A DNA stretch of 64,000 nucleotides from Acidobacteriota bacterium (lineage in GTDB: Bacteria > Acidobacteriota > Terriglobia > Terriglobales > Acidobacteriaceae), in contig JABCZL010000008.1 in NCBI GenBank assembly GCA_013289685.1, positions 1-64,000 of the forward strand. Direction: 5' to 3'. The notes beneath the pieces are model-generated. The model was not told where the DNA came from, searched no databases, and worked only from the letters and a program-made list of their open reading frames with translations. Position numbers and translations under genes: made by a program. Position 1 is the first letter of the stretch; every line of letters starts with the position of its first letter. Positions 1-64,000 of this stretch are shown piece after piece.

Positions 1-128
1 TCTGCGCTGCTGCTCTGGTGCTAACCTTTTTCATTGCCGGTCTCCTTTTATCTGTGCTTCGAGCACGTCGATAACTTGGGAGCGTACACCGCATCCCGTC
101 CGGAGACCGGCCTTCTCATCCCATCTGT

Positions 129-1517
129 TTGTTGCGAAGAGATGACCTGTTGCAAAAACAAAAATGGCTAAAGCTTTTGAGCTGGACGGGCTTCGCCGCA
201 CTCTTAGCGGCTGGTCACTACTTCTACAGCGTGATGCTGGTGTTCCCAGGGTATGTTGCACTTGTGCCTGTTGCCGGCACCCTGGCGATGTTGCTTGAAG
301 GCGCGACGGGGACTCCTTCGATCTTACAAAACATGCTGGGGTTGCCGGTGATGCAGTGGCTGGGAAGGCTTTCCTACTCATGGTATCTATGGCACTGGCC
401 CTTTCTGATTTATGCCAAGGCGTGCCTTCCCGGGCTGAGTTGGCGTGGCCGCCTGCTCGTGGCGTTCGGCGCTCTGCTGATGGCGCAGCTCACTTACTGG
501 CTTCTGGAGAATCCTGTCCGCTTCAATCCGTTCTTGATGGCGAGGCCTGCGCTGTCTATCGGCCTGGCAGTTCTGGTTCCAGCGGTGGGGGTGAGCGTGG
601 CTCTGGGCGCAAGCCATGCCGCCTCCGTTAGCCTCGCCACTGGACAACAACGGCAGATAGAGGCAGCCAGCGCTGTCGGCAGTTGGCACGACTGCCTTGT
701 GCCTGTCGGAGTATTTGGCGTCAAGGAGTGCATCTTCGGCGACCGGGGATCGCAGACCAAGGTAGTCCTCTTTGGCGACTCTCATGCGGGGCAATGGTTT
801 CCGGCGGCGAATTTAATGGCTGAAGAACGACACTGGCAGTTGGTGACGCTGCTAAAGGCCAACTGCCAGGTGGCGGCCCGGGAGGTCAATTCCGAAGGCC
901 ATGCCAGGGACGCCTCGTGCGAGGCGTGGCAGGGGAAAGCAATAGAACGTATTGCGGTGCTTCGGCCTTCCCTAGTGATGCTGGGAGAATCCGCGGCAGG
1001 GGTTGGCAACCCGCGCCTGAATGAGCGGCCAGTCACGCCACGGGAATGGCAAGTCGGATTGCGGACCGTGCTGAACAAACTGGACGCGATTGGTACCAAG
1101 ACCCTGGTCATGGCCGACATTCCCTATTCTTCGTTCGACGTCCCGGTGTGCTTATCGCGCGCGGCGTCGGCAAAGTGGGGTTCCAAATCGTGCGTGATCA
1201 CCAGGGAAGCCGGGCTGAATCAGCAAGTCCGCGATCTGGAGAGGGCTGCCGTGAGCGGCGATTCCAGTGTGCGGTGGGTGGACTTTTCCGGCCTCTTCTG
1301 CCCTGGGTCAAGCTGTCAGACGATCATAGACCACCTGGTCGCATATCGCGATGACAGTCATATCAGTGAGATCCTGGCGCTCCATCTTGCGCCGCAGTTG
1401 CTGCACGAAGTCGATCTGCTGATGATTCCCCCGGGTTCTCAGACTTCGGGACCACCGCCCGGTCGCTCTCGAATAATTCCACTCCAACGTTCGCCAGCTC
1501 CCGGAACACGCTCATAA
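129..1517 (+). CDS. Acyltransferase-3 family protein with C-terminal SGNH domain, N-terminally truncated
   Basis: Integral membrane O-acyltransferase of the OafA type, expected to acetylate a cell-surface polysaccharide. Visible are several hydrophobic segments (about residues 16-60, 75-95, 103-122, 136-158), including the family signature YLWHWP (86-91), then a soluble SGNH hydrolase-like domain with GDSH (216-219, nucleophile Ser) and a DDSH block near residue 400 carrying the catalytic Asp/His. Full-length members have about 650 residues with ten TM helices; only the last four or so are here. The upstream frame reads hydrophobic residues from base 3 but hits TAA at 72-74, so the open frame begins at TTG 129 with no ribosome binding site. 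Either the gene is frameshifted/truncated or its first part lies outside the window. The last 30 residues are low in family character. Confidence 0.7.
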   Translation: MLRRDDLLQKQKWLKLLSWTGFAALLAAGHYFYSVMLVFPGYVALVPVAGTLAMLLEGATGTPSILQNMLGLPVMQWLGRLSYSWYLWHWPFLIYAKACLPGLSWRGRLLVAFGALLMAQLTYWLLENPVRFNPFLMARPALSIGLAVLVPAVGVSVALGASHAASVSLATGQQRQIEAASAVGSWHDCLVPVGVFGVKECIFGDRGSQTKVVLFGDSHAGQWFPAANLMAEERHWQLVTLLKANCQVAAREVNSEGHARDASCEAWQGKAIERIAVLRPSLVMLGESAAGVGNPRLNERPVTPREWQVGLRTVLNKLDAIGTKTLVMADIPYSSFDVPVCLSRAASAKWGSKSCVITREAGLNQQVRDLERAAVSGDSSVRWVDFSGLFCPGSSCQTIIDHLVAYRDDSHISEILALHLAPQLLHEVDLLMIPPGSQTSGPPPGRSRIIPLQRSPAPGTRS

Positions 1518-1526
1518 AACCGCGCT

Positions 1527-1868
1527 TCATTTGTGAAGTGATCTGCTGACACCCCTGATCAGCCTGACTGCGACGAAAATAAGAGCGCACGCCATAAGGA
1601 AGGGGAGCAGCGCCGCCGCAGTTCCCAATACCCGGCCCAAAATTCCGTCGACCGCATTCGAAACTTGGTCCCGTAGCATAACGCCGCCGGCACATAAGCC
1701 AACGGATGTGATGAGCAAGAGCGCAACAAAGATACTCGCTCCGACTCGTTGCACCACGCCTCTCGCCGCCCAGTCCTTCGAGAAAAGCCTGTCCTTCGGG
1801 CCGGTAGTGCGCAGTCTTGGAATATCCGAAAGGTTACCGCTAAACCGCATTTGGCGGTGATGCTTCAT
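1527..1868 (-). CDS. Small membrane protein coupled to aroDE
   Basis: A 113-residue protein of unknown function. Residues 1-40 are basic and polar; two hydrophobic stretches follow (about 43-62 and 82-104), suggesting two membrane helices with a short loop between them and an Arg/Lys-rich C-terminus. I chose ATG 1868 because its ATG overlaps the TGA of aroDE as ATGA (1865-1868), a typical translational-coupling arrangement. A longer frame extends upstream but only inside aroDE. It converges with the acyltransferase gene, with 9 bp between the stops. No domain was recognised. Confidence 0.55.
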   Translation of the reverse strand: MKHHRQMRFSGNLSDIPRLRTTGPKDRLFSKDWAARGVVQRVGASIFVALLLITSVGLCAGGVMLRDQVSNAVDGILGRVLGTAAALLPFLMACALIFVAVRLIRGVSRSLHK

Positions 1869-3424
1869 TTGCCGGCCGCGGAGCGGTTTGTCCGTTCTTG
1901 CAACGCGAGCAGGACCACGCGCAGCATCTCGTCCCAGGGGGCAGGTTTGCCGGTCCAAATTTCGAACTGCCGGGCCGCCTGGTGAGCGAACATCTCGATT
2001 CCCGGGATGATCTGGGCGCCCCGCTCCTTGGCCAGCTTCAGAAAGCGGGTTTCGGGCGGATCATAAACCATATCAAAGGCGTAGCGGGCGTTGATCTCGT
2101 TCTCCTGTAGCGGGGTTTCGCGCGTGTTCCCCATGCCAATCGGAGTGGCGTTGATGATGACGTCGAAGGCCAGCTTCTTCAGGTCAGGGCGCTTGATGAT
2201 GCGGGCGTGGGCCTGGTGGGCCAGTTTCTTGGCCGGGCCGGCGGTGCGGTTCAGAATGTAGACTTCCGACCCACGTTCTTTGAGTCCAAAGACAGCGGCG
2301 CGGGCTGCTCCGCCGGCTCCAATCACTAGAATCCGGGCGCCTTCCAGAGTATTCAGACGGCGTTCCAGCGGGCGGACGATTCCGGAGGCGTCGGTATTAA
2401 AGCCATACAGCTTGCCGTCCTGCGCTCGCACCACTGTATTGCAGGCGCCGATTTTAGTGGTGTGGGAATCGGTGTTGTCGAGATGCGGCAGGATCGCTTC
2501 TTTGTACGGCATCGTCACGCTGATCCCGTGGATGGGAATCTCGCGCACGCATGTGAGCAGATCTTTGAGCGTTTTGGCATGGAGAGCCAGATAAACCGCA
2601 TTGACGTTCTCGCGGCGGAAGGCAGCGTTCATGATGGCAGGGGAAAGCGAGTGCGCGACGGGATCGCCGACGACTCCGTAGACTCGCGTGGCCACGTCCA
2701 CCCGGTCAATGCGATAAACATTGCGCAATTCCTGCGCGGCCACCTGGCCGGGGGCGGTCTCTTCTCCGGCACTCGCGGCGGCAAAGGTGAACACGCTTCC
2801 GGCGCGCACGCCCAGAACGCGGCTGATGATGCCCTGTTCGCCCATGCACATGCCGACCAGGGAGTGCCGGTCGCCCTCCCGCGCCAGGAATTTGATCATG
2901 GTCACGTTGTCGGCGAGCGTGGTGGCCGTGCTGACGACTTTGTAGAAGTCCGCCGGGTAGGCCAGCATTTTTTCCAGCGTTTCGTCCAGCTTCTTCGTGG
3001 CCCGGAAATCGTGGAACGACAGAATCAAGGCGGCGCGCGTGCGAAGCTTCTGAAGTTGTTCGGGCTTGCACTTCGCGGCGGTTTGCAGCTCAACATCGAC
3101 CAACTGGCAGCCTGCCGAGGAAGCCTTGCTCAGAACGTCCAACTGCGAGGCAATGGATCCCCGAAACTTGCCTCCGCTGGCGACCCGGCGGCAGGTGGCG
3201 ATGACTACGGTCCCGGGATGGGACTCCATAAACCGCTTGATTCTGGGAAGCGCAAGGCCGGGCTTGGAGAGGTAGTCCAACCTGAACTCCAGAAAGGAGT
3301 TATCCCGAACGAGCGCTTCGGCTTTCTCGGCCATCTCGTTGGGATCGGAACCGGTGACCGCCACGCAGACTCGCGGCAATCGCAGGGGCAGAAGACGGGG
3401 CGCGTAAGCAGGAGCAGAATTCAT
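1865..3424 (-). CDS. aroDE: Bifunctional 3-dehydroquinate dehydratase / shikimate dehydrogenase
   Basis: Catalyses two consecutive shikimate-pathway steps: 3-dehydroquinate to 3-dehydroshikimate, then NADPH-dependent reduction to shikimate, in the cytoplasm. Residues about 18-235 are a type I dehydroquinase: EFRLDYL (46-52), ATCR, catalytic His138 in SFHDF, Schiff-base Lys162 in FYKVVSTA and the GMCMGEQG motif near 191. Residues about 248-510 are AroE: GDPVAHSLSP substrate loop, TMPYKE with the catalytic Lys, GACNTV, the NADP-binding GAGGAARA turn, NATPIGM, and a C-terminal PGIEMFAHQA motif. The 519-residue length fits the fusion seen in plants and several bacterial phyla. It is followed by a coupled small membrane gene. 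Confidence 0.95.
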   Translation of the reverse strand: MNSAPAYAPRLLPLRLPRVCVAVTGSDPNEMAEKAEALVRDNSFLEFRLDYLSKPGLALPRIKRFMESHPGTVVIATCRRVASGGKFRGSIASQLDVLSKASSAGCQLVDVELQTAAKCKPEQLQKLRTRAALILSFHDFRATKKLDETLEKMLAYPADFYKVVSTATTLADNVTMIKFLAREGDRHSLVGMCMGEQGIISRVLGVRAGSVFTFAAASAGEETAPGQVAAQELRNVYRIDRVDVATRVYGVVGDPVAHSLSPAIMNAAFRRENVNAVYLALHAKTLKDLLTCVREIPIHGISVTMPYKEAILPHLDNTDSHTTKIGACNTVVRAQDGKLYGFNTDASGIVRPLERRLNTLEGARILVIGAGGAARAAVFGLKERGSEVYILNRTAGPAKKLAHQAHARIIKRPDLKKLAFDVIINATPIGMGNTRETPLQENEINARYAFDMVYDPPETRFLKLAKERGAQIIPGIEMFAHQAARQFEIWTGKPAPWDEMLRVVLLALQERTNRSAAGK

Positions 3425-3462
3425 CGTTCGGAATTCAGAGAAGTCCGTCGTTCAGAAGCCCG

Positions 3463-3494
3463 GTTCGGGACACATACTGTTCGGGACACATACT
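3463..3494. repeat. 16-bp tandem duplication upstream of aroDE
   Basis: The unit GTTCGGGACACATACT occurs twice head to tail (3463-3478, 3479-3494), 40-70 bp upstream of the aroDE start. The rest of 3425-3735 (311 bp) between the divergent genes holds A-rich sequence around 3555-3585 but no motif I can defend; it must contain the promoters for both directions. Confidence 0.7.
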
Positions 3495-3735
3495 GAATGA
3501 CGGCGAATTATTACAGGGCCTTAATTACTTATGCAACAACGGATTACTAGTCGGCGCGAGAAAAAACGAGAAAAACGAGAAAACCCTGCTCCAAGGGTGC
3601 GCAACACCCTCGTAACCTTGACCCACCCTTACCTACTTGTTACCTTCCGGCTGAAGCCTTTTCGTTTCTGGCATTTGGCTTCTTCTCGCACTTAACTAGG
3701 GAGGGGGACGCATTACGGTGCTCCCCGGAGGTAAC

Positions 3736-4692
3736 ATGAAGAAAACAGGACTGTTCGTGTTGTTGCTCGCGACCGCGGCTTGGGCGCAGAGCGGCGCTGA
3801 GGGGAATCCATTCGAAGCTCCTCAGGGAACTTCGCCGACTACCAACAGCTTTCCCACCCAGCGGGTTCAGACGCCTACCTACGCCGATTTATATTGTGCT
3901 GGATTTATCAGCAAACAGACCCTGCCTGACGCCAACTTCGTGGCCGGTGGACTGCAAACCCCTACCACGACGAAGTTCAAGACTGGCGACATGATCTATC
4001 TCGAGGGACGCGGCTATAGCGCGGGAGCGGAGTATGAGGTCGTGCGCGCTCTGCGCGACGTCAACGAGTATGAGACCTTCCCTGGACAAGCCAAGATGCT
4101 GAAACAGGCCGGCCAGCCCTACGAGGAAGTTGGGCGCGTGAAGATCATTGACACACGCAACAAAGTCGCCATTGGGCAGGTCGAATACTCGTGTGACGGC
4201 ATCAATCCCGGCGACACGGCGATTCCATTTGCGGAGAAGCAGGCCGTGACTTTCCACACGCCGATTCATTTCGATCGCTTCCTGCCAGCCAGCGGCAAGC
4301 TTTCCGGCCGCATCGTGATGGGAAAAGATTTCGATTCCGTGCTGGGCACCGGGCACAAAGTTTATCTCAACATCGGCGCTAACCAGGGTGTGAAGATCGG
4401 CGACTTCTTCCGGGCGGTGCGCTCCTATGAGGTCGATCTGAAAGACCCGGTCGATTCCTTGTCGTTCAAGGCCGCGGTTTCCGAAGACACCCAGAAAAAG
4501 ACGCCTTCGGTCGATCCCACCATGTTCACCAAGGGGAACGGCCCCGTGATTCACGTCCGGGACTTGCCGCGGAGAGCGGTGGGCGAAATCGTAATACTCA
4601 GTGTGACCAACACCACGGCGACCGGCATGATCGTGTTCGCTTTGGAAGATGTGCATGCCGGCGACGGCGTGGAAGCGGATCAGGTGCAGTAG
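3736..4692 (+). CDS. Secreted protein of unknown function
   Basis: A 318-residue protein with a clear signal peptide (MKKTGLFVLLLATAAWAQ, cleavage after residue 17-18) and no later membrane segment, so periplasmic or surface-attached. I chose ATG 3736 over an upstream GTG (3718) because GGAGG lies 6 bp before it. The region GHKVYLNIGANQGVKIGDFF (about residues 212-231) resembles the short beta-rich repeats found in bacterial outer-surface accessory proteins, but this is too little to name a family. A perfect hairpin terminator follows. The last 10 codons and the terminator are duplicated 5.4 kb downstream (10119-10216). Confidence 0.75.
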   Translation: MKKTGLFVLLLATAAWAQSGAEGNPFEAPQGTSPTTNSFPTQRVQTPTYADLYCAGFISKQTLPDANFVAGGLQTPTTTKFKTGDMIYLEGRGYSAGAEYEVVRALRDVNEYETFPGQAKMLKQAGQPYEEVGRVKIIDTRNKVAIGQVEYSCDGINPGDTAIPFAEKQAVTFHTPIHFDRFLPASGKLSGRIVMGKDFDSVLGTGHKVYLNIGANQGVKIGDFFRAVRSYEVDLKDPVDSLSFKAAVSEDTQKKTPSVDPTMFTKGNGPVIHVRDLPRRAVGEIVILSVTNTTATGMIVFALEDVHAGDGVEADQVQ

Positions 4693-4756
4693 CGTCACGG
4701 AAGCGTTACCGAACAGTCTGGAACCGGGGACGGGAAACCGTCCCCGGTTTTATTTT
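4661..4756. repeat. Direct repeat copy A (gene 3' end plus terminator)
   Basis: This segment comprises the last 10 codons of the secreted-protein gene, its stop, and the downstream terminator. It recurs in the same orientation at 10119-10216 with two substitutions, one 2-bp insertion and one 1-bp difference in the T tract. The pair brackets the 4.76-10.12 kb accessory block, as attL/attR-like or recombination repeats would. Confidence 0.85.
4722..4756 (+). terminator. Rho-independent terminator
   Basis: Perfect 12-bp stem AACCGGGGACGG (4722-4733) with GAAA tetraloop and CCGTCCCCGGTT (4738-4749), followed by a T-rich tail (TTTTATTTT). The remaining bases to 5018 (about 260 bp) contain no gene; the promoter of the amidohydrolase gene should be there, but I cannot assign a box. 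Confidence 0.85.
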
Positions 4757-5018
4757 GCTGGAAGCGATGGATGTCAGTGAGTGCTATGGCGATTTTTCGC
4801 TAACGATTCCCACAATCTCCTTGGTCGAACCAAATCCCGTGGCGGTTTGTTGCAGTAATGTTGGCCGGGACAATCAACAAGGGTGCCTCCTGACTGTCAC
4901 TTCTGCCAGTAGTTGACGAAACAGATCAGAACTAATCTGCCGATAGTAGTTCCTGCCGTACACGCATAAGTCTGGCGTTCACGCCCCAGTTCCTGGGAAC
5001 AACAGGAGAGCAACTATC

Positions 5019-5969
5019 ATGAGTGACCCAAAGCGAAAGATCATCGATTTCCGCAATCGGCCGCCGCTCAAGCCGTACAAGGGCTTGTTCGACCTCAAGA
5101 ACAACGTACTGATGAAGAGCCACTTAATAGTTAAGAATCGCGGGGCAAACACGACTTCACCCACCATAGAAATGGGTGTGGACAAACCAGGAGGAATGGA
5201 ACAGTGGTGGAAAGAGATCGACGAGGCGGGAATCGACGCGGTGGTAGTGAACGGCCGTTATGTCGGCGGCTTGCCTGACTTCTGCATGGACAACGACACG
5301 CTGGCCGGCCTGCAGAACAAATACAAGGGCAGATTCTTCGGACTGTCCCAACTGAACCTTGATCAGGATGCGGATAAGACTGCTCGGGAGCTTGAGAGGG
5401 CGATCAAGAAGCTGGGCATGGTTGGCGCCAACCTTGAACCGGGCTACCAGACAGTCGGGCTAGGAAAGATGGGAACGTTCACCGACAACCCGTCCTTTTG
5501 GCCGATCCTGGAGGTGCTCAATGAAACGGGAGCCTTCCTGCTGATCCAGACTGGACTCTTTGCCGGAACAGACATCTCGTTCAACAATCCTCAAGCCCTT
5601 GACCGGCTGCTGTTCTCATTCCCGAAGGTGAACGTGGTCCTCGCCCATGGGGGTTATCCCTATGTTCAGGAAGTGCTGGGCCTTTGCGCCAAGTGGCCGC
5701 AACTCCACATCTCTGCCGATGTCTACATGTTCTGGCCGAACGGATTTCTCTATGCCATGAACCTGGAGCGCATCCCTGATCAGCTTGTCTTTGGTAGCGC
5801 CTTCCCGTTCGCGAATATGAAGGTGATGGTTGAGGACACCTTGAAGCTCCAAGAGCAATTCCAGGTCAGCGACGAGACGATGGAGAAGTACCTCTACTCC
5901 AACGCAGCCCGGTTGCTCAAAACCAAGAAAGCGGAAGCAGAGAAGTTACCGGTTCGAGCCGCGGCGTAA
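5019..5969 (+). CDS. Amidohydrolase_2-family TIM-barrel protein, metal ligands mostly missing
   Basis: 316 residues with the overall pattern of COG2159 (amidohydrolase-related/decarboxylase) proteins: an N-terminal IIDFRNRPP strand, a central LLIQTG strand, LAHGG, and a late FGSAFPF segment before the C-terminal helix. In canonical members these positions carry HxH, a His, a His and an Asp that bind Zn/Mn. Here only the His of LAHGG remains; HxH is replaced by FRN, the next His by Gln, the Asp by Ala. So it is either a metal-independent enzyme or a non-catalytic member. No signal peptide. AGGAG lies about 10 bp before ATG 5019. It is the first gene of a five-gene block; a truncated paralogue lies at 7739-7912. 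Confidence 0.75.
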   Translation: MSDPKRKIIDFRNRPPLKPYKGLFDLKNNVLMKSHLIVKNRGANTTSPTIEMGVDKPGGMEQWWKEIDEAGIDAVVVNGRYVGGLPDFCMDNDTLAGLQNKYKGRFFGLSQLNLDQDADKTARELERAIKKLGMVGANLEPGYQTVGLGKMGTFTDNPSFWPILEVLNETGAFLLIQTGLFAGTDISFNNPQALDRLLFSFPKVNVVLAHGGYPYVQEVLGLCAKWPQLHISADVYMFWPNGFLYAMNLERIPDQLVFGSAFPFANMKVMVEDTLKLQEQFQVSDETMEKYLYSNAARLLKTKKAEAEKLPVRAAA

Positions 5970-6020
5970 AGGTGTTTCGACTACGACCGATCCGACAATT
6001 TAGAAGGCAAGGAGATCAAG

Positions 6021-6914
6021 ATGGCTACAGCAGAAGTGGTTACGCCCATTGCGGCGGGACTTAGAGGCAAATTGACGAAGGAGAACTTCGGGGCTTCCAT
6101 GCCTTCTTACGCGCCCACCTATCCGGCATTCGGGCCGGAAGGTTGGGACTGGCTCGACATAGACGCGATCCTGATCGACTATATGACGGATGCGGAGTCG
6201 GCCGCGGAGTGGCTGCCGGCTCAATGCGAACTCATCAGTATCCCGCTGGCGCCGAGCCAGACGGCGGTGAAGATGGTCTTCGCAGACTATCGCGCAGGCA
6301 CGCTTCCCCCCTACAAGGAAGCCATCCAGACGATTCCATGCCTTTATAAGGGACAGATTTACCTCTATGTGGCGCAGATCTGGGTGGACACTGACTCCGC
6401 TATGACCTCGGGCCGTGAAGCCGGGGGCTACCCGAAGAAACTTGCTGACATCCGGCTCGACTGGCACGGTGAAATGGGAACCGGCTACCTCGAGCGATCT
6501 CATCAGCGCCCACTAGGAAGCGGAAACCGAATCGCTTCCTACACGTTCCGGAAAACAGGCAAGATGATCTCGACGCCGCTGCCGGCAAACAGAAAGCCGA
6601 CTTTCCCGTTCCCCTACAACTTGACGCTCCCGCTGCCCGAGCCCACTGGCAAGCCGCAGGGACTACCGTACAAGACGATCTGCACACGCTTCATACCATA
6701 CGCAGCTGGTCTTAAGAACAAGTGGGCACTGTCGCAATTAACCGGTATGACCTGGTCGCTCGAGAAAGGCGAACTCTGGGCCGGTGACGCAACCCTGCAG
6801 TTCCGCCCGTCGGACGATGATCCGTTGTACAGGCTGCCAGTGAACCAGATCCTCGATGCGATGGTCTTCTACGGCGACATGAATGCAAAGATGAATTTTA
6901 TCGAGGATTTATAG
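6021..6914 (+). CDS. Acetoacetate decarboxylase family protein
   Basis: 297-residue cytoplasmic protein of the ADC fold. The region SGREAGGYPKKLADI (about residues 134-148) matches the family's active-site signature, in which the first Lys of the KK pair forms a Schiff base with a beta-keto acid and the neighbouring Lys lowers its pKa. Known members decarboxylate acetoacetate or act as aldolase/dehydratase-like enzymes on related keto acids, so the substrate is open. AAGGAG sits 6-7 bp before ATG 6021. It starts 51 bp after the amidohydrolase gene in the same direction and probably belongs to one transcript with it. Confidence 0.8.
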   Translation: MATAEVVTPIAAGLRGKLTKENFGASMPSYAPTYPAFGPEGWDWLDIDAILIDYMTDAESAAEWLPAQCELISIPLAPSQTAVKMVFADYRAGTLPPYKEAIQTIPCLYKGQIYLYVAQIWVDTDSAMTSGREAGGYPKKLADIRLDWHGEMGTGYLERSHQRPLGSGNRIASYTFRKTGKMISTPLPANRKPTFPFPYNLTLPLPEPTGKPQGLPYKTICTRFIPYAAGLKNKWALSQLTGMTWSLEKGELWAGDATLQFRPSDDDPLYRLPVNQILDAMVFYGDMNAKMNFIEDL

Positions 6915-7055
6915 ACGGTACCCGGAGAGTGTGCTCCTCCGGAAGCTAACGTGAATCCTTGAGCTGAGTGTGAGTCTCGTGAAATACAGGTTTTCGATCT
7001 TTCGCTAACTCACCACCAACGCAAAACTAATCACAATCACACATAGGAGAAAATC

Positions 7056-7571
7056 ATGTCAGTACAAACCCCAAAGGAAGTCTTCGTCCGATTGCTGAGC
7101 GGCCTCCGTCAGGGGACCGCGTGGAGTGCGAAGATTTATCAGGAACTTAGCGAGCAGGCGCAGGATCCGGACATAAGAGAGGCATTGGAAGCGCGTGCTT
7201 TCGTCACAGAGAAAGTCCTCGCTACCCAAGACCAATGCTTCAAACTGATCGGAGAACAGCCGGTTAAAGTTAACTCGCGACTCCAGGAAATCTTCATTGA
7301 GGATTTTCGCAAGGAACTCGCTGAGATACAAAATCCAACCGCAAGGCACCTTTTCATACTGGCAAAAGTCACACACCTGGCTCACCTTCGTATTGCCGAG
7401 TATGTGGCTTTGGTGGCGGCCGCTGATGTAACTGGCCACTATGGCGTTGGCGTCCTGCTTGAAAGCTGCCTGGCGGACAAACTCGCGTTTGTGGAGCGAA
7501 CGCGGCGCTTGATTCGGAAGGTCATCGAGGCGAAGGTGGCCAGGAGATTGGCGGAGAACTTAGCCGCCTAA
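7056..7571 (+). CDS. Ferritin-like DUF892 (YciE/YciF-type) protein
   Basis: 171 residues predicted entirely helical. The spacing of helices and the phrases LLSGLRQGTAWSAKIYQEL, AKVTHLAHLRIAEY and LLESCLADKLAFVERTRRLI fit the four-helix-bundle DUF892 family, whose E. coli members YciE/YciF are stress-induced ferritin-like proteins. The usual Glu/His iron ligands in helices 2 and 3 are not clearly kept (FVTEKVLATQ where EHxxxT/HxxR patterns are expected), so metal binding is doubtful. AGGAG precedes ATG 7056 by 6 bp. A GC-rich hairpin follows (7619-7656). Confidence 0.6.
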   Translation: MSVQTPKEVFVRLLSGLRQGTAWSAKIYQELSEQAQDPDIREALEARAFVTEKVLATQDQCFKLIGEQPVKVNSRLQEIFIEDFRKELAEIQNPTARHLFILAKVTHLAHLRIAEYVALVAAADVTGHYGVGVLLESCLADKLAFVERTRRLIRKVIEAKVARRLAENLAA

Positions 7572-7618
7572 TGTATTCGCTGGTTTACGGATGAGCGGTC
7601 GATTGAAGGGAATTGGGT

Positions 7619-7656
7619 CGCGCCGATCCGTCGAGCAATTTAGGCGGATCGGCGCG
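7619..7656. terminator. 12-bp perfect hairpin, possible terminator
   Basis: CGCGCCGATCCG (7619-7630) and CGGATCGGCGCG (7645-7656) form a perfect stem around a 14-nt loop, 48 bp after the DUF892 stop. The T tract behind it is weak (TGTTCCTT), so it may be a terminator or a processing/stability hairpin. Confidence 0.5.
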
Positions 7657-7680
7657 CTGTTCCTTCGTTGACGCTGTAGA

Positions 7681-7707
7681 GGAGAGATATGTCAACACAG
7701 ACCGCGC
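7681..7707 (+). repeat. Duplicate of the leader and first codons of the molybdoenzyme gene
   Basis: GGAGAGAT, ATG and the first six codons of the molybdoenzyme gene (8924-8952) recur here, with a 2-bp deletion between ribosome site and ATG and one substitution. After codon 6 the two sequences diverge, and an amidohydrolase-like start follows at 7739. This is the 5' half of a composite remnant. Confidence 0.75.
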
Positions 7708-7738
7708 ATCGCTGGTCATCACCTTCAGGGAGTCAACC

Positions 7739-7912
7739 ATGGGTAAGCGGAAAAATAAACGGATTATCGACTTCCGCGTAAGGCCGCCTCTTGTCCCCTT
7801 CAAAATCCTGTTCGACCTCAAGCTGAGGCGGCTTACGTGGGAAAACAAGTTCAACATCACGCCGCGCGGTCGAAGGAGCAGTTGTGGAAGCAGGGTTAGC
7901 TCATCAGTCTGA
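7739..7912 (+). pseudogene. Truncated amidohydrolase paralogue (first ~30 codons)
   Basis: From ATG 7739 the frame reads MGKRKNKRIIDFRVRPPL followed by VPFKILFDLK. It aligns with the start of the 5019-5969 protein (KRKIIDFRNRPPLKPYKGLFDLK). Similarity ends after about 30 residues, and the frame runs on for 27 unrelated residues to TGA 7912, overlapping the start of the next gene. This is a broken second copy of the amidohydrolase gene; about 90% of the coding region is gone. Confidence 0.8.
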
Positions 7913-8849
7913 AGATAGAGTTATTCGCGTAGTCGAGCGATCAGACGTCAGTTTCCGGAGCGGCGGCGTTACTTGCCGCGCCTGGTTGTACATGCCGGCG
8001 ACGGTGAGGACAGATAACAGCACCAGCGCTCCCTGCGTTGTGATGGCCCATGGTTTCGCTGGCACGCGCGATGCGCGCCTGCCAGCGTACGCGGAGCGCT
8101 TCGCTCTCGCGGACTTTGCTGTATTGCTGTTTGACTACCGGCATTTCGGCGCCAGCGATGGAGAGCCGCGCCAACTGATCTCCGTGCGCCACCAACTTGA
8201 GGACTACGCGAGCGCCGTCGCATTTGCACGGTCGCTTCCTGGGATCGACGAAGCGCGGATTGCGCTGTGGGGCACGTCGTTCTCGGGAGGCCACGTGGTG
8301 ACGACTGCTGCCCGGGATTCACGAATCGCGGCGATCGTGGCGCAATGCCCGATGATGGACGGGCGGGCCTCCGTCCTCCAAATTTGGAGATATGCGGGGC
8401 TCCGTCAGATCCTGAGGCTCACCGCCCACGGGACGTTCGACCTGCTGATGGCCCTGTTCGGCGCCACTCACTGCATAAAGGCAGTCGGGCCTCCGGGTAG
8501 TCTCGCTGTGATCACATCGAACGGCGCCGTTGACGGCTTCCGCGCGATCGCGCCCAAGGACTTTCGCTGGGAGGTCGCGGCCCGCATCGCAGTCTTTGCA
8601 GGTTTCTATCGGCCAGTGCGCAGTGCCCAGCAGGTGCGATGTCCGGCGCTGATTCAAATCTGCGAGCATGATTCAGTCGTGCCCCCCGAAGCTGCGGAGG
8701 CGGTCGCGCGAATGATGGGGGACCGCGCCGAGGTGTGCCGTTACCCGCTCGAACATTTCGACCCGTACATCGGCGAGAATTTCGAGCGTAGCGTGACCGA
8801 CGAGGTCGATTTCCTGTGCCGCCACCTGAAAAGGCTGAACCGTGATTAA
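7884..8849 (+). CDS. Alpha/beta hydrolase (S15/acetyl-xylan-esterase-like)
   Basis: 321-residue serine hydrolase. The oxyanion-hole strand VVMAHGFAGTRD (about 52-63), nucleophile elbow GTSFSGG (Ser near residue 131), acid CEHDSVV and terminal His in LEHFDPY give a complete catalytic triad. The order fits the CocE/DLH-like esterase group; the substrate is unknown. GTG 7884 is preferred because AAGGAG lies 5 bp upstream. The gene begins inside the truncated amidohydrolase copy, so the present 5' junction was made by the rearrangement that destroyed that copy. No signal peptide. Confidence 0.8.
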   Translation: MEAGLAHQSEDRVIRVVERSDVSFRSGGVTCRAWLYMPATVRTDNSTSAPCVVMAHGFAGTRDARLPAYAERFALADFAVLLFDYRHFGASDGEPRQLISVRHQLEDYASAVAFARSLPGIDEARIALWGTSFSGGHVVTTAARDSRIAAIVAQCPMMDGRASVLQIWRYAGLRQILRLTAHGTFDLLMALFGATHCIKAVGPPGSLAVITSNGAVDGFRAIAPKDFRWEVAARIAVFAGFYRPVRSAQQVRCPALIQICEHDSVVPPEAAEAVARMMGDRAEVCRYPLEHFDPYIGENFERSVTDEVDFLCRHLKRLNRD

Positions 8850-8923
8850 ACGATGCGATTCGCCGTTGGGGGGAGCGGGGCTTAGTCCGGCGAGCAAGGT
8901 AATTCTGTCACCCAAACTCAAAA

Positions 8924-8952
8924 GGAGAGATGTATGTCAACACAGACTGCGC
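8924..8952 (+). repeat. Molybdoenzyme leader (source copy of the 7681-7707 repeat)
   Basis: GGAGAGATGT then ATG and the codons for MSTQTA. The same string, minus the GT, stands at 7681-7707 in front of the truncated amidohydrolase copy. Confidence 0.75.
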
Positions 8953-10094
8953 TACGCGAGTCGACTGAACCGCATAGCACTGAAGCAGCGCCATGGATCA
9001 AGGGGATAGACGAGCGGCTGGAGGTTATGTCTCAAGTCCCTCTCGTGCTATCAACCCCGGTCGGCTTACTCGCCGAACAACGTATCACGGACAAGAAGTA
9101 CCTCTTCGTTCGCAATATCCAGGACTTGCCCAAGGGGATGACCCTCGAACCGTTGCCGTTAGAAGGCTGGGAGACCGAACTGGTCGGACTGATCAGACCA
9201 TTTCGCGTCGTCATTCGTGGCGAAGAGTTGCTCGGGATGGAGCAGGTTGAGTACGAGATGATCCTGCAGTGCTCTGGGAACGGACGATCGCAATACAAAG
9301 GTATCCCCGGGACGCCATGGAATCAGGGTGGAGTGGGCAACGTTCGCTTCGCGGGTGTCCCGCTGAAGGCAATCCTCGAACGGCACAACGTCAGTGTGGA
9401 TCCCCAGGTCAAGTTCGTGACGGCCGAGGGCCACGACTTGCCCCAGGGACTTGAGAGGCCGGACTTCGAGCACAGTCTGCCGATCGCACCCGTGCTGGAA
9501 AGAAGCATCTTTGCTCTGAAGCTCAACGGCGAGCCGATACCGGGCATCCACGGTGGACCGGTGCGTCTGGTAACACCGGGATTGTTCGGTACCATGCAAG
9601 TGAAGTGGCTCCGCCGATTGCGGTTCGAGACGGCTGAGTCTCCAAACTTTTACCATGCGACGGAGTATCGTGTTCCGTTGTCGCTCCTCAAGCCCGGAGA
9701 AAATTTCAGATTCACCTTGGCGAACAGCCGGCCGACCTGGGACATTCGCTTGATGAGTTACATCCTCGCTCCTGAGTCGGGGGCCAAACTGAAGGCGGGC
9801 GAGGTCACCGTCAGCGGCGTTGCGTACAACGATGGCTCAGCACGGGTGGAGTCGGTGCTGGTGTCGTTCGACCGCGGCCAAAGCTGGCAGCCGGCGAAGT
9901 TCGACGTACCTGACAGCCCGTACGCTTGGTATCGGTGGACAACGAAGGCGAATCTCAAGCCGGGCGTTCATGAGATCTGGTCGCGAGCTATCGATGCTCT
10001 AGGCCGCAGCCAGCCGCTCGACGGCTCGATCTTTTGGAATCCAAACGGCTACGAGTGGACTGGTGTGTTCAAGATCGAAGTGACCGTCAGGTAA
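8934..10094 (+). CDS. Sulfite-oxidase-family molybdopterin enzyme
   Basis: 386 residues with two domains in order: an oxidoreductase molybdopterin-binding domain (about 75-245) and a C-terminal Ig-like Mo-cofactor dimerisation domain (about 265-385). The Mo-ligating Cys is present in LQCSGNGR (near residue 123), and GIHGGPVRLVTPG with VKWL matches the cofactor-binding loop. Family members oxidise sulfite or related compounds using a cytochrome or other acceptor. There is no Tat or Sec signal and no cytochrome b5 domain, so it should be cytoplasmic, which is unusual for bacterial sulfite oxidases. AGGAGAG lies about 5 bp before ATG 8934. Last gene of the block between the direct repeats. Confidence 0.85.
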   Translation: MSTQTALRESTEPHSTEAAPWIKGIDERLEVMSQVPLVLSTPVGLLAEQRITDKKYLFVRNIQDLPKGMTLEPLPLEGWETELVGLIRPFRVVIRGEELLGMEQVEYEMILQCSGNGRSQYKGIPGTPWNQGGVGNVRFAGVPLKAILERHNVSVDPQVKFVTAEGHDLPQGLERPDFEHSLPIAPVLERSIFALKLNGEPIPGIHGGPVRLVTPGLFGTMQVKWLRRLRFETAESPNFYHATEYRVPLSLLKPGENFRFTLANSRPTWDIRLMSYILAPESGAKLKAGEVTVSGVAYNDGSARVESVLVSFDRGQSWQPAKFDVPDSPYAWYRWTTKANLKPGVHEIWSRAIDALGRSQPLDGSIFWNPNGYEWTGVFKIEVTVR

Positions 10095-10118
10095 AGAACG
10101 GGCCGGTGTCTCCTGCGA

Positions 10119-10216
10119 GCGATGGCGTGGAAGCGGATCAGGTACAGTAGCGTCACGGAAGCGTTACCGAAGAACAGTCTGGAACCGGGGACGGGAAACC
10201 GTCCCCGGTTTTATTT
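10119..10216. repeat. Direct repeat copy B (orphan gene 3' end plus terminator)
   Basis: Near-identical second copy of 4661-4756. Here the 10-codon coding tail is attached to nothing: no reading frame enters it from upstream. The rest of 10095-10369 shows no gene; the kinase promoter must lie after the terminator. Confidence 0.85.
10183..10216 (+). terminator. Rho-independent terminator (duplicate)
   Basis: Same perfect 12-bp stem (10183-10194 / 10199-10210), GAAA loop and T-rich tail as at 4722-4756. It now ends the molybdoenzyme transcript, 90 bp after its stop. Confidence 0.85.
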
Positions 10217-10369
10217 GTTTTTTGGGATTCTAATTTTTGTCGTTGACGCCTCTCAATGTGTAATGACTACGGTGACCTCACCGCTGAGTTAGTTGGCTGA
10301 CCCGGGTTTTCCGATGGCACTGGCATTATTACCGGTATGCAGTGACGTGGGCCTGCCCTAGCATCGAGT

Positions 10370-12805
10370 GTGGCTCAAGCCCATCCTGCTACCGGGCAGA
10401 CCATCTCGCGCTACTGTGTCCTGGAGGAACTGGGGAGCGGTGGCATGGGTGTAGTCTACAAAGCCCAGGACAATGAGCTCGGCCGGTTTGTCGCGCTAAA
10501 GTTCCTGCCCGAGGCCGCAGCCCAGAACCCGCTTGCGTTGGAGCGTTTTCGCCGGGAAGCTCGAGGTGCATCCGCGCTCAATCACCCCAATATCTGTACG
10601 ATCTACGAAATTGGCAGCCACGAAGGCCATGCGTTCATCGCCATGGAGTATCTGGATGGCGTAACGCTGAAATACCTCATAGCCGCCGGCACTCTGGATC
10701 TGGAGCGTATCGTCGCGATTGCCATCGAGATTGCCGATGCGCTCGATGCTGCTCACAGCGAAGGCATCATTCATCGCGACATTAAACCCGCCAACATTTT
10801 CGTCACCAAGCGGGGGCATGCCAAGATTCTCGACTTCGGCCTCGCTAAGAATATTGTTGCCGAGAGTCTCGCGAGCCAGATCGCAGCGCAGCCGACGCAA
10901 GCTCTGTCCTATATCGCCGAAGATCATCTCACCAGTCCGGGGACGGCTCTAGGAACCGTGGCCTACATGTCTCCCGAACAAATACGGGCCAGGGAATTGG
11001 ACGGTCGCACCGATCTCTTTTCGTTCGGTATCGTTCTCTACGAGATGGCCACTGGGAGCGTGCCTTTTCGAGGGAGCAGTTCGGGCCTGATCACGGAAGC
11101 CATCCTCAACCGCAATCCAGTCGCTCCCATCCGCGTGAATCCCGATATTCCCCCAGCGCTCCAGGAGGTGATCCACCGGGCGCTGGAGAAGGATAGCAAC
11201 CTTCGTTATCAGCATGCGGCCGACATGCGTGCTGACCTCCAACGGCTGAAGCGGGACACCGAGTCGGGCCGCAGAGTTGCGGAAGAAGAAGCAGGATCGG
11301 TCCCCACACCTACCACCACCCGTTTATCCGCCGCCGGCCAGCCGCGAGCACAGACTTCCTCTGCGCAAACAGGTGGCCTCCGCCCACAGCGAGTCTCCAA
11401 GATCATTGACTCGCTCGCAGTTTTGCCTTTCGAAAACGCGAGTGGCGACCCCGAACACGAATACCTCAGCGACGGGATCACGGGGAGCCTCATCAATATT
11501 CTGGCCACGGTACCCAAACTGCGAGTGATGGCGCAGAGCACGGTGTTTCGGTATAAGGGCCGGGAAATTGATCCTCAGGCCATCGGTCGCGAGCTCAACG
11601 TACGCGCCGTGCTCACAGGAAAAATGAGGCAGAGCGGTGGTTCGTTGCGGATAGGGGCCGAATTAGTCGACGTAGCCACGGGCTCTCAACTATGGGGCGC
11701 GCAATATGACCGCAAGCCTGGCGATATCTTTGCGGTGCAAGACGAAATTTCCAGCGAGATCTCGGGAAAATTGCGGCTACAGCTGACCCGGGCGGAAAAG
11801 AAGCGGCTCACAAGACACGACACGGAGAATGCAGAGGCCTATCGGCTGTACCTGAAAGGTCGTCATCACTGGAACAGGTGGACCGAGGAAGGTTTCAACA
11901 AAGCGATCGAGTACTTTCAGCAGGCGGTCGAGAAAGATCCCAGCTATGCGCTCGCCTACACTGGTTTGGCCGATTCTTATGTCCTGCTGGGATGGAACAG
12001 CTATCTGCCGCCGAAAGAAGTGTTCCCCAAGGGCAAGGTCGCGGCGTTGACCGCCCTGCAACTCAACCCGGATCTCGCCGAACCCCACACGTCCCTGGCG
12101 GCCCTGTTGTGGCTTTACGATTGGCGGTGGGAAGAAGCTGGGCGAGAGTTCAAGCGCAGCCTCGAACTGGGTCCTACCTACCCAACTGCCAACCACTGGT
12201 ACGCCGAGTTTGTGATGACCATGGGGCGTCACGGAGAAGGTTTAGATAGGATGAAGAACGGCCAGGATCTCGATCCGCTGTCCCTCATTATCAACGTCGC
12301 AGTGGGATGGGCCCTGTACCACGCCCGCCGGTACGACGAAGCCATCGAACAACTGCGGCGAACTGTCGAATTGGACACAAACTATCCCGTCACGTACTGG
12401 ATTCTCGGCCTGTTGCTCAGGAAAACGGGTTGCTACGAGCTGGCCATCGCCGAGGGTGAGAAGGCAGTGAAGCTGTCAGGCAGCAGTCCCCTGATGCACG
12501 CAGCACTGGCGCAAACTCTTGGCACGGCTGGCAGGACAAAGGAAGCGCTTCAGGTGCTCGATGATCTGACAAAACTAGCAAAGCAAAGATACGTTGCCCC
12601 CTACTTCTTCGCCGGAATCCACGTCGGCTTGGGAGACAACGACCGCGCGATTGAATACTTACAGAAATCCTACGAAGAGCACTCCCACTGGCTTATCTAT
12701 CTTCATATAGATCCGAGCATGGACGGAGTGCGGGACAACTCACGCTTCCAAGATCTGTTGCGGCGTGTCGGCCTCCCCGCACGGCCGGCCGCGATCTGCG
12801 CCTGA
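10370..12805 (+). CDS. Ser/Thr protein kinase with FlgO/TolB-like and TPR domains
   Basis: 811-residue Hanks-type kinase. The kinase domain (about 14-285) is complete: GSGGMG (22-27), VALK Lys44, HRDIKPAN (135-142), DFG (155-157), and MSPEQ. After a Pro/Thr linker, residues about 345-470 form the [15 protein letters not shown]... module seen in adenylate cyclases and CadC-like regulators (FlgO/TolB N-terminal-like). TPR repeats follow to about 780 (for example [19 protein letters not shown]). There is no transmembrane helix between kinase and sensor part, unlike the other two kinases here, so it should be cytoplasmic. Start is GTG 10370 with no strong ribosome site. It directly follows the orphan terminator repeat. 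Confidence 0.9.
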
Positions 12806-12876
12806 GCGAGCTCAGGCCCGCGCGAATGATGTCGACGCTGGCGCACGGCTGAACCCGTTCCAGACCTTAATGCAAT

Positions 12877-13557
12877 TCAGTTCTGGGCCGATCCCTTTTC
12901 CCCGAAGACTTCCGCGGTGAAGGCCTCGATGGTCGCACCGTTCTTCCACGCATCCAGGGGCAGGCCGGCTTTGCGGCAGGTTTGTTCGAGGAAAGTGGTG
13001 CGGTCCCAGTGATGTTCGGTGGGCACTTGCGGCAGGAGCAAGCCGCGATGTCCGGCCATGGTGATCAGCAGGCCGTGGCGGCCGATCTCGATGGCTTCGG
13101 CCGAAATCGGTTGCGGCGGCGACAGGATGCTGAGTTCGATTTCGAGATCGCGCGCTTCCGGCAGGGTCACAGGATGGAAGCGTGTGTCTTCAAAAGCGGC
13201 GGCCCGCGCGGTGTCTGCGACGGCGCGATATACCGGACTTACGGGGAAGACATAGCCCACGCACCCTCGCAACTCTCCGCGCAGGTAGAGCGTGGTGAAG
13301 GCGCCGCGCGGTTCGGCGAGATGATCGGTGGGCGGGTCGAGCGGAATCTTGCGATCTTCGAGCGCGGAGAGAATGGACTCGTGGGCCAGGCGAAGCAGCA
13401 GGTCACGCTCGTCTTTATTAAAATTAAATTCAAAGCGATTCAATTCAAGGCGCTCATCCCGCGAGCTTTCATCCCGCGAGCTTTCATCCCGCGAGCTTTC
13501 ACTCTGCGAGGACTCGCCAGACTCCACGGCAACGGGACTAGGTCGAGGCAGCGACAT
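12877..13557 (-). CDS. amrA: AMMECR1 domain protein (AmmeMemoRadiSam system protein A)
   Basis: 226 residues. The AMMECR1 fold covers about 45-215 with the invariant LRGCVGYVFP (LRGCIG motif), PRGAFTTLY, and HHWDRTTFLEQTCRKAG towards the end. The biochemical role is not established; the domain often co-occurs with a Memo protein and a radical-SAM protein, but neither is in this window. Residues about 20-32 consist of SRDES repeats from a 15-bp DNA tandem repeat. The gene starts 20 bp inside the end of pgsA, so the two are probably co-transcribed. An internal start after the repeats would also be possible. Confidence 0.8.
   Translation of the reverse strand: MSLPRPSPVAVESGESSQSESSRDESSRDESSRDERLELNRFEFNFNKDERDLLLRLAHESILSALEDRKIPLDPPTDHLAEPRGAFTTLYLRGELRGCVGYVFPVSPVYRAVADTARAAAFEDTRFHPVTLPEARDLEIELSILSPPQPISAEAIEIGRHGLLITMAGHRGLLLPQVPTEHHWDRTTFLEQTCRKAGLPLDAWKNGATIEAFTAEVFGEKGSAQN
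13456..13500. repeat. 15-bp tandem repeat in the AMMECR1 gene
   Basis: Three exact copies of ATCCCGCGAGCTTTC (13456-13470, 13471-13485, 13486-13500) with a degenerate fourth to 13510, reading as SRDES units on the minus strand. Because the unit is 15 bp, copy-number changes keep the frame. Confidence 0.9.
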
Positions 13558-14215
13558 CGCGGTCCGCTTGCGGCGGCGGCACTGGTTTCCTACGTCGGCT
13601 GAGGATGAAGGCGCGGCGACGGCGCTTCACCACGCGCCGGTCGATCTTCGACCAGAAGGCCACAAAATAGTCGACCGCCGACACCAGCGAAACACACACC
13701 ATGAACCAGATCGCTACCAGCGCGATCCAGTGGATGGGGAACACGTAATTGCCGAAGACGACCCACTCTTTCCAGCGGTGGTCGAGGATCACAGCGACCA
13801 CCGAAACGATCTGCACCACCATTTTGAACTTGCCCAGTTCGCTGGCCTCGATGGTGAATCCCTCGGAGGCAGCGATGGAACGCAGCCCGCTCACCAGGAA
13901 TTCGCGTCCAACCACGATCACTGCGATCCATGCCGGAACCAGGCTGGGGTTCAACTGCACGAGCGTGACGAAGGCTGCCGCGATGAGAAGCTTGTCGGCC
14001 AACGGGTCGAGCAGGATTCCCATGGTGGTGACCTGCCCGCGTTTGCGGGCCAGGTAGCCGTCAATCCCGTCGGTCATGGAAGCGGCGATGAAGATCGCCG
14101 AAGCCAGCAGTTCCCGTTCGCCAGCGACCCCATTGAACCGGGGGCTCAACAGAATCCACATCAGCAGAGGAATGCTGAAGATACGGATCAGCGTGATGGA
14201 GTTGGGCAGGTTCAC
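13538..14215 (-). CDS. pgsA: CDP-diacylglycerol-glycerol-3-phosphate 3-phosphatidyltransferase
   Basis: Makes phosphatidylglycerophosphate from CDP-diacylglycerol and glycerol-3-phosphate, the committed step to phosphatidylglycerol and cardiolipin, in the inner membrane. 225 residues with about five hydrophobic helices. The CDP-alcohol phosphotransferase signature D-x2-D-G-x2-A-R-x8-G-x3-D-x3-D is complete in TDGIDGYLARKRG... GILLDPLADK (about 48-75). The N-terminal LPNSITLIRI is typical of PgsA. The C-terminus has an unusually basic tail (KRRRRAFILSRRRK) followed by a Pro-rich end. Its stop overlaps the AMMECR1 gene by 20 bp. Confidence 0.93.
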   Translation of the reverse strand: MNLPNSITLIRIFSIPLLMWILLSPRFNGVAGERELLASAIFIAASMTDGIDGYLARKRGQVTTMGILLDPLADKLLIAAAFVTLVQLNPSLVPAWIAVIVVGREFLVSGLRSIAASEGFTIEASELGKFKMVVQIVSVVAVILDHRWKEWVVFGNYVFPIHWIALVAIWFMVCVSLVSAVDYFVAFWSKIDRRVVKRRRRAFILSRRRKPVPPPQADRDVAAST

Positions 14216-14295
14216 ACTACGGGGTGGTTCCGGAGGCTGGACCGGGATCCAGCTTGATTATGCTCCACGGGAAGAGGGAACGCAATGGAAGGAAT

Positions 14296-14449
14296 GTGGG
14301 GCGGACACTCCTGTCCGCCGATGTTGATGTTGCCTTTGCTGGAGGTTCCAGTTTGGGACGAAAGGAGCGCAAGAAAGACAAAAGAGCGACGGCAAGAGCC
14401 AAAGGCAAAGAGCAAAGGCAAGTGCGGCGGACAGGAGTGTCCGCCCCAC
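14296..14449. repeat. Perfect 24-bp inverted repeat (REP-like family 2)
   Basis: GTGGGGCGGACACTCCTGTC continues to GCC in the left arm (14296-14319), with an exact reverse complement at 14426-14449, 106 bp apart. Each arm is itself a small hairpin (GGCGGACA/TGTCCGCC). It fills the space between pgsA and the HhH gene (14216-14457), which holds no gene. Confidence 0.85.
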
Positions 14450-14457
14450 ACGGCCAC

Positions 14458-14805
14458 CTATTTCTTTTGTTTGGCGATGATCATGTCCTTGATCTTGTCG
14501 TAGGTGGCTTGCGGGATAATTTTTTTCTGCGTCAGTTCATTCTTGGCGCGATACGGACGGCCGTCGATGATCTTCTGCGAATAGGCGTCGCCGATTCCGG
14601 GCAGGGCCTTCAGCTGATCCTTCGTCGCCGTATTGATGTCGAGCTTGTCGGCCGCCGCTGGCTTCGCCGCGGATGCTGGCGCAGCCGTGGCTGCCGGTTT
14701 TGCAGCCGGTGCCGTTCCCTGCGCTGCTGCAAAGCCATTGACCAGAGAAAGCGCGAAGACCAGGACCGCAATTTGTGCCATCAATTTTCTTTCAACGGTT
14801 TTCAT
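14458..14805 (-). CDS. ComEA-like helix-hairpin-helix protein, exported
   Basis: 115 residues: a signal peptide (about 1-31, ending GFAAAQG), an Ala/Pro-rich linker, then a helix-hairpin-helix domain (about 57-113) with [20 protein letters not shown], the hallmark of ComEA-type DNA-binding proteins. Such proteins bind DNA non-specifically in the periplasm during uptake; small stand-alone versions are common in soil bacteria and their role is not proven. ATG 14805 is chosen because AAGGAGAG lies 4 bp upstream; the longer frame reaches into the upstream palindrome. Confidence 0.8.
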
Positions 14806-14830
14806 GAGCTCTCCTTGGTGAAAATTCCCC

Positions 14831-14875
14831 GGGTGCCCCATTTCTCGCGCGTCTTTTGCGCGAGAAATGGGGTCG
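14831..14875. repeat. REP-like palindrome, family 1 (copy also inside murC)
   Basis: 15-bp perfect stem CCCCATTTCTCGCGC (14836-14850) / GCGCGAGAAATGGGG (14858-14872) around loop GTCTTTT, with GGGTG in front. The inverted copy at 53573-53615 differs by one base. Here it lies between gdhA and the HhH gene and may act as a terminator or mRNA-stabilising hairpin for gdhA. Confidence 0.9.
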
Positions 14876-14882
14876 TTGACTC

Positions 14883-16160
14883 TTACGCGTAAATGCCGCG
14901 CTGGCGAATGGTGTAGGCCACGCGGTCAATCGCCAGCATGTAGGCCGCGATGCGGTTGTTGACCTGGTGCGTTTCGGCGTAGCGGACTACGTCTCCGAAC
15001 GACGACTTCATGATTTCGTCCAGTTGCTCGTTGACCACCGACTCTTTCCAGAAGTAGCCCTGGCGGTCCTGCACCCACTCGAAATAGGAAGTGGTGACGC
15101 CACCGGCGTTGGCCAGAATGTCGGGGATCACGAAGACACCTTTGTCGGTGAGAATATCGTCGGCGGCAGATGTGGTCGGCCCGTTCGCTCCCTCTGCCAG
15201 GATGCGGCACTTCACGCGGTCGGCGTTGCGGCTGGTGATGACGTTCTCGGTGGCGGCGGGAATCAGAATCTCACAGTCTTCGACGAGAAGATCGGCGGTC
15301 TCCGCCTTCTCGGCGCCGGGGAAGCCATGGACAGTGCCGTTTTTCTGGCGGAAGTCGACCAGAGCTTTCAGATCGATGCCATTCTCGTTGTGCAGTCCGC
15401 CGCCGACCTCGGCAATGCCAATCACCTTGTAGCCCGCCTGATGCATCAGCAGCGCGGCATTGGATCCCACGTTGCCGAAGCCCTGCACGATGACGCGGGT
15501 GCTTTCGCGGGCGAGGCCGAGCTTGGCGCAGGCTTCGTCGCACACGATCATCACGCCGCGGCCGGTGGCCTCGCGGCGTCCGCGGGAGCCGCCGATGTTG
15601 ATCGGCTTCCCGGTAACGACTGCGGTGACCGTCTGGCGCATGTGCATGGAGTATGTGTCCATCATCCACGCCATGATTTGTTCGTTGGTGTTGACGTCGG
15701 GGGCAGGGACGTCTTTTTCGGGGCCGATGAATTCGATGAGTTCGGAAGTGTAACGCCGAGTCATGCGCTCGACTTCGCCCATCGACATTTTGTGGGGATC
15801 GCAGATCACTCCGCCCTTGGCTCCGCCGAAGGGGATGTTGACCACGGCGCACTTCCAGGTCATCCAACTGGCCAGGGCGCGCACTTCGTCGAGCGTGACG
15901 TCGGGCGCGTAGCGGATGCCGCCCTTGGCCGGGCCGCGTGCGATGGAATGCTGTACCCGGAAGCCGGTGAAAACTTCGAGGTGCCCGTCATCCATCTGCA
16001 CCGGGATGTAGACCGTGAGCTCCCGGTTGGGATAGCGCAGAACGCGCCACAGGCCCTCGTCAAGATTGAGCTTCTGGGCAGCCAGATCAAACCGTGCCCG
16101 CTGCGACTCCCATGGATTGCTTTCTTTATCCACGTGCGGGGGCGTCATCGTTGTCGTCAT
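14883..16160 (-). CDS. gdhA: Glutamate dehydrogenase (Glu/Leu/Phe/Val family)
   Basis: Reversible NAD(P)-dependent oxidative deamination of glutamate to 2-oxoglutarate and ammonia, linking nitrogen and carbon metabolism. 425 residues. The substrate-binding GPAKGGIRY (Lys79) and catalytic Lys115 in PFGGAKGGV are present, then PAPDVNTNE, and the Rossmann turn [14 protein letters not shown] (about 217-230). [13 protein letters not shown] near the end is typical of the family. Start ATG 16160 has CGGAGA about 9 bp upstream; a longer frame to 16271 has no family-like sequence. It is followed by the family 1 palindrome. Confidence 0.93.
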
Positions 16161-16320
16161 AGAAGTGGTCTCCGGAATGAATGCAGGTCGGGTTTTGGCC
16201 GCTGCCGGGAGGGTCCCCAGACGGAGCGGGCAAACGTTCCGAGTATATGAGCGGGGGTGGTTGGGAAGCAAGCTGGAGGCGGTTAGTCGAAAAGGTTCCG
16301 CGTTTAGTTTCGCATCGCGG

Positions 16321-16355
16321 CCCGCCCTTGCAAAAAACGCAAGGACGGGGCACCC
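16321..16355. repeat. Diverged REP-like palindrome, family 1 type
   Basis: CCCGCCCTTGC (16321-16331) pairs with GCAAGGACGGGG (16339-16350) with one mismatch, A-rich loop, and ends in GGGGCACCC, the same outer end as the 14831 and 53573 elements. It sits between gdhA and pstS. Confidence 0.6.
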
Positions 16356-16393
16356 ACAGTTCCGGAGCAGGAAGAGCTTGGCGACGCTGATCC

Positions 16394-17467
16394 CTAGCGC
16401 AGTTCGGTCAGTTTCTTTTTCACCTCGGCCTGAAGCTTCGCAGGCAGCGCGGCGTAGCCTTCTTGTTCAGCGAGGGTCTGGCCGTCGGAATAGGTCCAAT
16501 TCAGCAAGTCGCGCAGCGCCGCGGCCCGCGCCGAATCCGATGTTTTGGCGCGCAGATAAATCCAGGTAAAGCTGGTGATGGGGTAGGAATCGGCTCCGCG
16601 CGCGTTGACCAGCGATGCGGAGAAACTCCGCCAGTTCGGCGCCTCCACCTCTTCGCAGGCGGCCGTAAGTCCGCGCTGAGAAGCCTTCACGAAGTTGCCG
16701 GCGGCATTTTGCACGGCCGCCTGCTGGATGCTGTCCTTGACCGCGTACTGATACTCCACATACCCAATGGATCCGGGCTCGTGTTTTACTTTGTCGGCCA
16801 TGTCGGAGCTGCGTTCGGCGGGCTCGCCCACCGGCCACTTGGGAGACGCGCTGACTCCGATCTGGGCGCGAAATTTCGCGCTCGACTTGGAAAGAAAATC
16901 GCTGAAGACGTAGTTCGATCCCTTGCCCGCTGGGCGGTGAATCACGTGGATCGTCATGTTGGGCAGGCTGAGATCGGGATTGATCTTGGCAATCTGCGGC
17001 GCATTCCAGGTTTTGACCACGCCGAGAAAAATGTCGGCCAACACTTCGCCCGAAAGCCGAAGCTCCTGATGCACGTCGGGAAGGTTGTAAACCGGCACGA
17101 TGGCGATAATCACCGCCGGCAGTTCCATTAAGCCATCGTCCTTGCGCTGGCTCTCGGTGAGCGGCGCTTCGCCCGCGCCGAAGTCGCCCGATTCATGAGA
17201 GATTTGCTTGATCCCTTCCTCGGTCCCAACCGGGAGATATTTCATCTGAATCTTCGGATTGCGCTTCCCGAACTCTTGTCCCCACCGGTTATAGAGCGGC
17301 GCCGGCACGGTCGAGCCCGACCCGACAAGAACCATGGCCTGCTGGGCGCGAGCCGGAGAAACGAGCAGCGCGCAAGCGAAAGAAAACAGCAACAGCGACG
17401 TTGTCGCCAGGGCAACCCGCCGCGAGCGTACATTGGATTTACCACGTGCTCCAGATACTGCAGCCAT
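16394..17467 (-). CDS. pstS: Phosphate ABC transporter substrate-binding protein
   Basis: 357 residues. Signal peptide to about residue 44 (ending SPARAQQ), then a PBP-like type II fold: [16 protein letters not shown] (phosphate-binding GSGST), DFGAGEAPL, the VPVYNLP segment, [29 protein letters not shown] and [11 protein letters not shown]. Periplasmic high-affinity capture of phosphate. ATG 17467 is chosen because GGAG lies 9 bp upstream and it gives a proper signal peptide. pstC, pstA, pstB and phoU are not in the window, so transporter partners must be elsewhere. It lies 65 bp downstream of a porin gene, likely co-regulated by phosphate. Confidence 0.9.
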
Positions 17468-17532
17468 CGAGTAGGTCTCCGTTATCGTGAAATATTTTTT
17501 TCTTAGAACGTCAGTTCTCAAAACTTCAGGTC

Positions 17533-19269
17533 TTAAAACTTTAAGTCCAATCCGGCCGAAACTCCCATCAGGTTGCCTCCGGTCCAGCAGTGCGGATTGG
17601 AGGGAGCGAAGCCTCCGGTCGCGTCCGAAGCGTCGTGGCAATCGGTGGTCACGCCTCGTCCGCCCGCGCCCAGGTCGTAGTGCGCCGCCGGTCCATTGGC
17701 CGTGAGGGCCCAATCCACATACGCGGTCAGATTTTTGCTGAGCTGATTCTTCACTGCGAACGTGAACAGGTTTGCGGTGTTGTCAGCATGTGCGCCGGCG
17801 GTGAAGTCGGTGGCGGGATTTCCGCCAGGAGCGACCACCGTCGAATCGTTGTGCTGTCCGGGATCGCCTGGCGTGCGGAAGGCGTGGGCCCAGCCAAAGT
17901 GCACGCTGTAGGTGTGACCCAGTTTCTGGCTGGCCACAAGCCAGGTGCCCAGACGCTGCCGCTCATTCTGGAATTGCAAGTCGACAGGCACGTAGCGGTC
18001 CAACTTTTCAAAAATTGCGCCCACCGTGGTCTTCGTCGGGAACGTATAGATCATTCCGATCTTGGCGGCATCTTCGTCGGCGACGTCCTGCGCGACCAGC
18101 AGCTGCGAGTAGGCATTGCCGGAGGCGTAGATCGCCGTGATGTCGCTCGAGCGGTTCACCTTCTCGTGGCGCTCATACGCGGTGGTGATGTAAAGAGGGC
18201 CTTTCGAATACGAGAGGCTGGCGCTGGTGGCCGTGCCGAACGAACCGTCGCTACAGGTAACGGGCGTGATGCCGCCGCTGCCGGGGATATTGCCGCCGGT
18301 GCAATCGGATTCTCCCGCGGCGATGTTGTCGCTGTTGTCGGCGCGATTCTGCCCAGGCGAGACCAGCGCGTCGATGACGAAGCCGCGCCAGTTGGGCGAT
18401 TGGTACCAGATGGAATGATCGAGACGTGTGCCGAACTCAACCCGGTTGTCGCCACCAGTGTTGGCCATGACGACCTGATAGTCGCCGATCATGGCGAAAA
18501 AGGGATTGAACTTCGCCGTCGAGTTCTTGTACGGCGGGTCGGTCTTGCCCAGCATGAGCGATCCCCAGCTCGCCGAGGAGAGTCCCAGAAAACTGTTGCG
18601 CGAGGTGAGGCCGCCCTTCACGACATTGCTTTGATTAGAGTTAGTTTCCCCTGTGCCGGAGGTGGACGCGATATCGATCTGCGTCTCGAGCTGGTAGATA
18701 AAGTCGAAGGGCAGTCTCCCCAGCGACTGGAATCCGCGCACGCCGATATAAGAGAGGTTGGTGGAGAGGGCGGGCATCCATCCCATGTTGCCGACCGGGG
18801 GATTGCCATCCGGGCCAATTTCGTTGGCGATGCCCTTGGTCGTGGCGTCGACCGAGACGTCAAGATTGCCATAGGTGGTGAATTCGCCGCCGGGGACGTA
18901 AAACGTCATGCGGTCGCCGGGCTTGCGCTCGAAGAAGCCGTGTTTGGCGTTGGAGGGCGCAACGAATTGCGAGCCGCCGGTGGCGGATGCCGCGTTCGGA
19001 CCCGCTGTGGGCAGAGCCGTGGTCGCTGGAGTCGAGGTTACCGAACTCGAGGTTGTAGAACTCGAAGTTAGTTGGGCCGGATCGGCCTTCTGATCGATCT
19101 TCTGCTGCAAGATCTGAATCTGTTGCGTCAGAGCAGCCGCCTGCTGCTGTAAGGCCTGAACCTGCGCCTTCAGATCGGCGTCGTCATCGTTGTGGGCCCA
19201 GCAGGTAGGTGTGGCCAGAGTTGCGCTGAGCAGTGCCATTGCCAGCGCGATCGAATTGTATGTCCGCAT
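17533..19269 (-). CDS. Outer membrane porin with N-terminal coiled coil
   Basis: 578 residues: signal peptide (about 1-25), a heptad-rich coiled coil (DLKAQVQALQQQAAALTQQIQ..., about 33-62) of the kind that trimerises porins or anchors them to the wall, a Ser/Thr-rich linker (68-85), then a beta-barrel-like region with alternating hydrophobic strands (TTYGNLDVSVD, SYIGVRGFQSLG, SRNSFLGLSSASWGSLMLGK) typical of general gram-negative porins. The C-terminus is Phe (GLDLKF), the Bam recognition signal. Its position directly before pstS suggests a role in phosphate uptake across the outer membrane; this is inference. Confidence 0.85.
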   Translation of the reverse strand: MRTYNSIALAMALLSATLATPTCWAHNDDDADLKAQVQALQQQAAALTQQIQILQQKIDQKADPAQLTSSSTTSSSVTSTPATTALPTAGPNAASATGGSQFVAPSNAKHGFFERKPGDRMTFYVPGGEFTTYGNLDVSVDATTKGIANEIGPDGNPPVGNMGWMPALSTNLSYIGVRGFQSLGRLPFDFIYQLETQIDIASTSGTGETNSNQSNVVKGGLTSRNSFLGLSSASWGSLMLGKTDPPYKNSTAKFNPFFAMIGDYQVVMANTGGDNRVEFGTRLDHSIWYQSPNWRGFVIDALVSPGQNRADNSDNIAAGESDCTGGNIPGSGGITPVTCSDGSFGTATSASLSYSKGPLYITTAYERHEKVNRSSDITAIYASGNAYSQLLVAQDVADEDAAKIGMIYTFPTKTTVGAIFEKLDRYVPVDLQFQNERQRLGTWLVASQKLGHTYSVHFGWAHAFRTPGDPGQHNDSTVVAPGGNPATDFTAGAHADNTANLFTFAVKNQLSKNLTAYVDWALTANGPAAHYDLGAGGRGVTTDCHDASDATGGFAPSNPHCWTGGNLMGVSAGLDLKF

Positions 19270-19562
19270 GCACCTTTCTCGGGGGAACAGGATTTCTTTA
19301 ACAGCGTCAAACTATTGAAAATATCACCCCGGGCGCGAATCGATTCCCAATTTCGATCACGCGGGCGTTACGTCGGTAACTGAGGCAGTTTTGCGATGCC
19401 GGTGAATTCTTCAGGAAATGTGCAGAGCTACGGCGGAATGTTAGCCGCAGGAGTTCCGGGGACAGAACGCGCCAGCGTGCTTCGCTGCGACATCCGCTAG
19501 ACTGGTGTCGGATGGAGGCGAAATAGATTGCCACCCTCCTGCTTGGATGAAAGAGCCAAAGA

Positions 19563-20033
19563 ATGACCCCTGTGCACGAAGAACTTCTCCGGGAATTTCA
19601 GAACTTTGCTAAGACTGCTTCCACCGCGCAGTCGCTCATGGATCGTATGGCGCAACGTCTGCATGAAAAGATGACGCGTTACAACTGGGTCGGCTTCTAT
19701 CTGGTCGATCCGGCGGATCCCGGCATTCTGTTGGTGGGCCCGTTCGTCGGCAGCTTTACGCCCAACGCTCGCATTCCTCTCGACACCGGGCTCTGCGGCG
19801 CCGCAGCCACGACCGGGCAGACCGTGGTGGTGCAAGATGTCAGCAAAGATCCGCGCTACCTTGCGGGTTCGTCGATGGTGAACAGCGAGATCGTTGTGCC
19901 AATTTCTGTGAAGGGCAAACTCGCGGCGGAACTCGATATCGAGAGCTATTTTGCCAACACGTTCGACCGTTCGGAACAGGAGTTTGTCGAAGCCTGCGCC
20001 ACCGTGGTCGCGAGATATTTGGGGAAGGGATAG
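19563..20033 (+). CDS. GAF domain protein, fRMsr-like but lacking two catalytic cysteines
   Basis: 156 residues forming a single GAF domain. NWVGFYLV, GPFVG, GLCG and SEIVVPI with LDIES are the landmarks of free methionine-(R)-sulfoxide reductase (YebR/MsrC). Of the three Cys used by that enzyme, only the one in GLCG (Cys78) remains; the position before RIP is Asn-Ala and the one in the I-A-C-D loop is AGSS. So either chemistry differs or it is a ligand-binding GAF protein. It converges with the kinase gene on the other strand (15 bp between stops). Confidence 0.75.
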   Translation: MTPVHEELLREFQNFAKTASTAQSLMDRMAQRLHEKMTRYNWVGFYLVDPADPGILLVGPFVGSFTPNARIPLDTGLCGAAATTGQTVVVQDVSKDPRYLAGSSMVNSEIVVPISVKGKLAAELDIESYFANTFDRSEQEFVEACATVVARYLGKG

Positions 20034-20048
20034 TCCGGCGAGCGAGGG

Positions 20049-22694
20049 TCAATTGCCGTTCAGTGGTACCTTGCGTTGCAGTTCGTCGACAAAGTTTTCG
20101 AGGAAGATCACATGACCCGAGTCTTGCTGGGTTGAGCCACCGGTGTAGGTGCCTACGGCGATGCGCTTTCCATCAGGAGCAATGTCGTACTGGGCTCCCA
20201 CGGCGCCGCCCATCGTCAGAGCCACGCTCAGGCTCGACCACTCACGCGGCTTTTCCGCCACGAACGAGTCGCCTTTGGCCGAATAGCTGGCCGCCATAAT
20301 CCGATCTTGCGGGACATCAAAGAAAAGCAGATCCTTACCGTTTCGAGAGAAGATGGGCGAGGTTCCGCCGTCGCTGGAGACTTGCCAGTGGCCGCCTTTG
20401 TCGGGAAACGCGCGCACATAAACCTGGGAACTTCCCGACTCGTTGGAGCTGTATGCCAGCCAGCGTCCGTCGGGGGAGAAGCTCGCACCCCGCTCGCCAG
20501 AAGCGGTTTGCTGGAACGGTTCCGGTTTCCCGGCCTTCAACCCGTCTCCGTCGCGCTCAACGGGCAGGGTCCAAAGATACAACCCCTGTGGTCCCGCTTG
20601 ATAGAACGCCAGCCGTTTGCCATCGGGCGAGAAGGCAGAGGGGTATTGAAACTCCTTGCTCTCGGTCAGAAGCTGGGGCCGGCTGCCGCCGTCGGCGCGC
20701 GCGTACGAGATCCCATTAGGCGCTTGATACACAATGTACCGGCCGTCGGGTGTCCACACTGGGTGAGTTCCCTGCCGTTCGCCGGTCAACGGTGACAACG
20801 TGTCGCGCCGAATGTCGTAGATCCAAATCCCGGAATGTACGTCGTCGTTCGCCACCGCCAGCCGCTCGCCGTCAGGAGAGAAGTGGGGATTCACGAAGAG
20901 GCCAGGCTTGTCGAGCAGCGGTTGCGACTTACCTGCCGCATCCAACCATTGGATGATCACACGCGAGGTGTCGATTTCGCGGCTCCGGTACACCAGAGTC
21001 CCGGTCCGCGAAAAGCTTATCTTCGCCGAGCCAAACATCGCGGAATAAGAAACCTGCTGCAACACCGGCTTGGGCGAGCCAGAGGTCTCCAGCTTCTCCG
21101 GGTCGAAAGGAACGGCGAACAGCGTTCCCCGGTTCACATAAGTGAGGTAGCCTTTGCCGCCGGACGCAGCCACATAACGCCCGTAAGTACCTCCGCGCTG
21201 CAGGGTTTTCCTGCGGTGGTCCGTCAGCGAAACGACTTCAACATTGGCATCATCAAAGCCTACCGTGAAATTTTCCACGGTGAAGAGGATCGCTTTGCCG
21301 CCGGGCAGGATCTGCGGCCAGCGATGCGTCCGTTCCTCTCCCACCAGCTCGGTGACCGGGGTGGGAGTGCCGCCAGCGGAGGGAACTCGTGACAGTCCGC
21401 CGGTGATGCGCAAACTCGCGACAATATTGCCGTCCTCGCCCCAATCGGCGCCGGTGTAAGAAGAGGAGGCGTCGCACAGCACGACCTCGCCGCCGCCTTC
21501 CACGGAGATTTTTCTCAGCTTTCCTCCCGCGATAAAGCCAATCCACTGACCATCAGGGGAAAAGAATGGGCTGGTCGCGCCAGCCGTGATCAGTAGTTCG
21601 GTGGCAACGGGTTGGTCGAGCTTGCGCGTGAACAGGTGGCTGTGGGATAGGTAGGCAATCCGCGTGCCGTCCGACGAAAGAATGATGTCGGACCCGCCCA
21701 ACGCGTTCAGATAGACGTCGCGACCCAGGTCCACGTCGAGGCGCACCAGCGGTTTCAATTCCGCAGGCCGTGTGGAGCGATACGCAATCCCGGATGCAAT
21801 TGCTGCGATGAGGGCGAGCGTACCTACCGCAATCCAGGGCAGCAGCGGCCGCCGTCCGCTAGAACTTGGTGGGGTGCTGACTTCGGTGGGTGCTTGTGCG
21901 ATCCACTCCAGCTCGGCTTTCAGATCGCGAGCATTTTGCCAGCGGTTCTCGGGATCCTTTTCGAGACAACGTTTCAGCAGCCGGTCTAATGCTGGCGGTG
22001 CTACGTCGCCAACCGACGGGGCCGGACGCTCCATGATGGCTGCAATCACCGTGGCTGGAGAAGATCCATCAAACGCGCGCTTGCCGGTCAACATCTCGTA
22101 GAGCACCAACCCGAAGGAGAAGATGTCGCTGCGCGCATCGATCTCCTGCCCGGTAGCCTGTGACTGCAACTGTTCGGGCGACATGTAGTAGAGCGTGCCG
22201 ACGATTTCGTTCTTGCCGGTGAGCGCCATGGTGAGGGTGGCGTCGCTCGGCGGGTTCGGGCCCGGTCCGATTTTGGCGAGCCCGAAGTCGAGCAGCTTGA
22301 TGCCGGTCTTGGTGACCAGAATATTTGCGGGCTTCAGGTCGCGGTGAGTGATGCCCTTGCGGTGTGCCGCGTCGAGCGCATCGCAAATCTGCGCGGCATA
22401 CTTCAGCGCCTGCTGCAGGGGCAGCGGTCCCTTCAGAGGCACGCCATCGATGTACTCCATTACCAGGTAGTTCGGCCCGACATCATGCAGGGTGCAGACG
22501 TTGGAATGGTTCAGGGAGGCGACCGCATGCGCTTCGCGTTCGAAGCGCTCGGAGAACTGTTCGTTGGAAACCTTGATGGCGACGATGCGATTCAGCCGCG
22601 TGTCGCGGGCCTTGTAGACTTCTCCCATCCCGCCCGCGCCCAGGGGCGCGGTGATCTCGTAGGGGCCCAGCCGGGTTCCGGGAGGCAGGGGCAT
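20049..22694 (-). CDS. Ser/Thr protein kinase with TolB/WD40-like beta-propeller
   Basis: 881 residues: kinase domain (about 12-270) with GAGGMG (19-24), Lys41, HRDLKPAN (117-124), DFG (136-138) and MSPEQ; one transmembrane helix about 284-304; then about 570 residues of WD40-like/TolB propeller repeats marked by SPDGQWIGF, SPDGERLAV, TPDGRYIVY, SPDGKRLAF and SPDGRWLAY. Topology puts the kinase in the cytoplasm and the propeller in the periplasm, a PknB-like sensor layout frequent in Acidobacteriota. The ligand is unknown. GTPs or partner phosphatases are not nearby. Start ATG 22694. Confidence 0.92.
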   Translation of the reverse strand: MPLPPGTRLGPYEITAPLGAGGMGEVYKARDTRLNRIVAIKVSNEQFSERFEREAHAVASLNHSNVCTLHDVGPNYLVMEYIDGVPLKGPLPLQQALKYAAQICDALDAAHRKGITHRDLKPANILVTKTGIKLLDFGLAKIGPGPNPPSDATLTMALTGKNEIVGTLYYMSPEQLQSQATGQEIDARSDIFSFGLVLYEMLTGKRAFDGSSPATVIAAIMERPAPSVGDVAPPALDRLLKRCLEKDPENRWQNARDLKAELEWIAQAPTEVSTPPSSSGRRPLLPWIAVGTLALIAAIASGIAYRSTRPAELKPLVRLDVDLGRDVYLNALGGSDIILSSDGTRIAYLSHSHLFTRKLDQPVATELLITAGATSPFFSPDGQWIGFIAGGKLRKISVEGGGEVVLCDASSSYTGADWGEDGNIVASLRITGGLSRVPSAGGTPTPVTELVGEERTHRWPQILPGGKAILFTVENFTVGFDDANVEVVSLTDHRRKTLQRGGTYGRYVAASGGKGYLTYVNRGTLFAVPFDPEKLETSGSPKPVLQQVSYSAMFGSAKISFSRTGTLVYRSREIDTSRVIIQWLDAAGKSQPLLDKPGLFVNPHFSPDGERLAVANDDVHSGIWIYDIRRDTLSPLTGERQGTHPVWTPDGRYIVYQAPNGISYARADGGSRPQLLTESKEFQYPSAFSPDGKRLAFYQAGPQGLYLWTLPVERDGDGLKAGKPEPFQQTASGERGASFSPDGRWLAYSSNESGSSQVYVRAFPDKGGHWQVSSDGGTSPIFSRNGKDLLFFDVPQDRIMAASYSAKGDSFVAEKPREWSSLSVALTMGGAVGAQYDIAPDGKRIAVGTYTGGSTQQDSGHVIFLENFVDELQRKVPLNGN

Positions 22695-22890
22695 AAGGTC
22701 GAACGATTGTACCGCGCGGAATGAGCCAGCGTTTTTGCTCGGGATACTTTAACGGCTGCACGCCGTTTTAAGCTGACGGTAAACAGGCATCCTTGTGTAG
22801 CCACCGGGGGCCTGGTGACGATTCGCCGGCGATTTTGCGCCGCATTTGCCCGCCACTGATCTAATCTTTTGTAGTCCTTCGAGGTGCGAC

Positions 22891-24042
22891 GTGCAATTGA
22901 AACCTTTCCTGCTGGACATGTGGCTGGCGGCCTATGAGCACGACATCGAATTCAACCTGGCCGCCAGCGAAGGACCGCGCTGGACCCTGAATGAGATCCT
23001 GAGTCTCGCCAGTGAGCAGCAGCGGGAGCGGTTTCTGAATCACAAATTGGCCTACAGCCGCCCGGCAGGAGCCGATGGATTACGTGCGGCGATCGCCGAC
23101 ATGCAGGATGTGAGTGTCGACACGGTTCAGGTCGTGACCGGCGCCTCGGAGGCGCTTCTCGTTCTGTTTTGGCTGGCCGCGGAAGCTGGAGCCAACGTTG
23201 TGCTGCCGCAGCCGGGCTATCCGCCGTTTTCCGCGCTGCCCGAATCGCTGGGGATCGAGACTCGCTACTACAGTCTTCGGAAGGAGAACGAGTTTCGTTT
23301 CGATCTCGACGAGATCAAGCGACTGGCGGATCGAAATACAAAGTTGATTCTGGTGAACAGTCCCCACAATCCGACGGGTGCCACGATTAGCGATGCGGAA
23401 CTGGACAGCTTGCACGAGTTCACCGCGTCCCGTGAAATTCAACTGGTCAGCGATGAGGTGTACCACCCTATCTATCATTCCCAATACCATGTCCAATATC
23501 ACGGCCAGGCGACGCGATCGGCTTCGCGGCTGCCGCATGCGACCGTCATCCATGACTTCTCGAAGGCGTTTCCTTTATCCGGAGTGCGGACCGGTTGGAT
23601 GATCGAGCACGACCCTAAGCGCCGCGAACTCTACTGGAATGCGCGCACTTATTTTTCCATTTCCAACAATACTGCCGGAGAAATGCTGGCGGAGATTGCC
23701 ATGCGGCGCCGGGATATTGTTCTGGGGAAAACGCAGGAAACCGCAACTCGGAATCTTCGGCAGCTTGCGTCGTTCATGTCGGAACATGGTGAGACGCTGG
23801 GCTGGATTCCACCTCGTGGCGGGTTGACCGCGTTCCCATGGCTGGTCAGCGGAGAGAACAGCCGCGCCTTTTGCCAGGCGGCTGCGGAACAGGGCGTTCT
23901 GCTTGCACCCGGGGATTGTTGGGATGCGCCCTCGCATTTTCGTCTGGGGTTCGCGGCGATGACCGACAAATTTCCCGCCGCCCTGGCAAGGCTGGGAGAA
24001 TTTGTTAAGAGTTGGTCAGCCGCGAACGTGACCAAGGCATAG
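22891..24042 (+). CDS. PLP-dependent class I/II aminotransferase
   Basis: 383 residues, fold type I. VVTGASEALLVLFWL, QPGYPPF, NSPHNPTGA (substrate carboxylate), SDEVYHPIY and the Schiff-base Lys in HDFSKAFPLSGVRTGW are visible, with a late PRGGLTAFPWL and FRLGF. Amino donor is not predictable. I prefer GTG 22891 (GAGG 6 bp upstream) over TTG 22846, because the sequence before it has no family character. An insertion rich in Tyr, His and Gln (YHSQYHVQYHGQA, about residues 205-217) lies between the DEVYH motif and the PLP Lys and is encoded by a 12-bp imperfect tandem repeat. Confidence 0.85.
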   Translation: MQLKPFLLDMWLAAYEHDIEFNLAASEGPRWTLNEILSLASEQQRERFLNHKLAYSRPAGADGLRAAIADMQDVSVDTVQVVTGASEALLVLFWLAAEAGANVVLPQPGYPPFSALPESLGIETRYYSLRKENEFRFDLDEIKRLADRNTKLILVNSPHNPTGATISDAELDSLHEFTASREIQLVSDEVYHPIYHSQYHVQYHGQATRSASRLPHATVIHDFSKAFPLSGVRTGWMIEHDPKRRELYWNARTYFSISNNTAGEMLAEIAMRRRDIVLGKTQETATRNLRQLASFMSEHGETLGWIPPRGGLTAFPWLVSGENSRAFCQAAAEQGVLLAPGDCWDAPSHFRLGFAAMTDKFPAALARLGEFVKSWSAANVTKA

Positions 24043-24082
24043 CGAAATCTGTTTCGGTGCAGGAACGTTGTACGTACAAACG

Positions 24083-24904
24083 CTACAGCAGAATTTCCAT
24101 CCCCTCGGCGGCGGCGCGAACTCTGGGATAGTAGTTGCGGGCGTCCTGTACAACTTTGTCGACAATGGCGTCGGTGTGGTCCGGGTCGTGGTGGTAGAGG
24201 ATCAGTTCTTCCGCGCCGCTTTCCATCACCACGTTGACGGCTTCGCGCCAGTGGCTGTGTCCCCAGCCGCGGCGGCGGGCTTCGTACTCTTCGGGCAGAT
24301 ATTGCGCGTCGTAGATCAGGATGTCGGCACCTTCGGCCAGCTTCCGCACGGCCTTGTCGAAGTCTGGATCGCCGGGCTCGTTGTCGGTGGCGTAAACCAG
24401 CACGCCTTCTTTGGTTTCCAGACGAAATCCCATGCAACCCTGGGGATGGTTCAGCCACGCAGTTTTGATCTGGGTGCCGTTGGCCATGGGCAGGCAGCCA
24501 TTGTCGATGTTGTAGAAGTCGCGCTTCCCGGCCATCTGGTCAACGTTGACAGGAAAGTAGGGCGAGGCCATCTGCTCGGCCATCACCTGCTCGAGACCGC
24601 GAGTGCGGCTGGAGGAATGGAAGAAGAGCTGGCTGTTGGGATTTTCGTACAGCGGGCGGAAAAAAGGCATGCCCTGAATGTGGTCCCAGTGGAAATGCGA
24701 AACGAAAACGTGTGCAGCGAAGGGACGGTCGCCGAATTCGCGTTTCAGTTCGTGCCCCAGCACGCGGAACCCGGTGCCGCAGTCGAAGATGTAAATCTCA
24801 TCTCCCACGCGCACCTCGACGCAGGAGGTGTTGCCTCCGTAGCGCAGGTTCTCGGCCTGTGGAGTGGGCGTGGAACCGCGGACGCCCCAAAACTTAATTC
24901 GCAT
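24083..24904 (-). CDS. MBL-fold metallo-hydrolase
   Basis: 273 residues of the metallo-beta-lactamase fold. The metal site is complete: SHFHWDHIQG (HxHxDH, about 88-97), His in AWLNHPQG (about 152), Asp in YATDNEPGDP, and a final His in the GHSHWREAV segment near 216. The N-terminal MRIKFWGVRGSTPTP is typical of the PhnP/RNase Z-like branch with cyclic-nucleotide or phosphodiester substrates; the true substrate is not known. No signal peptide. It converges with the aminotransferase (40 bp between stops). Confidence 0.88.
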   Translation of the reverse strand: MRIKFWGVRGSTPTPQAENLRYGGNTSCVEVRVGDEIYIFDCGTGFRVLGHELKREFGDRPFAAHVFVSHFHWDHIQGMPFFRPLYENPNSQLFFHSSSRTRGLEQVMAEQMASPYFPVNVDQMAGKRDFYNIDNGCLPMANGTQIKTAWLNHPQGCMGFRLETKEGVLVYATDNEPGDPDFDKAVRKLAEGADILIYDAQYLPEEYEARRRGWGHSHWREAVNVVMESGAEELILYHHDPDHTDAIVDKVVQDARNYYPRVRAAAEGMEILL

Positions 24905-25253
24905 AAATCGGTGCTGCGTGAGCCGTAATCTTCGACCGCAAGAATCGTGCCGTCAATCCGAGTGCCCGTCTTTCCAGTTCGTTCTCTGGTGCGGAGAAGC
25001 GCTCAAGACTAGCGGAAGCCCAAAACGTTCATAATACTCGGGATATCCTTGAGTTTAACGTTTGCACAGGGGGTAACAAGTGACCAAAGTTTCGCGGGCT
25101 GGGCCGGAGATGGTACGGGCTGCCGGGTGGTTCAGGTTTGTTTGACTTGCAAATGCATCCCGCCTAACATGACGCGACGCTCTCGGCCTCATCATCGGGA
25201 ATACTGATCGTTGGGAACACGTCGAGAACACGTCGAGAACATCGTCGCGAACT
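24905..25253. other. Intergenic region before the third kinase
   Basis: 349 bp without a gene between two divergent genes. It holds an imperfect palindrome (AAACGTT at 25023-25029 and AACGTTT at 25057-25063, with ACTC/GAGT inside) and, just before the kinase start, an 11-bp tandem GAACACGTCGA (25215-25225, 25226-25236) with a partial third unit. No promoter box is convincing. Confidence 0.5.
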
Positions 25254-27986
25254 ATGATCGGCCAGATCATCTCTCACTACCGCATCCTCGAGAAGCTTGG
25301 CGGCGGCGGCATGGGCGTGGTTTACAAGGCCGAGGATTTGCGCCTCCATCGCTTTATCGCCCTCAAGTTCCTGCCCGATGACGTTGCCCGCGACCCTCAG
25401 TCGCTTGCCCGCCTCCAGCGCGAGGCCCAGGCGGCATCCGCTCTGAACCACCCCAACATCTGCACCATTCACGATATCGGCGAGCAGGACGGCCAGGCGT
25501 TTATCGCTATGGAGTTTCTGGATGGCGTGACGCTGAAGCACCGCATCGCCGGTCGTCCCATGGAAACCGAGGAGATTCTGTCGCTGGCCATCGAGATTGC
25601 GGACGCCCTCGATGCGGCGCACGCCAAAGGCATCGTGCACCGCGACATCAAGCCGGCGAACATCTTCGTCACCGAGCGTGGACACGCCAAGATTCTCGAC
25701 TTCGGGCTGGCGAAGGTGGCGTTCGCCGCCGGTTCCGCCGACCAGATTGCGTCGGCCAACACGATGACGGGGACGGTGGATGAACCGCACCTGACCAGTC
25801 CCGGCTCGACCTTGGGCACCGTCGCGTATATGTCGCCCGAGCAGGCCAAGGGCAAGGAACTGGACGGCCGAACCGATTTATTCTCATTTGGCGCCGTGCT
25901 GTATGAGATGTCGACCGGGACCCTGCCATTTCGAGGCGAAACGTCGGCCCTGATCTTCAATGCAATTCTGGAGCGCGCCCCAACTCCTGCCATCCGCCTC
26001 AACCCGAATCTTCCCGCGAAGCTGGATGACATCATTAACCGCGCGCTGGAGAAGGACCGCGAGCTGCGTTACCAGAGCGCGAAGGAGATGCGTTCGGAGT
26101 TGCTACGCCTGAAGCGCGATACGGATTCCAGCCGGCAAATGCCGGCAGCGAGTTCGGAGGGGCCGAGTTCTGCTCCGGCGGCGGGCCCGGCTGCGCATGC
26201 GGGCAGCAGTTCCGCCGTGGTCACGGCGGCCAAGCAGCACAAACTGGGACTCGGCGTCGGCAGTGCGGTCGTGATGCTGCTGGTTGCGGCCGCGGCTTAT
26301 GGAATTTATGCATTGCTCTCCCGCACCCGGCCTGCGCCCTTTCAGAATTTTTCTGTAAGCAAGGTGACCGAAACTGGCAAGGCCACTCGCGTGGCCATCT
26401 CGCCCGACGGCAAATATCTGCTCCACGTCGTGGACGAAAGCGGGCAGCAGAGCCTGTGGCTGCGCAACGTTCCGACCAACAGCAATACGCAGGTGGTGGC
26501 TCCGGGACCGTTCAACTACGCGGGCATACGTTTTTCCCCGGACGGTAACTACCTGTATTTCGTTCGTCTGGAGCCAGGCAGCCAGTCACTGAAATATTTG
26601 TATCGTGCTCCGGTGCTGGGCGGCACTCCGCAAAAGCTGGTGACCGACATCGATTCGAACATCAGCTTCTCGCCCGACGGCAAGAAATTCGCCTACCTGC
26701 TGGCGAATAATCCGAAGCCGGGCGAGTACCGACTGATCACCCGATCCGTGGAGGGGGGTGAAGAAAAGACGCTCATGACAGCACCCGTGAACGAAGCGGT
26801 GCTCGATGTGGCTTGGTCGCCCGATGGCAAGACCATCGTGATCCCGGTCTCACAGCCGGGAGATCAACTCGGCGGCCTGGCGGCCATCGACGTGGAGAGC
26901 GGCAAGCGCAACCTGTTCGTGATTTCGAATGACCTGTTCTTCACCCGTCCGGTTTGGCTTGCGGATGGCCGCGGACTGCTGGCTTTGGCTGTGCACGCCT
27001 TCTCCACGCAGGCCCAGATCGTTTTTGTTTCTTATCCAGCAGGTAAGGTGTCGCCCGTCACTCGCGACACCAACTCGTATATAGATCTCAGCGTCGCCGC
27101 CGATGGCCACACGGTGGCCGCGATTGAAGAGCAGACCCACCTGACTCCCTACGTGCTCTCCGACGGCGGCAGCAGTTCGCAAGCTCGTCCGTTCAACATC
27201 GAGGGAGCGCCCAGCTACGAGGTCTCCTGGACCCGGGATGGCCAACTCCTGGTCACGGCGATCACCAGCGGTGTGAGCCTGCTCAATCCCGATTCCGGTA
27301 GCAAGACGCCCTTGTTTTCCCAGTTCTCGTTTCCGGGTTTTGCCCACGCGTGCTCGGATGGACGCGTCATCCTCATGCTCATCGGTTCCGGAGCCAAAAT
27401 CCAGGGTCATCTCTTGCGAGCCGATGTGGATGGTGGAAATGCGAAGGAGCTCACGAGGGGTAAGTTTGACTTCTTGCCGGTCTGCTCCCCCGACGCCAAG
27501 TCTGTGCTCTATTCCGATGCGGACAACAAACTGCAGAAGGTTGGGACCGACGGCGGGGCATCGCAACAGATTTCGGAATTCCCAGTTTTCAGCCGCATCA
27601 CGATTTCTCCCGATGGCAAGGTTGCGGCATTTGTGAGTTCCCGCCCGGACGATACCAAAGAAAAACTCCTGCTGCAGCCTCTCGATTCCGGCCAGCCGCC
27701 CCGATTTGTGGAATTCGAACGGACGCGCGCAGAGTTCGCCCTGGGCATTGGCGTTGGGTCAATCGAGTTCAAGCGCGATGGGACAGGCGTCATCTACCCG
27801 GTGCGGGACGGCGCAACCGATAATCTGTGGCTGCAGCATCTTGACGGCTCGCCGGGAAAGCAACTCACCGATTTCAAGTCGGAGTTTATTCGCGACTTCG
27901 ATTACTCGTTCGACGGCAAGCAACTTGCCGTGGTCCGCGGACACCGGGAGTCTGACGTGGTGCTCATCCGCGAAGCGGAGAAATGA
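25254..27986 (+). CDS. Ser/Thr protein kinase with TolB/WD40-like beta-propeller
   Basis: 910 residues. Kinase domain about 8-280: GGGGMG (16-21), Lys38, HRDIKPAN (129-136), DFG (149-151), MSPEQ. Then a Ser/Ala/Pro-rich stretch, one TM helix about 338-358 ([20 protein letters not shown]), and a periplasmic propeller with [36 protein letters not shown] and similar blades. Its kinase domain is much closer to that of the 10370-12805 kinase (shared [24 protein letters not shown]-like helix, [19 protein letters not shown]) than to the 20049-22694 one, so these two share recent ancestry but have different sensor ends. Confidence 0.92.
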
Positions 27987-28063
27987 CGCGGTCTACCGGC
28001 TCCTCCATCCGCGTACCTCCCCTATAATGAAGGCCCACCGTTCGGCGGTGGATCCCAGACCAA

Positions 28064-29542
28064 ATGCTGCAACCCGACTTCAAAGAATTTTCCCGGCTAG
28101 CGCGGGAGGCCACGCTGGTCCCGGTGGTGAAATCCGTGAGCGCGGATTTGCTGACGCCAGTTTCGGCGTTTCTGGCGATTGCGGAGAAAGAACCGCACGC
28201 TTTTCTGCTGGAGTCGGTGGAGCGGGGCGAGCAGATCGGGCGCTACACGTTTCTGGGGGCGCGGCCTTACATGCGGGTGAGGGCTCGCCAGGGCACGGTC
28301 GAGATTGAGCGCGGACGCCGGCGCGAAGTTCTGCGGGACAATGTTTTCCAGGTGGTGAAGCGGCTGCTGCGCGAGCACCGGCCCGCGATTGTTCCCGGGC
28401 TGCCTCCATTTACGGCAGGCGCCGTCGGATATTTTGCTTACGACGTGGTTCGCCAGCTGGAAAAAATTGGCGAGCATGCGAAAGACGATTTGGCGCTGCC
28501 CGACGCCGAGCTGATGTTCTTTGATCGCCTGCTGGCGTTTGATCATCTGCGGCATCAGATCCACATTATGGCGGCCGCCGATGTTTTCCGCGAAAGTCCT
28601 CGCAAGGCTTATGATCGGGCGCTTCGCGACATTGCTGCTCTGGAGCGGAAACTCGCGGCGGGGCTGAGTCCAGCCCTGTGGCGCAAGTCGGCGAAGACCA
28701 AGGAGGGCAAGCTCAAAGTTCATTCGGTCACGCGGCGCGAGACTTTCCTGCGCGGGGTGGAGCGCTGCAAGGAGTACATTGCCGCGGGCGACATTTTTCA
28801 GGTGGTGCTCTCGCAGCGGCTCGACTTTACGCCTGAGGTTGCGCCGTTTGATCTGTACCGCTCGCTGCGGCAGGTGAATCCGTCGCCATATCTTTATTTC
28901 CTGCGGTCGGGCGACACGCACATTCTCGGGTCCTCTCCCGAAATGCTCGTGCGCGTGACCGGGCGCAAACTGGAGTACCGGCCGATCGCGGGCACGCATC
29001 CGCGGGGGCGCGATGAAGCCGAGGACCAGCGGCTCGAACAGCAGATGCGCACCGACGAAAAAGAACGCGCCGAACATGTGATGCTGGTCGACTTGGGCCG
29101 CAACGACTTGGGACGCGTGAGCGAGTACGGGTCGGTCAAAGTGAAAGATTTGATGTACGTGGAGCGTTATTCGCACGTGATGCACCTGGTGTCGGCGCTG
29201 GAAGGCACGCTGCGCATGGGTCTGGACGCGCTCGACGCCTTCGCCGCTTGCTTCCCCGCGGGCACGCTCAGCGGAGCGCCCAAGGTGCGGGCCATGCAGA
29301 TCATCGAAGAACTGGAGCCGACGCGGCGTGGTATCTACGGGGGATCGGTGTTGTACGCTGACTTCGCGGGGAATTTAGACTCCTGTATCGGCATTCGCAC
29401 GCTGCTGATGCAGGGCAAGAAAGCATATCTGCAGGCGGGAGCGGGGATTGTGGCTGATTCCGATCCGGCGAGCGAATTTCAGGAGTCGATGAATAAGGCG
29501 CAGGCAGTGCTGCGGGCGGTGGAGAAAGCACGGGGTGCGTAA
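28064..29542 (+). CDS. trpE: Anthranilate synthase component I
   Basis: Converts chorismate to anthranilate with ammonia from the TrpG subunit, the first tryptophan-specific step. 492 residues. N-terminal LLES (about 48-51) belongs to the tryptophan feedback site. The catalytic C-terminal half carries IFQVVLSQR, PSPYLYFL, SSPEML, PIAGTHPRG, DLGRNDLGRV, HLVSALEG, PAGTLSGAPK and GAGIVADSDP. PIAGTHPRG has His where PIAGTRPRG is usual; a PabB role cannot be excluded but LLES favours TrpE. A TATAAT box lies at 28023-28028, without a good -35. Its partner trpG is 2 kb away on the opposite strand. Confidence 0.93.
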   Translation: MLQPDFKEFSRLAREATLVPVVKSVSADLLTPVSAFLAIAEKEPHAFLLESVERGEQIGRYTFLGARPYMRVRARQGTVEIERGRRREVLRDNVFQVVKRLLREHRPAIVPGLPPFTAGAVGYFAYDVVRQLEKIGEHAKDDLALPDAELMFFDRLLAFDHLRHQIHIMAAADVFRESPRKAYDRALRDIAALERKLAAGLSPALWRKSAKTKEGKLKVHSVTRRETFLRGVERCKEYIAAGDIFQVVLSQRLDFTPEVAPFDLYRSLRQVNPSPYLYFLRSGDTHILGSSPEMLVRVTGRKLEYRPIAGTHPRGRDEAEDQRLEQQMRTDEKERAEHVMLVDLGRNDLGRVSEYGSVKVKDLMYVERYSHVMHLVSALEGTLRMGLDALDAFAACFPAGTLSGAPKVRAMQIIEELEPTRRGIYGGSVLYADFAGNLDSCIGIRTLLMQGKKAYLQAGAGIVADSDPASEFQESMNKAQAVLRAVEKARGA

Positions 29543-29590
29543 ATTGGAAAGGCGATGCGTATGAGTTCCTTTCGAGGAGGGCTCTTCGTT

Positions 29591-30154
29591 GTGCTCCGAA
29601 AATCTTTGATTTCGTTCGTCTTTCTCACCCTGACAGCTTGGGCCCAAGATACCGACCCTCACCATATCCCGGAGTGCGGAAAGGCGAAGGTCCATTTGGC
29701 GAATCCACAATACCTGACCACCGCGGGTGGGATCGTGGCGGTTGAATTGCCTGATGGGTGGGTTCTTGATGCGAATAGGAAAGGGGTCTTTTATTTCCTG
29801 AAACGAAGGGAAGATTACAACAGCGCCAGAACCCTGATGTACGTGAACGTCGAAAAGCGGGAGGGATCCCTTGAGCGTGCGGTGCAGAAGGACAGGCAGT
29901 CTTTTCAAAAGAACTGTGATGCGACAGAGGTGAGGGACCTCGCAAAACCAGGATTGCTTGAACAGGGCTGTGAGTGCAGGACCCAGTTGTTCTCCTGCCA
30001 GCGAAAACAGAATCCCTACGTTGATCTGGTCACGAAGATTTCCATAGATGGTTTGTTGCTCAATGTCGTTCTATCCGCCGACAGCGCGTCTGAACTCTCA
30101 AGCTACAGGAAGGACTACGACTTTGTGCTGAGACACCTGACGGTCGTGAAGTAG
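29591..30154 (+). CDS. Exported protein of unknown function
   Basis: 187 residues with a signal peptide (LRKSLISFVFLTLTAWAQD). GTG 29591 has GAGGAGG 10 bp upstream; ATGs at 29555 and 29561 would add 10-12 residues. The mature part contains AVELPDGWVLDANRKGVFYFLKR and five Cys clustered as C-x...C-x-C...C, suggesting disulfides in the periplasm. It somewhat recalls small proteins that test a stress or surfactant-type fold, but I do not recognise a family. It follows trpE by 48 bp and may be co-transcribed. Confidence 0.65.
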   Translation: MLRKSLISFVFLTLTAWAQDTDPHHIPECGKAKVHLANPQYLTTAGGIVAVELPDGWVLDANRKGVFYFLKRREDYNSARTLMYVNVEKREGSLERAVQKDRQSFQKNCDATEVRDLAKPGLLEQGCECRTQLFSCQRKQNPYVDLVTKISIDGLLLNVVLSADSASELSSYRKDYDFVLRHLTVVK

Positions 30155-30266
30155 GGACTCAATTTCATAACGCGAGAAATTTAGCGACGAGTTTTTCCCC
30201 ACGTCCGTCTGCGCCGCCCAAGCCCGAGCCGGGGAGACCGTCATCGTCCGCAAGATTCTTCCTGCG

Positions 30267-31526
30267 TTATTCGCACTTCCGAGGTTCTGAACTTGGGGGC
30301 GGCGCGCAGTGCGGCGTGATTTCTCCGGCTCCGGGATCGGTGTTCTGGGAGTTGTGGGCGAAACACCAGCGCACCAGAGACTGCGGGTAATCACGACGAA
30401 CACCCATCGGCACATCGGGCTCGCGGACTTCCTGAAAAGCGAACTGAATCGTTCCATCCGCCGCAACAGTGCCGATCAGATAACCGTAAACGTCTTTCTT
30501 CGCGGTGTCGGACGGCGGCACGGGCAGCGCGTAACGCTCGGCTCCGCCGGTCCCGACGATCCATCCCGGCAATGGTTCGCCTTTTTTCTGCAATTCCGGT
30601 GTGTCGAAAATGTTTTCCAGATAGTAGTGCGAATGACTGGAAAGTACGTACACCGGCTTGGTGGTCTGCGTGTGGAAGGCTAGCAACTTATCGTAGGCTT
30701 TCTGGCCGCTCTCGCGCGCCCCGGACACTTTGCTGTCGCCCATGCTGTGGTGGTTGCCGACGCTGTCGGGAAGCGCTTCATGCATGCCCACTACAATGCT
30801 TTTCACGTCCTTGTCGTTGGTGTCGCGCTGCAAAACGCCGTCGAGCCAGGTCAATTGCGATTCGGGAAAGCAGTCGGACGCGTTGTCGAGATAGATGAAG
30901 TCGACACCTCTTTGGACCCAGTGATAATAGGCCTGCGGGAGGGGTGGCTCCGACGGTTCGTCGGTGTTTTTCTTTGCCTTTTTTTCTTTGGCAGCTGGAG
31001 ACGATTGCGCAGCCTCATCCTTCACGCGCTGATCGTGTAAGGCAGGCTGGTCGAGCCAGGCGGCGAACTGCCGGCGGAACTGAATTTTGTCTTTGGGCGG
31101 AATGGTTTCGTGGTTGCCGATCCCAACATAGAAGGGCAAATTGCCGAAGGCGGCGATCTGGTGGTCGATGAAGTCCGGCCAGGCGCGCGGCAAGTAGAGG
31201 CTGCAACTCAGAAAGTTGCCATCGTTGGCGGCCGCGAAGGCCATGTCCTCGTCGATTTTGGAAATCGCGCGCAGATCGCCGAGATGCCAGTAGAAGCTGG
31301 GAGAAAACTGTACGCTTTGCGCGGCAATCGCGGGCATGACTATGTCTCCGCAATTGCGCGAGTCTCCGGAAGCGATGAAACGCCACGATCCTTCGGGCAG
31401 CGCACGAACGGCCGCGTTGCCGCGCACGCGGAACTGCCCAGACGATACATCCTGAGCCCAGGCTGTGAGACTTGCCGCCAGCACAAGTCCGAAAAGCAGG
31501 ATCGAGCTAAGAGATCTGCGCGCCAC
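30267..31526 (-). CDS. Exported calcineurin-like metallophosphoesterase
   Basis: 419 residues with a signal peptide (VARRSLSSILLFGLVLAASL...AWAQ). Landmarks of the metallophosphoesterase fold: FIASGDSRN (first Asp), HLGDLR (bridging Asp), GNHE (Asn-His), VVGMHEAL and SSHSHYYLEN (late His pair). Expected to hydrolyse phosphomono- or diesters in the periplasm with two metal ions. The Lys-rich segment about 180-200 (KEKKAKKNTDEPSEPP) is an insertion. I chose GTG 31526 (AGGGGA about 6 bp upstream) over ATG 31565, which has none. It converges with the exported protein before it. Confidence 0.82.
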   Translation of the reverse strand: MARRSLSSILLFGLVLAASLTAWAQDVSSGQFRVRGNAAVRALPEGSWRFIASGDSRNCGDIVMPAIAAQSVQFSPSFYWHLGDLRAISKIDEDMAFAAANDGNFLSCSLYLPRAWPDFIDHQIAAFGNLPFYVGIGNHETIPPKDKIQFRRQFAAWLDQPALHDQRVKDEAAQSSPAAKEKKAKKNTDEPSEPPLPQAYYHWVQRGVDFIYLDNASDCFPESQLTWLDGVLQRDTNDKDVKSIVVGMHEALPDSVGNHHSMGDSKVSGARESGQKAYDKLLAFHTQTTKPVYVLSSHSHYYLENIFDTPELQKKGEPLPGWIVGTGGAERYALPVPPSDTAKKDVYGYLIGTVAADGTIQFAFQEVREPDVPMGVRRDYPQSLVRWCFAHNSQNTDPGAGEITPHCAPPPSSEPRKCE

Positions 31527-31577
31527 GACGCTTCCCCTGATAACAGAAAACCTGTTAGGAAACATGCAGCGATTTCA

Positions 31578-32153
31578 TCACAGATTCAGAAAGTTGGCTA
31601 CCAGATGCTTTCCGGCGTCTGTGAGCACGCTCTCGGGATGGAACTGCACGCCCTCGACTGGATGATTCCGGTGACGCAGGCCCATGATGGTGCGGGTGCC
31701 GTCTTTTTCGGTGGTCCAGGCGCTGACTTCCAATTCGGCGGGCAGATCCTTTTCCTCGACGATGAGCGAATGATAGCGCGTGGCCGTCATGGGCATGGGC
31801 AGACCTTGAAAGACGGTTCGGTTGTCGTGCATGACCGCGCTAGTCTTGCCATGCATGAGATGGGCCGCGCGGACCACGTGTCCGCCGAACGCTTCGCCGA
31901 TCGCCTGGTGCCCCAGGCAGACTCCGAGCACGGGAACCTTGCCGGTAAAGTGGCGGATCAGTTCGATGCTGATGCCTGCTTCCTGCGGGGTGCACGGGCC
32001 CGGAGAAACGACAATTCGTTCGGGCCGCATTTTCTCGACCTGGCTCACGGTAACCTGATCGTTGCGGCGAACCTCGACTTCGGCGCCCAGTTCACCGATG
32101 TATTGCACCAGGTTGTAGGTAAACGAATCGTAGTTGTCGAGTACGAAAATCAA
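31578..32153 (-). CDS. trpG: Anthranilate/aminodeoxychorismate synthase glutaminase
   Basis: 191-residue class I glutamine amidotransferase supplying ammonia to TrpE (and in many bacteria also PabB). Triad: Cys in [12 protein letters not shown] (about 79), His-Glu in [11 protein letters not shown] near 170. [12 protein letters not shown] at the start and VSPGPCTP are diagnostic of TrpG/PabA. It lies on the opposite strand from trpE with two genes between, so the pair is not an operon. Only one such subunit is in the window, so dual use is possible. Confidence 0.92.
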
Positions 32154-32332
32154 GCGATTCCCACTCCTGCATCAGCATTCCTGCTCATATCAGCTTACAC
32201 CGGAGTAACCGGTCGGGTGTTTCTCCCCTGAAAGAGCCACCCGGTGACCCAAGGGTGGTATTGACCCTGCTGCTGGCGCGTAGCATCCTCAATTATCGTT
32301 TCAAACGCTGTTTCAGCCACTTTGGAGGGTGC

Positions 32333-32653
32333 ATGGCCGAGCCCCAGCAGGAGAAACGCGGCGCGCGACGCTTCCCGCTCCGCGTACCGGTTACCGTCGA
32401 TCACGAGAACGCCGCGCAGCCGGCCCAGCTTCGTGACGTCAGCGCCCGGGGCATTTGTTTTTATCTGGAATCCGCCATCGCTCAAGGATCGCCGATTGGA
32501 TTCACGCTGACCCTGCCGCCCGAGATCACGCTGACGGAGAGCATTCGCGTGCAATGCAAAGGCCGCGTGGTGCGAGTAGAGAACGCAAGAGCCGACGGCA
32601 AACTCGCCGTCGCGGCGGTCATCGAGGAATACGAGTTTCTTGCGGAAGTGTAA
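32333..32653 (+). CDS. PilZ domain protein
   Basis: 106 residues, a single PilZ domain that binds cyclic di-GMP: RxxxR at 9-13 (RGARR) and DxSxxG at 35-40 (DVSARG). Acts as a cytoplasmic c-di-GMP receptor on motility or surface processes. ATG 32333 is chosen for GGAGGG just upstream; the longer frame before it is not PilZ-like. A GGDEF cyclase at the far end of the window could supply the ligand, but no specific link is shown. Confidence 0.85.
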   Translation: MAEPQQEKRGARRFPLRVPVTVDHENAAQPAQLRDVSARGICFYLESAIAQGSPIGFTLTLPPEITLTESIRVQCKGRVVRVENARADGKLAVAAVIEEYEFLAEV

Positions 32654-32656
32654 AGC

Positions 32657-32737
32657 CAGTGATTAGTGATTCGTGGCTAGTGTCTAGTAAAGACGCACGC
32701 CCCATCGCTAATCACTAACCACTAACCACTAACCACT
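32657..32737. repeat. Dispersed inverted repeat, AGTGATTAGTGG family
   Basis: Left arm with AGTGATTAGTG and GTGGCTAGTG, right arm CTAATCACTAACCACTAACC at 32708 onward; a second copy of the same design stands at 58882-58969 between ftsA and ftsZ. The central 20-25 bases are not conserved. Confidence 0.75.
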
Positions 32738-32804
32738 TTCTTCACCCTTCTCTCCCATCCATCGCAAGTGATATGTTTCCTTCAAGCTTCCATTGAGGGA
32801 TTCC

Positions 32805-34202
32805 GTGCCGCGACCTGGGTTCAAATTTGTGTGTGGGATGTTGGTTGCGGCGCTGATGGTTGCTGCATCTGCGGCTCAGACCTTTGGTCCGCCGCCGGTG
32901 GTGACGAGCGTTCGCATTGTTCATGAACGCGGCGTGCCGGCAGTGGAAATTCTGACCAGCGGCGGCCCGGTGATTCCTGAGATCCAGACGCTCGATTCGC
33001 CGTCGCGCCTGGTCATCGACTTACCCAACTCCCGTCTGGGATTGACGCAGAGGCGGATTCCAATTCAGAAGGAACACATCCTCGCGATCCGCATCGATCA
33101 ATTCCAACGGCAACCTCCGGTCACGCGCATTGTTCTCGACTTGCAGGCGCCCTACGGCTACACGTGGGACGGCGCGGGCCATCGCCTGATGGTGCGGCTG
33201 AAGCCGGCGGAGGATGTGAACGCCGGCGGAAAGTCGTCGCCGCTGCAGCCGCCGACTGTGCCGGGCTTGTCGCTGGGCACAAATCCGGCGGTGGTACCGG
33301 TGACCAGTGGTTCGGGCGCGATGGCGCTGGCCGGAAGCCGCATCGGGGCAGGTGCGTCGGTGACGGCGGGTTCGGAGACGGCGGTGCTGCGGGTGTCTGG
33401 CGGGGGAGAAGTTCGGATATGTCCGGGCACCACCGTTTCGGTGACGCCCTCGCAGACCAGACGCGACTTGATGTTCGGCATGAGCACGGGCGCGATCGAA
33501 GCTCACTATTCGCTGCGCGCGTCGGCCGACACGGTGCTGACTCCAGATTTCCGCATCTTGTTCGCGGGGCCGGGAGAATTCCACTACGCCATCAGCACCG
33601 ACTCGCACGGTACAACCTGCGTGCGGGCGCTGAAGGGCAATACCTCTTCGGCGATCGTCTCAGAGCTTATGGGAGATCGCATCTATCAGGTCAAGCCGGC
33701 CGAGCAGGCGGTGTTTCATTCCGGACAGATCGACAAGGTGGACGGCGACGTTCCGCTGGAGTGCGGATGCCCTTCGCCTTCGCCAGTGATGCAGGCTCAG
33801 GCTCCTTTTGCGCCGAATGTTCCGGACTCGGAGTTGCCGGAGAAGGTGCGCATCGGCGGGAGCGAGACTCCGGCTGCGCCCGCGGTCACGACTTCGGCAG
33901 ACGCGTCCGGTGCTGGCACCAGGCTCTCGAATGGGCCGGAGACGGCACCCCTGCCGGCTTCTCAGCCGAACGACGTCCACGTGCAGGTGGATGCTCCATT
34001 GGTATTCACTCCCAAGAACCGCGCGGCTGCGGCGTTGCCGCCGCCCGTGCAGGCGGCCAAAGACTTGCCGGTGGAGGATTCCGCGGCCCGGCAGGTTCAT
34101 CTTGATGCCGTGGTCCAGGCGCCGCCGCCGGAGAAGCAGAAGCCCGAGCACCGCGGTTTTTTCCGCCGGCTCGGGGGATTCTTCGCCGCGATCTTCAAGT
34201 AG
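32805..34202 (+). CDS. AMIN domain protein with FecR-like region
   Basis: 465 residues, exported (signal peptide ending ASAAQ). Residues about 30-130 form an AMIN domain ([18 protein letters not shown] ... [12 protein letters not shown]), which in secretins and amidases binds peptidoglycan or the outer membrane. Residues about 180-310 contain a FecR-like beta fold ([20 protein letters not shown]). The rest is Pro/Ala-rich with few constraints, ending in a basic-aromatic [15 protein letters not shown] that could be an amphipathic membrane anchor. GTG 32805 has GAGGGA 4 bp upstream; TTG 32793 is the alternative. Downstream is the TonB-like gene. Confidence 0.78.
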
Positions 34203-34212
34203 AAGGCTTCTT

Positions 34213-34310
34213 GTAGCGCCGGCATCTTGCCGGCTGTCGGGAGGGCACCTAGCCCTCGCAGGTGCGCGGGCGGGACGCCCCCGCGACAGCCGCCGGGACG
34301 GCGGCGCTAC
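34213..34310. repeat. Palindromic repeat GTAGCGCCG family
   Basis: GTAGCGCCGGCATCTTGCCG (34213 onward) is mirrored by CGGGACGGCGGCGCTAC (to 34310), enclosing smaller hairpins (GGGACGCCCCCGCG). It fills the space between the AMIN gene and the TonB gene. Confidence 0.65.
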
Positions 34311-34402
34311 TTTTGCGGCGGCTACTTTTTCCTGGGAAATCCTTTTTGGGCGGTTGTGCGTCGTACGGCAGGTTGGCGACAACCTGTCGGCAGGAGCGAC
34401 TC

Positions 34403-34963
34403 ATGACCGCTGCATCGCCCGGGCCGGGGCCGAATATCTTTTCGATGCTCTCGACGGAAAACGACGGACTGTACCGCGCGCGGCGCGAGACTTTCATCCT
34501 CTCAATGCTCGGGCAGGCTGCGATCGTGGGACTGCTGATCTATTTCACGAGCTGCGTGATCCAGCATCCGCCCGAGTTCGTCAATAAGCTCCCCAACCTG
34601 AACGAGCTTCCGTTGATCTTTTCAGGGCGGAACGGTGGCGGAGGCGGCAACCATGATCCGCTCCCGGCCTCACATGGGAACATTCCACCCGCGTCGCTCG
34701 ATCCTCAGCTGGTGCCTCCGACCGTGATTCTCGCGAAGGAACCGCCGAAGCTTCCCATGCCGGAGACAGTGAATGTGGCCCCGGACATCGCGCTGGCGCA
34801 GGGCGGACAGATTGGCGATCCTTTCTCGAAGTTTTCTCTGCTCTCCGACGGACCGGGCGGTCCCACAGGGATCGGGCTGGGATGTTGCGGTGGCATCGGG
34901 CCCGGAACCGGGCCGTTCGTTGGCGACGGTCCGCCGGGAATTTTCCCGATGGCAAGGGTATGA
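34403..34963 (+). CDS. TonB-family protein, N-terminal part (split gene)
   Basis: 186 residues. ATG 34403 has AGGAG upstream. A single TM helix at about residues 32-54 (MLGQAAIVGLLIYF) is followed by a Gly/Pro-rich periplasmic region (GGGGGN, GLGCCGGIGPGTGPFVG) as in TonB proteins, but the frame ends at TGA 34961-34963 without the C-terminal receptor-binding domain. That domain begins in another frame at 34960 and overlaps this stop by ATGA. Either one base was lost around 34943-34956 or the gene is now two coupled ORFs. Confidence 0.7.
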   Translation: MTAASPGPGPNIFSMLSTENDGLYRARRETFILSMLGQAAIVGLLIYFTSCVIQHPPEFVNKLPNLNELPLIFSGRNGGGGGNHDPLPASHGNIPPASLDPQLVPPTVILAKEPPKLPMPETVNVAPDIALAQGGQIGDPFSKFSLLSDGPGGPTGIGLGCCGGIGPGTGPFVGDGPPGIFPMARV

Positions 34964-35226
34964 CTGTGCCGCAGGTGATCTTCAACCCGGAGCCGAGCTT
35001 TTCTGAGGAAGCACGCAAGGCGAAGGCGCAGGGAATCGTGCTGCTGCTCTTGGTGGTCGGCAAGGACGGGCATCCGTACGATATCCGGGTGCGGCAGAGC
35101 CTGGGAATGGGCTTAGATGAGAAGGCGATTGAGGCGGTCAACCGCTGGCGCTTCCGGCCTGCCACGCTTAATGGCCAACCAGTGGCGACAAAGATTACGG
35201 TGCAGGTGGATTTTCACCTGTACTGA
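34960..35226 (+). CDS. TonB C-terminal domain (second part of split gene)
   Basis: 88 residues: VPQVIFNPEPSFSEEARKAK then a hydrophobic strand, GLDEKAIEAVNRWRF and QVDFHLY, a full TonB_C fold. In ordinary TonB-family proteins this is fused to the TM and Pro-rich part encoded just before. As an isolated ORF it has no signal peptide, so without ribosomal frameshifting it could not reach the periplasm. The ATG overlaps the upstream TGA as ATGA, and a weak AAGGG precedes it. Confidence 0.75.
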   Translation: MTVPQVIFNPEPSFSEEARKAKAQGIVLLLLVVGKDGHPYDIRVRQSLGMGLDEKAIEAVNRWRFRPATLNGQPVATKITVQVDFHLY

Positions 35227-35235
35227 TGGGGCAAG

Positions 35236-35314
35236 AACCGGCGTCAGACCTCCGACCTCAGCCGTCCTGAGCCCTAACGGTCTGGGGTCCGACGGCTGAG
35301 GTCCGACGCCGGTT
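35236..35314. terminator. Long bidirectional hairpin
   Basis: AACCGGCGTC... (35236-35266) pairs with ...GACGCCGGTT (35291-35314) through an imperfect long stem, then TTTTTC on the plus strand. It lies between the convergent TonB and YtxH genes and probably ends both transcripts. Confidence 0.7.
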
Positions 35315-35317
35315 TTT

Positions 35318-35611
35318 CTAGCTGCGGTTGATGGCGCGGCGCAGCGGTTCGACTTTTTCGCGCAGATCGTCGGCCAGCTCCACGCCACGGCTGGCCACGT
35401 CGCGGACGCGGTCCTTGGCGTCGTCGGCCCAATCGCCGACTTTATCCTTGGCGTCTTCGAAGCCTTTTTGCAGGTCGCGGCGCATTTGCTTGCCGGTCTT
35501 GGGAGCGAGCAGAAGTCCGGCCAGCGCGCCTGCGCCCAGTCCGATCAAGAGGAAGGTAATGGCCGTGCCAAGGTTGCTGCTGTCTGAAGATTCGTAACGT
35601 CCGATTCGCAT
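35318..35611 (-). CDS. YtxH domain protein
   Basis: 97 residues. A glycine-rich hydrophobic segment (about 14-37, GTAITFLLIGLGAGALAGLL) followed by LAPKTGKQMRRDLQK, the YtxH signature, and then an amphipathic heptad-like helix (FEDAKDKVGDWADDAKDRVRDVA) with LEA-like 11-mer spacing. Membrane-associated, usually stress-related; precise role unknown. ATG 35611 follows GAGG by 9 bp. Confidence 0.8.
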   Translation of the reverse strand: MRIGRYESSDSSNLGTAITFLLIGLGAGALAGLLLAPKTGKQMRRDLQKGFEDAKDKVGDWADDAKDRVRDVASRGVELADDLREKVEPLRRAINRS

Positions 35612-35933
35612 GATGAAGACCTCAATTTTTCCGCCCGGGGAATTCGAGCATATTCGTTCGGGCATATTCGCGGAAGCTGCGCGGAGACTCCAGCCTCACC
35701 TGATTTCGAGTCCTACTCATTCTAGTCCTACCTCACGGCCTCGGCGAGACCAATCCGTGGCGTGTAATCCGCACCCCTTCGATGAGTTCGCCCAGGGGAA
35801 GGTTTCTTTTCCGGTGCACCTGAGTGTAAAATAATGTTTTCGCCTTCGTCCCAGAGTAGGGCGGCGGAACTTGTGGCCTGCCCGTCTTCCGCCGGCTCAG
35901 AACCGCAATCGTACAAGGAGAGTTTTTCAAGCG

Positions 35934-36494
35934 ATGTCGATCCCTGCCACCCAGCTTCGTCCCGGCATGATCATTAAGCACAACAATGATCTGCACTCCG
36001 TTTTCAGTGTGGAACACCGCACCCCCGGCAACCTGCGCGCCTTCATCCAGGCCAAGCTGCGCAACCTGCGCACCGGCGCCATGTTCGAGCACCGCTTTCG
36101 CTCGCCCGACCCGATCGAGAAGGTCAACGTTGACGAAGTCGAGATGCAGTTCCTGTACGCCGACGGCGAGAGCTACTACTTCATGGACATCGCCAACTAC
36201 GAGCAGACCCACCTGAGCAAGGAAGTGCTGGGCGACGCCGTCGATTACCTGATTGCCAACCTCGAAATCAAAGTGGAATTCTTCGACGGCAAGGCGGTTG
36301 GCATCGAGCTGCCGCAGACGGTGATCCTGACGGTGATTGAGACCGAGCCCGGACTGAAGAGCGCGACCGCTTCGAGCGTAACCAAGGCCGCTAAGACCGA
36401 GACCGGACTGGTCGTGCAGGTGCCTCCGTTCATCAACGAAGGTGAGAAGATTAAGGTCGATACTTCGGAAGGCGCGTATTTGTCGCGGGCGTGA
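35934..36494 (+). CDS. efp: Elongation factor P
   Basis: Binds between the P and E sites of stalled ribosomes and promotes peptide-bond formation at polyproline stretches. 186 residues in three beta-barrel domains: KOW-like (1-65), OB (about 70-130), C-terminal (about 131-186, ending INEGEKIKVDTSEGAYLSRA with the GDKIRVDT-like signature). The functional tip is RTPGNLRAF (residues 29-37): the position of the E. coli modified Lys34 is Asn33 here, with Arg two residues on. GGAG lies about 12 bp before ATG 35934. Neighbours do not include an EpmA/EarP-type modification enzyme. Confidence 0.95.
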   Translation: MSIPATQLRPGMIIKHNNDLHSVFSVEHRTPGNLRAFIQAKLRNLRTGAMFEHRFRSPDPIEKVNVDEVEMQFLYADGESYYFMDIANYEQTHLSKEVLGDAVDYLIANLEIKVEFFDGKAVGIELPQTVILTVIETEPGLKSATASSVTKAAKTETGLVVQVPPFINEGEKIKVDTSEGAYLSRA

Positions 36495-36503
36495 GGGCTC
36501 AGC

Positions 36504-36717
36504 GGTCATCCTGAGCGTAGCGAGAACGTCGCGCAGCGAGGTTCTCGCGGAGTCGAAGGATCCCTACCCGGCGGGGATTTTGAGGGTGCGGTAAAGCATT
36601 CTTCCGGAGGATCGGCTGGAAATTCCTTGCAGCGTTTTCGGTGTTTTGAGGCTATAGGGATCCTTCGACTACGAATCAGCTTCGCTTCGCGAAACTGATT
36701 CTCCGCTCAGGATGACA
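36504..36717. repeat. Inverted pair, GTCATCCTGAGC family
   Basis: GTCATCCTGAGCGTAGCGAG at 36505 onward ending in GAAGGATCC is mirrored at 36656-36717 (GGATCCTTCG ... GCTCAGGATGAC). It lies between efp and the acylphosphatase, and its right end supplies the ATG at 36712. A related single arm (TCATCCCGACCGTAGCCGG) stands after apt at 37600. Confidence 0.8.
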
Positions 36718-36726
36718 TTTTCAGAA

Positions 36727-37026
36727 ATGACTCCCACCGAAAAGCCAATCGAAGCTCGCCGTTTTGTGGTCCGCGGACGCGTGCAGGGCGTCGGGTTCCG
36801 CTGGTTCGTCGAGCGGGAGGCGCACATGCTGCGCATCGCCGGATGGGTGCGCAACAATCACGATGGCAGCGTGGAAGTTCTGGCCCAGGGGACTCGCGAC
36901 CAGCTCTCAGGATTGCATGGCCGCCTGCGCGAAGGTCCGCGCGCGGCGCGCGTGGATGCGGTTGAAGTATCCGAGGCCAGTCCTGCCGCTGGAATAAGTT
37001 CATTTCGTATTGAAGGAGCGTGGTAA
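36727..37026 (+). CDS. acyP: Acylphosphatase
   Basis: About 99 residues. Hydrolyses acyl phosphates such as acetyl phosphate or carboxyl-phosphates. Diagnostic GRVQGVGFRWF (phosphate-binding loop and catalytic Arg) and GWVRNNHDGSVEV (catalytic Asn) are present. ATG 36712 is an alternative but lies in the end of the dispersed repeat, so I favour ATG 36727. Stop and the apt start are adjacent (TAAATG), so both are one transcript. Confidence 0.88.
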   Translation: MTPTEKPIEARRFVVRGRVQGVGFRWFVEREAHMLRIAGWVRNNHDGSVEVLAQGTRDQLSGLHGRLREGPRAARVDAVEVSEASPAAGISSFRIEGAW

Positions 37027-37578
37027 ATGCCGTCTCCGCCTGCCGGGGCTATGAATGCCGATCAACTGAAACACCTGATACGCGAAGTCCCGGATTTTCC
37101 GAAGAAGGGGATCCTGTTCTACGACATCACGACCCTGCTGAAGGACAAGACCGGGTTCGCCACGCTGATCGACAAGTTAGCCGAGCACTACATTGCGCAG
37201 GACGTCGATCTGGTGCTGGGCATGGAGGCGCGCGGCTTCATCTTCGCCCCGGCGCTGGCCTACCGTCTGAATGCCGGATTCGTTCCCGTGCGCAAGCCGG
37301 GCAAGCTTCCCGCGGCAACCGTGAAATACGATTACGCGCTCGAGTACGGTACCAACTCACTGGAGATTCACAAGGACGCCATACAAAAAGGCCAGCGTGT
37401 TCTGATCGTGGACGATCTGCTGGCTACGGGCGGGACGGCCGAAGCGACGGCCAAACTTGCCGCCTCGCTGGGCGCGAAGATCGCCGGCCTGGGATTTGTG
37501 GTGGAACTGGAATTCCTCAAGGGTCGCGACAAGCTCAAAGAGTACGAGGTGATGTCGCTGTTGCAGTACGACAAGTAA
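37027..37578 (+). CDS. apt: Adenine phosphoribosyltransferase
   Basis: Adenine plus PRPP to AMP, purine salvage. 183 residues. The PRPP-binding loop [16 protein letters not shown] (about 122-137), the [16 protein letters not shown] segment, and the N-terminal [14 protein letters not shown] are the family's hallmarks. GGAG stands before ATG 37027, which directly follows the acylphosphatase stop. Confidence 0.95.
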
Positions 37579-37661
37579 ACGGGCGCCCTGAGATCTGTCA
37601 TCCCGACCGTAGCCGGAGCGCCAGCGACGGCGCAGGGGGGGACCTTGGGTTTTGGGCTTGG

Positions 37662-37928
37662 CTATTTCCAGAAGCGAGAAACCATCCACAGAACTCCGGC
37701 CCAGACACCGCCGCTGACCACAATCGAGATTGCCAGACCCGAGATGGCTCCCCAGTTAATCCGCCGCCGGCCCTTGTCGGACGCGGAATCGGATTCAAAC
37801 CAGGATGGCAGAAACCCCATGTCGAGCGAAGCGACCGGCTGGGTGCTCCGGGAATCTTGAAGTGCGGTTCTTCTGCTAGTAAAGCGGGTGCTTATTGGGG
37901 GGGACAGCTGCAATACCTTGCCGCTCAT
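37662..37928 (-). CDS. Small protein with C-terminal TM helix
   Basis: 88 residues. ATG 37928 has GGAGGTG 6 bp upstream. The N-terminal 60 residues are polar; the C-terminal AISGLAISIVVSGGVWAGVL (about 61-80) is a single membrane helix, so it looks like a tail-anchored protein. No known domain. A longer frame (to 38375) exists but its upstream part has no ribosome site and the look of non-coding sequence. Bases 37929-38182 hold no gene I can support. Confidence 0.55.
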   Translation of the reverse strand: MSGKVLQLSPPISTRFTSRRTALQDSRSTQPVASLDMGFLPSWFESDSASDKGRRRINWGAISGLAISIVVSGGVWAGVLWMVSRFWK

Positions 37929-38182
37929 GAAAGCACCTCCGCGTATGCGCGAGCAACTGGCGTGCCATGTTGAACGCTGGCCCAAGTGATTGAAAACATG
38001 AGGGCCCATCTGGCGACTGCCTGCCGACAGGCTTTCGTGCCGCGTCAAAAATCCCGTGCCGGTGCCGGTCTGCGCAAGATTTGCCCCAACTTCCAGAACC
38101 CCATGCCGGTGCCACGGCCCTTCTACCAACCATCCGAACCGGTTCCATGAAAGAAAGATTGCGAGGTAGTGTGATCCGATTT

Positions 38183-38440
38183 TCAGTGCTCCGCCAGTGA
38201 CAAATGCGAGTCCTTGGGAAGGTAGCCCTTGCGCCGGAACCAGTCCTCCATGGCGTCCTTGAGTTTGTCCAGGGGGACGCTGGTGCCAATCTCCATCTGG
38301 CCGTCGGCCAGCGGCAGCGTGTCGTCGAAAACGGTGGCGTTGGTGAAGTTGCGCATGGAGAAGCTGTCGAGCCACTTCAACGGGCAGGGTAGTCTGCGGC
38401 CGTCGGCGTCATATTCCACGCGAATCTTGCGGGCGAACAT
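38183..38440 (-). CDS. Small conserved-looking protein, unknown function
   Basis: 85 residues, cytoplasmic. Contains EYDADGRRLPCPLKWLDSFS and a C-terminal helix KLKDAMEDWFRRKGYLP. Amino-acid composition and codon use look coding. No domain recognised. It is followed (minus strand) by the small TM protein gene. Confidence 0.5.
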   Translation of the reverse strand: MFARKIRVEYDADGRRLPCPLKWLDSFSMRNFTNATVFDDTLPLADGQMEIGTSVPLDKLKDAMEDWFRRKGYLPKDSHLSLAEH

Positions 38441-38500
38441 AGGTTGATTTAATCACAGCTGCTGAATTGAAGTGCTGTGGAAGTCACGTAGCACAGGCCC

Positions 38501-38545
38501 CGCCGTGCTGCGCACGGCAGACAGCCGGGGGAGGCTGTCTCCACA
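38501..38545. repeat. REP-like element, GACAGCCGGGGG family, copy 1
   Basis: Core GCCGTGCTGCGCACGGC then AGACAGCC..GGCTGTCTCCACA, two nested hairpins. Copies at 38897-39012 and 41349-41472 share this and add a second half, TGTGGGGACAGCCGCC ... AAAGCCCGGCTG. Confidence 0.8.
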
Positions 38546-38632
38546 AAAAGCCGTCTGGAGTCGCCGCAGGCGCGCTTGACAGATTGGCGTCCCCACCATA
38601 GTCTCCTCCCGTTCCGCACAGGAGGGTTCGGC

Positions 38633-38881
38633 ATGATCACAAATCTGATTTGGTGGGCAGTGGTTGGACTGATCGCAGGATGGGCCGCGGGCAAGATCAT
38701 GAAAGGCGGTGGCTACGGAACGGTCATGGACATTGTCCTCGGCATCATTGGCGCCGTGGTGGGTGGCTGGCTGTTAGGCTTTTTCGGCATCCATGCCGGA
38801 GGCTTCATCGGCACGATCATAGTGGCGATCATTGGAGCCGTTTTCCTCATCTGGATCACGCGTTTGCTCAAGAAAGCATAG
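38633..38881 (+). CDS. GlsB/YeaQ/YmgE family stress-response membrane protein
   Basis: 82 residues, three hydrophobic helices separated by Gly-rich turns: WWAVVGLIAGWAAGKIMKGG, DIVLGIIGAVVGGWLLGFF, GTIIVAIIGAVFLIWI. This is the transglycosylase-associated (YeaQ) small membrane protein family, induced in stress; function not proven. ATG 38633 follows GGAGGG by 5-6 bp. Confidence 0.85.
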   Translation: MITNLIWWAVVGLIAGWAAGKIMKGGGYGTVMDIVLGIIGAVVGGWLLGFFGIHAGGFIGTIIVAIIGAVFLIWITRLLKKA

Positions 38882-38896
38882 CGCGCCCACGGAGAG

Positions 38897-39012
38897 CGCC
38901 GTGCTGCGAGCGGCAGACAGCCGGGGGCGGCTGTCTCCACAAATTGCTCGCAAACGCTCGTGTGGGGACAGCCGCCTCGGCTGTCCAGCCTGGGCAAAGC
39001 CCGGCTGCGCCG
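38897..39012. repeat. REP-like element, GACAGCCGGGGG family, copy 2
   Basis: Left half 38897-38941 and right half TGTGGGGACAGCCGCCTCGG (38961) through AAAGCCCGGCTG (to 39008), with an unrelated 20-bp spacer. The remaining bases to 39195 (before the DUF4139 gene) hold nothing else that I recognise. Confidence 0.8.
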
Positions 39013-39195
39013 GCGCGGTCCTTCTCCGCACCTGAGCATCAGCCATCCCAAGAAGCCGCAGTCGCATCCACGGTTCCAAGACGCCTCCGCTCGGTGTCTA
39101 AAACACAGGGTCCGCGCCGCACGCAAGAACTAGAGACGCCACTCGTTCTCTTTCGGACGCGTTCGACGCGCGGGCCTTTCACTGACGGAGGAGCC

Positions 39196-41343
39196 ATGCG
39201 TTCCCTGAAAATCGCATTTGTGTGTCTTCTGCTAGCTGCCGTTTCATCTGGCCAGTCTTCTACGCCATCGAGTCCATCGGCCGATCCGGCCGCGCGGCTG
39301 CCGGTGACCCGTGTGATTCTCTACAAGAATGGAGTCGGTTACTTCGAACACGCCGGCCATGTTCGCGGCAGCCAGGACGTGAATGTGGATTTCACCACGG
39401 CGCAACTGAACGACGTGCTGAAGTCGCTGACCGTGCTGGACCTGGGCAAAGGACGCATTACCGGCGTCAGCTACAACTCGGTCGCGCCGCTGGAGCGGCG
39501 GCTGGGCTCGCTGCATTTGCCAGTGGGCGAGAATCCCACGACGGCGCAGTTTCTCGACGCGCTGCGCGGGGCGCGTCTGGAGGTGCGAAACGGCACGGAG
39601 AGCGCAGTGGGACGCCTGCTGAGCGTTGAAGATCGCGATGTGGCTGGCAAGGGCGACCAGAAAATCAGTCTGACGCAAATTTCCGTGGTCAGTGACGGCG
39701 GCGACGTGCGCATCTTTGACCTGACTCCTTCGACCAGCGTGCGCGTCGCGGAAAGAGAAGTGAACGACGAGGTGGGCAAATATCTGGGACTGGTTGCCTC
39801 GACCCGCGATCAGGATGTCCGCCGGATGACGATCTCGACCGCCGGCGAGGGCGAGCGCAATCTGCTGGTCAGCTACATCAGCGAAGTGCCGGTGTGGAAG
39901 AGCACGTACCGCATTGTGATTCCAAGCGACGGCAAGCCGCTGCTGCAGGGCTGGGCCATCGTCGACAACACGGTCGGCGAAGATTGGAAGGATGTGGAGT
40001 TGTCGCTGGTCGCGGGCGCTCCGCAGTCGTTTGTGCAGGAGCTCTCGCAGCCTTATTACACGCGGCGTCCGGTGGTCGCGCTGCCGGAGAATGCGATGCT
40101 CACGCCGCAGACGCATGAGGCGACGCTGGAGGAAGCGACTCCTGCTCCTCCGCCCATGGCATCCGCGGGCGTGGTCGGCGGCGTTGCGGGCGGAGTCCCC
40201 GTTAATGCTCCAAAACTCGCCATACCTAGCCGTATCTCGTCTAGCGTTGGAGGTGGCGTTGGCGCGGGCTCTGGCGGCAGCGCCAACAAGAAGTTTCTCG
40301 ACGAAGATGTCAACTATATCGTCACCGACAAGGAGCGCGAAGCTTTCGGCGACACCGTCGGCCAATCCCGCGAACTCGGCGACTTGTTCGAGTACAAGCT
40401 CAAAGACCGCATCACCATCCGCAAGAATCAGTCGGCGCTGGTGCCCATCCTGCAGTCGCGCATCGATGCCGAGAAAGTGTCCGTCTGGAATCCATCGGAC
40501 AGCAACGTGCTGCACGCGCTCTGGGTGGACAACACCAGCGACCTAACGCTCGACGGTGGCAGCTTCAATGTGCTGGAGGGCGACGCCTTTGCCGGCGAGG
40601 GATTAATGGGCGCGATCAAGCCGGGCGAGAAGCGGCTTCTCTCCTATGCAGCGGACCTGGGCGTACTGGTCGATGCCAAGCAGAAAACCGACAACCAGCG
40701 CGTCACGAAAATCACCATCGCGCACGGCACCATGACGCAATCGACGCAGGAACGCCAGGAGAATACCTACACCATCCGCAACCGCGACACGTCAACCAGG
40801 ACGCTGGTGATTGAGCATCCGGCGCGTCCGGGATGGAAGCTGACCGACGACGAGAAGCCGGCGGAGAGTTCCGCATCGTTCCATCGCTTCCGCCTCACCG
40901 TGGAGCCGAAAAAGACCACGACCTTGCTGGTCAAGGAATACCGGCCGATCCTGAACAGTTATGCGCTGACGAACGTGACCGACAACCAGATCAAGTTTTT
41001 CCTCGAGCAGAAGATGATCAATCCGGACGTGGAGAAAGCGCTGCGGCGCATCGTTGCTCAAAAGAACGACGTCGCCGGACTCGACGGGATGATTGCCGGG
41101 CGGCGCGCGCAGGTGACGAGCATTTCCGAAGATCAGCAGCGAGTGCGCGAGAATATGAAGGCGCTGAAGGGGAGTTCGGAAGAGAAAGCTTTGGTCGAGC
41201 GCTATGTTCGCGAGCTGAACGAACAGGAAGATCGGGTGCAGGCGCTGCGGCGGGAGATCTCTGAATTGCAGCAGAAGCGTGATACGGCCCAGATCACTCT
41301 CAACGGAATGATCGAAGCGCTGCAGATGGAGGCCACGCTGTAG
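39196..41343 (+). CDS. DUF4139 domain secreted protein
   Basis: 715 residues. Signal peptide (about 1-20, ending AVSSGQ). Then LPVTRVILYKNGVGYFEHAG and PVWKSTYRIVI are DUF4139 landmarks; the segment DNTVGEDWKDVELSLVAGAP is diagnostic. A Gly/Ser-rich stretch about 310-360 and a C-terminal coiled coil (QVTSISEDQQRVRENMKALK, EEKALVERYVRELNEQEDRV) complete it. Family role is unknown; it is exported and probably envelope-associated. ATG 39196 has GGAGGAG 5 bp before it; the longer frame to 38650 is out of character. Confidence 0.85.
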   Translation: MRSLKIAFVCLLLAAVSSGQSSTPSSPSADPAARLPVTRVILYKNGVGYFEHAGHVRGSQDVNVDFTTAQLNDVLKSLTVLDLGKGRITGVSYNSVAPLERRLGSLHLPVGENPTTAQFLDALRGARLEVRNGTESAVGRLLSVEDRDVAGKGDQKISLTQISVVSDGGDVRIFDLTPSTSVRVAEREVNDEVGKYLGLVASTRDQDVRRMTISTAGEGERNLLVSYISEVPVWKSTYRIVIPSDGKPLLQGWAIVDNTVGEDWKDVELSLVAGAPQSFVQELSQPYYTRRPVVALPENAMLTPQTHEATLEEATPAPPPMASAGVVGGVAGGVPVNAPKLAIPSRISSSVGGGVGAGSGGSANKKFLDEDVNYIVTDKEREAFGDTVGQSRELGDLFEYKLKDRITIRKNQSALVPILQSRIDAEKVSVWNPSDSNVLHALWVDNTSDLTLDGGSFNVLEGDAFAGEGLMGAIKPGEKRLLSYAADLGVLVDAKQKTDNQRVTKITIAHGTMTQSTQERQENTYTIRNRDTSTRTLVIEHPARPGWKLTDDEKPAESSASFHRFRLTVEPKKTTTLLVKEYRPILNSYALTNVTDNQIKFFLEQKMINPDVEKALRRIVAQKNDVAGLDGMIAGRRAQVTSISEDQQRVRENMKALKGSSEEKALVERYVRELNEQEDRVQALRREISELQQKRDTAQITLNGMIEALQMEATL

Positions 41344-41348
41344 GCGAG

Positions 41349-41472
41349 AGCGCCGTACTGCGCACGGCGAACGCCGAGGGCGGCTGTCTCCACATGTTTC
41401 ACTTCTGGCTGCTCATCGGCTCATGTGGGGACAGCCGCCGTCGGCTGCCCAGCCAGGGCGAAGCCCGGCTGC
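41349..41472. repeat. REP-like element, GACAGCCGGGGG family, copy 3
   Basis: Begins 6 bp after the DUF4139 stop: CGCCGTACTGCGCACGGCG, CGGCTGTCTCCACA, a 30-bp spacer, TGTGGGGACAGCCGCC (41424) and AAGCCCGGCTG. It separates DUF4139 from convergent pckA and may end transcription. Confidence 0.8.
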
Positions 41473-41491
41473 TCGCGAGATGAACTCTCGC

Positions 41492-43072
41492 CTACCTCTG
41501 CGCCTTCGGCCCGGCCGCTTTGACCTCCGGCGGGGCATCGAACTTTTCGAAGTTTTTGGCGAAGCGGTTGCGCAGGTCTTCGGCGGCTTTGTCGTAGGCG
41601 GCCTTGTCGGGCCATGCGTTTCGCGGATTCAGCACCTGCGGCGGCACACCGTGGCAGCGTTTCGGAATGCTGAATCCAAACGTCGGCTCGATCTCAAATT
41701 CTTCTTGGATCAACTCGCCCTCGACGGCTGCGTCGACCATGGCGCGGGTGTGAGGAATCTCCATGCGCTTGCCCACGCCGTACGGCCCGCCCTGCCAGCC
41801 GGTATTCACCAGCCAGCATTGCGCGTGGTGCTCGCGCAAGCGGCGGCCCAGCATTTCCGCATAGGTTTTCGGAGGCAGCGGCATGAACGGCGATCCGAAG
41901 CAGGTCGAGAACGTCGCCGTAGGCTCTTTCACCCCGGCTTCGGTTCCCGCGACCTTCGCCGTATAGCCCGACAGGAAGTGATACATGGCCTGCTCTGGCG
42001 TTAGTTTCGAAATCGGAGGCAGAACGCCGAAAGCATCGGCGGTGAGGAATACAACGTTTTTCGGATGCCCGCCGATACCCGGGATCACAGCATTCTCGAT
42101 GAAATCCACAGGATAGGCGGCGCGGGTGTTCTCCGTTTTGCTGTCGTCGTTGTAATCGGGATTGCGTGTCTGCGGGTCGAGGGTGACGTTTTCGAGCACG
42201 CAACCGAAGCGCAGCGCGTTCCAGATTTGCGGTTCGTTCTTCTTCGACAGCTTGATGCACTTGGCATAGCATCCGCCTTCGAAGTTGAAGACGCCGTTAG
42301 CGCTCCATCCATGCTCGTCGTCGCCGATCAGATCGCGCGACGGGTCGGCCGACAGCGTAGTCTTGCCTGTGCCCGAGAGCCCGAAGAAGAGCGCGCTCAC
42401 TCCGTTGTGCCCCACATTGGCCGAGCAGTGCATAGGGAACACGTTCCGAGGCGGCAGCAGGAAATTCATGATGCTGAAGATCGACTTCTTCATCTCGCCG
42501 GCGTAGGAAGTCCCGCCGATCAACACTGTGCGGCGTGTGAAATTCAGCAGGATGAAAACTTCCGAGGCCACGCCGTCGCGCTGGGGATCGGCTTTGAACT
42601 CCGGGGCGGCGATCACAGTGAACTCCGGGTGATGATGCTTGAGTTCCTCCGCCGACGGGCGCAGGAATAGCTGGTGCACAAATAAGTTGTGCCAGGCGTA
42701 TTCGTTCACGATGCGAACCGGCAGGCGGTAGGCGGGATCGGCGCCGCAGAAAAGATCCTGCACAAAAAGCTCCCGCCCGCGCAGATGCTCCATCACCCGC
42801 TCGTAGAGCGCGTCAAATTTCTCCGGCTCAAACGGCTGGTTCACCGCGCCCCAGGCGACGGTGTGGGCTGTGGTTTCATCCTTGACGATGAACTTATCTT
42901 TGGGAGAGCGCCCGGTACGGTTCGTGTACCCCACGAGGGCGCCGTTCGCCGCCACCTTCGCTTCGTTACGCCGGATGGAGTGCTCCACCAGCACCGCCGG
43001 AGAAAGATTGAAGTGCGTCCGGCCTTCACTCAGCAACTCGGCAACGTCGCTGACGTGCACCGTGGTAGCCAT
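41492..43072 (-). CDS. pckA: Phosphoenolpyruvate carboxykinase (ATP)
   Basis: Oxaloacetate plus ATP to PEP, CO2 and ADP: first step of gluconeogenesis. 526 residues. Nucleotide-binding P-loop [11 protein letters not shown] (about 230-240), kinase-2 region [19 protein letters not shown], the [10 protein letters not shown] substrate loop and [10 protein letters not shown] are all present. ATG 43072 follows TTAGGAGACTCC; the extra 15 codons upstream are unneeded. GTP-type enzymes have a different sequence, so ATP use is well supported. Confidence 0.95.
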
Positions 43073-43217
43073 GGAGTCTCCTAAGGGCAGAAAACAGTTA
43101 CAAAAAGTCAAACACACTATTGTCCCTCAAAGGCCCGCACGCTGCCAAATGTTTGTGAGGATCGGGAGGTCGAAGCACGCCCTAAGGATCTGACGAAGAG
43201 AGATGGGCGACCGTTCG

Positions 43218-43400
43218 TTAGTCTGCGGTCTTGTACTCGCAGGCCGCGCGGCAGGGCTCGCAGTACAGGAGTCCGTCGGTACACAGGCGGACGTCGATGA
43301 CGGACTGGCAGAGGCAGCAGTATTTCTCGCACTGGCAGCTGCCTTCCGGCTGCTCGCACTGCGCGCAGCGGTATTTGGCGGAACCGGTTCCGGTGCTCAT
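43218..43400 (-). CDS. Cys-rich mini-protein
   Basis: 60 residues with 11 Cys: CAQC, CQC, CC-LC, and CEPC plus flanking C. Spacing suggests one or two zinc ribbons or knuckles. The product is cytoplasmic and may bind metal or nucleic acid. ATG 43400 is taken because the earlier frame is weak. It sits between pckA and murE; I do not recognise a family. Confidence 0.6.
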   Translation of the reverse strand: MSTGTGSAKYRCAQCEQPEGSCQCEKYCCLCQSVIDVRLCTDGLLYCEPCRAACEYKTAD

Positions 43401-43528
43401 AAACTCAATGTAGCGCAGGAAAGCGGTGGCGGGAACGTGACGGAGGTAATAGAGGTTTTCAATCGGCAATCAGGAATCAACAATCAGCAATCAGCAATTG
43501 CTTTTGTGGTGCCCTATAATTCCGAGCA

Positions 43529-45049
43529 ATGACCTTCCAACATCTGCTGGATGGCGCAGAGGTCCTTGCCCAGAGCGGAGACCCCAGCGTCAGTGGTGTG
43601 GAATACGACTCGCGCCGGGTCAAGCCAGGGTGCGTGTTCGTGGCCATGCACGGGGAGACGTCGGACGGCAATCGCTTCATCGACCAGGCGATTCGGGCCG
43701 GAGCGGTCGCGGTCGTCACCGACTCGCCAGCCGAGAAACCCCGCGAGGGCGTGGCCTGGGCCCTCGTGCCGCACGGGCGACGAGCGCTGGCGCGCTTGAG
43801 CGCGAATTTCTACAGACGTCCTGCCGAGCGCATTGCGGTCACAGGAATTACCGGCACGAACGGTAAGAGTACGACCGCGTTTCTGATCGAGGCGATTCTG
43901 ACGGCCGCCGGACGCAAGAGCGCTCTGATCGGGACGATTGAATATCACGTGGCCGGGAAGATTTATCCTGCCCCGCACACAACGCCGGAAGCGCTGGAAC
44001 TAGCGCGCCTGTTCAATGAGGCGCTCGGTTTGGGCGCGACCGACGCGGTCATGGAAGTTTCTTCCCACGCTCTCGCCCAGGAGCGCGTATTCGGCGTGCC
44101 CTTTGACGTTGCCGTCTTCACCAACCTGACGCGCGATCACCTCGACTATCACAAGACAATGGACGAATACTTCGCCGCCAAGCGCGTGCTCTTCGAAGGT
44201 TGTGGAACCGACGCGCCGCGTGCGGCGGTCACTAACCTCGATGACGAATATGGCGCGAAGCTGGCCCAGTTCAGCCGCAAGCGCAGCGCTGTCGTGCTGT
44301 CCTACGGTTGGGAGCGCGCTGACTTCCACGCTGAGAACGTAGACATCACCCCCCGCGGTACGCGCTTCGACATGGCCACGCCGCAAGATACGATTCCTAT
44401 TTTCTCGCCGCTCATCGGGCGGGTGAATGTGTACAACATCCTGGCCGCCGCGGCCGCTTGCTACGCGCGGGGCTGCGGAGCGCAGGCGATTGCCCGCGGA
44501 GTGGAGTCGCTCACGCATGTGCCGGGAAGATTCGAGCGCGTCGATTGCGGGCAGCCGTTCACGGTGGTTGTCGACTACGCTCACACCGACGACGCACTGC
44601 GCAATCTCACGGCTCTGGCTCGCGAGTTCGTATCGCGCGGCGGAGGCGCCGCGAGAGTCCTCACCGTGTTCGGCTGTGGAGGCGATCGCGATCGGGCCAA
44701 GCGTCCGCTTATGGGCGAAGCCGCCGGGCGCGGCAGCGATTTTGTGGTGCTCACTTCCGACAATCCTCGCAGCGAAGATCCGCGGGCGATCATCAACGAC
44801 GCGCTGGTGGGCCTGCAGAAGACGGGCGTGAAGTACACCGTCGAAGTCGACCGCCGCAAGGCGATTGCCTTGGCCATTGGAGAAGCGCGCCCTGGAGATA
44901 TTGTCCTGCTGGCGGGAAAGGGCCACGAGAAAGTGCAGGTTACGCGCGAGGGGTCGCTTCCCTTCGATGACGTTGAAGTAGCGCGCGAGGCCTTGCGGGC
45001 CGCCGGATTCGAATGCCAGGCAGCGCCCACCGCGGGGAATCCCGCATGA
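43529..45049 (+). CDS. murE: UDP-MurNAc-L-Ala-D-Glu:meso-diaminopimelate ligase
   Basis: Adds meso-DAP to UDP-MurNAc dipeptide. 506 residues in the three-domain Mur ligase fold: ATP loop GITGTNGKSTTA (about 109-120), carbamylated-Lys region YHKTMDEYFAAKRVLF, and the DAP-specific DNPRSEDP (about 411-418). The DNPR motif indicates meso-DAP rather than Lys. TATAAT lies 8 bp before the ATG, so the transcript may be nearly leaderless or driven from further upstream. First gene of this dcw cluster, with murF overlapping by ATGA. Confidence 0.95.
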   Translation: MTFQHLLDGAEVLAQSGDPSVSGVEYDSRRVKPGCVFVAMHGETSDGNRFIDQAIRAGAVAVVTDSPAEKPREGVAWALVPHGRRALARLSANFYRRPAERIAVTGITGTNGKSTTAFLIEAILTAAGRKSALIGTIEYHVAGKIYPAPHTTPEALELARLFNEALGLGATDAVMEVSSHALAQERVFGVPFDVAVFTNLTRDHLDYHKTMDEYFAAKRVLFEGCGTDAPRAAVTNLDDEYGAKLAQFSRKRSAVVLSYGWERADFHAENVDITPRGTRFDMATPQDTIPIFSPLIGRVNVYNILAAAAACYARGCGAQAIARGVESLTHVPGRFERVDCGQPFTVVVDYAHTDDALRNLTALAREFVSRGGGAARVLTVFGCGGDRDRAKRPLMGEAAGRGSDFVVLTSDNPRSEDPRAIINDALVGLQKTGVKYTVEVDRRKAIALAIGEARPGDIVLLAGKGHEKVQVTREGSLPFDDVEVAREALRAAGFECQAAPTAGNPA

Positions 45050-46419
45050 AGCTGCCGCTTTCGAAAATCGCGGAGTTTACTTCTGCCACGGGCGACTTTC
45101 CGCGCGCGGAAGTTGTGCAGGGTTACTCTATCGACTCGCGGACGATTAGTGCGAGTGAACTCTTCTTTGCGGTGAAGGGGGAGCGGCTCGACGGCCACGA
45201 TTATGTCAACGCGGCTCTGGAAAAAGGCGCAGCTGCGGCGGTGGTCCAGAAAGCGGAACTTCATCGCTATCCCGACAAGACGCGCCTGCTGGCAGTGGAC
45301 GACACTTTGGTCGCCCTGCAAACGCTGGCTACTGCCGTGCGGAAACTATGGGGCAAGCCGCTGGTGGGCGTTACCGGCTCGGCGGGCAAGACGACAACGA
45401 AAGAATCCATTGCCCACGTTCTCGGCGCGCGCTTTCGCGTGCTCAAGTCCGAGGGCAACTTCAACAATCATTTCGGACTGCCGCTCATGCTGCTGAAGTT
45501 GGAACCGGAGCATGACGTCGCGGTGATTGAAATGGGCATGTCGCATGCGGGAGAAATTCGCGCGCTGGCGAAGATCGCGCAGCCCGAGATCGGCGTCGTC
45601 ACCAACGTTGCCCCCGTGCACCTGGAGTTTTTTGATTCGCTGGCGGGAATTGCCCGCGCCAAGTATGAGTTGATCGAGTCGCTCCCCGCCAACGGAACCG
45701 CCGTGCTCAATGCCGACGACGACTACGTTTCGCAGTTCGGGCGTGACTTCAAAGGCGAGGTCGCCACCTACGGCACGCGGGTGACGTCAGATGTGCGCGC
45801 CGAAAACGTACAGACCCGCGGCGCTGAGGGTTCAGAGTTTGATGTGGTCTTAGCCAGCGCGCGTGAGCGTGCGCGCTTGCCGCTGGTGGGGGAACACAAC
45901 ATCCTGAACGCGCTCGCAGCTGTGGCCGTGGGCCTGGCTCGCGGACTGAAGCCGGCAGAAGCGGTCGGCGCGCTGGCGACTCTCACGCCGCCTGACAAGC
46001 GCGGGCAGGTTCTCCAACTGGGTAACATCACGGTCATCAACGATTGCTACAATTCCAATCCGAAGGCGCTGCACGCCATGGTCGATGCACTGGCGGCGAT
46101 GAAAGGCGGGCGCCGGATCGTGGTCGCGGGAGAAATGCTCGAACTCGGTCCGGCGGGAGCCGAGATGCATCGCACGGCCGGACGGCATATCGCCGAAAAG
46201 AAAATTGATGTTCTGCTGGGTGTGCGCGGACTGGCGCAGGGGATGGTCGAAGGTGCACAGCAAGCTGGGGCGCAAGCTGAATTCGTGGCCACGCCCGAGG
46301 AAGCGGGCGAGTGGCTGGCCCGCGAGACGCGCGACGGCGATGTGGTGCTGCTGAAGGCATCGCGCGGCGTGAAACTGGAGAAGGCGCTGGAGACGTGGAA
46401 GACGCGGCGGGGGATTTAG
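45046..46419 (+). CDS. murF: UDP-MurNAc-tripeptide-D-alanyl-D-alanine ligase
   Basis: Adds D-Ala-D-Ala to complete the pentapeptide precursor. 457 residues. ATP loop GVTGSAGKTTTK (about 106-117), IEMGMSHAGEI, TNVAPVHLEFF and NDCYNSNPKAL are diagnostic. Start ATG 45046 overlaps the murE TGA (ATGA), giving translational coupling. After it lies a stretch with a 14-bp tandem repeat before mraY. Confidence 0.94.
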   Translation: MKLPLSKIAEFTSATGDFPRAEVVQGYSIDSRTISASELFFAVKGERLDGHDYVNAALEKGAAAAVVQKAELHRYPDKTRLLAVDDTLVALQTLATAVRKLWGKPLVGVTGSAGKTTTKESIAHVLGARFRVLKSEGNFNNHFGLPLMLLKLEPEHDVAVIEMGMSHAGEIRALAKIAQPEIGVVTNVAPVHLEFFDSLAGIARAKYELIESLPANGTAVLNADDDYVSQFGRDFKGEVATYGTRVTSDVRAENVQTRGAEGSEFDVVLASARERARLPLVGEHNILNALAAVAVGLARGLKPAEAVGALATLTPPDKRGQVLQLGNITVINDCYNSNPKALHAMVDALAAMKGGRRIVVAGEMLELGPAGAEMHRTAGRHIAEKKIDVLLGVRGLAQGMVEGAQQAGAQAEFVATPEEAGEWLARETRDGDVVLLKASRGVKLEKALETWKTRRGI

Positions 46420-46454
46420 CTGCAGTTTGCCGAACGCCGCTGTTTGGCGAAAAG

Positions 46455-46496
46455 CAGGTTCCTCCGCCTTCGCTTCGCTCAGCGTCGGAATGACAA
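46455..46496. repeat. GGTTCCTCC...GGAATGACA repeat, single arm
   Basis: CAGGTTCCTCCGCCTTCG, CGCTCAGCGTCGGAATGAC. It matches the arms of the larger copy at 55881-56073. Confidence 0.65.
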
Positions 46497-46540
46497 AGTT
46501 TTTTTCGGGGGATCGCGGCTGATCGTACCTGATTGCCATA

Positions 46541-46589
46541 GCTGAAGGCTGACGGCTGAAAGCTGACGGCTGAAAGCTGACGGCTGTAG
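46541..46589. repeat. 14-bp tandem repeat between murF and mraY
   Basis: Three to four units of AGCTGACGGCTGAA, the last ending in GCTGACGGCTGTAG, right before the mraY ribosome site. It is outside any reading frame that I accept. Confidence 0.8.
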
Positions 46590-46601
46590 TTCGGAGGCTG
46601 A

Positions 46602-47735
46602 TTGCTCTACTGGCTGTTGTTCGTCAAGCTGCAACATTACGTTGCGCCATTCCGCATCTTCCGCTACGTCACCTTCCGCACGGCGTTCGCCAGCCTGACC
46701 GCTCTGTTCACCGCGCTGATTGTGGGTCCGCTGGTCATCAACCGCCTGCGGGATTTCCAGATCGGACAATACATTCGCGAAGAGGGCCCAAAGGCACACC
46801 AGAAAAAAGCAGGCACCCCCACCATGGGTGGGCTGCTGATCGTGATAGCGATCGTCGTTCCCACCCTGCTGTGGGCGGACCTGGGCAACCGCTTCGTTTG
46901 GATTGCAGTTTTTTCCACCTGCGCGTTCGCAGCCATCGGATTCACCGACGATTACACCAAGGTCACGCGCCGCCGCAACCTGGGTCTGACCGGCCGCGCC
47001 AAGTTAGGTCTGCAGATCGCAACCAGCATCGTAATCGCGTCCATGCTGATCGCCATGCAGGCTTACAACCTGTATTCCACCAAGCTGATCGTGCCCTTCC
47101 TGAAACAGTTCCATCCCGACCTGGTGATGAGCACGCTGGAAAAATATCCGCATATATGGCCGCTCGCGTTCTTGCCCTTTATTGCATTCGTGGCATTCGT
47201 GATCGTGGGCGCGAGCAATGCAGTGAATCTCACCGACGGGCTCGATGGCCTGGCCATCGGATGCACCGTGATCGCGGCGGGCGCGCTGGCGGTGCTGACT
47301 TATGTGAGCGGCCACGCGACGTTCGCGACTTATCTGGAACTGCAGCGCATGCCGCAAGTGGCCGAGTTGACCATTTTTTGCGGAGCGATGGTCGGGGCGT
47401 CGATCGGTTTTCTCTGGTACAACGCACATCCTGCGGAAGTCTTCATGGGTGACGTGGGATCGCTGGCGCTGGGCGGCGCCATCGGCACCGTCGCCGTCAT
47501 CATCAAGCAGGAACTGCTGCTGCCGTTTATTGGCGGAGTATTCGTGATCGAGGCGGTCTCGGTGATTCTGCAGGTCGGATCCTACAAGCTCCGCAAGAAG
47601 CGCATCTTCAAAATGGCGCCATTGCATCATCACTTCGAACTGATGGGCTGGTCGGAGTCGAAAATCATCGTGCGCTTCTGGATCGCGTCGCTGATATTCG
47701 CGCTGTTTGCGCTAACGACGTTGAAACTGAGATAG
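46602..47735 (+). CDS. mraY: Phospho-N-acetylmuramoyl-pentapeptide-transferase
   Basis: Forms lipid I on the inner membrane from UDP-MurNAc-pentapeptide and undecaprenyl phosphate. 377 residues with about ten TM helices. AHQKKAGTPTMGGLL, the GFTDDYTKV Asp pair, NAVNLTDGLDGLA and MAPLHHHFELMGW match MraY throughout. TTG 46602 is preceded by GGAGG; the MLYWLL start is normal for MraY. Confidence 0.95.
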   Translation: MLYWLLFVKLQHYVAPFRIFRYVTFRTAFASLTALFTALIVGPLVINRLRDFQIGQYIREEGPKAHQKKAGTPTMGGLLIVIAIVVPTLLWADLGNRFVWIAVFSTCAFAAIGFTDDYTKVTRRRNLGLTGRAKLGLQIATSIVIASMLIAMQAYNLYSTKLIVPFLKQFHPDLVMSTLEKYPHIWPLAFLPFIAFVAFVIVGASNAVNLTDGLDGLAIGCTVIAAGALAVLTYVSGHATFATYLELQRMPQVAELTIFCGAMVGASIGFLWYNAHPAEVFMGDVGSLALGGAIGTVAVIIKQELLLPFIGGVFVIEAVSVILQVGSYKLRKKRIFKMAPLHHHFELMGWSESKIIVRFWIASLIFALFALTTLKLR

Positions 47736-47750
47736 GGTCTGGGAGATCAT

Positions 47751-47831
47751 GAACCACGAAGGGCACGAAGGTTCACGAAGGAATTCTCGATGAAGGGTTT
47801 CCTTCGTGTGACTTCGTGTCCTTAGTGGTTT
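47751..47831. repeat. Inverted repeat CCACGAAGG family
   Basis: AACCACGAAGGGCACGAAGG (47752) mirrored by CCTTCGTGTGACTTCGTGTC and TTAGTGGTT (to 47831). Related to the CACGGAT-type repeat at 52735. It fills the mraY-murD gap. Confidence 0.75.
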
Positions 47832-47842
47832 AAGAAATTGCG

Positions 47843-49192
47843 ATGGAACTTAACGGAAAACGCGTGCTGGTGGTTGGCCTCGGGAAGTCGGGGGTGGCGT
47901 CGGCGCTATTTATGAAGGCGCATGGGGCGCGGGTCACGGTGTCCGACACCAAGAGCGGGGATGAACTGCGCAATGAAATCCCGGTTTTACTCGACCACGG
48001 CATCACGGTTGAGACCGGAGGCCACGGCGACCGCACGTTTCGCGGCCAGGACTTGATCGTGGTCAGCCCCGGTGTTCCGGTGGATGCGCCGCCGCTGGTG
48101 CAGGCGCGCGCCGCGGGTGAGGCCGTGATCGGGGAAATCGAACTCGCGGCGCAATTCCTGCCCGGACCGATCATCGCCATTACCGGGTCGAACGGCAAGA
48201 CCACGACGACCACGCTTATGGGAGAAATCATGACGGCGGCGGGCTTCCCGGCGCTGGTCGGCGGCAACATCGGCACGCCTGCGATCTCGCTGGCCGAACG
48301 CGCCCAGCCGGAGACCGTGATCGTGCTTGAGATTTCGAGCTTTCAGCTGGAAACGATCCAGACTTTCCGTCCGAGGATTGCGCTGGTGCTGAATGTGACG
48401 CCCGATCATCTCGACCGGCATCGCACGTTTGAAGCGTACGTGGACGCGAAGGCGCGCATTTTTGAAAATCAGCAGGGGCGCGACTTTGCGGTGCTCAACG
48501 CTGACGACCCCACCTGCGTCACGATGGGTGGTCGAACGCGCGCGCAGGTTTTCTGGTTCAGCCGGCAGAAGGAAGTGCAGCAGGGCGCGTGGGTGCGCGA
48601 AGGCAACATCGTGTTTCGCGAAGCTACGGGCGGACAGCGCGAGATCATGCAGGTCTCCGAGATTCCGCTGAAAGGTGCGCACAATCTGGAGAACGTGCTG
48701 GCGGCGGTATGCGCGGGCGCGCTGATGGGATGCGCTCCCGAGAAAATCCGCCAGGCCGTGAGCGCCTTCAAGGCCGTCGAGCACCGGCTGGAATACGTGG
48801 CGACGATCCGCGGCGTCGATTACTACAACGATTCGAAAGCCACCAACGTCGACGCGACGATCAAGGCGCTGGAGTCATTCCCCGCGAATATCCATCTGAT
48901 TCTTGGCGGCAAGGATAAAGGCAGCGATTACACAGTCCTCAACGATCTGCTACGCCAGCGCGTGAAGCGCGTCTACACGATCGGCGCGGCGGCGGCGAAA
49001 ATCGAATCGCAGATTAAGAATGTCGAGGTCGTGCACGCCGAGACGCTGGAGAACGCCATCCGCAAGGCGAACGCCGTAGCGCAGCCGGGCGACGTGGTCC
49101 TGCTGGCCCCCGCGTGCGCCAGCTTCGATCAGTTCAAGAGCTACGAGCACCGGGGGAAGGCGTTTAAGGAGATTGTGCGAGGATTAGCATGA
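47843..49192 (+). CDS. murD: UDP-MurNAc-L-alanine-D-glutamate ligase
   Basis: Adds D-Glu to UDP-MurNAc-L-Ala. 449 residues. N-terminal dinucleotide-like GLGKSGVASA, ATP loop ITGSNGKTTTTTL (about 113-125), NVTPDHLDRH, the carbamylated Lys in EAYVDAKARIF, YYNDSKATNVDA and APACASFDQF. All typical. The following gene on the plus strand is ftsW, but a minus-strand gene lies between. Confidence 0.95.
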   Translation: MELNGKRVLVVGLGKSGVASALFMKAHGARVTVSDTKSGDELRNEIPVLLDHGITVETGGHGDRTFRGQDLIVVSPGVPVDAPPLVQARAAGEAVIGEIELAAQFLPGPIIAITGSNGKTTTTTLMGEIMTAAGFPALVGGNIGTPAISLAERAQPETVIVLEISSFQLETIQTFRPRIALVLNVTPDHLDRHRTFEAYVDAKARIFENQQGRDFAVLNADDPTCVTMGGRTRAQVFWFSRQKEVQQGAWVREGNIVFREATGGQREIMQVSEIPLKGAHNLENVLAAVCAGALMGCAPEKIRQAVSAFKAVEHRLEYVATIRGVDYYNDSKATNVDATIKALESFPANIHLILGGKDKGSDYTVLNDLLRQRVKRVYTIGAAAAKIESQIKNVEVVHAETLENAIRKANAVAQPGDVVLLAPACASFDQFKSYEHRGKAFKEIVRGLA

Positions 49193-49220
49193 GCTGCGGA
49201 GGCTGGCCAACCGACCAAAA

Positions 49221-49838
49221 TTAGTAGAATTCCCACTCATTCATCGACGGAGAAGAACTCACGAATGCCTCCACCAATCCCGCATAACCCTCTACGGTGT
49301 ATGCAGTGGCTCGACAGTGCCCTTCGATGAGCACTAGATGGCCGCCATGGTGCTGGGCCGCAATCAGAGGGGCGAAGCGCTTGCCGTCACGAATATCGTG
49401 GATAATAGCGCCAATGTGCAGGAAGCGCCGGTCGCACGCGTAGCCGGGAAAATTGCGTGCGCCGACAGAGACGAGGCGCGTTCCGTTTGAGAGTTCGCTC
49501 CAATAACGGTGTGCCATGTATTGCATCGTCTGAAAATCTTGGGCCTGCAGTTCGGCCCGGTACCAAGTAACGTCAAGCGGAAATCCCGTGAAGATATCTT
49601 TCCGAGGCTGATAGCACCTGTAGCAGTCTAGGACCTGCTTCCTTCGAAGGTTCTCCGCTGCGTCTTTCAGATTGGGCGAATCGATCAGCAGACGCCCCGA
49701 TCCAAGATGAGTCAGCTTCGCTTTCACACAGGGGCCCCACCGGGGCGAGTCAATTTCCGCCTGAAGAAACGCGCTGATCATTTCGTCTTCGGTAGCGGGG
49801 CCGCGTTCGATCATTTGCTTGTCCTGGATCGAGTGCAA
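49221..49838 (-). CDS. Hypothetical protein inside the dcw cluster
   Basis: 205 residues, opposite strand to the division genes. No signal or TM. QAQDFQTMQYMAHRYWSELSNG and HGGHLVLIEGHCRATAY stand out; the latter resembles the VEGHHRV-type loop of ParB-like/sulfiredoxin folds, but one short match is not enough. It converges with murD and diverges from ftsW. I do not recognise the family. It may be a recent insertion. Confidence 0.6.
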   Translation of the reverse strand: MHSIQDKQMIERGPATEDEMISAFLQAEIDSPRWGPCVKAKLTHLGSGRLLIDSPNLKDAAENLRRKQVLDCYRCYQPRKDIFTGFPLDVTWYRAELQAQDFQTMQYMAHRYWSELSNGTRLVSVGARNFPGYACDRRFLHIGAIIHDIRDGKRFAPLIAAQHHGGHLVLIEGHCRATAYTVEGYAGLVEAFVSSSPSMNEWEFY

Positions 49839-49947
49839 AGCCCATCATACCTGTCAGTGCCCACACCCGCCCCGCGAACCAAAACAATCAACAATCAAAA
49901 ATCAACAATCAGCAATCGCACCCGCCCCGTGGTGAAATGAACTTCCC

Positions 49948-51039
49948 ATGGCAAAGCGCGTGAGTGTCGATCGCTGGCTGTTTACCGTGACCATGCTGCT
50001 AGTGTTTGTGGGGCTGGTGATGGTGTTCTCGGCGTCGGCGGTCATGGCGCGGGAGCGCTTTGGCTCGGAGTATGCGTTTCTGTCGAAGCAGTTGGTCTGG
50101 GCACTCGCCGGGCTCATGGCCATGGTCGTCACCATGCGCGTGGACTACCGCCGCTACAAGCATCCCGCGCTGGTGTTTTCGCTGATGGGGTTCACCACGC
50201 TGTTGCTCATCTCCGTCTTCTTTCTCGATCGCTCGCACAACACGCATCGCTGGATCCATGCCGGCGGCCTCTCGTTCCAGCCCTCGGAGTTGGCCAAGCC
50301 GGTACTAATTCTGTTTCTCGCTTATTTTCTGGAGAGCCGGGTCAAGACCATCGACGACGTGCGCAACACGCTGGTGCCCGCGGCTGCGCCGGTCCTTGTG
50401 TGTCTGAGCCTGATTGTGCTGGAGCCGGACTTGGGCACAGCGATTGCTTGCGCCGGAATCGCCGCTTGCGTTCTGTATGTGGCTGGGATGCGGATGCGCT
50501 ATTTCGCGTATGCGTTCGGCGCGTCGCTGGTGCCGTTGTATTTTCTGATCTTCCATGTCGGGTTCCGGCGCGCCCGCATTCTGGCGTTTTTGAATCCTTA
50601 TGCCGACAGCCAGAAGACCGGGTTTCACATCATTCAGTCGCTGATTGCGGTGGGCACGGGCGGCGTGACCGGCACCGGATTGATGGAAGGCAAGCAAAAG
50701 CTGTTCTACCTGCCGGAGCCGCACACCGACTTTATTTTTGCCGTGACCGCCGAAGAACTGGGCCTGGTCGGCGCGCTTTTCGTGGTTACGTTGTTCGCGA
50801 TCTTCCTGTGGCGCGGCATGCGCGCTTCCTGGCGCACGGAAGACCTGTTCGGCCGCTACCTGGCGGTGGGCATCACGAGCATGGTGGTGCTGCAGGCGTT
50901 CATCAACATCAGCGTAGTGCTGGGCATGATGCCCACCAAGGGAATTCCGCTGCCGCTGGTGTCGTACGGAGGCTCGTCGCTGTTCGTGACCCTGGCGTGT
51001 GTAGGCGTGCTGCTGAACATTACCAAGCAAGCCGAATAA
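49948..51039 (+). CDS. ftsW: Septal glycan polymerase FtsW
   Basis: SEDS-family glycosyltransferase that polymerises lipid II at the septum with a class B PBP partner. 363 residues, about ten TM helices. FSASAVMARERFG, HRWIHAGGLSFQPSELAKP, EPDLGTA, GTGLMEGKQKLFYLPEPHTDFIFA and SYGGSSL are family hallmarks. Its usual PBP partner FtsI is not in the window. Confidence 0.94.
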   Translation: MAKRVSVDRWLFTVTMLLVFVGLVMVFSASAVMARERFGSEYAFLSKQLVWALAGLMAMVVTMRVDYRRYKHPALVFSLMGFTTLLLISVFFLDRSHNTHRWIHAGGLSFQPSELAKPVLILFLAYFLESRVKTIDDVRNTLVPAAAPVLVCLSLIVLEPDLGTAIACAGIAACVLYVAGMRMRYFAYAFGASLVPLYFLIFHVGFRRARILAFLNPYADSQKTGFHIIQSLIAVGTGGVTGTGLMEGKQKLFYLPEPHTDFIFAVTAEELGLVGALFVVTLFAIFLWRGMRASWRTEDLFGRYLAVGITSMVVLQAFINISVVLGMMPTKGIPLPLVSYGGSSLFVTLACVGVLLNITKQAE

Positions 51040-51070
51040 AGAAACATTTGCCCTGGAACTGAAGTACAGG

Positions 51071-51496
51071 TCACGTGTTCATGCGATGATAAAAGTTTCT
51101 CTCCACATCGCGAAGCAACGTCCGGGCAGTCTCGCCTACCGCTCCAGAGACTCTTCGCGCAATATCGGGGTCTGAGGCGAGACCTTCTAAAAGGCAGACA
51201 ACCAGGACGTTGTTGAGGAGCCGATCTTTGCTCTCTGCGATGTCGTCAATAAACCGAATAACTGAGTCAAAGAGATCGCCGTCGTCCACCCTCCTCACCA
51301 CTTCGGTGGCGAAGGAGTCATAGACAATGGTTTCTTCGTTAAAGCAGTCCTCATCTGGGCAAATAACGTCACGCATCGCGGGAAATCTGCCCAGCAATAA
51401 TGAAACCACTTCGCGCGGCGTCATTGTGGGCACTATGACGAAATTAACGCCATCCTTTTCGGCTTCTCCCATTGTCGATTCACCTCCGTCTTCCAA
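51071..51496 (-). CDS. DUF7674-like hypothetical protein inside dcw cluster
   Basis: 141 residues, cytoplasmic, acidic. Contains MTPREVVSLLLGRFP, YDSFATEVV, LFDSVIRFIDDIAESKD and LLNNVLVVCLLEGLASD, matching the general look of DUF7674 (small helical proteins, often in contact-dependent or toxin-immunity settings). The family assignment is tentative. Starts at 51496 or at an internal ATG at 51472. It is minus strand between ftsW and murG. Confidence 0.5.
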   Translation of the reverse strand: MEDGGESTMGEAEKDGVNFVIVPTMTPREVVSLLLGRFPAMRDVICPDEDCFNEETIVYDSFATEVVRRVDDGDLFDSVIRFIDDIAESKDRLLNNVLVVCLLEGLASDPDIARRVSGAVGETARTLLRDVERNFYHRMNT

Positions 51497-51589
51497 GTTT
51501 ATATTGCAGGCCTAGTTGATAACGCATCTCGGATAGAAATGACGGATAAAATTGTCTTTCCTGGTTTTTGATTCCTCTGAATTTGGGCT

Positions 51590-51609
51590 TATCCGTGTGA
51601 ATCCGTGGC
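51590..51609. repeat. Single arm of ATCCGTG repeat
   Basis: TATCCGTGTGAATCCGTGGC before murG is the same as the right arm at 52797-52820. Confidence 0.6.
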
Positions 51610-51636
51610 GAGCTTGGCTTGGTTTATAGTCACAGC

Positions 51637-52734
51637 ATGCGGGCAATGCTGGCGGGCGGCGGGACGGGCGGGCACGTGATCCCGGCGCTGGCCATCGCCA
51701 ATCAGCTCAAGAAAAGCTACGACGCCGAGGTGCTGTTCATCGGCACCGCCCGGGGCATCGAGAACCGGTTGGTGCCCGCGGCGGGATTTCCCCTGCAGTT
51801 GGTGCGCGTGGGCGCGCTGAAGAATGTCAGCGTGACGACGCGGTTGAAGACGGCGTTCGATTTGCCGCGCGCCGTGTGGGATGCTAGCCGCATGCTCAAC
51901 GAGTTCGCGCCCGACGTAGTCATCGGCGTGGGTGGATATGCCTCGGGCCCAGCGATGCTGGCGGCCGTGATCAAGCACATTCCGACGCTAGCCTTCGAGC
52001 CGAACGTGGTGCCGGGATTTGCCAATCGGGTCGTTGCGCGATTTGTGTCCGGAGCGGCGGTGCATTTCGAGGAGACGGCAAAGTATTTTCGTCACGCTGA
52101 AGTCACAGGCGTGCCGGTGCGGCAGGCGTTTTTCGAGATCACTCCCAAGCGCGGTGGCACTCCCACTTTGCTGGTGTTCGGCGGGAGCCAGGGCGCGCAC
52201 GCCATCAATCATGCGATGATTCGCTGCTTGCCCGTCCTGCAGCGCGAGGCGCCGGGCATTCACATTATTCATCAAACGGGCGAGCGTGACTATAATGACG
52301 CGCTGGCGGCGTATCAGTCGTTGCAGAACAGGCCGGGCGTGTCCGCGGTGAGTTTCACATTCGAGGTCTTCAAGTTCATCGAAGACATGCCGGCGGCTTT
52401 CGCCCGCGCCGATCTGGTCGTATGCCGCTCGGGAGCGAGTACGGTCGCAGAAATTGCGGCGGCGGGGAAGCCCGCAGTATTTGTTCCGTTCCCGCGCGCG
52501 GCCGACGATCATCAACGCATCAACGCCGAAGCCCTGGCGCGGCACGGAGCCGCGGTGGTGGTCGAGGAGTCGAAGCTGGAGGGAGTCTGGCTAGCGGAAA
52601 CGATCGCGGCGCTGCTCCAGGATTCGCGGCGGCTGCAGCAAATGAGCCAGGCCGCGCGCGAGTTGTCGCATCCCAATGCCGCCCGCGATATCGCTGCCCT
52701 GGCGGCGCGGGTAGGAGGAATCGAAGAAAGTTAG
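51637..52734 (+). CDS. murG: Undecaprenyl-PP-MurNAc-pentapeptide GlcNAc transferase
   Basis: Adds GlcNAc to lipid I to give lipid II, on the cytoplasmic face of the membrane. 365 residues in the GT-B fold. [18 protein letters not shown] (UDP/lipid loop) at the N-terminus, [38 protein letters not shown] and [14 protein letters not shown] 51637 gives the normal MurG start [12 protein letters not shown] 51619 is six codons upstream. It stands between a minus-strand gene and murC. Confidence 0.95.
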
Positions 52735-52820
52735 CCACGGATTTGCACGGATCTTCACGGATACTTCGTTTTTTTTCAAAGTTGGGGGCTTATCTATGTG
52801 ATCCGTGTAAATCCGTGGCC
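52735..52820. repeat. Inverted repeat CCACGGAT family
   Basis: CCACGGATTTGCACGGATC (52735) and the mirror GATCCGTGTAAATCCGTGGC (52801-52820) flank a T-rich stretch. It begins 1 bp after the murG stop, between murG and murC. Confidence 0.8.
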
Positions 52821-52833
52821 AAGAAGTTGACTT

Positions 52834-54255
52834 ATGTTCGCGAAAATTCAACGCATTCATTTCGTAGGCATCGGCGGCATCGGAATGAGCGGCATCGCCG
52901 AGGTGCTGCTTAATCTCGGCTACAAAGTTTCCGGCTCCGACCTGAAGAGTTCCTCCGTCACGCAGCGCCTGTCTGGCCTGGGCGCGGCGGTGTTTGAAGG
53001 ACATCGCGCGGAAAATATTGCGGGCGCCGAGGTAGTCGTCACCAGTTCGGCCATCGCCGCCGAGAATCCCGAAGTCACCGAGGCGCACAAGTTGCACATT
53101 CCCGTAATCCAGCGCGCGGAGATGCTGGCCGAGTTGATGCGGCTGAAATACGGCATCGCAATCGCCGGTATGCACGGCAAGACGACTACGACTTCGATGG
53201 TGGCTGCTGTGCTGGCCGCGGGAGGGCTTGATCCGACCGTGGTGGTCGGCGGCCGAGTCGATGCGATGGGGTCGAACGCGCGGCTGGGAAAGTCGCAATA
53301 CCTGGTGGCCGAGGCCGACGAGAGTGACCGCAGCTTTCTTAAATTGTCCCCAATACTATCGGTCGTGACCAACATCGACCGCGAGCACATGGACTGCTAC
53401 CGCAACATGCGCGACGTTAAGAAAACGTTTCTAGACTTCATGGACCGGGTACCGTTCTACGGCATGATCGTAGCTTGTAATGATGATCCTGTGCTGCGGC
53501 GGCTGCTGCCTGATGTGCAGCGGCGTACGGTGACTTACGGGACCAAGCGCGGGTCCGATTTTCTGATCAAAACCCCCACTTCTCGCGCAAAAGACGCGCG
53601 AGAAATGGGGCACCCGCCTTTGAATCGGTTCGGTGTCAGTTATCGCAGGCAAAATCTGGGCGAGTTCACGCTGCACGTGCCCGGGGTGCACAATGTGCTG
53701 AACGCGACGGCGGCGATTGCCGTGGGCATCGGCCTGGACGTTGGCGTCGAGGCCATCCGCACGGCGCTCGACCAGTTCCGCGGCGTCGACCGGCGCTTCC
53801 AGTTGCGTGGACGCGCGGCGGGCGTGAGCGTCATCGACGATTACGGCCACCATCCCACCGAGATCAAGGCCACGCTGGCGGCGGCGCGGCAATGCGGATT
53901 TCGCAAGATTCACGTTATCTTCCAGCCTCACCGCTACACTCGCACCCGCGACCTGATGGAAGAATTTACTGCCGCCTTCGACGATGCCGACTCGCTCTTC
54001 GTGCTCGACATCTACGCGGCGAGCGAGAAGCCGATCGAGGGCATCACGGGCGAAATCCTGGCGCAGAGGATTCGGGAGAAAAGCGGGAAGAGCGTCCAAT
54101 ACGCGAGTTCGCCTGCCGACGCTGCCGATTCAGCCGCGGCGACCGCGCAAGACGGAGACATGATTCTGACCCTGGGAGCGGGCAGCGTCTCCCAGTTCGG
54201 GCCACTGATTCTGGACGGATTGAAAGAGAGGGAGGACGCCCATGCGGGCGACTGA
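52834..54255 (+). CDS. murC: UDP-N-acetylmuramate-L-alanine ligase, with palindrome insert
   Basis: Adds L-Ala to UDP-MurNAc, first ligase of the stem peptide. 473 residues. IHFVGIGGIGMSGIAEVL, ATP loop GMHGKTTTTSM (about 110-120), EADESDRSFL, TNIDREHMDCY, and HPTEIKATLAAAR are present. Residues about 247-261 ([15 protein letters not shown]) have no counterpart in ordinary MurC and are encoded by a REP-like palindrome inserted in frame. The ORF is otherwise intact, and the insertion lies in a loop between DFLIK and FGVSY, where it might be tolerated. Confidence 0.94.
   Translation: MFAKIQRIHFVGIGGIGMSGIAEVLLNLGYKVSGSDLKSSSVTQRLSGLGAAVFEGHRAENIAGAEVVVTSSAIAAENPEVTEAHKLHIPVIQRAEMLAELMRLKYGIAIAGMHGKTTTTSMVAAVLAAGGLDPTVVVGGRVDAMGSNARLGKSQYLVAEADESDRSFLKLSPILSVVTNIDREHMDCYRNMRDVKKTFLDFMDRVPFYGMIVACNDDPVLRRLLPDVQRRTVTYGTKRGSDFLIKTPTSRAKDAREMGHPPLNRFGVSYRRQNLGEFTLHVPGVHNVLNATAAIAVGIGLDVGVEAIRTALDQFRGVDRRFQLRGRAAGVSVIDDYGHHPTEIKATLAAARQCGFRKIHVIFQPHRYTRTRDLMEEFTAAFDDADSLFVLDIYAASEKPIEGITGEILAQRIREKSGKSVQYASSPADAADSAAATAQDGDMILTLGAGSVSQFGPLILDGLKEREDAHAGD
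53573..53615. repeat. REP-like palindrome, family 1, inside murC
   Basis: CCCCACTTCTCGCGC (53574-53588) loop AAAAGAC, GCGCGAGAAATGGGG (53596-53610) and CACCC. It is the reverse complement of 14831-14875 with one mismatch in the left arm. As mRNA it forms a 14-15 bp hairpin within the coding sequence. Confidence 0.92.
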
Positions 54256-54398
54256 GGCGTCCCGCTTTCTGACAGTGCGGCACTCGGGAGAGCTGGATGA
54301 ACAGCGCAGTACGTTCTAATTGGCAGAGCAGAGGGAGCCGGATGAAACGATTTCAGCCAAGTATTCACAATCTCCAAGAGTCACAATAGAGTGATCCT

Positions 54399-55154
54399 AT
54401 GGCTGCGCCACCTCTGATCTCCAAAGAAACCACTGTCAAAAGCGAGACCTACTACGTAACCATTGATCTCGGAGGAAGACCTGCCCCCAACCCCATGACG
54501 GGAATCTTTGTTCCTGAAAACTATAAGTTTTCAGCAGAGGTGGATGTGATCTTATGGCTGATGGGGCACCACAACAACCCAACCTATCCCGCATCCCTCA
54601 CTATCCAGCAGTACTGGACGCAATATTCGAGCTTTCATTTCCGCGAGTTTGTGAACATCGGCAACAAGAACGTGATTCTTGCGGCCCCGACTTTAGGGCC
54701 AACTTCGCAGTCCGGGAACTTGACTAACTCCAGCGGACTCTCCAACTATCTCGACCAGGTGTTCGCCGCGTTGGGAGCTTACAGTTCTTTCCAAAGCATC
54801 CCGACACTCCGCAACCTGGTCATTGCCTGCCACTCCGGAGGCGGTTCTCCAATGCTTAAAATTGCCCAGACCACTCAGCCGTACTCCGGCAATATCAAGC
54901 AACTCTGGGGTTTCGATTGTGTCTACGGCCCTGTCGAAAGCAGCTGGGTGCAATGGGCACAACAAAACAGCGGCAAAATGCTGTTGATCCGCTATGGTGA
55001 AAGCACTCCAGACAGATCTAAAACACTGAAGAGACTGGCTGCGAAACAATCGAATATCGACGTCGACGGCGATACCGGAACCCACCACAATGACGTGCCG
55101 CAGACGTATTGGAACCGGTTTATGCGACAAGCCACTTTCTTCGCAGATAAATAA
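54399..55154 (+). CDS. Alpha/beta hydrolase-like protein of unknown role
   Basis: 251 residues, no signal peptide. VIACHSGGGSPML is a nucleophile-elbow-like motif (GxSxG variant CHSGGG), and THHNDVPQTYW offers a candidate catalytic His near the C-terminus. A strand VDVILWLMGHH precedes. Substrate unknown. It lies between murC and ftsQ, where murB and ddl often stand. The cytoplasmic location makes it a poor candidate for a division function. Confidence 0.6.
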   Translation: MAAPPLISKETTVKSETYYVTIDLGGRPAPNPMTGIFVPENYKFSAEVDVILWLMGHHNNPTYPASLTIQQYWTQYSSFHFREFVNIGNKNVILAAPTLGPTSQSGNLTNSSGLSNYLDQVFAALGAYSSFQSIPTLRNLVIACHSGGGSPMLKIAQTTQPYSGNIKQLWGFDCVYGPVESSWVQWAQQNSGKMLLIRYGESTPDRSKTLKRLAAKQSNIDVDGDTGTHHNDVPQTYWNRFMRQATFFADK

Positions 55155-55260
55155 AGACTTTTTTCGACGACGCCGGGAACTTCCCGCCAAACGGCCTCGT
55201 ATCTTCCGTTGCTAACCGATTCTGAAGCCCTTCGTCTATCAGCCATAAGGGGTTAACGCA

Positions 55261-55779
55261 ATGAACAGGCATGTGAAACAGGCATGGGGATGGCTGGCCG
55301 CAGGGGTGCTGGCAGCCGGGTTGAACGCAAGCTATCACGATGGCGGCCTGCAGCGGGTGCACCAGATCGCGGATCGCTTCGAGCACAACACGGCGACAGT
55401 GGTGGCCCTGGCCTCTGGACGGGCCGACCAGTTCCTGGCCGAGGCGCAGTTGCTGACAGCCCGAGACCAGAGGGCGTCCTGCCCGCTCACCCGCGTTAAG
55501 AGCATGATCGAGCGGTCCCCGGCGGTACTTGAGGTCATGTCAGCCCGCGAAGAGGGGCAGTTAGCCCGGTTCGAGGCGACTCGCGCGCGGCTAGAAACTC
55601 GGATCGCGGCCCGTACAGCGCACTTCAGAATTGCGGCTTTTGCCCCGATCACCGTCAATGCGGTTTCTGTTCCGGTGGTTTGTCCGCGGATTCGCGTGAA
55701 CATTCCGCGACCGCCAATGATCAAGATGCCCGTGATGCCGGAGATTCACATCGAATCCAGCTCGGCGGGCCCGGTTTAG
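55261..55779 (+). CDS. Exported or membrane-anchored hypothetical protein
   Basis: 172 residues. An N-terminal hydrophobic segment (WGWLAAGVLAAGLNASY) acts as signal peptide or anchor, followed by helices (RFEATRARLETRIAARTAHF) and a Pro-rich C-terminus with IPRPPMIKMPVMPEIHIE. No domain recognised. An intrinsic terminator follows (55830-55863). It may form a transcript with the upstream hydrolase. Confidence 0.6.
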   Translation: MNRHVKQAWGWLAAGVLAAGLNASYHDGGLQRVHQIADRFEHNTATVVALASGRADQFLAEAQLLTARDQRASCPLTRVKSMIERSPAVLEVMSAREEGQLARFEATRARLETRIAARTAHFRIAAFAPITVNAVSVPVVCPRIRVNIPRPPMIKMPVMPEIHIESSSAGPV

Positions 55780-55829
55780 CAGGGATCGAGTTTTCTTTTT
55801 ACTGGGAGTTTGCCTCCCCGGCAAACATG

Positions 55830-55863
55830 GGGCGCGGAAAACCTGCCGCGCCCAATTTTTTTT
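55830..55863 (+). terminator. Rho-independent terminator
   Basis: GGGCGCGG (55830-55837) pairs with CCGCGCCC (55846-55853) around an 8-nt loop, followed by AA and eight T. It should end the 54399-55779 transcript, which means ftsQAZ needs its own promoter. Confidence 0.8.
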
Positions 55864-55880
55864 GCTCACCCCATTTTCAT

Positions 55881-56073
55881 CGTCATTCCGACCCCCGAGC
55901 GCAAGCGAGGGGCGGAGGAATCCGCTGTTTCTCGCATTGAAAACTACAGCAGGTTCCTCCACTCCGCCGTCGCTTGCGCTCCGGCTCCGGTCGGAATGAC
56001 AAGCTTGAAGTACGGTCGGCTCTTTCGGAATGACAAACATGGAGTACGGACGGCTCCGGCGGAATGACAAACC
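55881..56073. repeat. Complex repeat, GGAATGACA family
   Basis: CGTCATTCCGACC...GGAGGAA (from 55881) is mirrored by GGTTCCTCC ... GGTCGGAATGACA (to 56001), followed by two further units ending in GGAATGACAAAC. The whole gap 55780-56217 (438 bp) before ftsQ contains this, the terminator, and no other gene. Confidence 0.75.
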
Positions 56074-56217
56074 TCTGCATGGCGCGTGGCCCGTTCGTGG
56101 CGGTACCCAATCCGGTTCCCGTTTGTGCAAAAGAGGCGATTTTTATCTATCTCAAATCGAGAAATGAAGTTATATTGAAAAAGCTCAGCGATTCCTCACG
56201 ACAACTGACCTGAACTG

Positions 56218-57633
56218 ATGGCGCGGAAATCCAGCGGCACCATCTTGCAGGAAGAGTTGTACCCATCCAGCGCCGAGCATTCTCACGTTGAATCTGCGCG
56301 TGCTGAACCTGCGCGTGGCGGGCTCCATGTTCCGGGGGGCGACGCTTCGGGGCTCGACGACGCGCGTCTGGTCGATCTGGATGTAGACGAGGAATCTCCC
56401 TTTCTGCGCGGGCAAAAGCGGGTCTCCGCCCGTCGCAGCTCACTTCCCAGAAAAACTGCCAGCCGCCTGCTGTGGGCCTCTGTCGCCGCCGCGATTCTAT
56501 GCGCCGGAGCGATTGTCGCTGCCGGCTTATACGAGTACGGCGAGCGTTCGTGGCGCTTTCGCGTGGAGTCGAGCGACAACATTGACGTCACGGGAATGCA
56601 GAACGTGACCAAGGCGCAAATCATGGAGGTGATGGGCGCCGACATCGGCCGCAACATTTTCTTCATCCCGCTGGCCCAGCAGAAAACGCAACTCGAACAG
56701 ATTCCGTGGGTGGAATCGGCCAGCGTGATGCGCTTCGTGCCCAACCGCCTGAAGGTGGAAATCCACGAGCGTACCCCGGTCGCGTTCGCCCGCGTCGGCC
56801 CGCGAATTTTCCTGATCGATGCCGGCGGAACTTTGATGGAACTGCCGCAGAAACGCAAATATTCCTTCCCGGTGATTCTGGGGATGAATCCCGGCGAGCC
56901 GCTCTCCACGCGGGCCCCGCGCATGAAGGCCTACAACGAACTGGTGCAGGAACTCGACTCCAGCGGCGCCCTTTACTCGCAGGACCTGAGCGAAGTGGAT
57001 CTCTCCGATCTCGATAACCTTAAGGTTCGAGTGAATGATCCCGCGGGCGATGTGCTGGTCGAACTGGGTTCGTCGGATTATCTGAAGCGGTACAAGACCT
57101 ACGTGAGCCACGTGCAGGAGTGGCGGCAGCAATTCCAGAAGCTGGAGTCGGTGAACCTGCGCTACGACAACCAGGTAATCGTTAATCCTGACCTGGAAGG
57201 AAAGTCGAAGTCGAAACAGCCTGCGTTGGCAGCTTCAGCGGCGAAGGCCGCCGCGGCCGCGGGGGTGAAGCCGGCGGCGTTGATCACGCGCATGGTCCCG
57301 CATGATCGGACTCTGCCCAAGCCTGCGTTCGAGTTGACCGACAAGAAGCTGGAATCGGCGTCTGCGAAGAAGCCCGCTCCGAAAGCCAAGGTTCGGAAGC
57401 CGAAGGCGGCGAAAGCGCCGAACTTGAAAAAAGTGGCAGGGAAGTCTCCGGCGGCGGCTCCGAAAACCGTGGCTGGCGCCACGCATGCTGCGCCGCCGAA
57501 ACCGGAAGCGAAAAAGCCTGCGCAATCCGCGACGGCGCATCCTTCGATTTCGAAACCAGCAATTTCGAAACCGGCGATTCCGAAACCGAGTGCAGCCATT
57601 GCGAAACCGCCGGTCAACACGAGTTCAAATTAA
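56218..57633 (+). CDS. ftsQ: Cell division protein FtsQ with long basic tail
   Basis: Bitopic membrane protein of the divisome that links FtsB/L and early components. 471 residues: cytoplasmic N-terminus (about 1-80), TM helix about 85-106, POTRA domain (VESSDNIDVTGMQNVTKAQIMEVMG..., about 113-190) and the FtsQ_C beta domain (to about 320). Then comes a region of about 140 residues rich in Lys, Ala and Pro with PAISKPAIPKPS-type repeats, absent from ordinary FtsQ, which ends near residue 280-330. Position before ftsA and ftsZ supports the name. Start ATG 56218. Confidence 0.88.
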   Translation: MARKSSGTILQEELYPSSAEHSHVESARAEPARGGLHVPGGDASGLDDARLVDLDVDEESPFLRGQKRVSARRSSLPRKTASRLLWASVAAAILCAGAIVAAGLYEYGERSWRFRVESSDNIDVTGMQNVTKAQIMEVMGADIGRNIFFIPLAQQKTQLEQIPWVESASVMRFVPNRLKVEIHERTPVAFARVGPRIFLIDAGGTLMELPQKRKYSFPVILGMNPGEPLSTRAPRMKAYNELVQELDSSGALYSQDLSEVDLSDLDNLKVRVNDPAGDVLVELGSSDYLKRYKTYVSHVQEWRQQFQKLESVNLRYDNQVIVNPDLEGKSKSKQPALAASAAKAAAAAGVKPAALITRMVPHDRTLPKPAFELTDKKLESASAKKPAPKAKVRKPKAAKAPNLKKVAGKSPAAAPKTVAGATHAAPPKPEAKKPAQSATAHPSISKPAISKPAIPKPSAAIAKPPVNTSSN

Positions 57634-57657
57634 TTGCAGTCGAGGGATTCATAAAGT

Positions 57658-58878
57658 ATGGGGAACCAGCAAGGAAATTTTCTGACGGCGATCGACGTAG
57701 GCAGCGCCAAGACCTGTGCGCTGATGGCGGAGCTGACCGACGGCGGCCTGCGCTATCGCGGACACGGTGTGGCCGAGTCGCGCGGCTCGCGCAAAGGCAT
57801 CATCGTTGAACTCGACAAGGCCGTGGCCGCGATCCAGAAAGCGGTCGAAGCTGCCGAGGACATTGCCGGCGCGGCGGTCGAGCATGCGATCGTCGGCCTG
57901 GGCGGGGCACATGTGCGCGGCGTCAATAGCCATGGAGGCATAAGCCTGGGCACGCGTCCGCGGGAAATCGGACGCGAGGAGATCAAGCAGGCAGTCGACC
58001 GTGCCCGCGCCATCCCGCTGCCCGCCGATCGCGAGATTCTGCATCTGCTGCCGCAGGAATTCATTCTCGACGAGCAGGCTGGAGTGCACGATCCGCTGGG
58101 CATGATGGCGGCGCGCCTGGAGGTTCGCGTCCACATGGTGACTGCGGCGACCAGCGCCACGCAAAATGTGATTACCGCCGTGAACCGCGCGGGAGTGCAT
58201 GTCGACGACACCGTCTTCGAACCATTGGCCGCAGCCGACTCCGTGCTGCGCAACGACGAGCGCGAACTGGGTGTATGCCTCGCCGACATTGGGGCTGGAT
58301 CGACCGAACTGATCGTCTTTCAGCAGGGCGCGGTCGCCTACACCGGCGTGATCCCGGTGGGGGGCGACCATTTCACCAGCGATCTCTCCGTGGGCCTGTG
58401 CACGCCGCTCGCCGAGGCGGAGAAGATCAAGAAGATTTATGGCAACGCAATCGTGACCTTGATTCCGGAAGGCAACGAAGTGGAGGTTCCGTCGGTCGGC
58501 GACCGCCCGTCGCGACTGCTGCCGCAGCGCCTGGTCGCTGAGATTCTCGAGCCTCGCGCCCGCGAACTTTTTGAGATGATGCGCGACACCCTCCGCCAAA
58601 GCGGAATGTTCGAAGTCTGCATCGCCGGCATCGTGCTGACCGGAGGTGCCTCGCGCCTGCCCGGAATCTTTGACGTGGCGGAATCCGTGCTGCGGCGCTC
58701 GGTGCGGCTTTCGTGGCCCGCCCCGCTAGCGCGGATGCCGTCGACATTATCCGAGCCCGAGTTCGCGACGGTCCTCGGCATGGTGAACTACGGCCAGCGC
58801 GCCCGCATCGCGCGCGGCTTGCAGGAAGATCGCTGGGGAACAAGATTGAAAGCGCTGTTGGTGGGAAAAGGAGCATAA
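57658..58878 (+). CDS. ftsA: Cell division protein FtsA
   Basis: Actin-like ATPase that tethers FtsZ to the membrane. 406 residues. LTAIDVGSAKTCALMAEL (phosphate 1), ADIGAGSTELIVF (phosphate 2), VLTGGASRLPGIFD (adenosine), the 1C SHS2 domain in between (SRGSRKGIIVELDKAVAAI ... LEVRVHMVTAA), and a C-terminal amphipathic helix RWGTRLKALLVGKGA for membrane binding. Directly after ftsQ (24 bp). Confidence 0.95.
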   Translation: MGNQQGNFLTAIDVGSAKTCALMAELTDGGLRYRGHGVAESRGSRKGIIVELDKAVAAIQKAVEAAEDIAGAAVEHAIVGLGGAHVRGVNSHGGISLGTRPREIGREEIKQAVDRARAIPLPADREILHLLPQEFILDEQAGVHDPLGMMAARLEVRVHMVTAATSATQNVITAVNRAGVHVDDTVFEPLAAADSVLRNDERELGVCLADIGAGSTELIVFQQGAVAYTGVIPVGGDHFTSDLSVGLCTPLAEAEKIKKIYGNAIVTLIPEGNEVEVPSVGDRPSRLLPQRLVAEILEPRARELFEMMRDTLRQSGMFEVCIAGIVLTGGASRLPGIFDVAESVLRRSVRLSWPAPLARMPSTLSEPEFATVLGMVNYGQRARIARGLQEDRWGTRLKALLVGKGA

Positions 58879-58881
58879 AAG

Positions 58882-58969
58882 CAGTGGCTAGTGATTAGTG
58901 GTTTAGTTGCTAGTAGAGGCGATGGCCGACAGTTCTTACTAACCACTAGCCACTAACCACTAGTCACTT
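58882..58969. repeat. Dispersed inverted repeat, AGTGATTAGTGG family, copy 2
   Basis: GCAGTGGCTAGTGATTAGTG (58881) mirrored by CTAACCACTAGCCACTAACC (58939 on), between ftsA and ftsZ. Same design as 32657-32737. This separates the translation start of ftsZ from ftsA. Confidence 0.8.
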
Positions 58970-58999
58970 GTAGTACAGATCTTCAAACAGGTGGACACT

Positions 59000-60319
59000 A
59001 TGAAAAAAGACTCTAGCATTCGCATCAGCTTCAACGAAGAGGCCCGCAACGACGCCAAGATCAAGGTCATCGGAGTCGGCGGCGGCGGTGGCAACGCGGT
59101 GAACCGAATGATCGATGCCGGCGTGGAGGGCATCGAGTTCATCGTTGCCAACACCGACCTGCAGGCGCTGCGCATGTCGCACGCGCCCGTCAAGTTGCAA
59201 CTCGGCGTGAAGCTGACGAATGGCCTGGGCGCGGGCGCGAATCCCGAGGTCGGCCGCAAAGCCGCGCTCGAAGACTCCGACAAGATCATCGAAGCCCTCG
59301 AAGGCGCCGACATGGTTTTCGTCACCACCGGCCTCGGCGGCGGAACGGGCACGGGTGCCGCTCCCATCATCGCGTCGCTTGCCTGCGAAATGGGCGCGCT
59401 CACGGTTGCGGTTGTGACCAAACCTTTTGCCTTTGAAGGCAAACGCCGCATGCAGCAGGCCGAGCGGGGCATCTCCGAGCTGATGGAATCGGTCGACACC
59501 ACCATCGTGATCCCCAACGAAAAGCTGCTCGCCGTGGCCGAAGACGCCGGCTTCTTCGAGTCTTTTCGCATTGCGGATGACATTCTTCGCCAGGGCGTGC
59601 AGGGAATTTCCGACATCATCACGATTCCCGGCATCATCAACCGCGACTTCGCCGACGTGAAGACGATCATGGCGCGCATGGGTTATGCCGTCATGGGCAC
59701 GGCCTCGGCCAGCGGCGCGAAGCGCACAATCGAAGCCGCGCAGAAAGCGATTGCGTCGCCGCTGCTGGAAGCCGGAGCGATTGACGGCGCGCGCGGCATC
59801 CTCATCAACATCACCGGCTCGACGTCGCTCAAGCTCGCCGAAGTGCAGCAGGCGTGCACCATCATCCAGAGCGCCGCGCACGAAGACGCCAACATCATCT
59901 TCGGTGCTGTGATGGATGAGAAAATGAAAGACGCGGTGAAGATCACCGTTATCGCAACCGGTTTCCGCGAGGCCCCGTCGGCTCGTCACCGCCCGACCGA
60001 GACGCGCACATCCTTCGCAGCCGCGCACGAAGACGCCATGGAATTTCCGGAACAACACGCTCCGCGAGAGATCGGTTCGCGCGATTTCATTCCGGAACCG
60101 CCCAAGCACATCATGGAGTCGCCCGTCCCCGAAGACAGCATGACGGACGATCGCAGCTACGTGGATGAGATGTCCCCGGCGCCGCTCTCGCACGCTTCCG
60201 ACCACGTTGCCGCCGAGGTGACTTCGCTCGATCACATGCGCAGCGCCGTCGTGACGAATTTCCAGCAGGACGATCTCGACGTTCCCGCGTTCCTGCGCAA
60301 GCGCAACGAAGTGATGTAG
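59000..60319 (+). CDS. ftsZ: Cell division protein FtsZ
   Basis: Tubulin-like GTPase that forms the Z ring. 439 residues. [17 protein letters not shown], the tubulin signature GGGTGTG (113-119), and NRDFADV (T7 loop) are intact. A variable linker about 325-420 precedes the C-terminal peptide [16 protein letters not shown], the binding site for FtsA and others. ATG 59000 is preferred to GTG 58991 because AGGTGG lies 6 bp before it. Confidence 0.96.
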
Positions 60320-60383
60320 TCGCGAAAAACCTTGCGTTGCGGATCATCGGACGAATTCGCCCGGCGAAGGGGTTCCGGCTGTG

Positions 60384-60437
60384 GAAAAGCTTTTCACATG
60401 GGGAAGTACCTTTCCAGTAATCAGTAACCCGTTACTG
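60384..60437. other. Palindromes in the ftsZ-PBP intergenic region
   Basis: GAAAAGCTTTTC (60384-60395) is a perfect 12-bp palindrome, and CAGTAACCCGTTACTG (60422-60437) has 7-bp arms around CC. Either could be an operator or a short hairpin. They lie in the 331-bp gap 60320-60650, which has no gene. Confidence 0.55.
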
Positions 60438-60529
60438 AAGGGGTCTGACCACAGGTAACCGCGTCGTATGTCCCTGTTCCATAACGGTTTAAATCGGGAT
60501 TTGTGTTTCAGAGGATCGAAACTTTTCGG

Positions 60530-60559
60530 TTGCCAGAATTAGGCTAACTCTCGTAATAT
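60530..60559 (+). promoter_or_regulatory. Possible sigma-70-type promoter
   Basis: TTGCCA (60530-60535), an 18-bp spacer and TAATAT (60554-60559), 92 bp before the ATG of the transpeptidase-like gene. Fit is moderate; the position after the two palindromes is plausible. Confidence 0.4.
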
Positions 60560-60650
60560 CAGCGAAGTTGTGCTACTTGGCAAAGTTACCACCTACTGGC
60601 ACGGTACGTGCATCGAATAAGGTAAGCGTCCGGGGAGTGAAAGCAATCAG

Positions 60651-61877
60651 ATGTTCAAAGGAACGAGCCTCTTTCGTCTTTTCTTGGCCTTGCTTGCCTG
60701 TCTGCCCCTGGCGAGCGTGAGTTTCGCGGCGCACATCAGCACCAGCACGCACACCACGGCCAAATCGAAATCGCAAAAGATCAGTGAGACCCAGCGCACC
60801 CGGCGCCGCCTGCATCACCTGGCACGCAGCCGCAGCGCAACCGTCACCTCAGTTTCTGCGAGCACGCACCGCCGCCGCTATCACGAGCGCTTTCACATGA
60901 GCTCGTTCGCCGAAGACATTGCGGCCGGGGACATCACCACCGGCGAAGATCCAATTGTGCGTCAGGCTGCGGTCGACGCGCTGGGCAACATGAATGGTAC
61001 AGTCGTGGCGATCGAGCCCACCAGCGGACGCGTGCTGGCCATGGTGAATCAGAAGCTGGCTTTGTCGAGCGGCGCACAGCCCTGCTCGACCATCAAACTT
61101 TCCGTGGCTTTGGCGGCACTGAGCGAAGGCCTGGTCTCCAAGGAAACGGAAGTTGCTCTCGGCGGCCGCAGTCGCATGAATCTGACCACCGCGCTGGCCC
61201 ACTCCAACAACGCTTATTTCGAGGCCGTCGGACGCAAGCTCGGTTTTGAGAAAGTCGCCTACTACGCCCACGAATACGGGCTCGGCGAACTCGCGGGATA
61301 CGACATTCCCGGCGAACAACTCGGCAGCTATCCAGATGAGCCGATTCCCACCAGCCTGGGCGGCGTCGGCAAGATGTGTTCTTTCGGCGAAGGCGTCTCC
61401 ATGACCCCGCTGCAACTGGGCGCCATGGTTTCGGCGATTGCCAATGGCGGAACGCTCTACTATCTGCAGCATCCCACGAGCCCCGAAGAGGTGGCGGGTT
61501 TTCAGCCGCGCGTAAAGCGGCAGCTCGATATCGCTCCGGTCATTCCTGAACTTTCCGACGGCATGGCGGGAGCGGTGCAGTACGGTACGGCTCGCAGCCT
61601 GCGGCTCAACTTCAACGAAGAAGAAATTCTGGGCAAGACGGGAACCTGTTCGCACGCCGGAACGCGCTTCGGTTGGTTCGCCTCCTACGCCAACACCAGT
61701 GTTGGGCGCGTTGTGGTTGTCGTCTTCCTGGAAGGCGGACGCCCCACCTTCGGTCCCAAGGCCGCCGAAATTGCTGGACGCATCTATCGCAACATGTACG
61801 ACCACAATTTCTTCACCTCCGGCCCCGCACTTCCGGCCGATCAGGCCGCGGCGAAAACGGTCAGCACGAACCCGTAG
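60651..61877 (+). CDS. Exported penicillin-binding transpeptidase-like protein
   Basis: 408 residues. Signal peptide or anchor (about 1-27), a basic Ser/Thr-rich linker (28-80), then a compact transpeptidase domain with SxxK at 146-149 (STIK), SxN at 185-187 (SNN) and KTG at 329-331. So the penicillin-binding site is complete. It lacks the large N-terminal dimerisation domain of class B PBPs such as FtsI. It follows ftsZ and may cross-link septal wall, or be a D-transpeptidase/beta-lactam sensor of a BlaR/class D-like branch. A terminator follows. Confidence 0.85.
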   Translation: MFKGTSLFRLFLALLACLPLASVSFAAHISTSTHTTAKSKSQKISETQRTRRRLHHLARSRSATVTSVSASTHRRRYHERFHMSSFAEDIAAGDITTGEDPIVRQAAVDALGNMNGTVVAIEPTSGRVLAMVNQKLALSSGAQPCSTIKLSVALAALSEGLVSKETEVALGGRSRMNLTTALAHSNNAYFEAVGRKLGFEKVAYYAHEYGLGELAGYDIPGEQLGSYPDEPIPTSLGGVGKMCSFGEGVSMTPLQLGAMVSAIANGGTLYYLQHPTSPEEVAGFQPRVKRQLDIAPVIPELSDGMAGAVQYGTARSLRLNFNEEEILGKTGTCSHAGTRFGWFASYANTSVGRVVVVVFLEGGRPTFGPKAAEIAGRIYRNMYDHNFFTSGPALPADQAAAKTVSTNP

Positions 61878-61894
61878 GTTATTCCGCATGTTTC

Positions 61895-61930
61895 AAAGAG
61901 ACGTAGCTCCGCTACGTCTCTTTGATTATT
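61895..61930 (+). terminator. Rho-independent terminator
   Basis: AAAGAGACGTAGC (61895-61907), loop TCC, GCTACGTCTCTTT (61911-61923), a perfect 13-bp stem followed by GATTATTTT. It ends the transpeptidase transcript. Confidence 0.88.
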
Positions 61931-62132
61931 TTCCGCCTATTTTCCGCAGTGACTCATCGCCTCGAACTTCCTTCCTCCCGCGCCAACAAAATTCTTACCT
62001 ACTTCTAATACGAGAAAACCCAACGTTGCCGATATCTCCTTCAGCCACCGCGCCGACGGGGAAGAACTCCGCGCCAGTCTGCTCGGTGGTTGATCCGGAG
62101 TTGGTGTCTGGGAGGACGATACGTCAGGGTGG

Positions 62133-63839
62133 ATGATGCTTTACAGAAATTACGAAAACATAGTGGTTTTGGCATTGGTGGCGATCGCGGTCCTCGCCGT
62201 CGTCCTGTTCACTCTCCGCGGCGTGGGGAAGCTGGTCGGAAGGTTGTTCCCGGCGCTCGGAAATCGGGCATCTGCGCTGGCGATCAAGGACAACAATCCC
62301 TGCGACGACGATGCCCGCTTCCGCACCGTGGCCGAGGCTATCCCTCAGATTATCTGGACTGCGTTTTCTGATCGGGGCGTGGACTACTGCAACCGGCGCT
62401 GGTACGAACTGACTGGGTTCAGCGAAGAGCAGACCATGGGAGGAGGCTGGGTCAGCGGTCTCCATCCCGACGACCAGCCCGTTGCTGTGCAGAACTGGGA
62501 GAACGTTCGAAGTAGCGGCGAGCCTTTTGAAATGGACTTTCGCTTGCGCAGTGCGGCTGGGGGTTTTCGCTGGCACCTGGTCCGCGCCACCGCCACGCGA
62601 AATTCCGCGGGGGCTGTCTTGAAGTGGTTCGGGACTTGCACCGACATTGACGATCAGATGCGCAACCAGCAGTTGCTGGAGGAGCAACTCAAAAAGCACA
62701 CGGCCGCGCTCATGGACGCCAATACGCGCCTGGAAATGGAGATGCGCGAGCGGGCCCTGGCACAACAGGAACTGAATCAGCAGACCGAGCTCATGGTGAG
62801 CGAACTGACCAAACGCTCGAACCGGTCTGCCAATCTGGCAAAGATGGCTGAACTGCTGCAGACTTGCGCGGAAGTGAAAGACCTCTTATCGGTCGTAGCC
62901 GGCATGGCTCCGAAGGTTTTTCCGGAACTGCGCGGCGCTCTCTTGTTGTTCAACGCTGCGCGCGACCTGCTCGACGTCGCTGCCCTCTGGGGGGATTGCG
63001 AACTGGCTGCGGATGGCTTTGGACCGCAAGATTGCTGGGCTCTGCGCACCGGGCACCTGCATGTTGTCGTGGCCGGCGATCCCACAGCCGAGTGCCGGCA
63101 CGCGGCTTCTGGCCAGCACTCTTACTGCTGCCTGCCGCTGATGGCGCATGGCGAAGCCATCGGGATCTTGCACTTCCAAATGATCGAACCCGGCGAACTA
63201 CCCCAGCCCGTCTTGTTGACGGTCAACATGTTCACCGAACACGTGGGACTCTCCGTGGCCAACATCCGCCTGCGGGAGGCCTTGCGCAGCCAGTCGATCC
63301 GCGATCCGCTGACCGGCCTCTACAACCGTCGCTACCTGGAAGAGATGCTGGAACGGGAAACCCGGCGGGCCGTGCGCGCCGAGCATGGACTCGGCGTCCT
63401 CATGCTGGATCTCGACCATTTCAAAAGTTTCAACGATACTTACGGCCACGACGCCGGCGACACCGTGTTGCGCGAGACCGCTGCGTTTCTATTGAAGAGC
63501 GTGCGTGCCGAGGACATTGTGTGCCGCTTTGGGGGAGAGGAATTCATCGTCATCCTCCCGCTGGCGGACTTGAGCGTCACCCAGGCCCGCGCTGAACGCA
63601 TTCGCTCCAAGATACGCGAGTTGCAGGTGCTGCATCAGGGGCTGTCGCTCGGAATGGTCACCGTATCGGTGGGTGTTGCCGAACTTCCTCAGCATGGTAC
63701 GTCGCCCAAAGTACTGATCGAAGCCGCCGACGCCGCACTCTATCGTGCCAAGAAAGCAGGCCGGGACAGGGTAGCCGTTGCTGACCCGGCGCCTGAGGCC
63801 GAATCGCAGCCCAATTCGATTGCCATGGGAAAACCTTGA
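62133..63839 (+). CDS. PAS-GAF-GGDEF diguanylate cyclase
   Basis: 568 residues. One N-terminal TM helix (about 9-28), a PAS domain (about 60-175, FRTVAEAIPQIIWTAFSDRG ... FRWHLVRATATR), a coiled coil (about 176-230), a GAF domain (about 235-385), and a GGDEF domain (about 395-550). The active-site signature is GGEEF, accepted by active cyclases, and the RxxD inhibitory site (RAED) stands five residues before it, so product inhibition by c-di-GMP is expected. Makes c-di-GMP from GTP; the PilZ protein at 32333 could be a receptor. The last 160 bp of the window hold no gene. Confidence 0.9.
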   Translation: MMLYRNYENIVVLALVAIAVLAVVLFTLRGVGKLVGRLFPALGNRASALAIKDNNPCDDDARFRTVAEAIPQIIWTAFSDRGVDYCNRRWYELTGFSEEQTMGGGWVSGLHPDDQPVAVQNWENVRSSGEPFEMDFRLRSAAGGFRWHLVRATATRNSAGAVLKWFGTCTDIDDQMRNQQLLEEQLKKHTAALMDANTRLEMEMRERALAQQELNQQTELMVSELTKRSNRSANLAKMAELLQTCAEVKDLLSVVAGMAPKVFPELRGALLLFNAARDLLDVAALWGDCELAADGFGPQDCWALRTGHLHVVVAGDPTAECRHAASGQHSYCCLPLMAHGEAIGILHFQMIEPGELPQPVLLTVNMFTEHVGLSVANIRLREALRSQSIRDPLTGLYNRRYLEEMLERETRRAVRAEHGLGVLMLDLDHFKSFNDTYGHDAGDTVLRETAAFLLKSVRAEDIVCRFGGEEFIVILPLADLSVTQARAERIRSKIRELQVLHQGLSLGMVTVSVGVAELPQHGTSPKVLIEAADAALYRAKKAGRDRVAVADPAPEAESQPNSIAMGKP

Positions 63840-64000
63840 GCGCCCATCCGCCAATCCAGCAATCCCCGCCCAAGCCACGCTAGTAAAGCCTTTAGTTTCA
63901 GTTTCATGTCTCTTCATTGTTGGCTAGACCGCGACACTTGCCTGGGCGAGTTCCCGACCCAATCTCCTTCCCGCCAAAAGAAAATCAAAAAAGAGCTTGC

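Follow-up and report, generated by a model that had tools for sequence, protein, structure and literature searches.

The murC gene of an uncultured-type soil bacterium of the Acidobacteriota carries an in-frame palindrome that is probably, with a likelihood of about three in four, one copy of a REP-like family spread by RAYTs and borne as an in-frame passenger in permissive protein loops. The copy was found in the window, the whole 64,000-nucleotide stretch analysed here, which comprises bases 1-64000 of contig 8 in a genome (G000) of 6,846,238 bases and 48 contigs. Relatives of the palindrome recur throughout this genome and its genus, they interrupt genes far less often than random placement would, and they keep the reading frame wherever this could be judged.

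A palindrome within the murC reading frame

The host ORF (52834..54255, + strand, 473 aa) encodes MurC, UDP-N-acetylmuramate--L-alanine ligase, and scored 545 bits against the NCBIfam profile TIGR01082, for which the cut-off is 335. Nothing else in the genome matches MurC strongly, the three remaining matches being 26-30% identical. The nearest named records for this MurC come from Terriglobia or Acidobacteriaceae assemblies, the best of them with 89% identity along part of its length. Positions 53573-53615 of this ORF read CCCCCACTTCTCGCGCAAAAGACGCGCGAGAAATGGGGCACCC, and translation of the ORF confirmed the original prediction of a palindrome carried in frame in murC and coding for about 15 residues, which are MurC 247-261. 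Sequence and fold resolve the + strand element into a hairpin plus tail of 42 nt (53574-53615), with one extra C before it at 53573: a left arm CCCCACTTCTCGCGC (53574..53588), a 7-nt loop AAAAGAC (53589..53595), a right arm GCGCGAGAAATGGGG (53596..53610) and an unpaired right tail CACCC (53611..53615). The palindrome is imperfect, with one C.A mismatch between the arms that recurs in many of the listed family copies. On its left, TCAAAAC (53567..53573, +) occupies the position of an unpaired tag, as defined from the murC loops and the tag profile of 120 copies; it overlaps the host codons ATC AAA, where non-carriers have ATC AAG, and the insertion junction is ambiguous to the base.

Two relatives lie elsewhere in the window. 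An intergenic copy with the murC-type stem stands on the - strand at 14831..14872, one mismatch away from the murC copy over 42 nt; the reverse complement with one mismatch reported earlier is thus real, although it ends at 14872 and not at 14875. The sequence at 16321..16355 (+), described earlier as a diverged relative, does have the family ends, including the same GGGGCACCC end, but its stem is a different one (CCCGCCCTTGC / GCAAGGACGGGG). An inverted repeat of a different kind (TTAGCCACGGATTTGCACGGATC ... ATCCGTGTAAATCCGTGGCC) occupies 52728-52826, directly upstream of murC.

A high-copy family with fixed ends and exchangeable stems

The end motif TGGGGCACCC occurs 176 times in the genome (81+95), against 8 occurrences (2+6) of the reversed motif, and the hairpin pattern CCCCN{8,38}TGGGGCACCC gave 136 matches (66+70, with five-C copies counted twice) against 0 for the reversed control. 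The concern that the murC and 14831 matches might not recur elsewhere in the genome was thereby removed. The same controls ruled out chance self-complementarity of GC-rich DNA and low complexity, and leave a negligible chance that the murC palindrome is an accidental self-complementary coding stretch, a reading in favour of which we found nothing.

The family unit has three parts, namely (TC)AAAAT as an unpaired tag, a hairpin of the form CCCCAC-stem-loop-stem'-TGGGG and a CACCC tail, with AAAGAAC as the commonest loop. In the left flanks of 120 exact-end copies, positions -5 to -2 were A (82, 91, 91 and 79%), position -1 was T (75%), -6 was C (57%) and -7 was T (48%); the two bases after CACCC were G in 72% and 61%. 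The outer hairpin ends are conserved and the inner stem is exchangeable. A stricter family pattern was present in 32 of 45 genomes of the genus, with many inner stems, each self-complementary, such as CCTAACGTCGC, CCTGTCGC, CCTAGCCGC and CCTCTTTCGC. Among 297 phylum-wide genomes the tagged pattern was found in two, both of this genus and its only two in the draw. An arm-swap test on the G000 copies gave 95.7% complementarity versus 91.8% after swaps (maximum 93.2%), a weak contrast because two stems dominate these copies. A loose structural scan performed poorly (238 matches versus 97 in reversed DNA), and a stricter filter with 149 matches was used instead. In some family hairpins a second palindrome of the CCTTCGACAAGCTCAGGGCAGGC type lies within the left arm and forms composite units of ~65 nt; such composites were seen in murC of G018 (L012), at C1:539670 and C4:110076 of G000, and in the alaS loops of G014, G017, G041 and G046.

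Copies inside genes are depleted and keep the frame

A genome search with the 43-bp element and a count of its in-gene copies and their frames had been suggested with the original prediction, and both were carried out. The in-gene scan covered 80 stretches plus the window, 1,629,847 bases (1.63 Mb) in 71 merged pieces. Its 149 structural matches included 23 within ORFs whose coding signal continued to either side, from which four were discarded by eye as non-family (C2 416259, C4 264072, C5 30512 and C7 258289), leaving 19 copies in 18 coding genes, with two copies in alaS. Eleven of the 18 hosts pass their NCBIfam cut-off, namely murC, uvrA, truB, hpnE, recN, smc, tilS, a XerC/D-type recombinase gene, a cysteine desulfurase-like gene, mnmE and alaS. 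Weaker matches, or matches below the cut-off, point to an agmatine deiminase, an HpnB-like glycosyltransferase, a RecA-like protein, a RarA-like AAA ATPase, an M20 peptidase and a TPR protein; the remaining host gene, which drew no match in the NCBIfam profile search, tentatively encodes an ABC permease. The copies occur in both orientations (14 sense, 5 antisense) and in all three phases.

Only 17 of 120 copies fell in strongly coding ORFs, compared with 344 of 600 random 42-bp places, so that 103 of 120 are extragenic in this sense. Where one strand carried coding signal both before and after a copy, the frame was kept in 14 of 14 cases and shifted in none. Depletion from genes together with this uniform frame suggests that selection removes most genic insertions and keeps the readable ones. 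Two explanations had been put forward for the intact murC frame, a mobile-like repeat able to land in coding sequence or a family that arose with one stop-free frame. The former gains support from the frame kept in a core gene, the wide recurrence of the element and the presence of RAYT-type genes. In favour of the latter, no stop interrupts any of the six frames in 102 of 120 hairpins, versus 31.5% with an arm shuffled; however, the copies use both orientations and all phases, they are related to one another, and TAG or TAA does occur in other stems of the genus, and for the last two reasons we rejected a stop-free design.

The murC loop holds different palindromes across the genus

Twenty genomes of the genus yielded the MurC loop. 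A palindrome was present in seven (G000, G001, G003, G007, G008, G011 and G018), each with a different stem, that of G018 being a composite with a second palindrome, and the junctions and phases differ among the carriers. The G007 copy was counted by eye, its exact family end being lost, and a strict scan found 6 of 36 murC loci occupied, 16 of the 36 lying outside the 20-genome set. The other 13 of the 20 loops hold unrelated linkers of similar length, and simple presence or absence of an insert was rejected for this reason. Accordingly, the suggestion that relatives would lack residues 247-261 held for the residues themselves, but not for the length of the loop, which is filled by such linkers or by other palindromes; the opposing case, in which all relatives have the same residues encoded by different DNA, fails since the 20 loops differ. 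At this loop, MurC proteins with solved structures have 9 residues fewer. A MurC tree of 16 genus rows, from which four partial ones were omitted, requires five changes for the palindrome, of which well-supported branches force two; a single origin of the murC copy is unsupported by this tree.

In an AlphaFold model of MurC (13 sequences, mean pLDDT 77.7), residues 249-262 have pLDDT <50 and lie between strands 243-246 and 265-270, which places the insert in a low-confidence turn of a predicted beta-hairpin. Judged from this model, the insert most likely sits in the turn as a tolerated passenger rather than as a functional module.

Orthologous loops in other host genes

Twelve further sites were compared in up to eight congeners each. 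A family hairpin was present in 25 of 94 orthologous loops, where "loop" includes up to 60 nt of flank, and one more hairpin lay elsewhere in the segments. The occupied loops were distributed over alaS site 2 (7), rarA (5), recN (4), xer (3), mnmE (2), and uvrA, tilS, the M20 gene and the agmatine deiminase gene (one each), while the strict scan found none of eight congeners occupied at truB, smc or alaS site 1. Part of this occupancy is, as far as the sequences tell, inheritance: the xer insert of G004 encodes the same peptide as that of G000, and the insert at alaS site 2, which contributes seven of the 25 loops and is probably inherited, is widespread. Site 1 of alaS offers a clean empty site: an insert of 54 nt, AGTTCAAAA included, is missing from seven of eight congeners, showing that the tag arrived with the hairpin there. 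The mnmE loop contains a family hairpin in G000, G013 and G018, and other palindromes, for example GGACGGACG..CGTCCGTCC, in G001, G003, G004, G007, G011 and G022.

The alaS loop allowed the two arms to be followed through the genus. The gene was matched in 37 of 45 genomes, of which 30 gave loci; the loop measured 57-135 nt in 27 of these and 21 nt in three, and by eye the insert was nested or composite in G054, G058, G059, G014, G017, G041 and G046. We aligned 14 distinct cores from 17 species, leaving out nested, composite and diverged loops. Standard pairs made up 97.0% of 168 cells, compared with 27-51% in slid controls. Five of 12 pairs had changed on both sides, a number that 0 of 500 shuffles reached, although related rows can beat shuffles without structure, and two of these five pairs vary in G060 only. 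One double change, G-C to T-A in G000, G016 and G018, requires three or more changes on the tree, and the sisters G004 and G016 differ in this pair. Such co-change may arise by point change in both arms, by copying from arm to arm, or by replacement with another copy.

Association with RAYT-type transposase genes

The advice to look for a RAYT/TnpA_REP transposase was well placed: four PF01797 matches were found in G000, and 43 of 45 genus genomes have such matches. We inspected 22 PF01797 matches in 20 hand-picked loci, and a family hairpin lay within 800 bp of 15 of these 22 chosen genes; two of the loci (G001 C20 and C6) were known beforehand to have palindromes nearby. In five loci (L307, L308, L309, L311 and L322) the transposase gene lies between inverted copies of one stem, and in L311 (G001) the murC-type stem stands on both sides of the RAYT-type gene. 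In a separate set of 14 loci, made up of the four in G000 and ten top-scoring ones in the genus, L041 (G000) alone was clearly flanked, by the CCCGCCCTTGC type seen at window position 16321; this CCCGCCCTTGC / GCAAGGACGGGG type also flanks transposase genes in L320 and L322. L042, L128 and L129 had one related hairpin each, and none of the four G000 loci was flanked by the murC-type stem. Across 45 genomes, transposase count was a weak predictor of palindrome count (rho 0.34), no better than genome size (0.37).

Several top-scoring IS200-like genes have another palindrome nearby, and in L128, L129, L130, L131 and L132 this belongs to a different family (CCCGGCGTT..AACGCCGGG and related sequences), in which TAG often precedes the hairpin. 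The RAYT-type gene of L041 (G000 contig 3, ~271 kb) is accompanied by three GGGGCACCC hairpins, and the ORF adjoining it is presumably RHS-like.

Relation to known repeat families

The acidobacterial family resembles REP/RAYT systems in its short, high-copy hairpins with unpaired ends, its mostly extragenic location and its position beside RAYT-type genes, seen at 15 of the 22 chosen matches, five of them within the usual inverted pair, and at one of the four in G000; different stem classes also stand with different transposase genes (PMC3733652, PMC3686654 and PMC8266576, each in part). Published excerpts describe REPs inside ORFs in many species, including uvrA, truB, tRNA synthetases and other repair genes (PMC3733652, in part), and uvrA, truB and a tRNA synthetase gene host in-frame palindromes here as well as in those unrelated bacteria. 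REPs also occupy about the same site of recB in two Xanthomonas species (PMC3733652, section 15). On the other hand, the family lacks the GTAG / GT(A/G)G (GTGG) foot, its hairpin-adjacent quartet being GGTG, as seen in copies with the CACCC tail that was itself part of the search motif. It also bears (TC)AAAAT as another unpaired tag on the opposite side of the hairpin, its stem (4-5 + 7-9 bp) is longer and encloses a 7-nt loop, and it belongs to Acidobacteriota, where one loop carries differing stems across many congeners. Since the foot is missing and cleavage is a prediction from analogy, we file the family as REP-like and not as proven REP; cleavage of single-stranded REPs has been demonstrated for a few systems (PMC8266576, in part).

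Like the palindromes described here, RPEs are inserted in frame into many unrelated protein genes, truB among them. Known RPE families include the CGTC-tagged RPE-4 or RPE-6 and RPE-1. By description, these differ from the acidobacterial family in phylum and sequence, the ends here being TCAAAAT and CACCC. Excerpts of PMC3733652 name the Rickettsia RPEs as a like case and report that they lack a dedicated transposase, whereas the acidobacterial palindromes flank RAYT-type genes. Tyrosine transposases with terminal repeats, the TIRYT TIRs, are reported in Acidobacteria including K. versatilis, many with a motif that starts with GGGG, GGGGWSAS (PMC3733652 and PMC6006769, each in part). However, GGGGCACC departs from GGGGWSAS from the fifth position on, and the repeats here are single hairpins, a distinction drawn at the level of the repeats.

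Discussion

A mechanism consistent with these observations would begin with RAYTs that spread single-stranded hairpins by recognising the stem, so that stem class would go with the transposase, by analogy with published REP systems, in which classes switch at orthologous transposase loci (PMC3686654, in part). Most genic insertions would be lost by selection, and the survivors would be those in frame and in loops tolerating extra residues. Re-occupation of such permissive loops, or rewriting of their stems, would explain the different palindromes in orthologous loops. Against mobility stands the fact that a transposition event was seen nowhere in the genomes compared. More tentative, and in our estimate somewhat short of probable, is the extended reading from sequence comparison that these are recurrent loop extensions from transposase-specific palindromes, in which the MurC, AlaS, RarA, RecN, MnmE and Xer loops are re-occupied by different stems and both arms of genic copies are rewritten together while the protein stays readable.

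Two other readings would also account for the paired arms in alaS. If the in-gene palindromes were kept for a useful mRNA or DNA hairpin, for instance to pause ribosomes for domain folding, one would expect the high pairing and two-sided changes of the alaS loop, the repeated G-C to T-A change and the long insert in 27 of 30 congeneric loci. But that alignment excluded nested, composite and diverged loops, and intergenic copies keep pairing too, so that a mutational or mobility-linked cause suffices. The hairpin is moreover absent from the three 21-nt alaS loops, from 13 of 20 murC loops and from most smc and alaS site 1 loops, and Rfam gave no match (E up to 1) in window positions 52600-54400; we therefore consider a useful hairpin unlikely. 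Alternatively, each loop might hold one old inherited palindrome whose arms drift together by template switching within the hairpin, without new insertions. Here the joint arm changes in alaS, the hairpin common to many congeners at its site 2, the identical xer peptide, and the G001 and G008 murC stems, which by eye resemble one diverged stem with matching changes, all fit. Such descent is nevertheless quite unlikely as a general account, given that the murC stems are subfamilies dispersed through the genomes, that their carriers differ in junctions and phases, and that alaS has nested copies in one loop and a clean empty site at the other. A REP-like family spread by RAYTs and carried in permissive loops remains the preferred reading.

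In-frame REP insertion as such is already known (PMC3733652, in part). What looks new is this family, its presence in Acidobacteriota, and one loop with differing stems across a genus; among open-licence PMC papers we found neither the family nor any in-gene palindrome in Acidobacteriota described, nor a case in which different stems re-occupy a loop genus-wide. If the extended reading is true, REP stem switching, so far described at orthologous transposase loci, also takes place within protein-coding sequence.

In a phylum where such repeats are little studied, the palindromes show that core genes can take up members of a high-copy family while the cell survives, and that in many species this happens at the same loops. 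Residues encoded by these palindromes in core proteins should be annotated neither as errors nor as conserved domains. The orthologous proteins with and without inserts form a natural series in which to measure how loops accept new sequence and how the stem of a mobile hairpin changes, and whether selection or the mode of copying preserves a coding hairpin.
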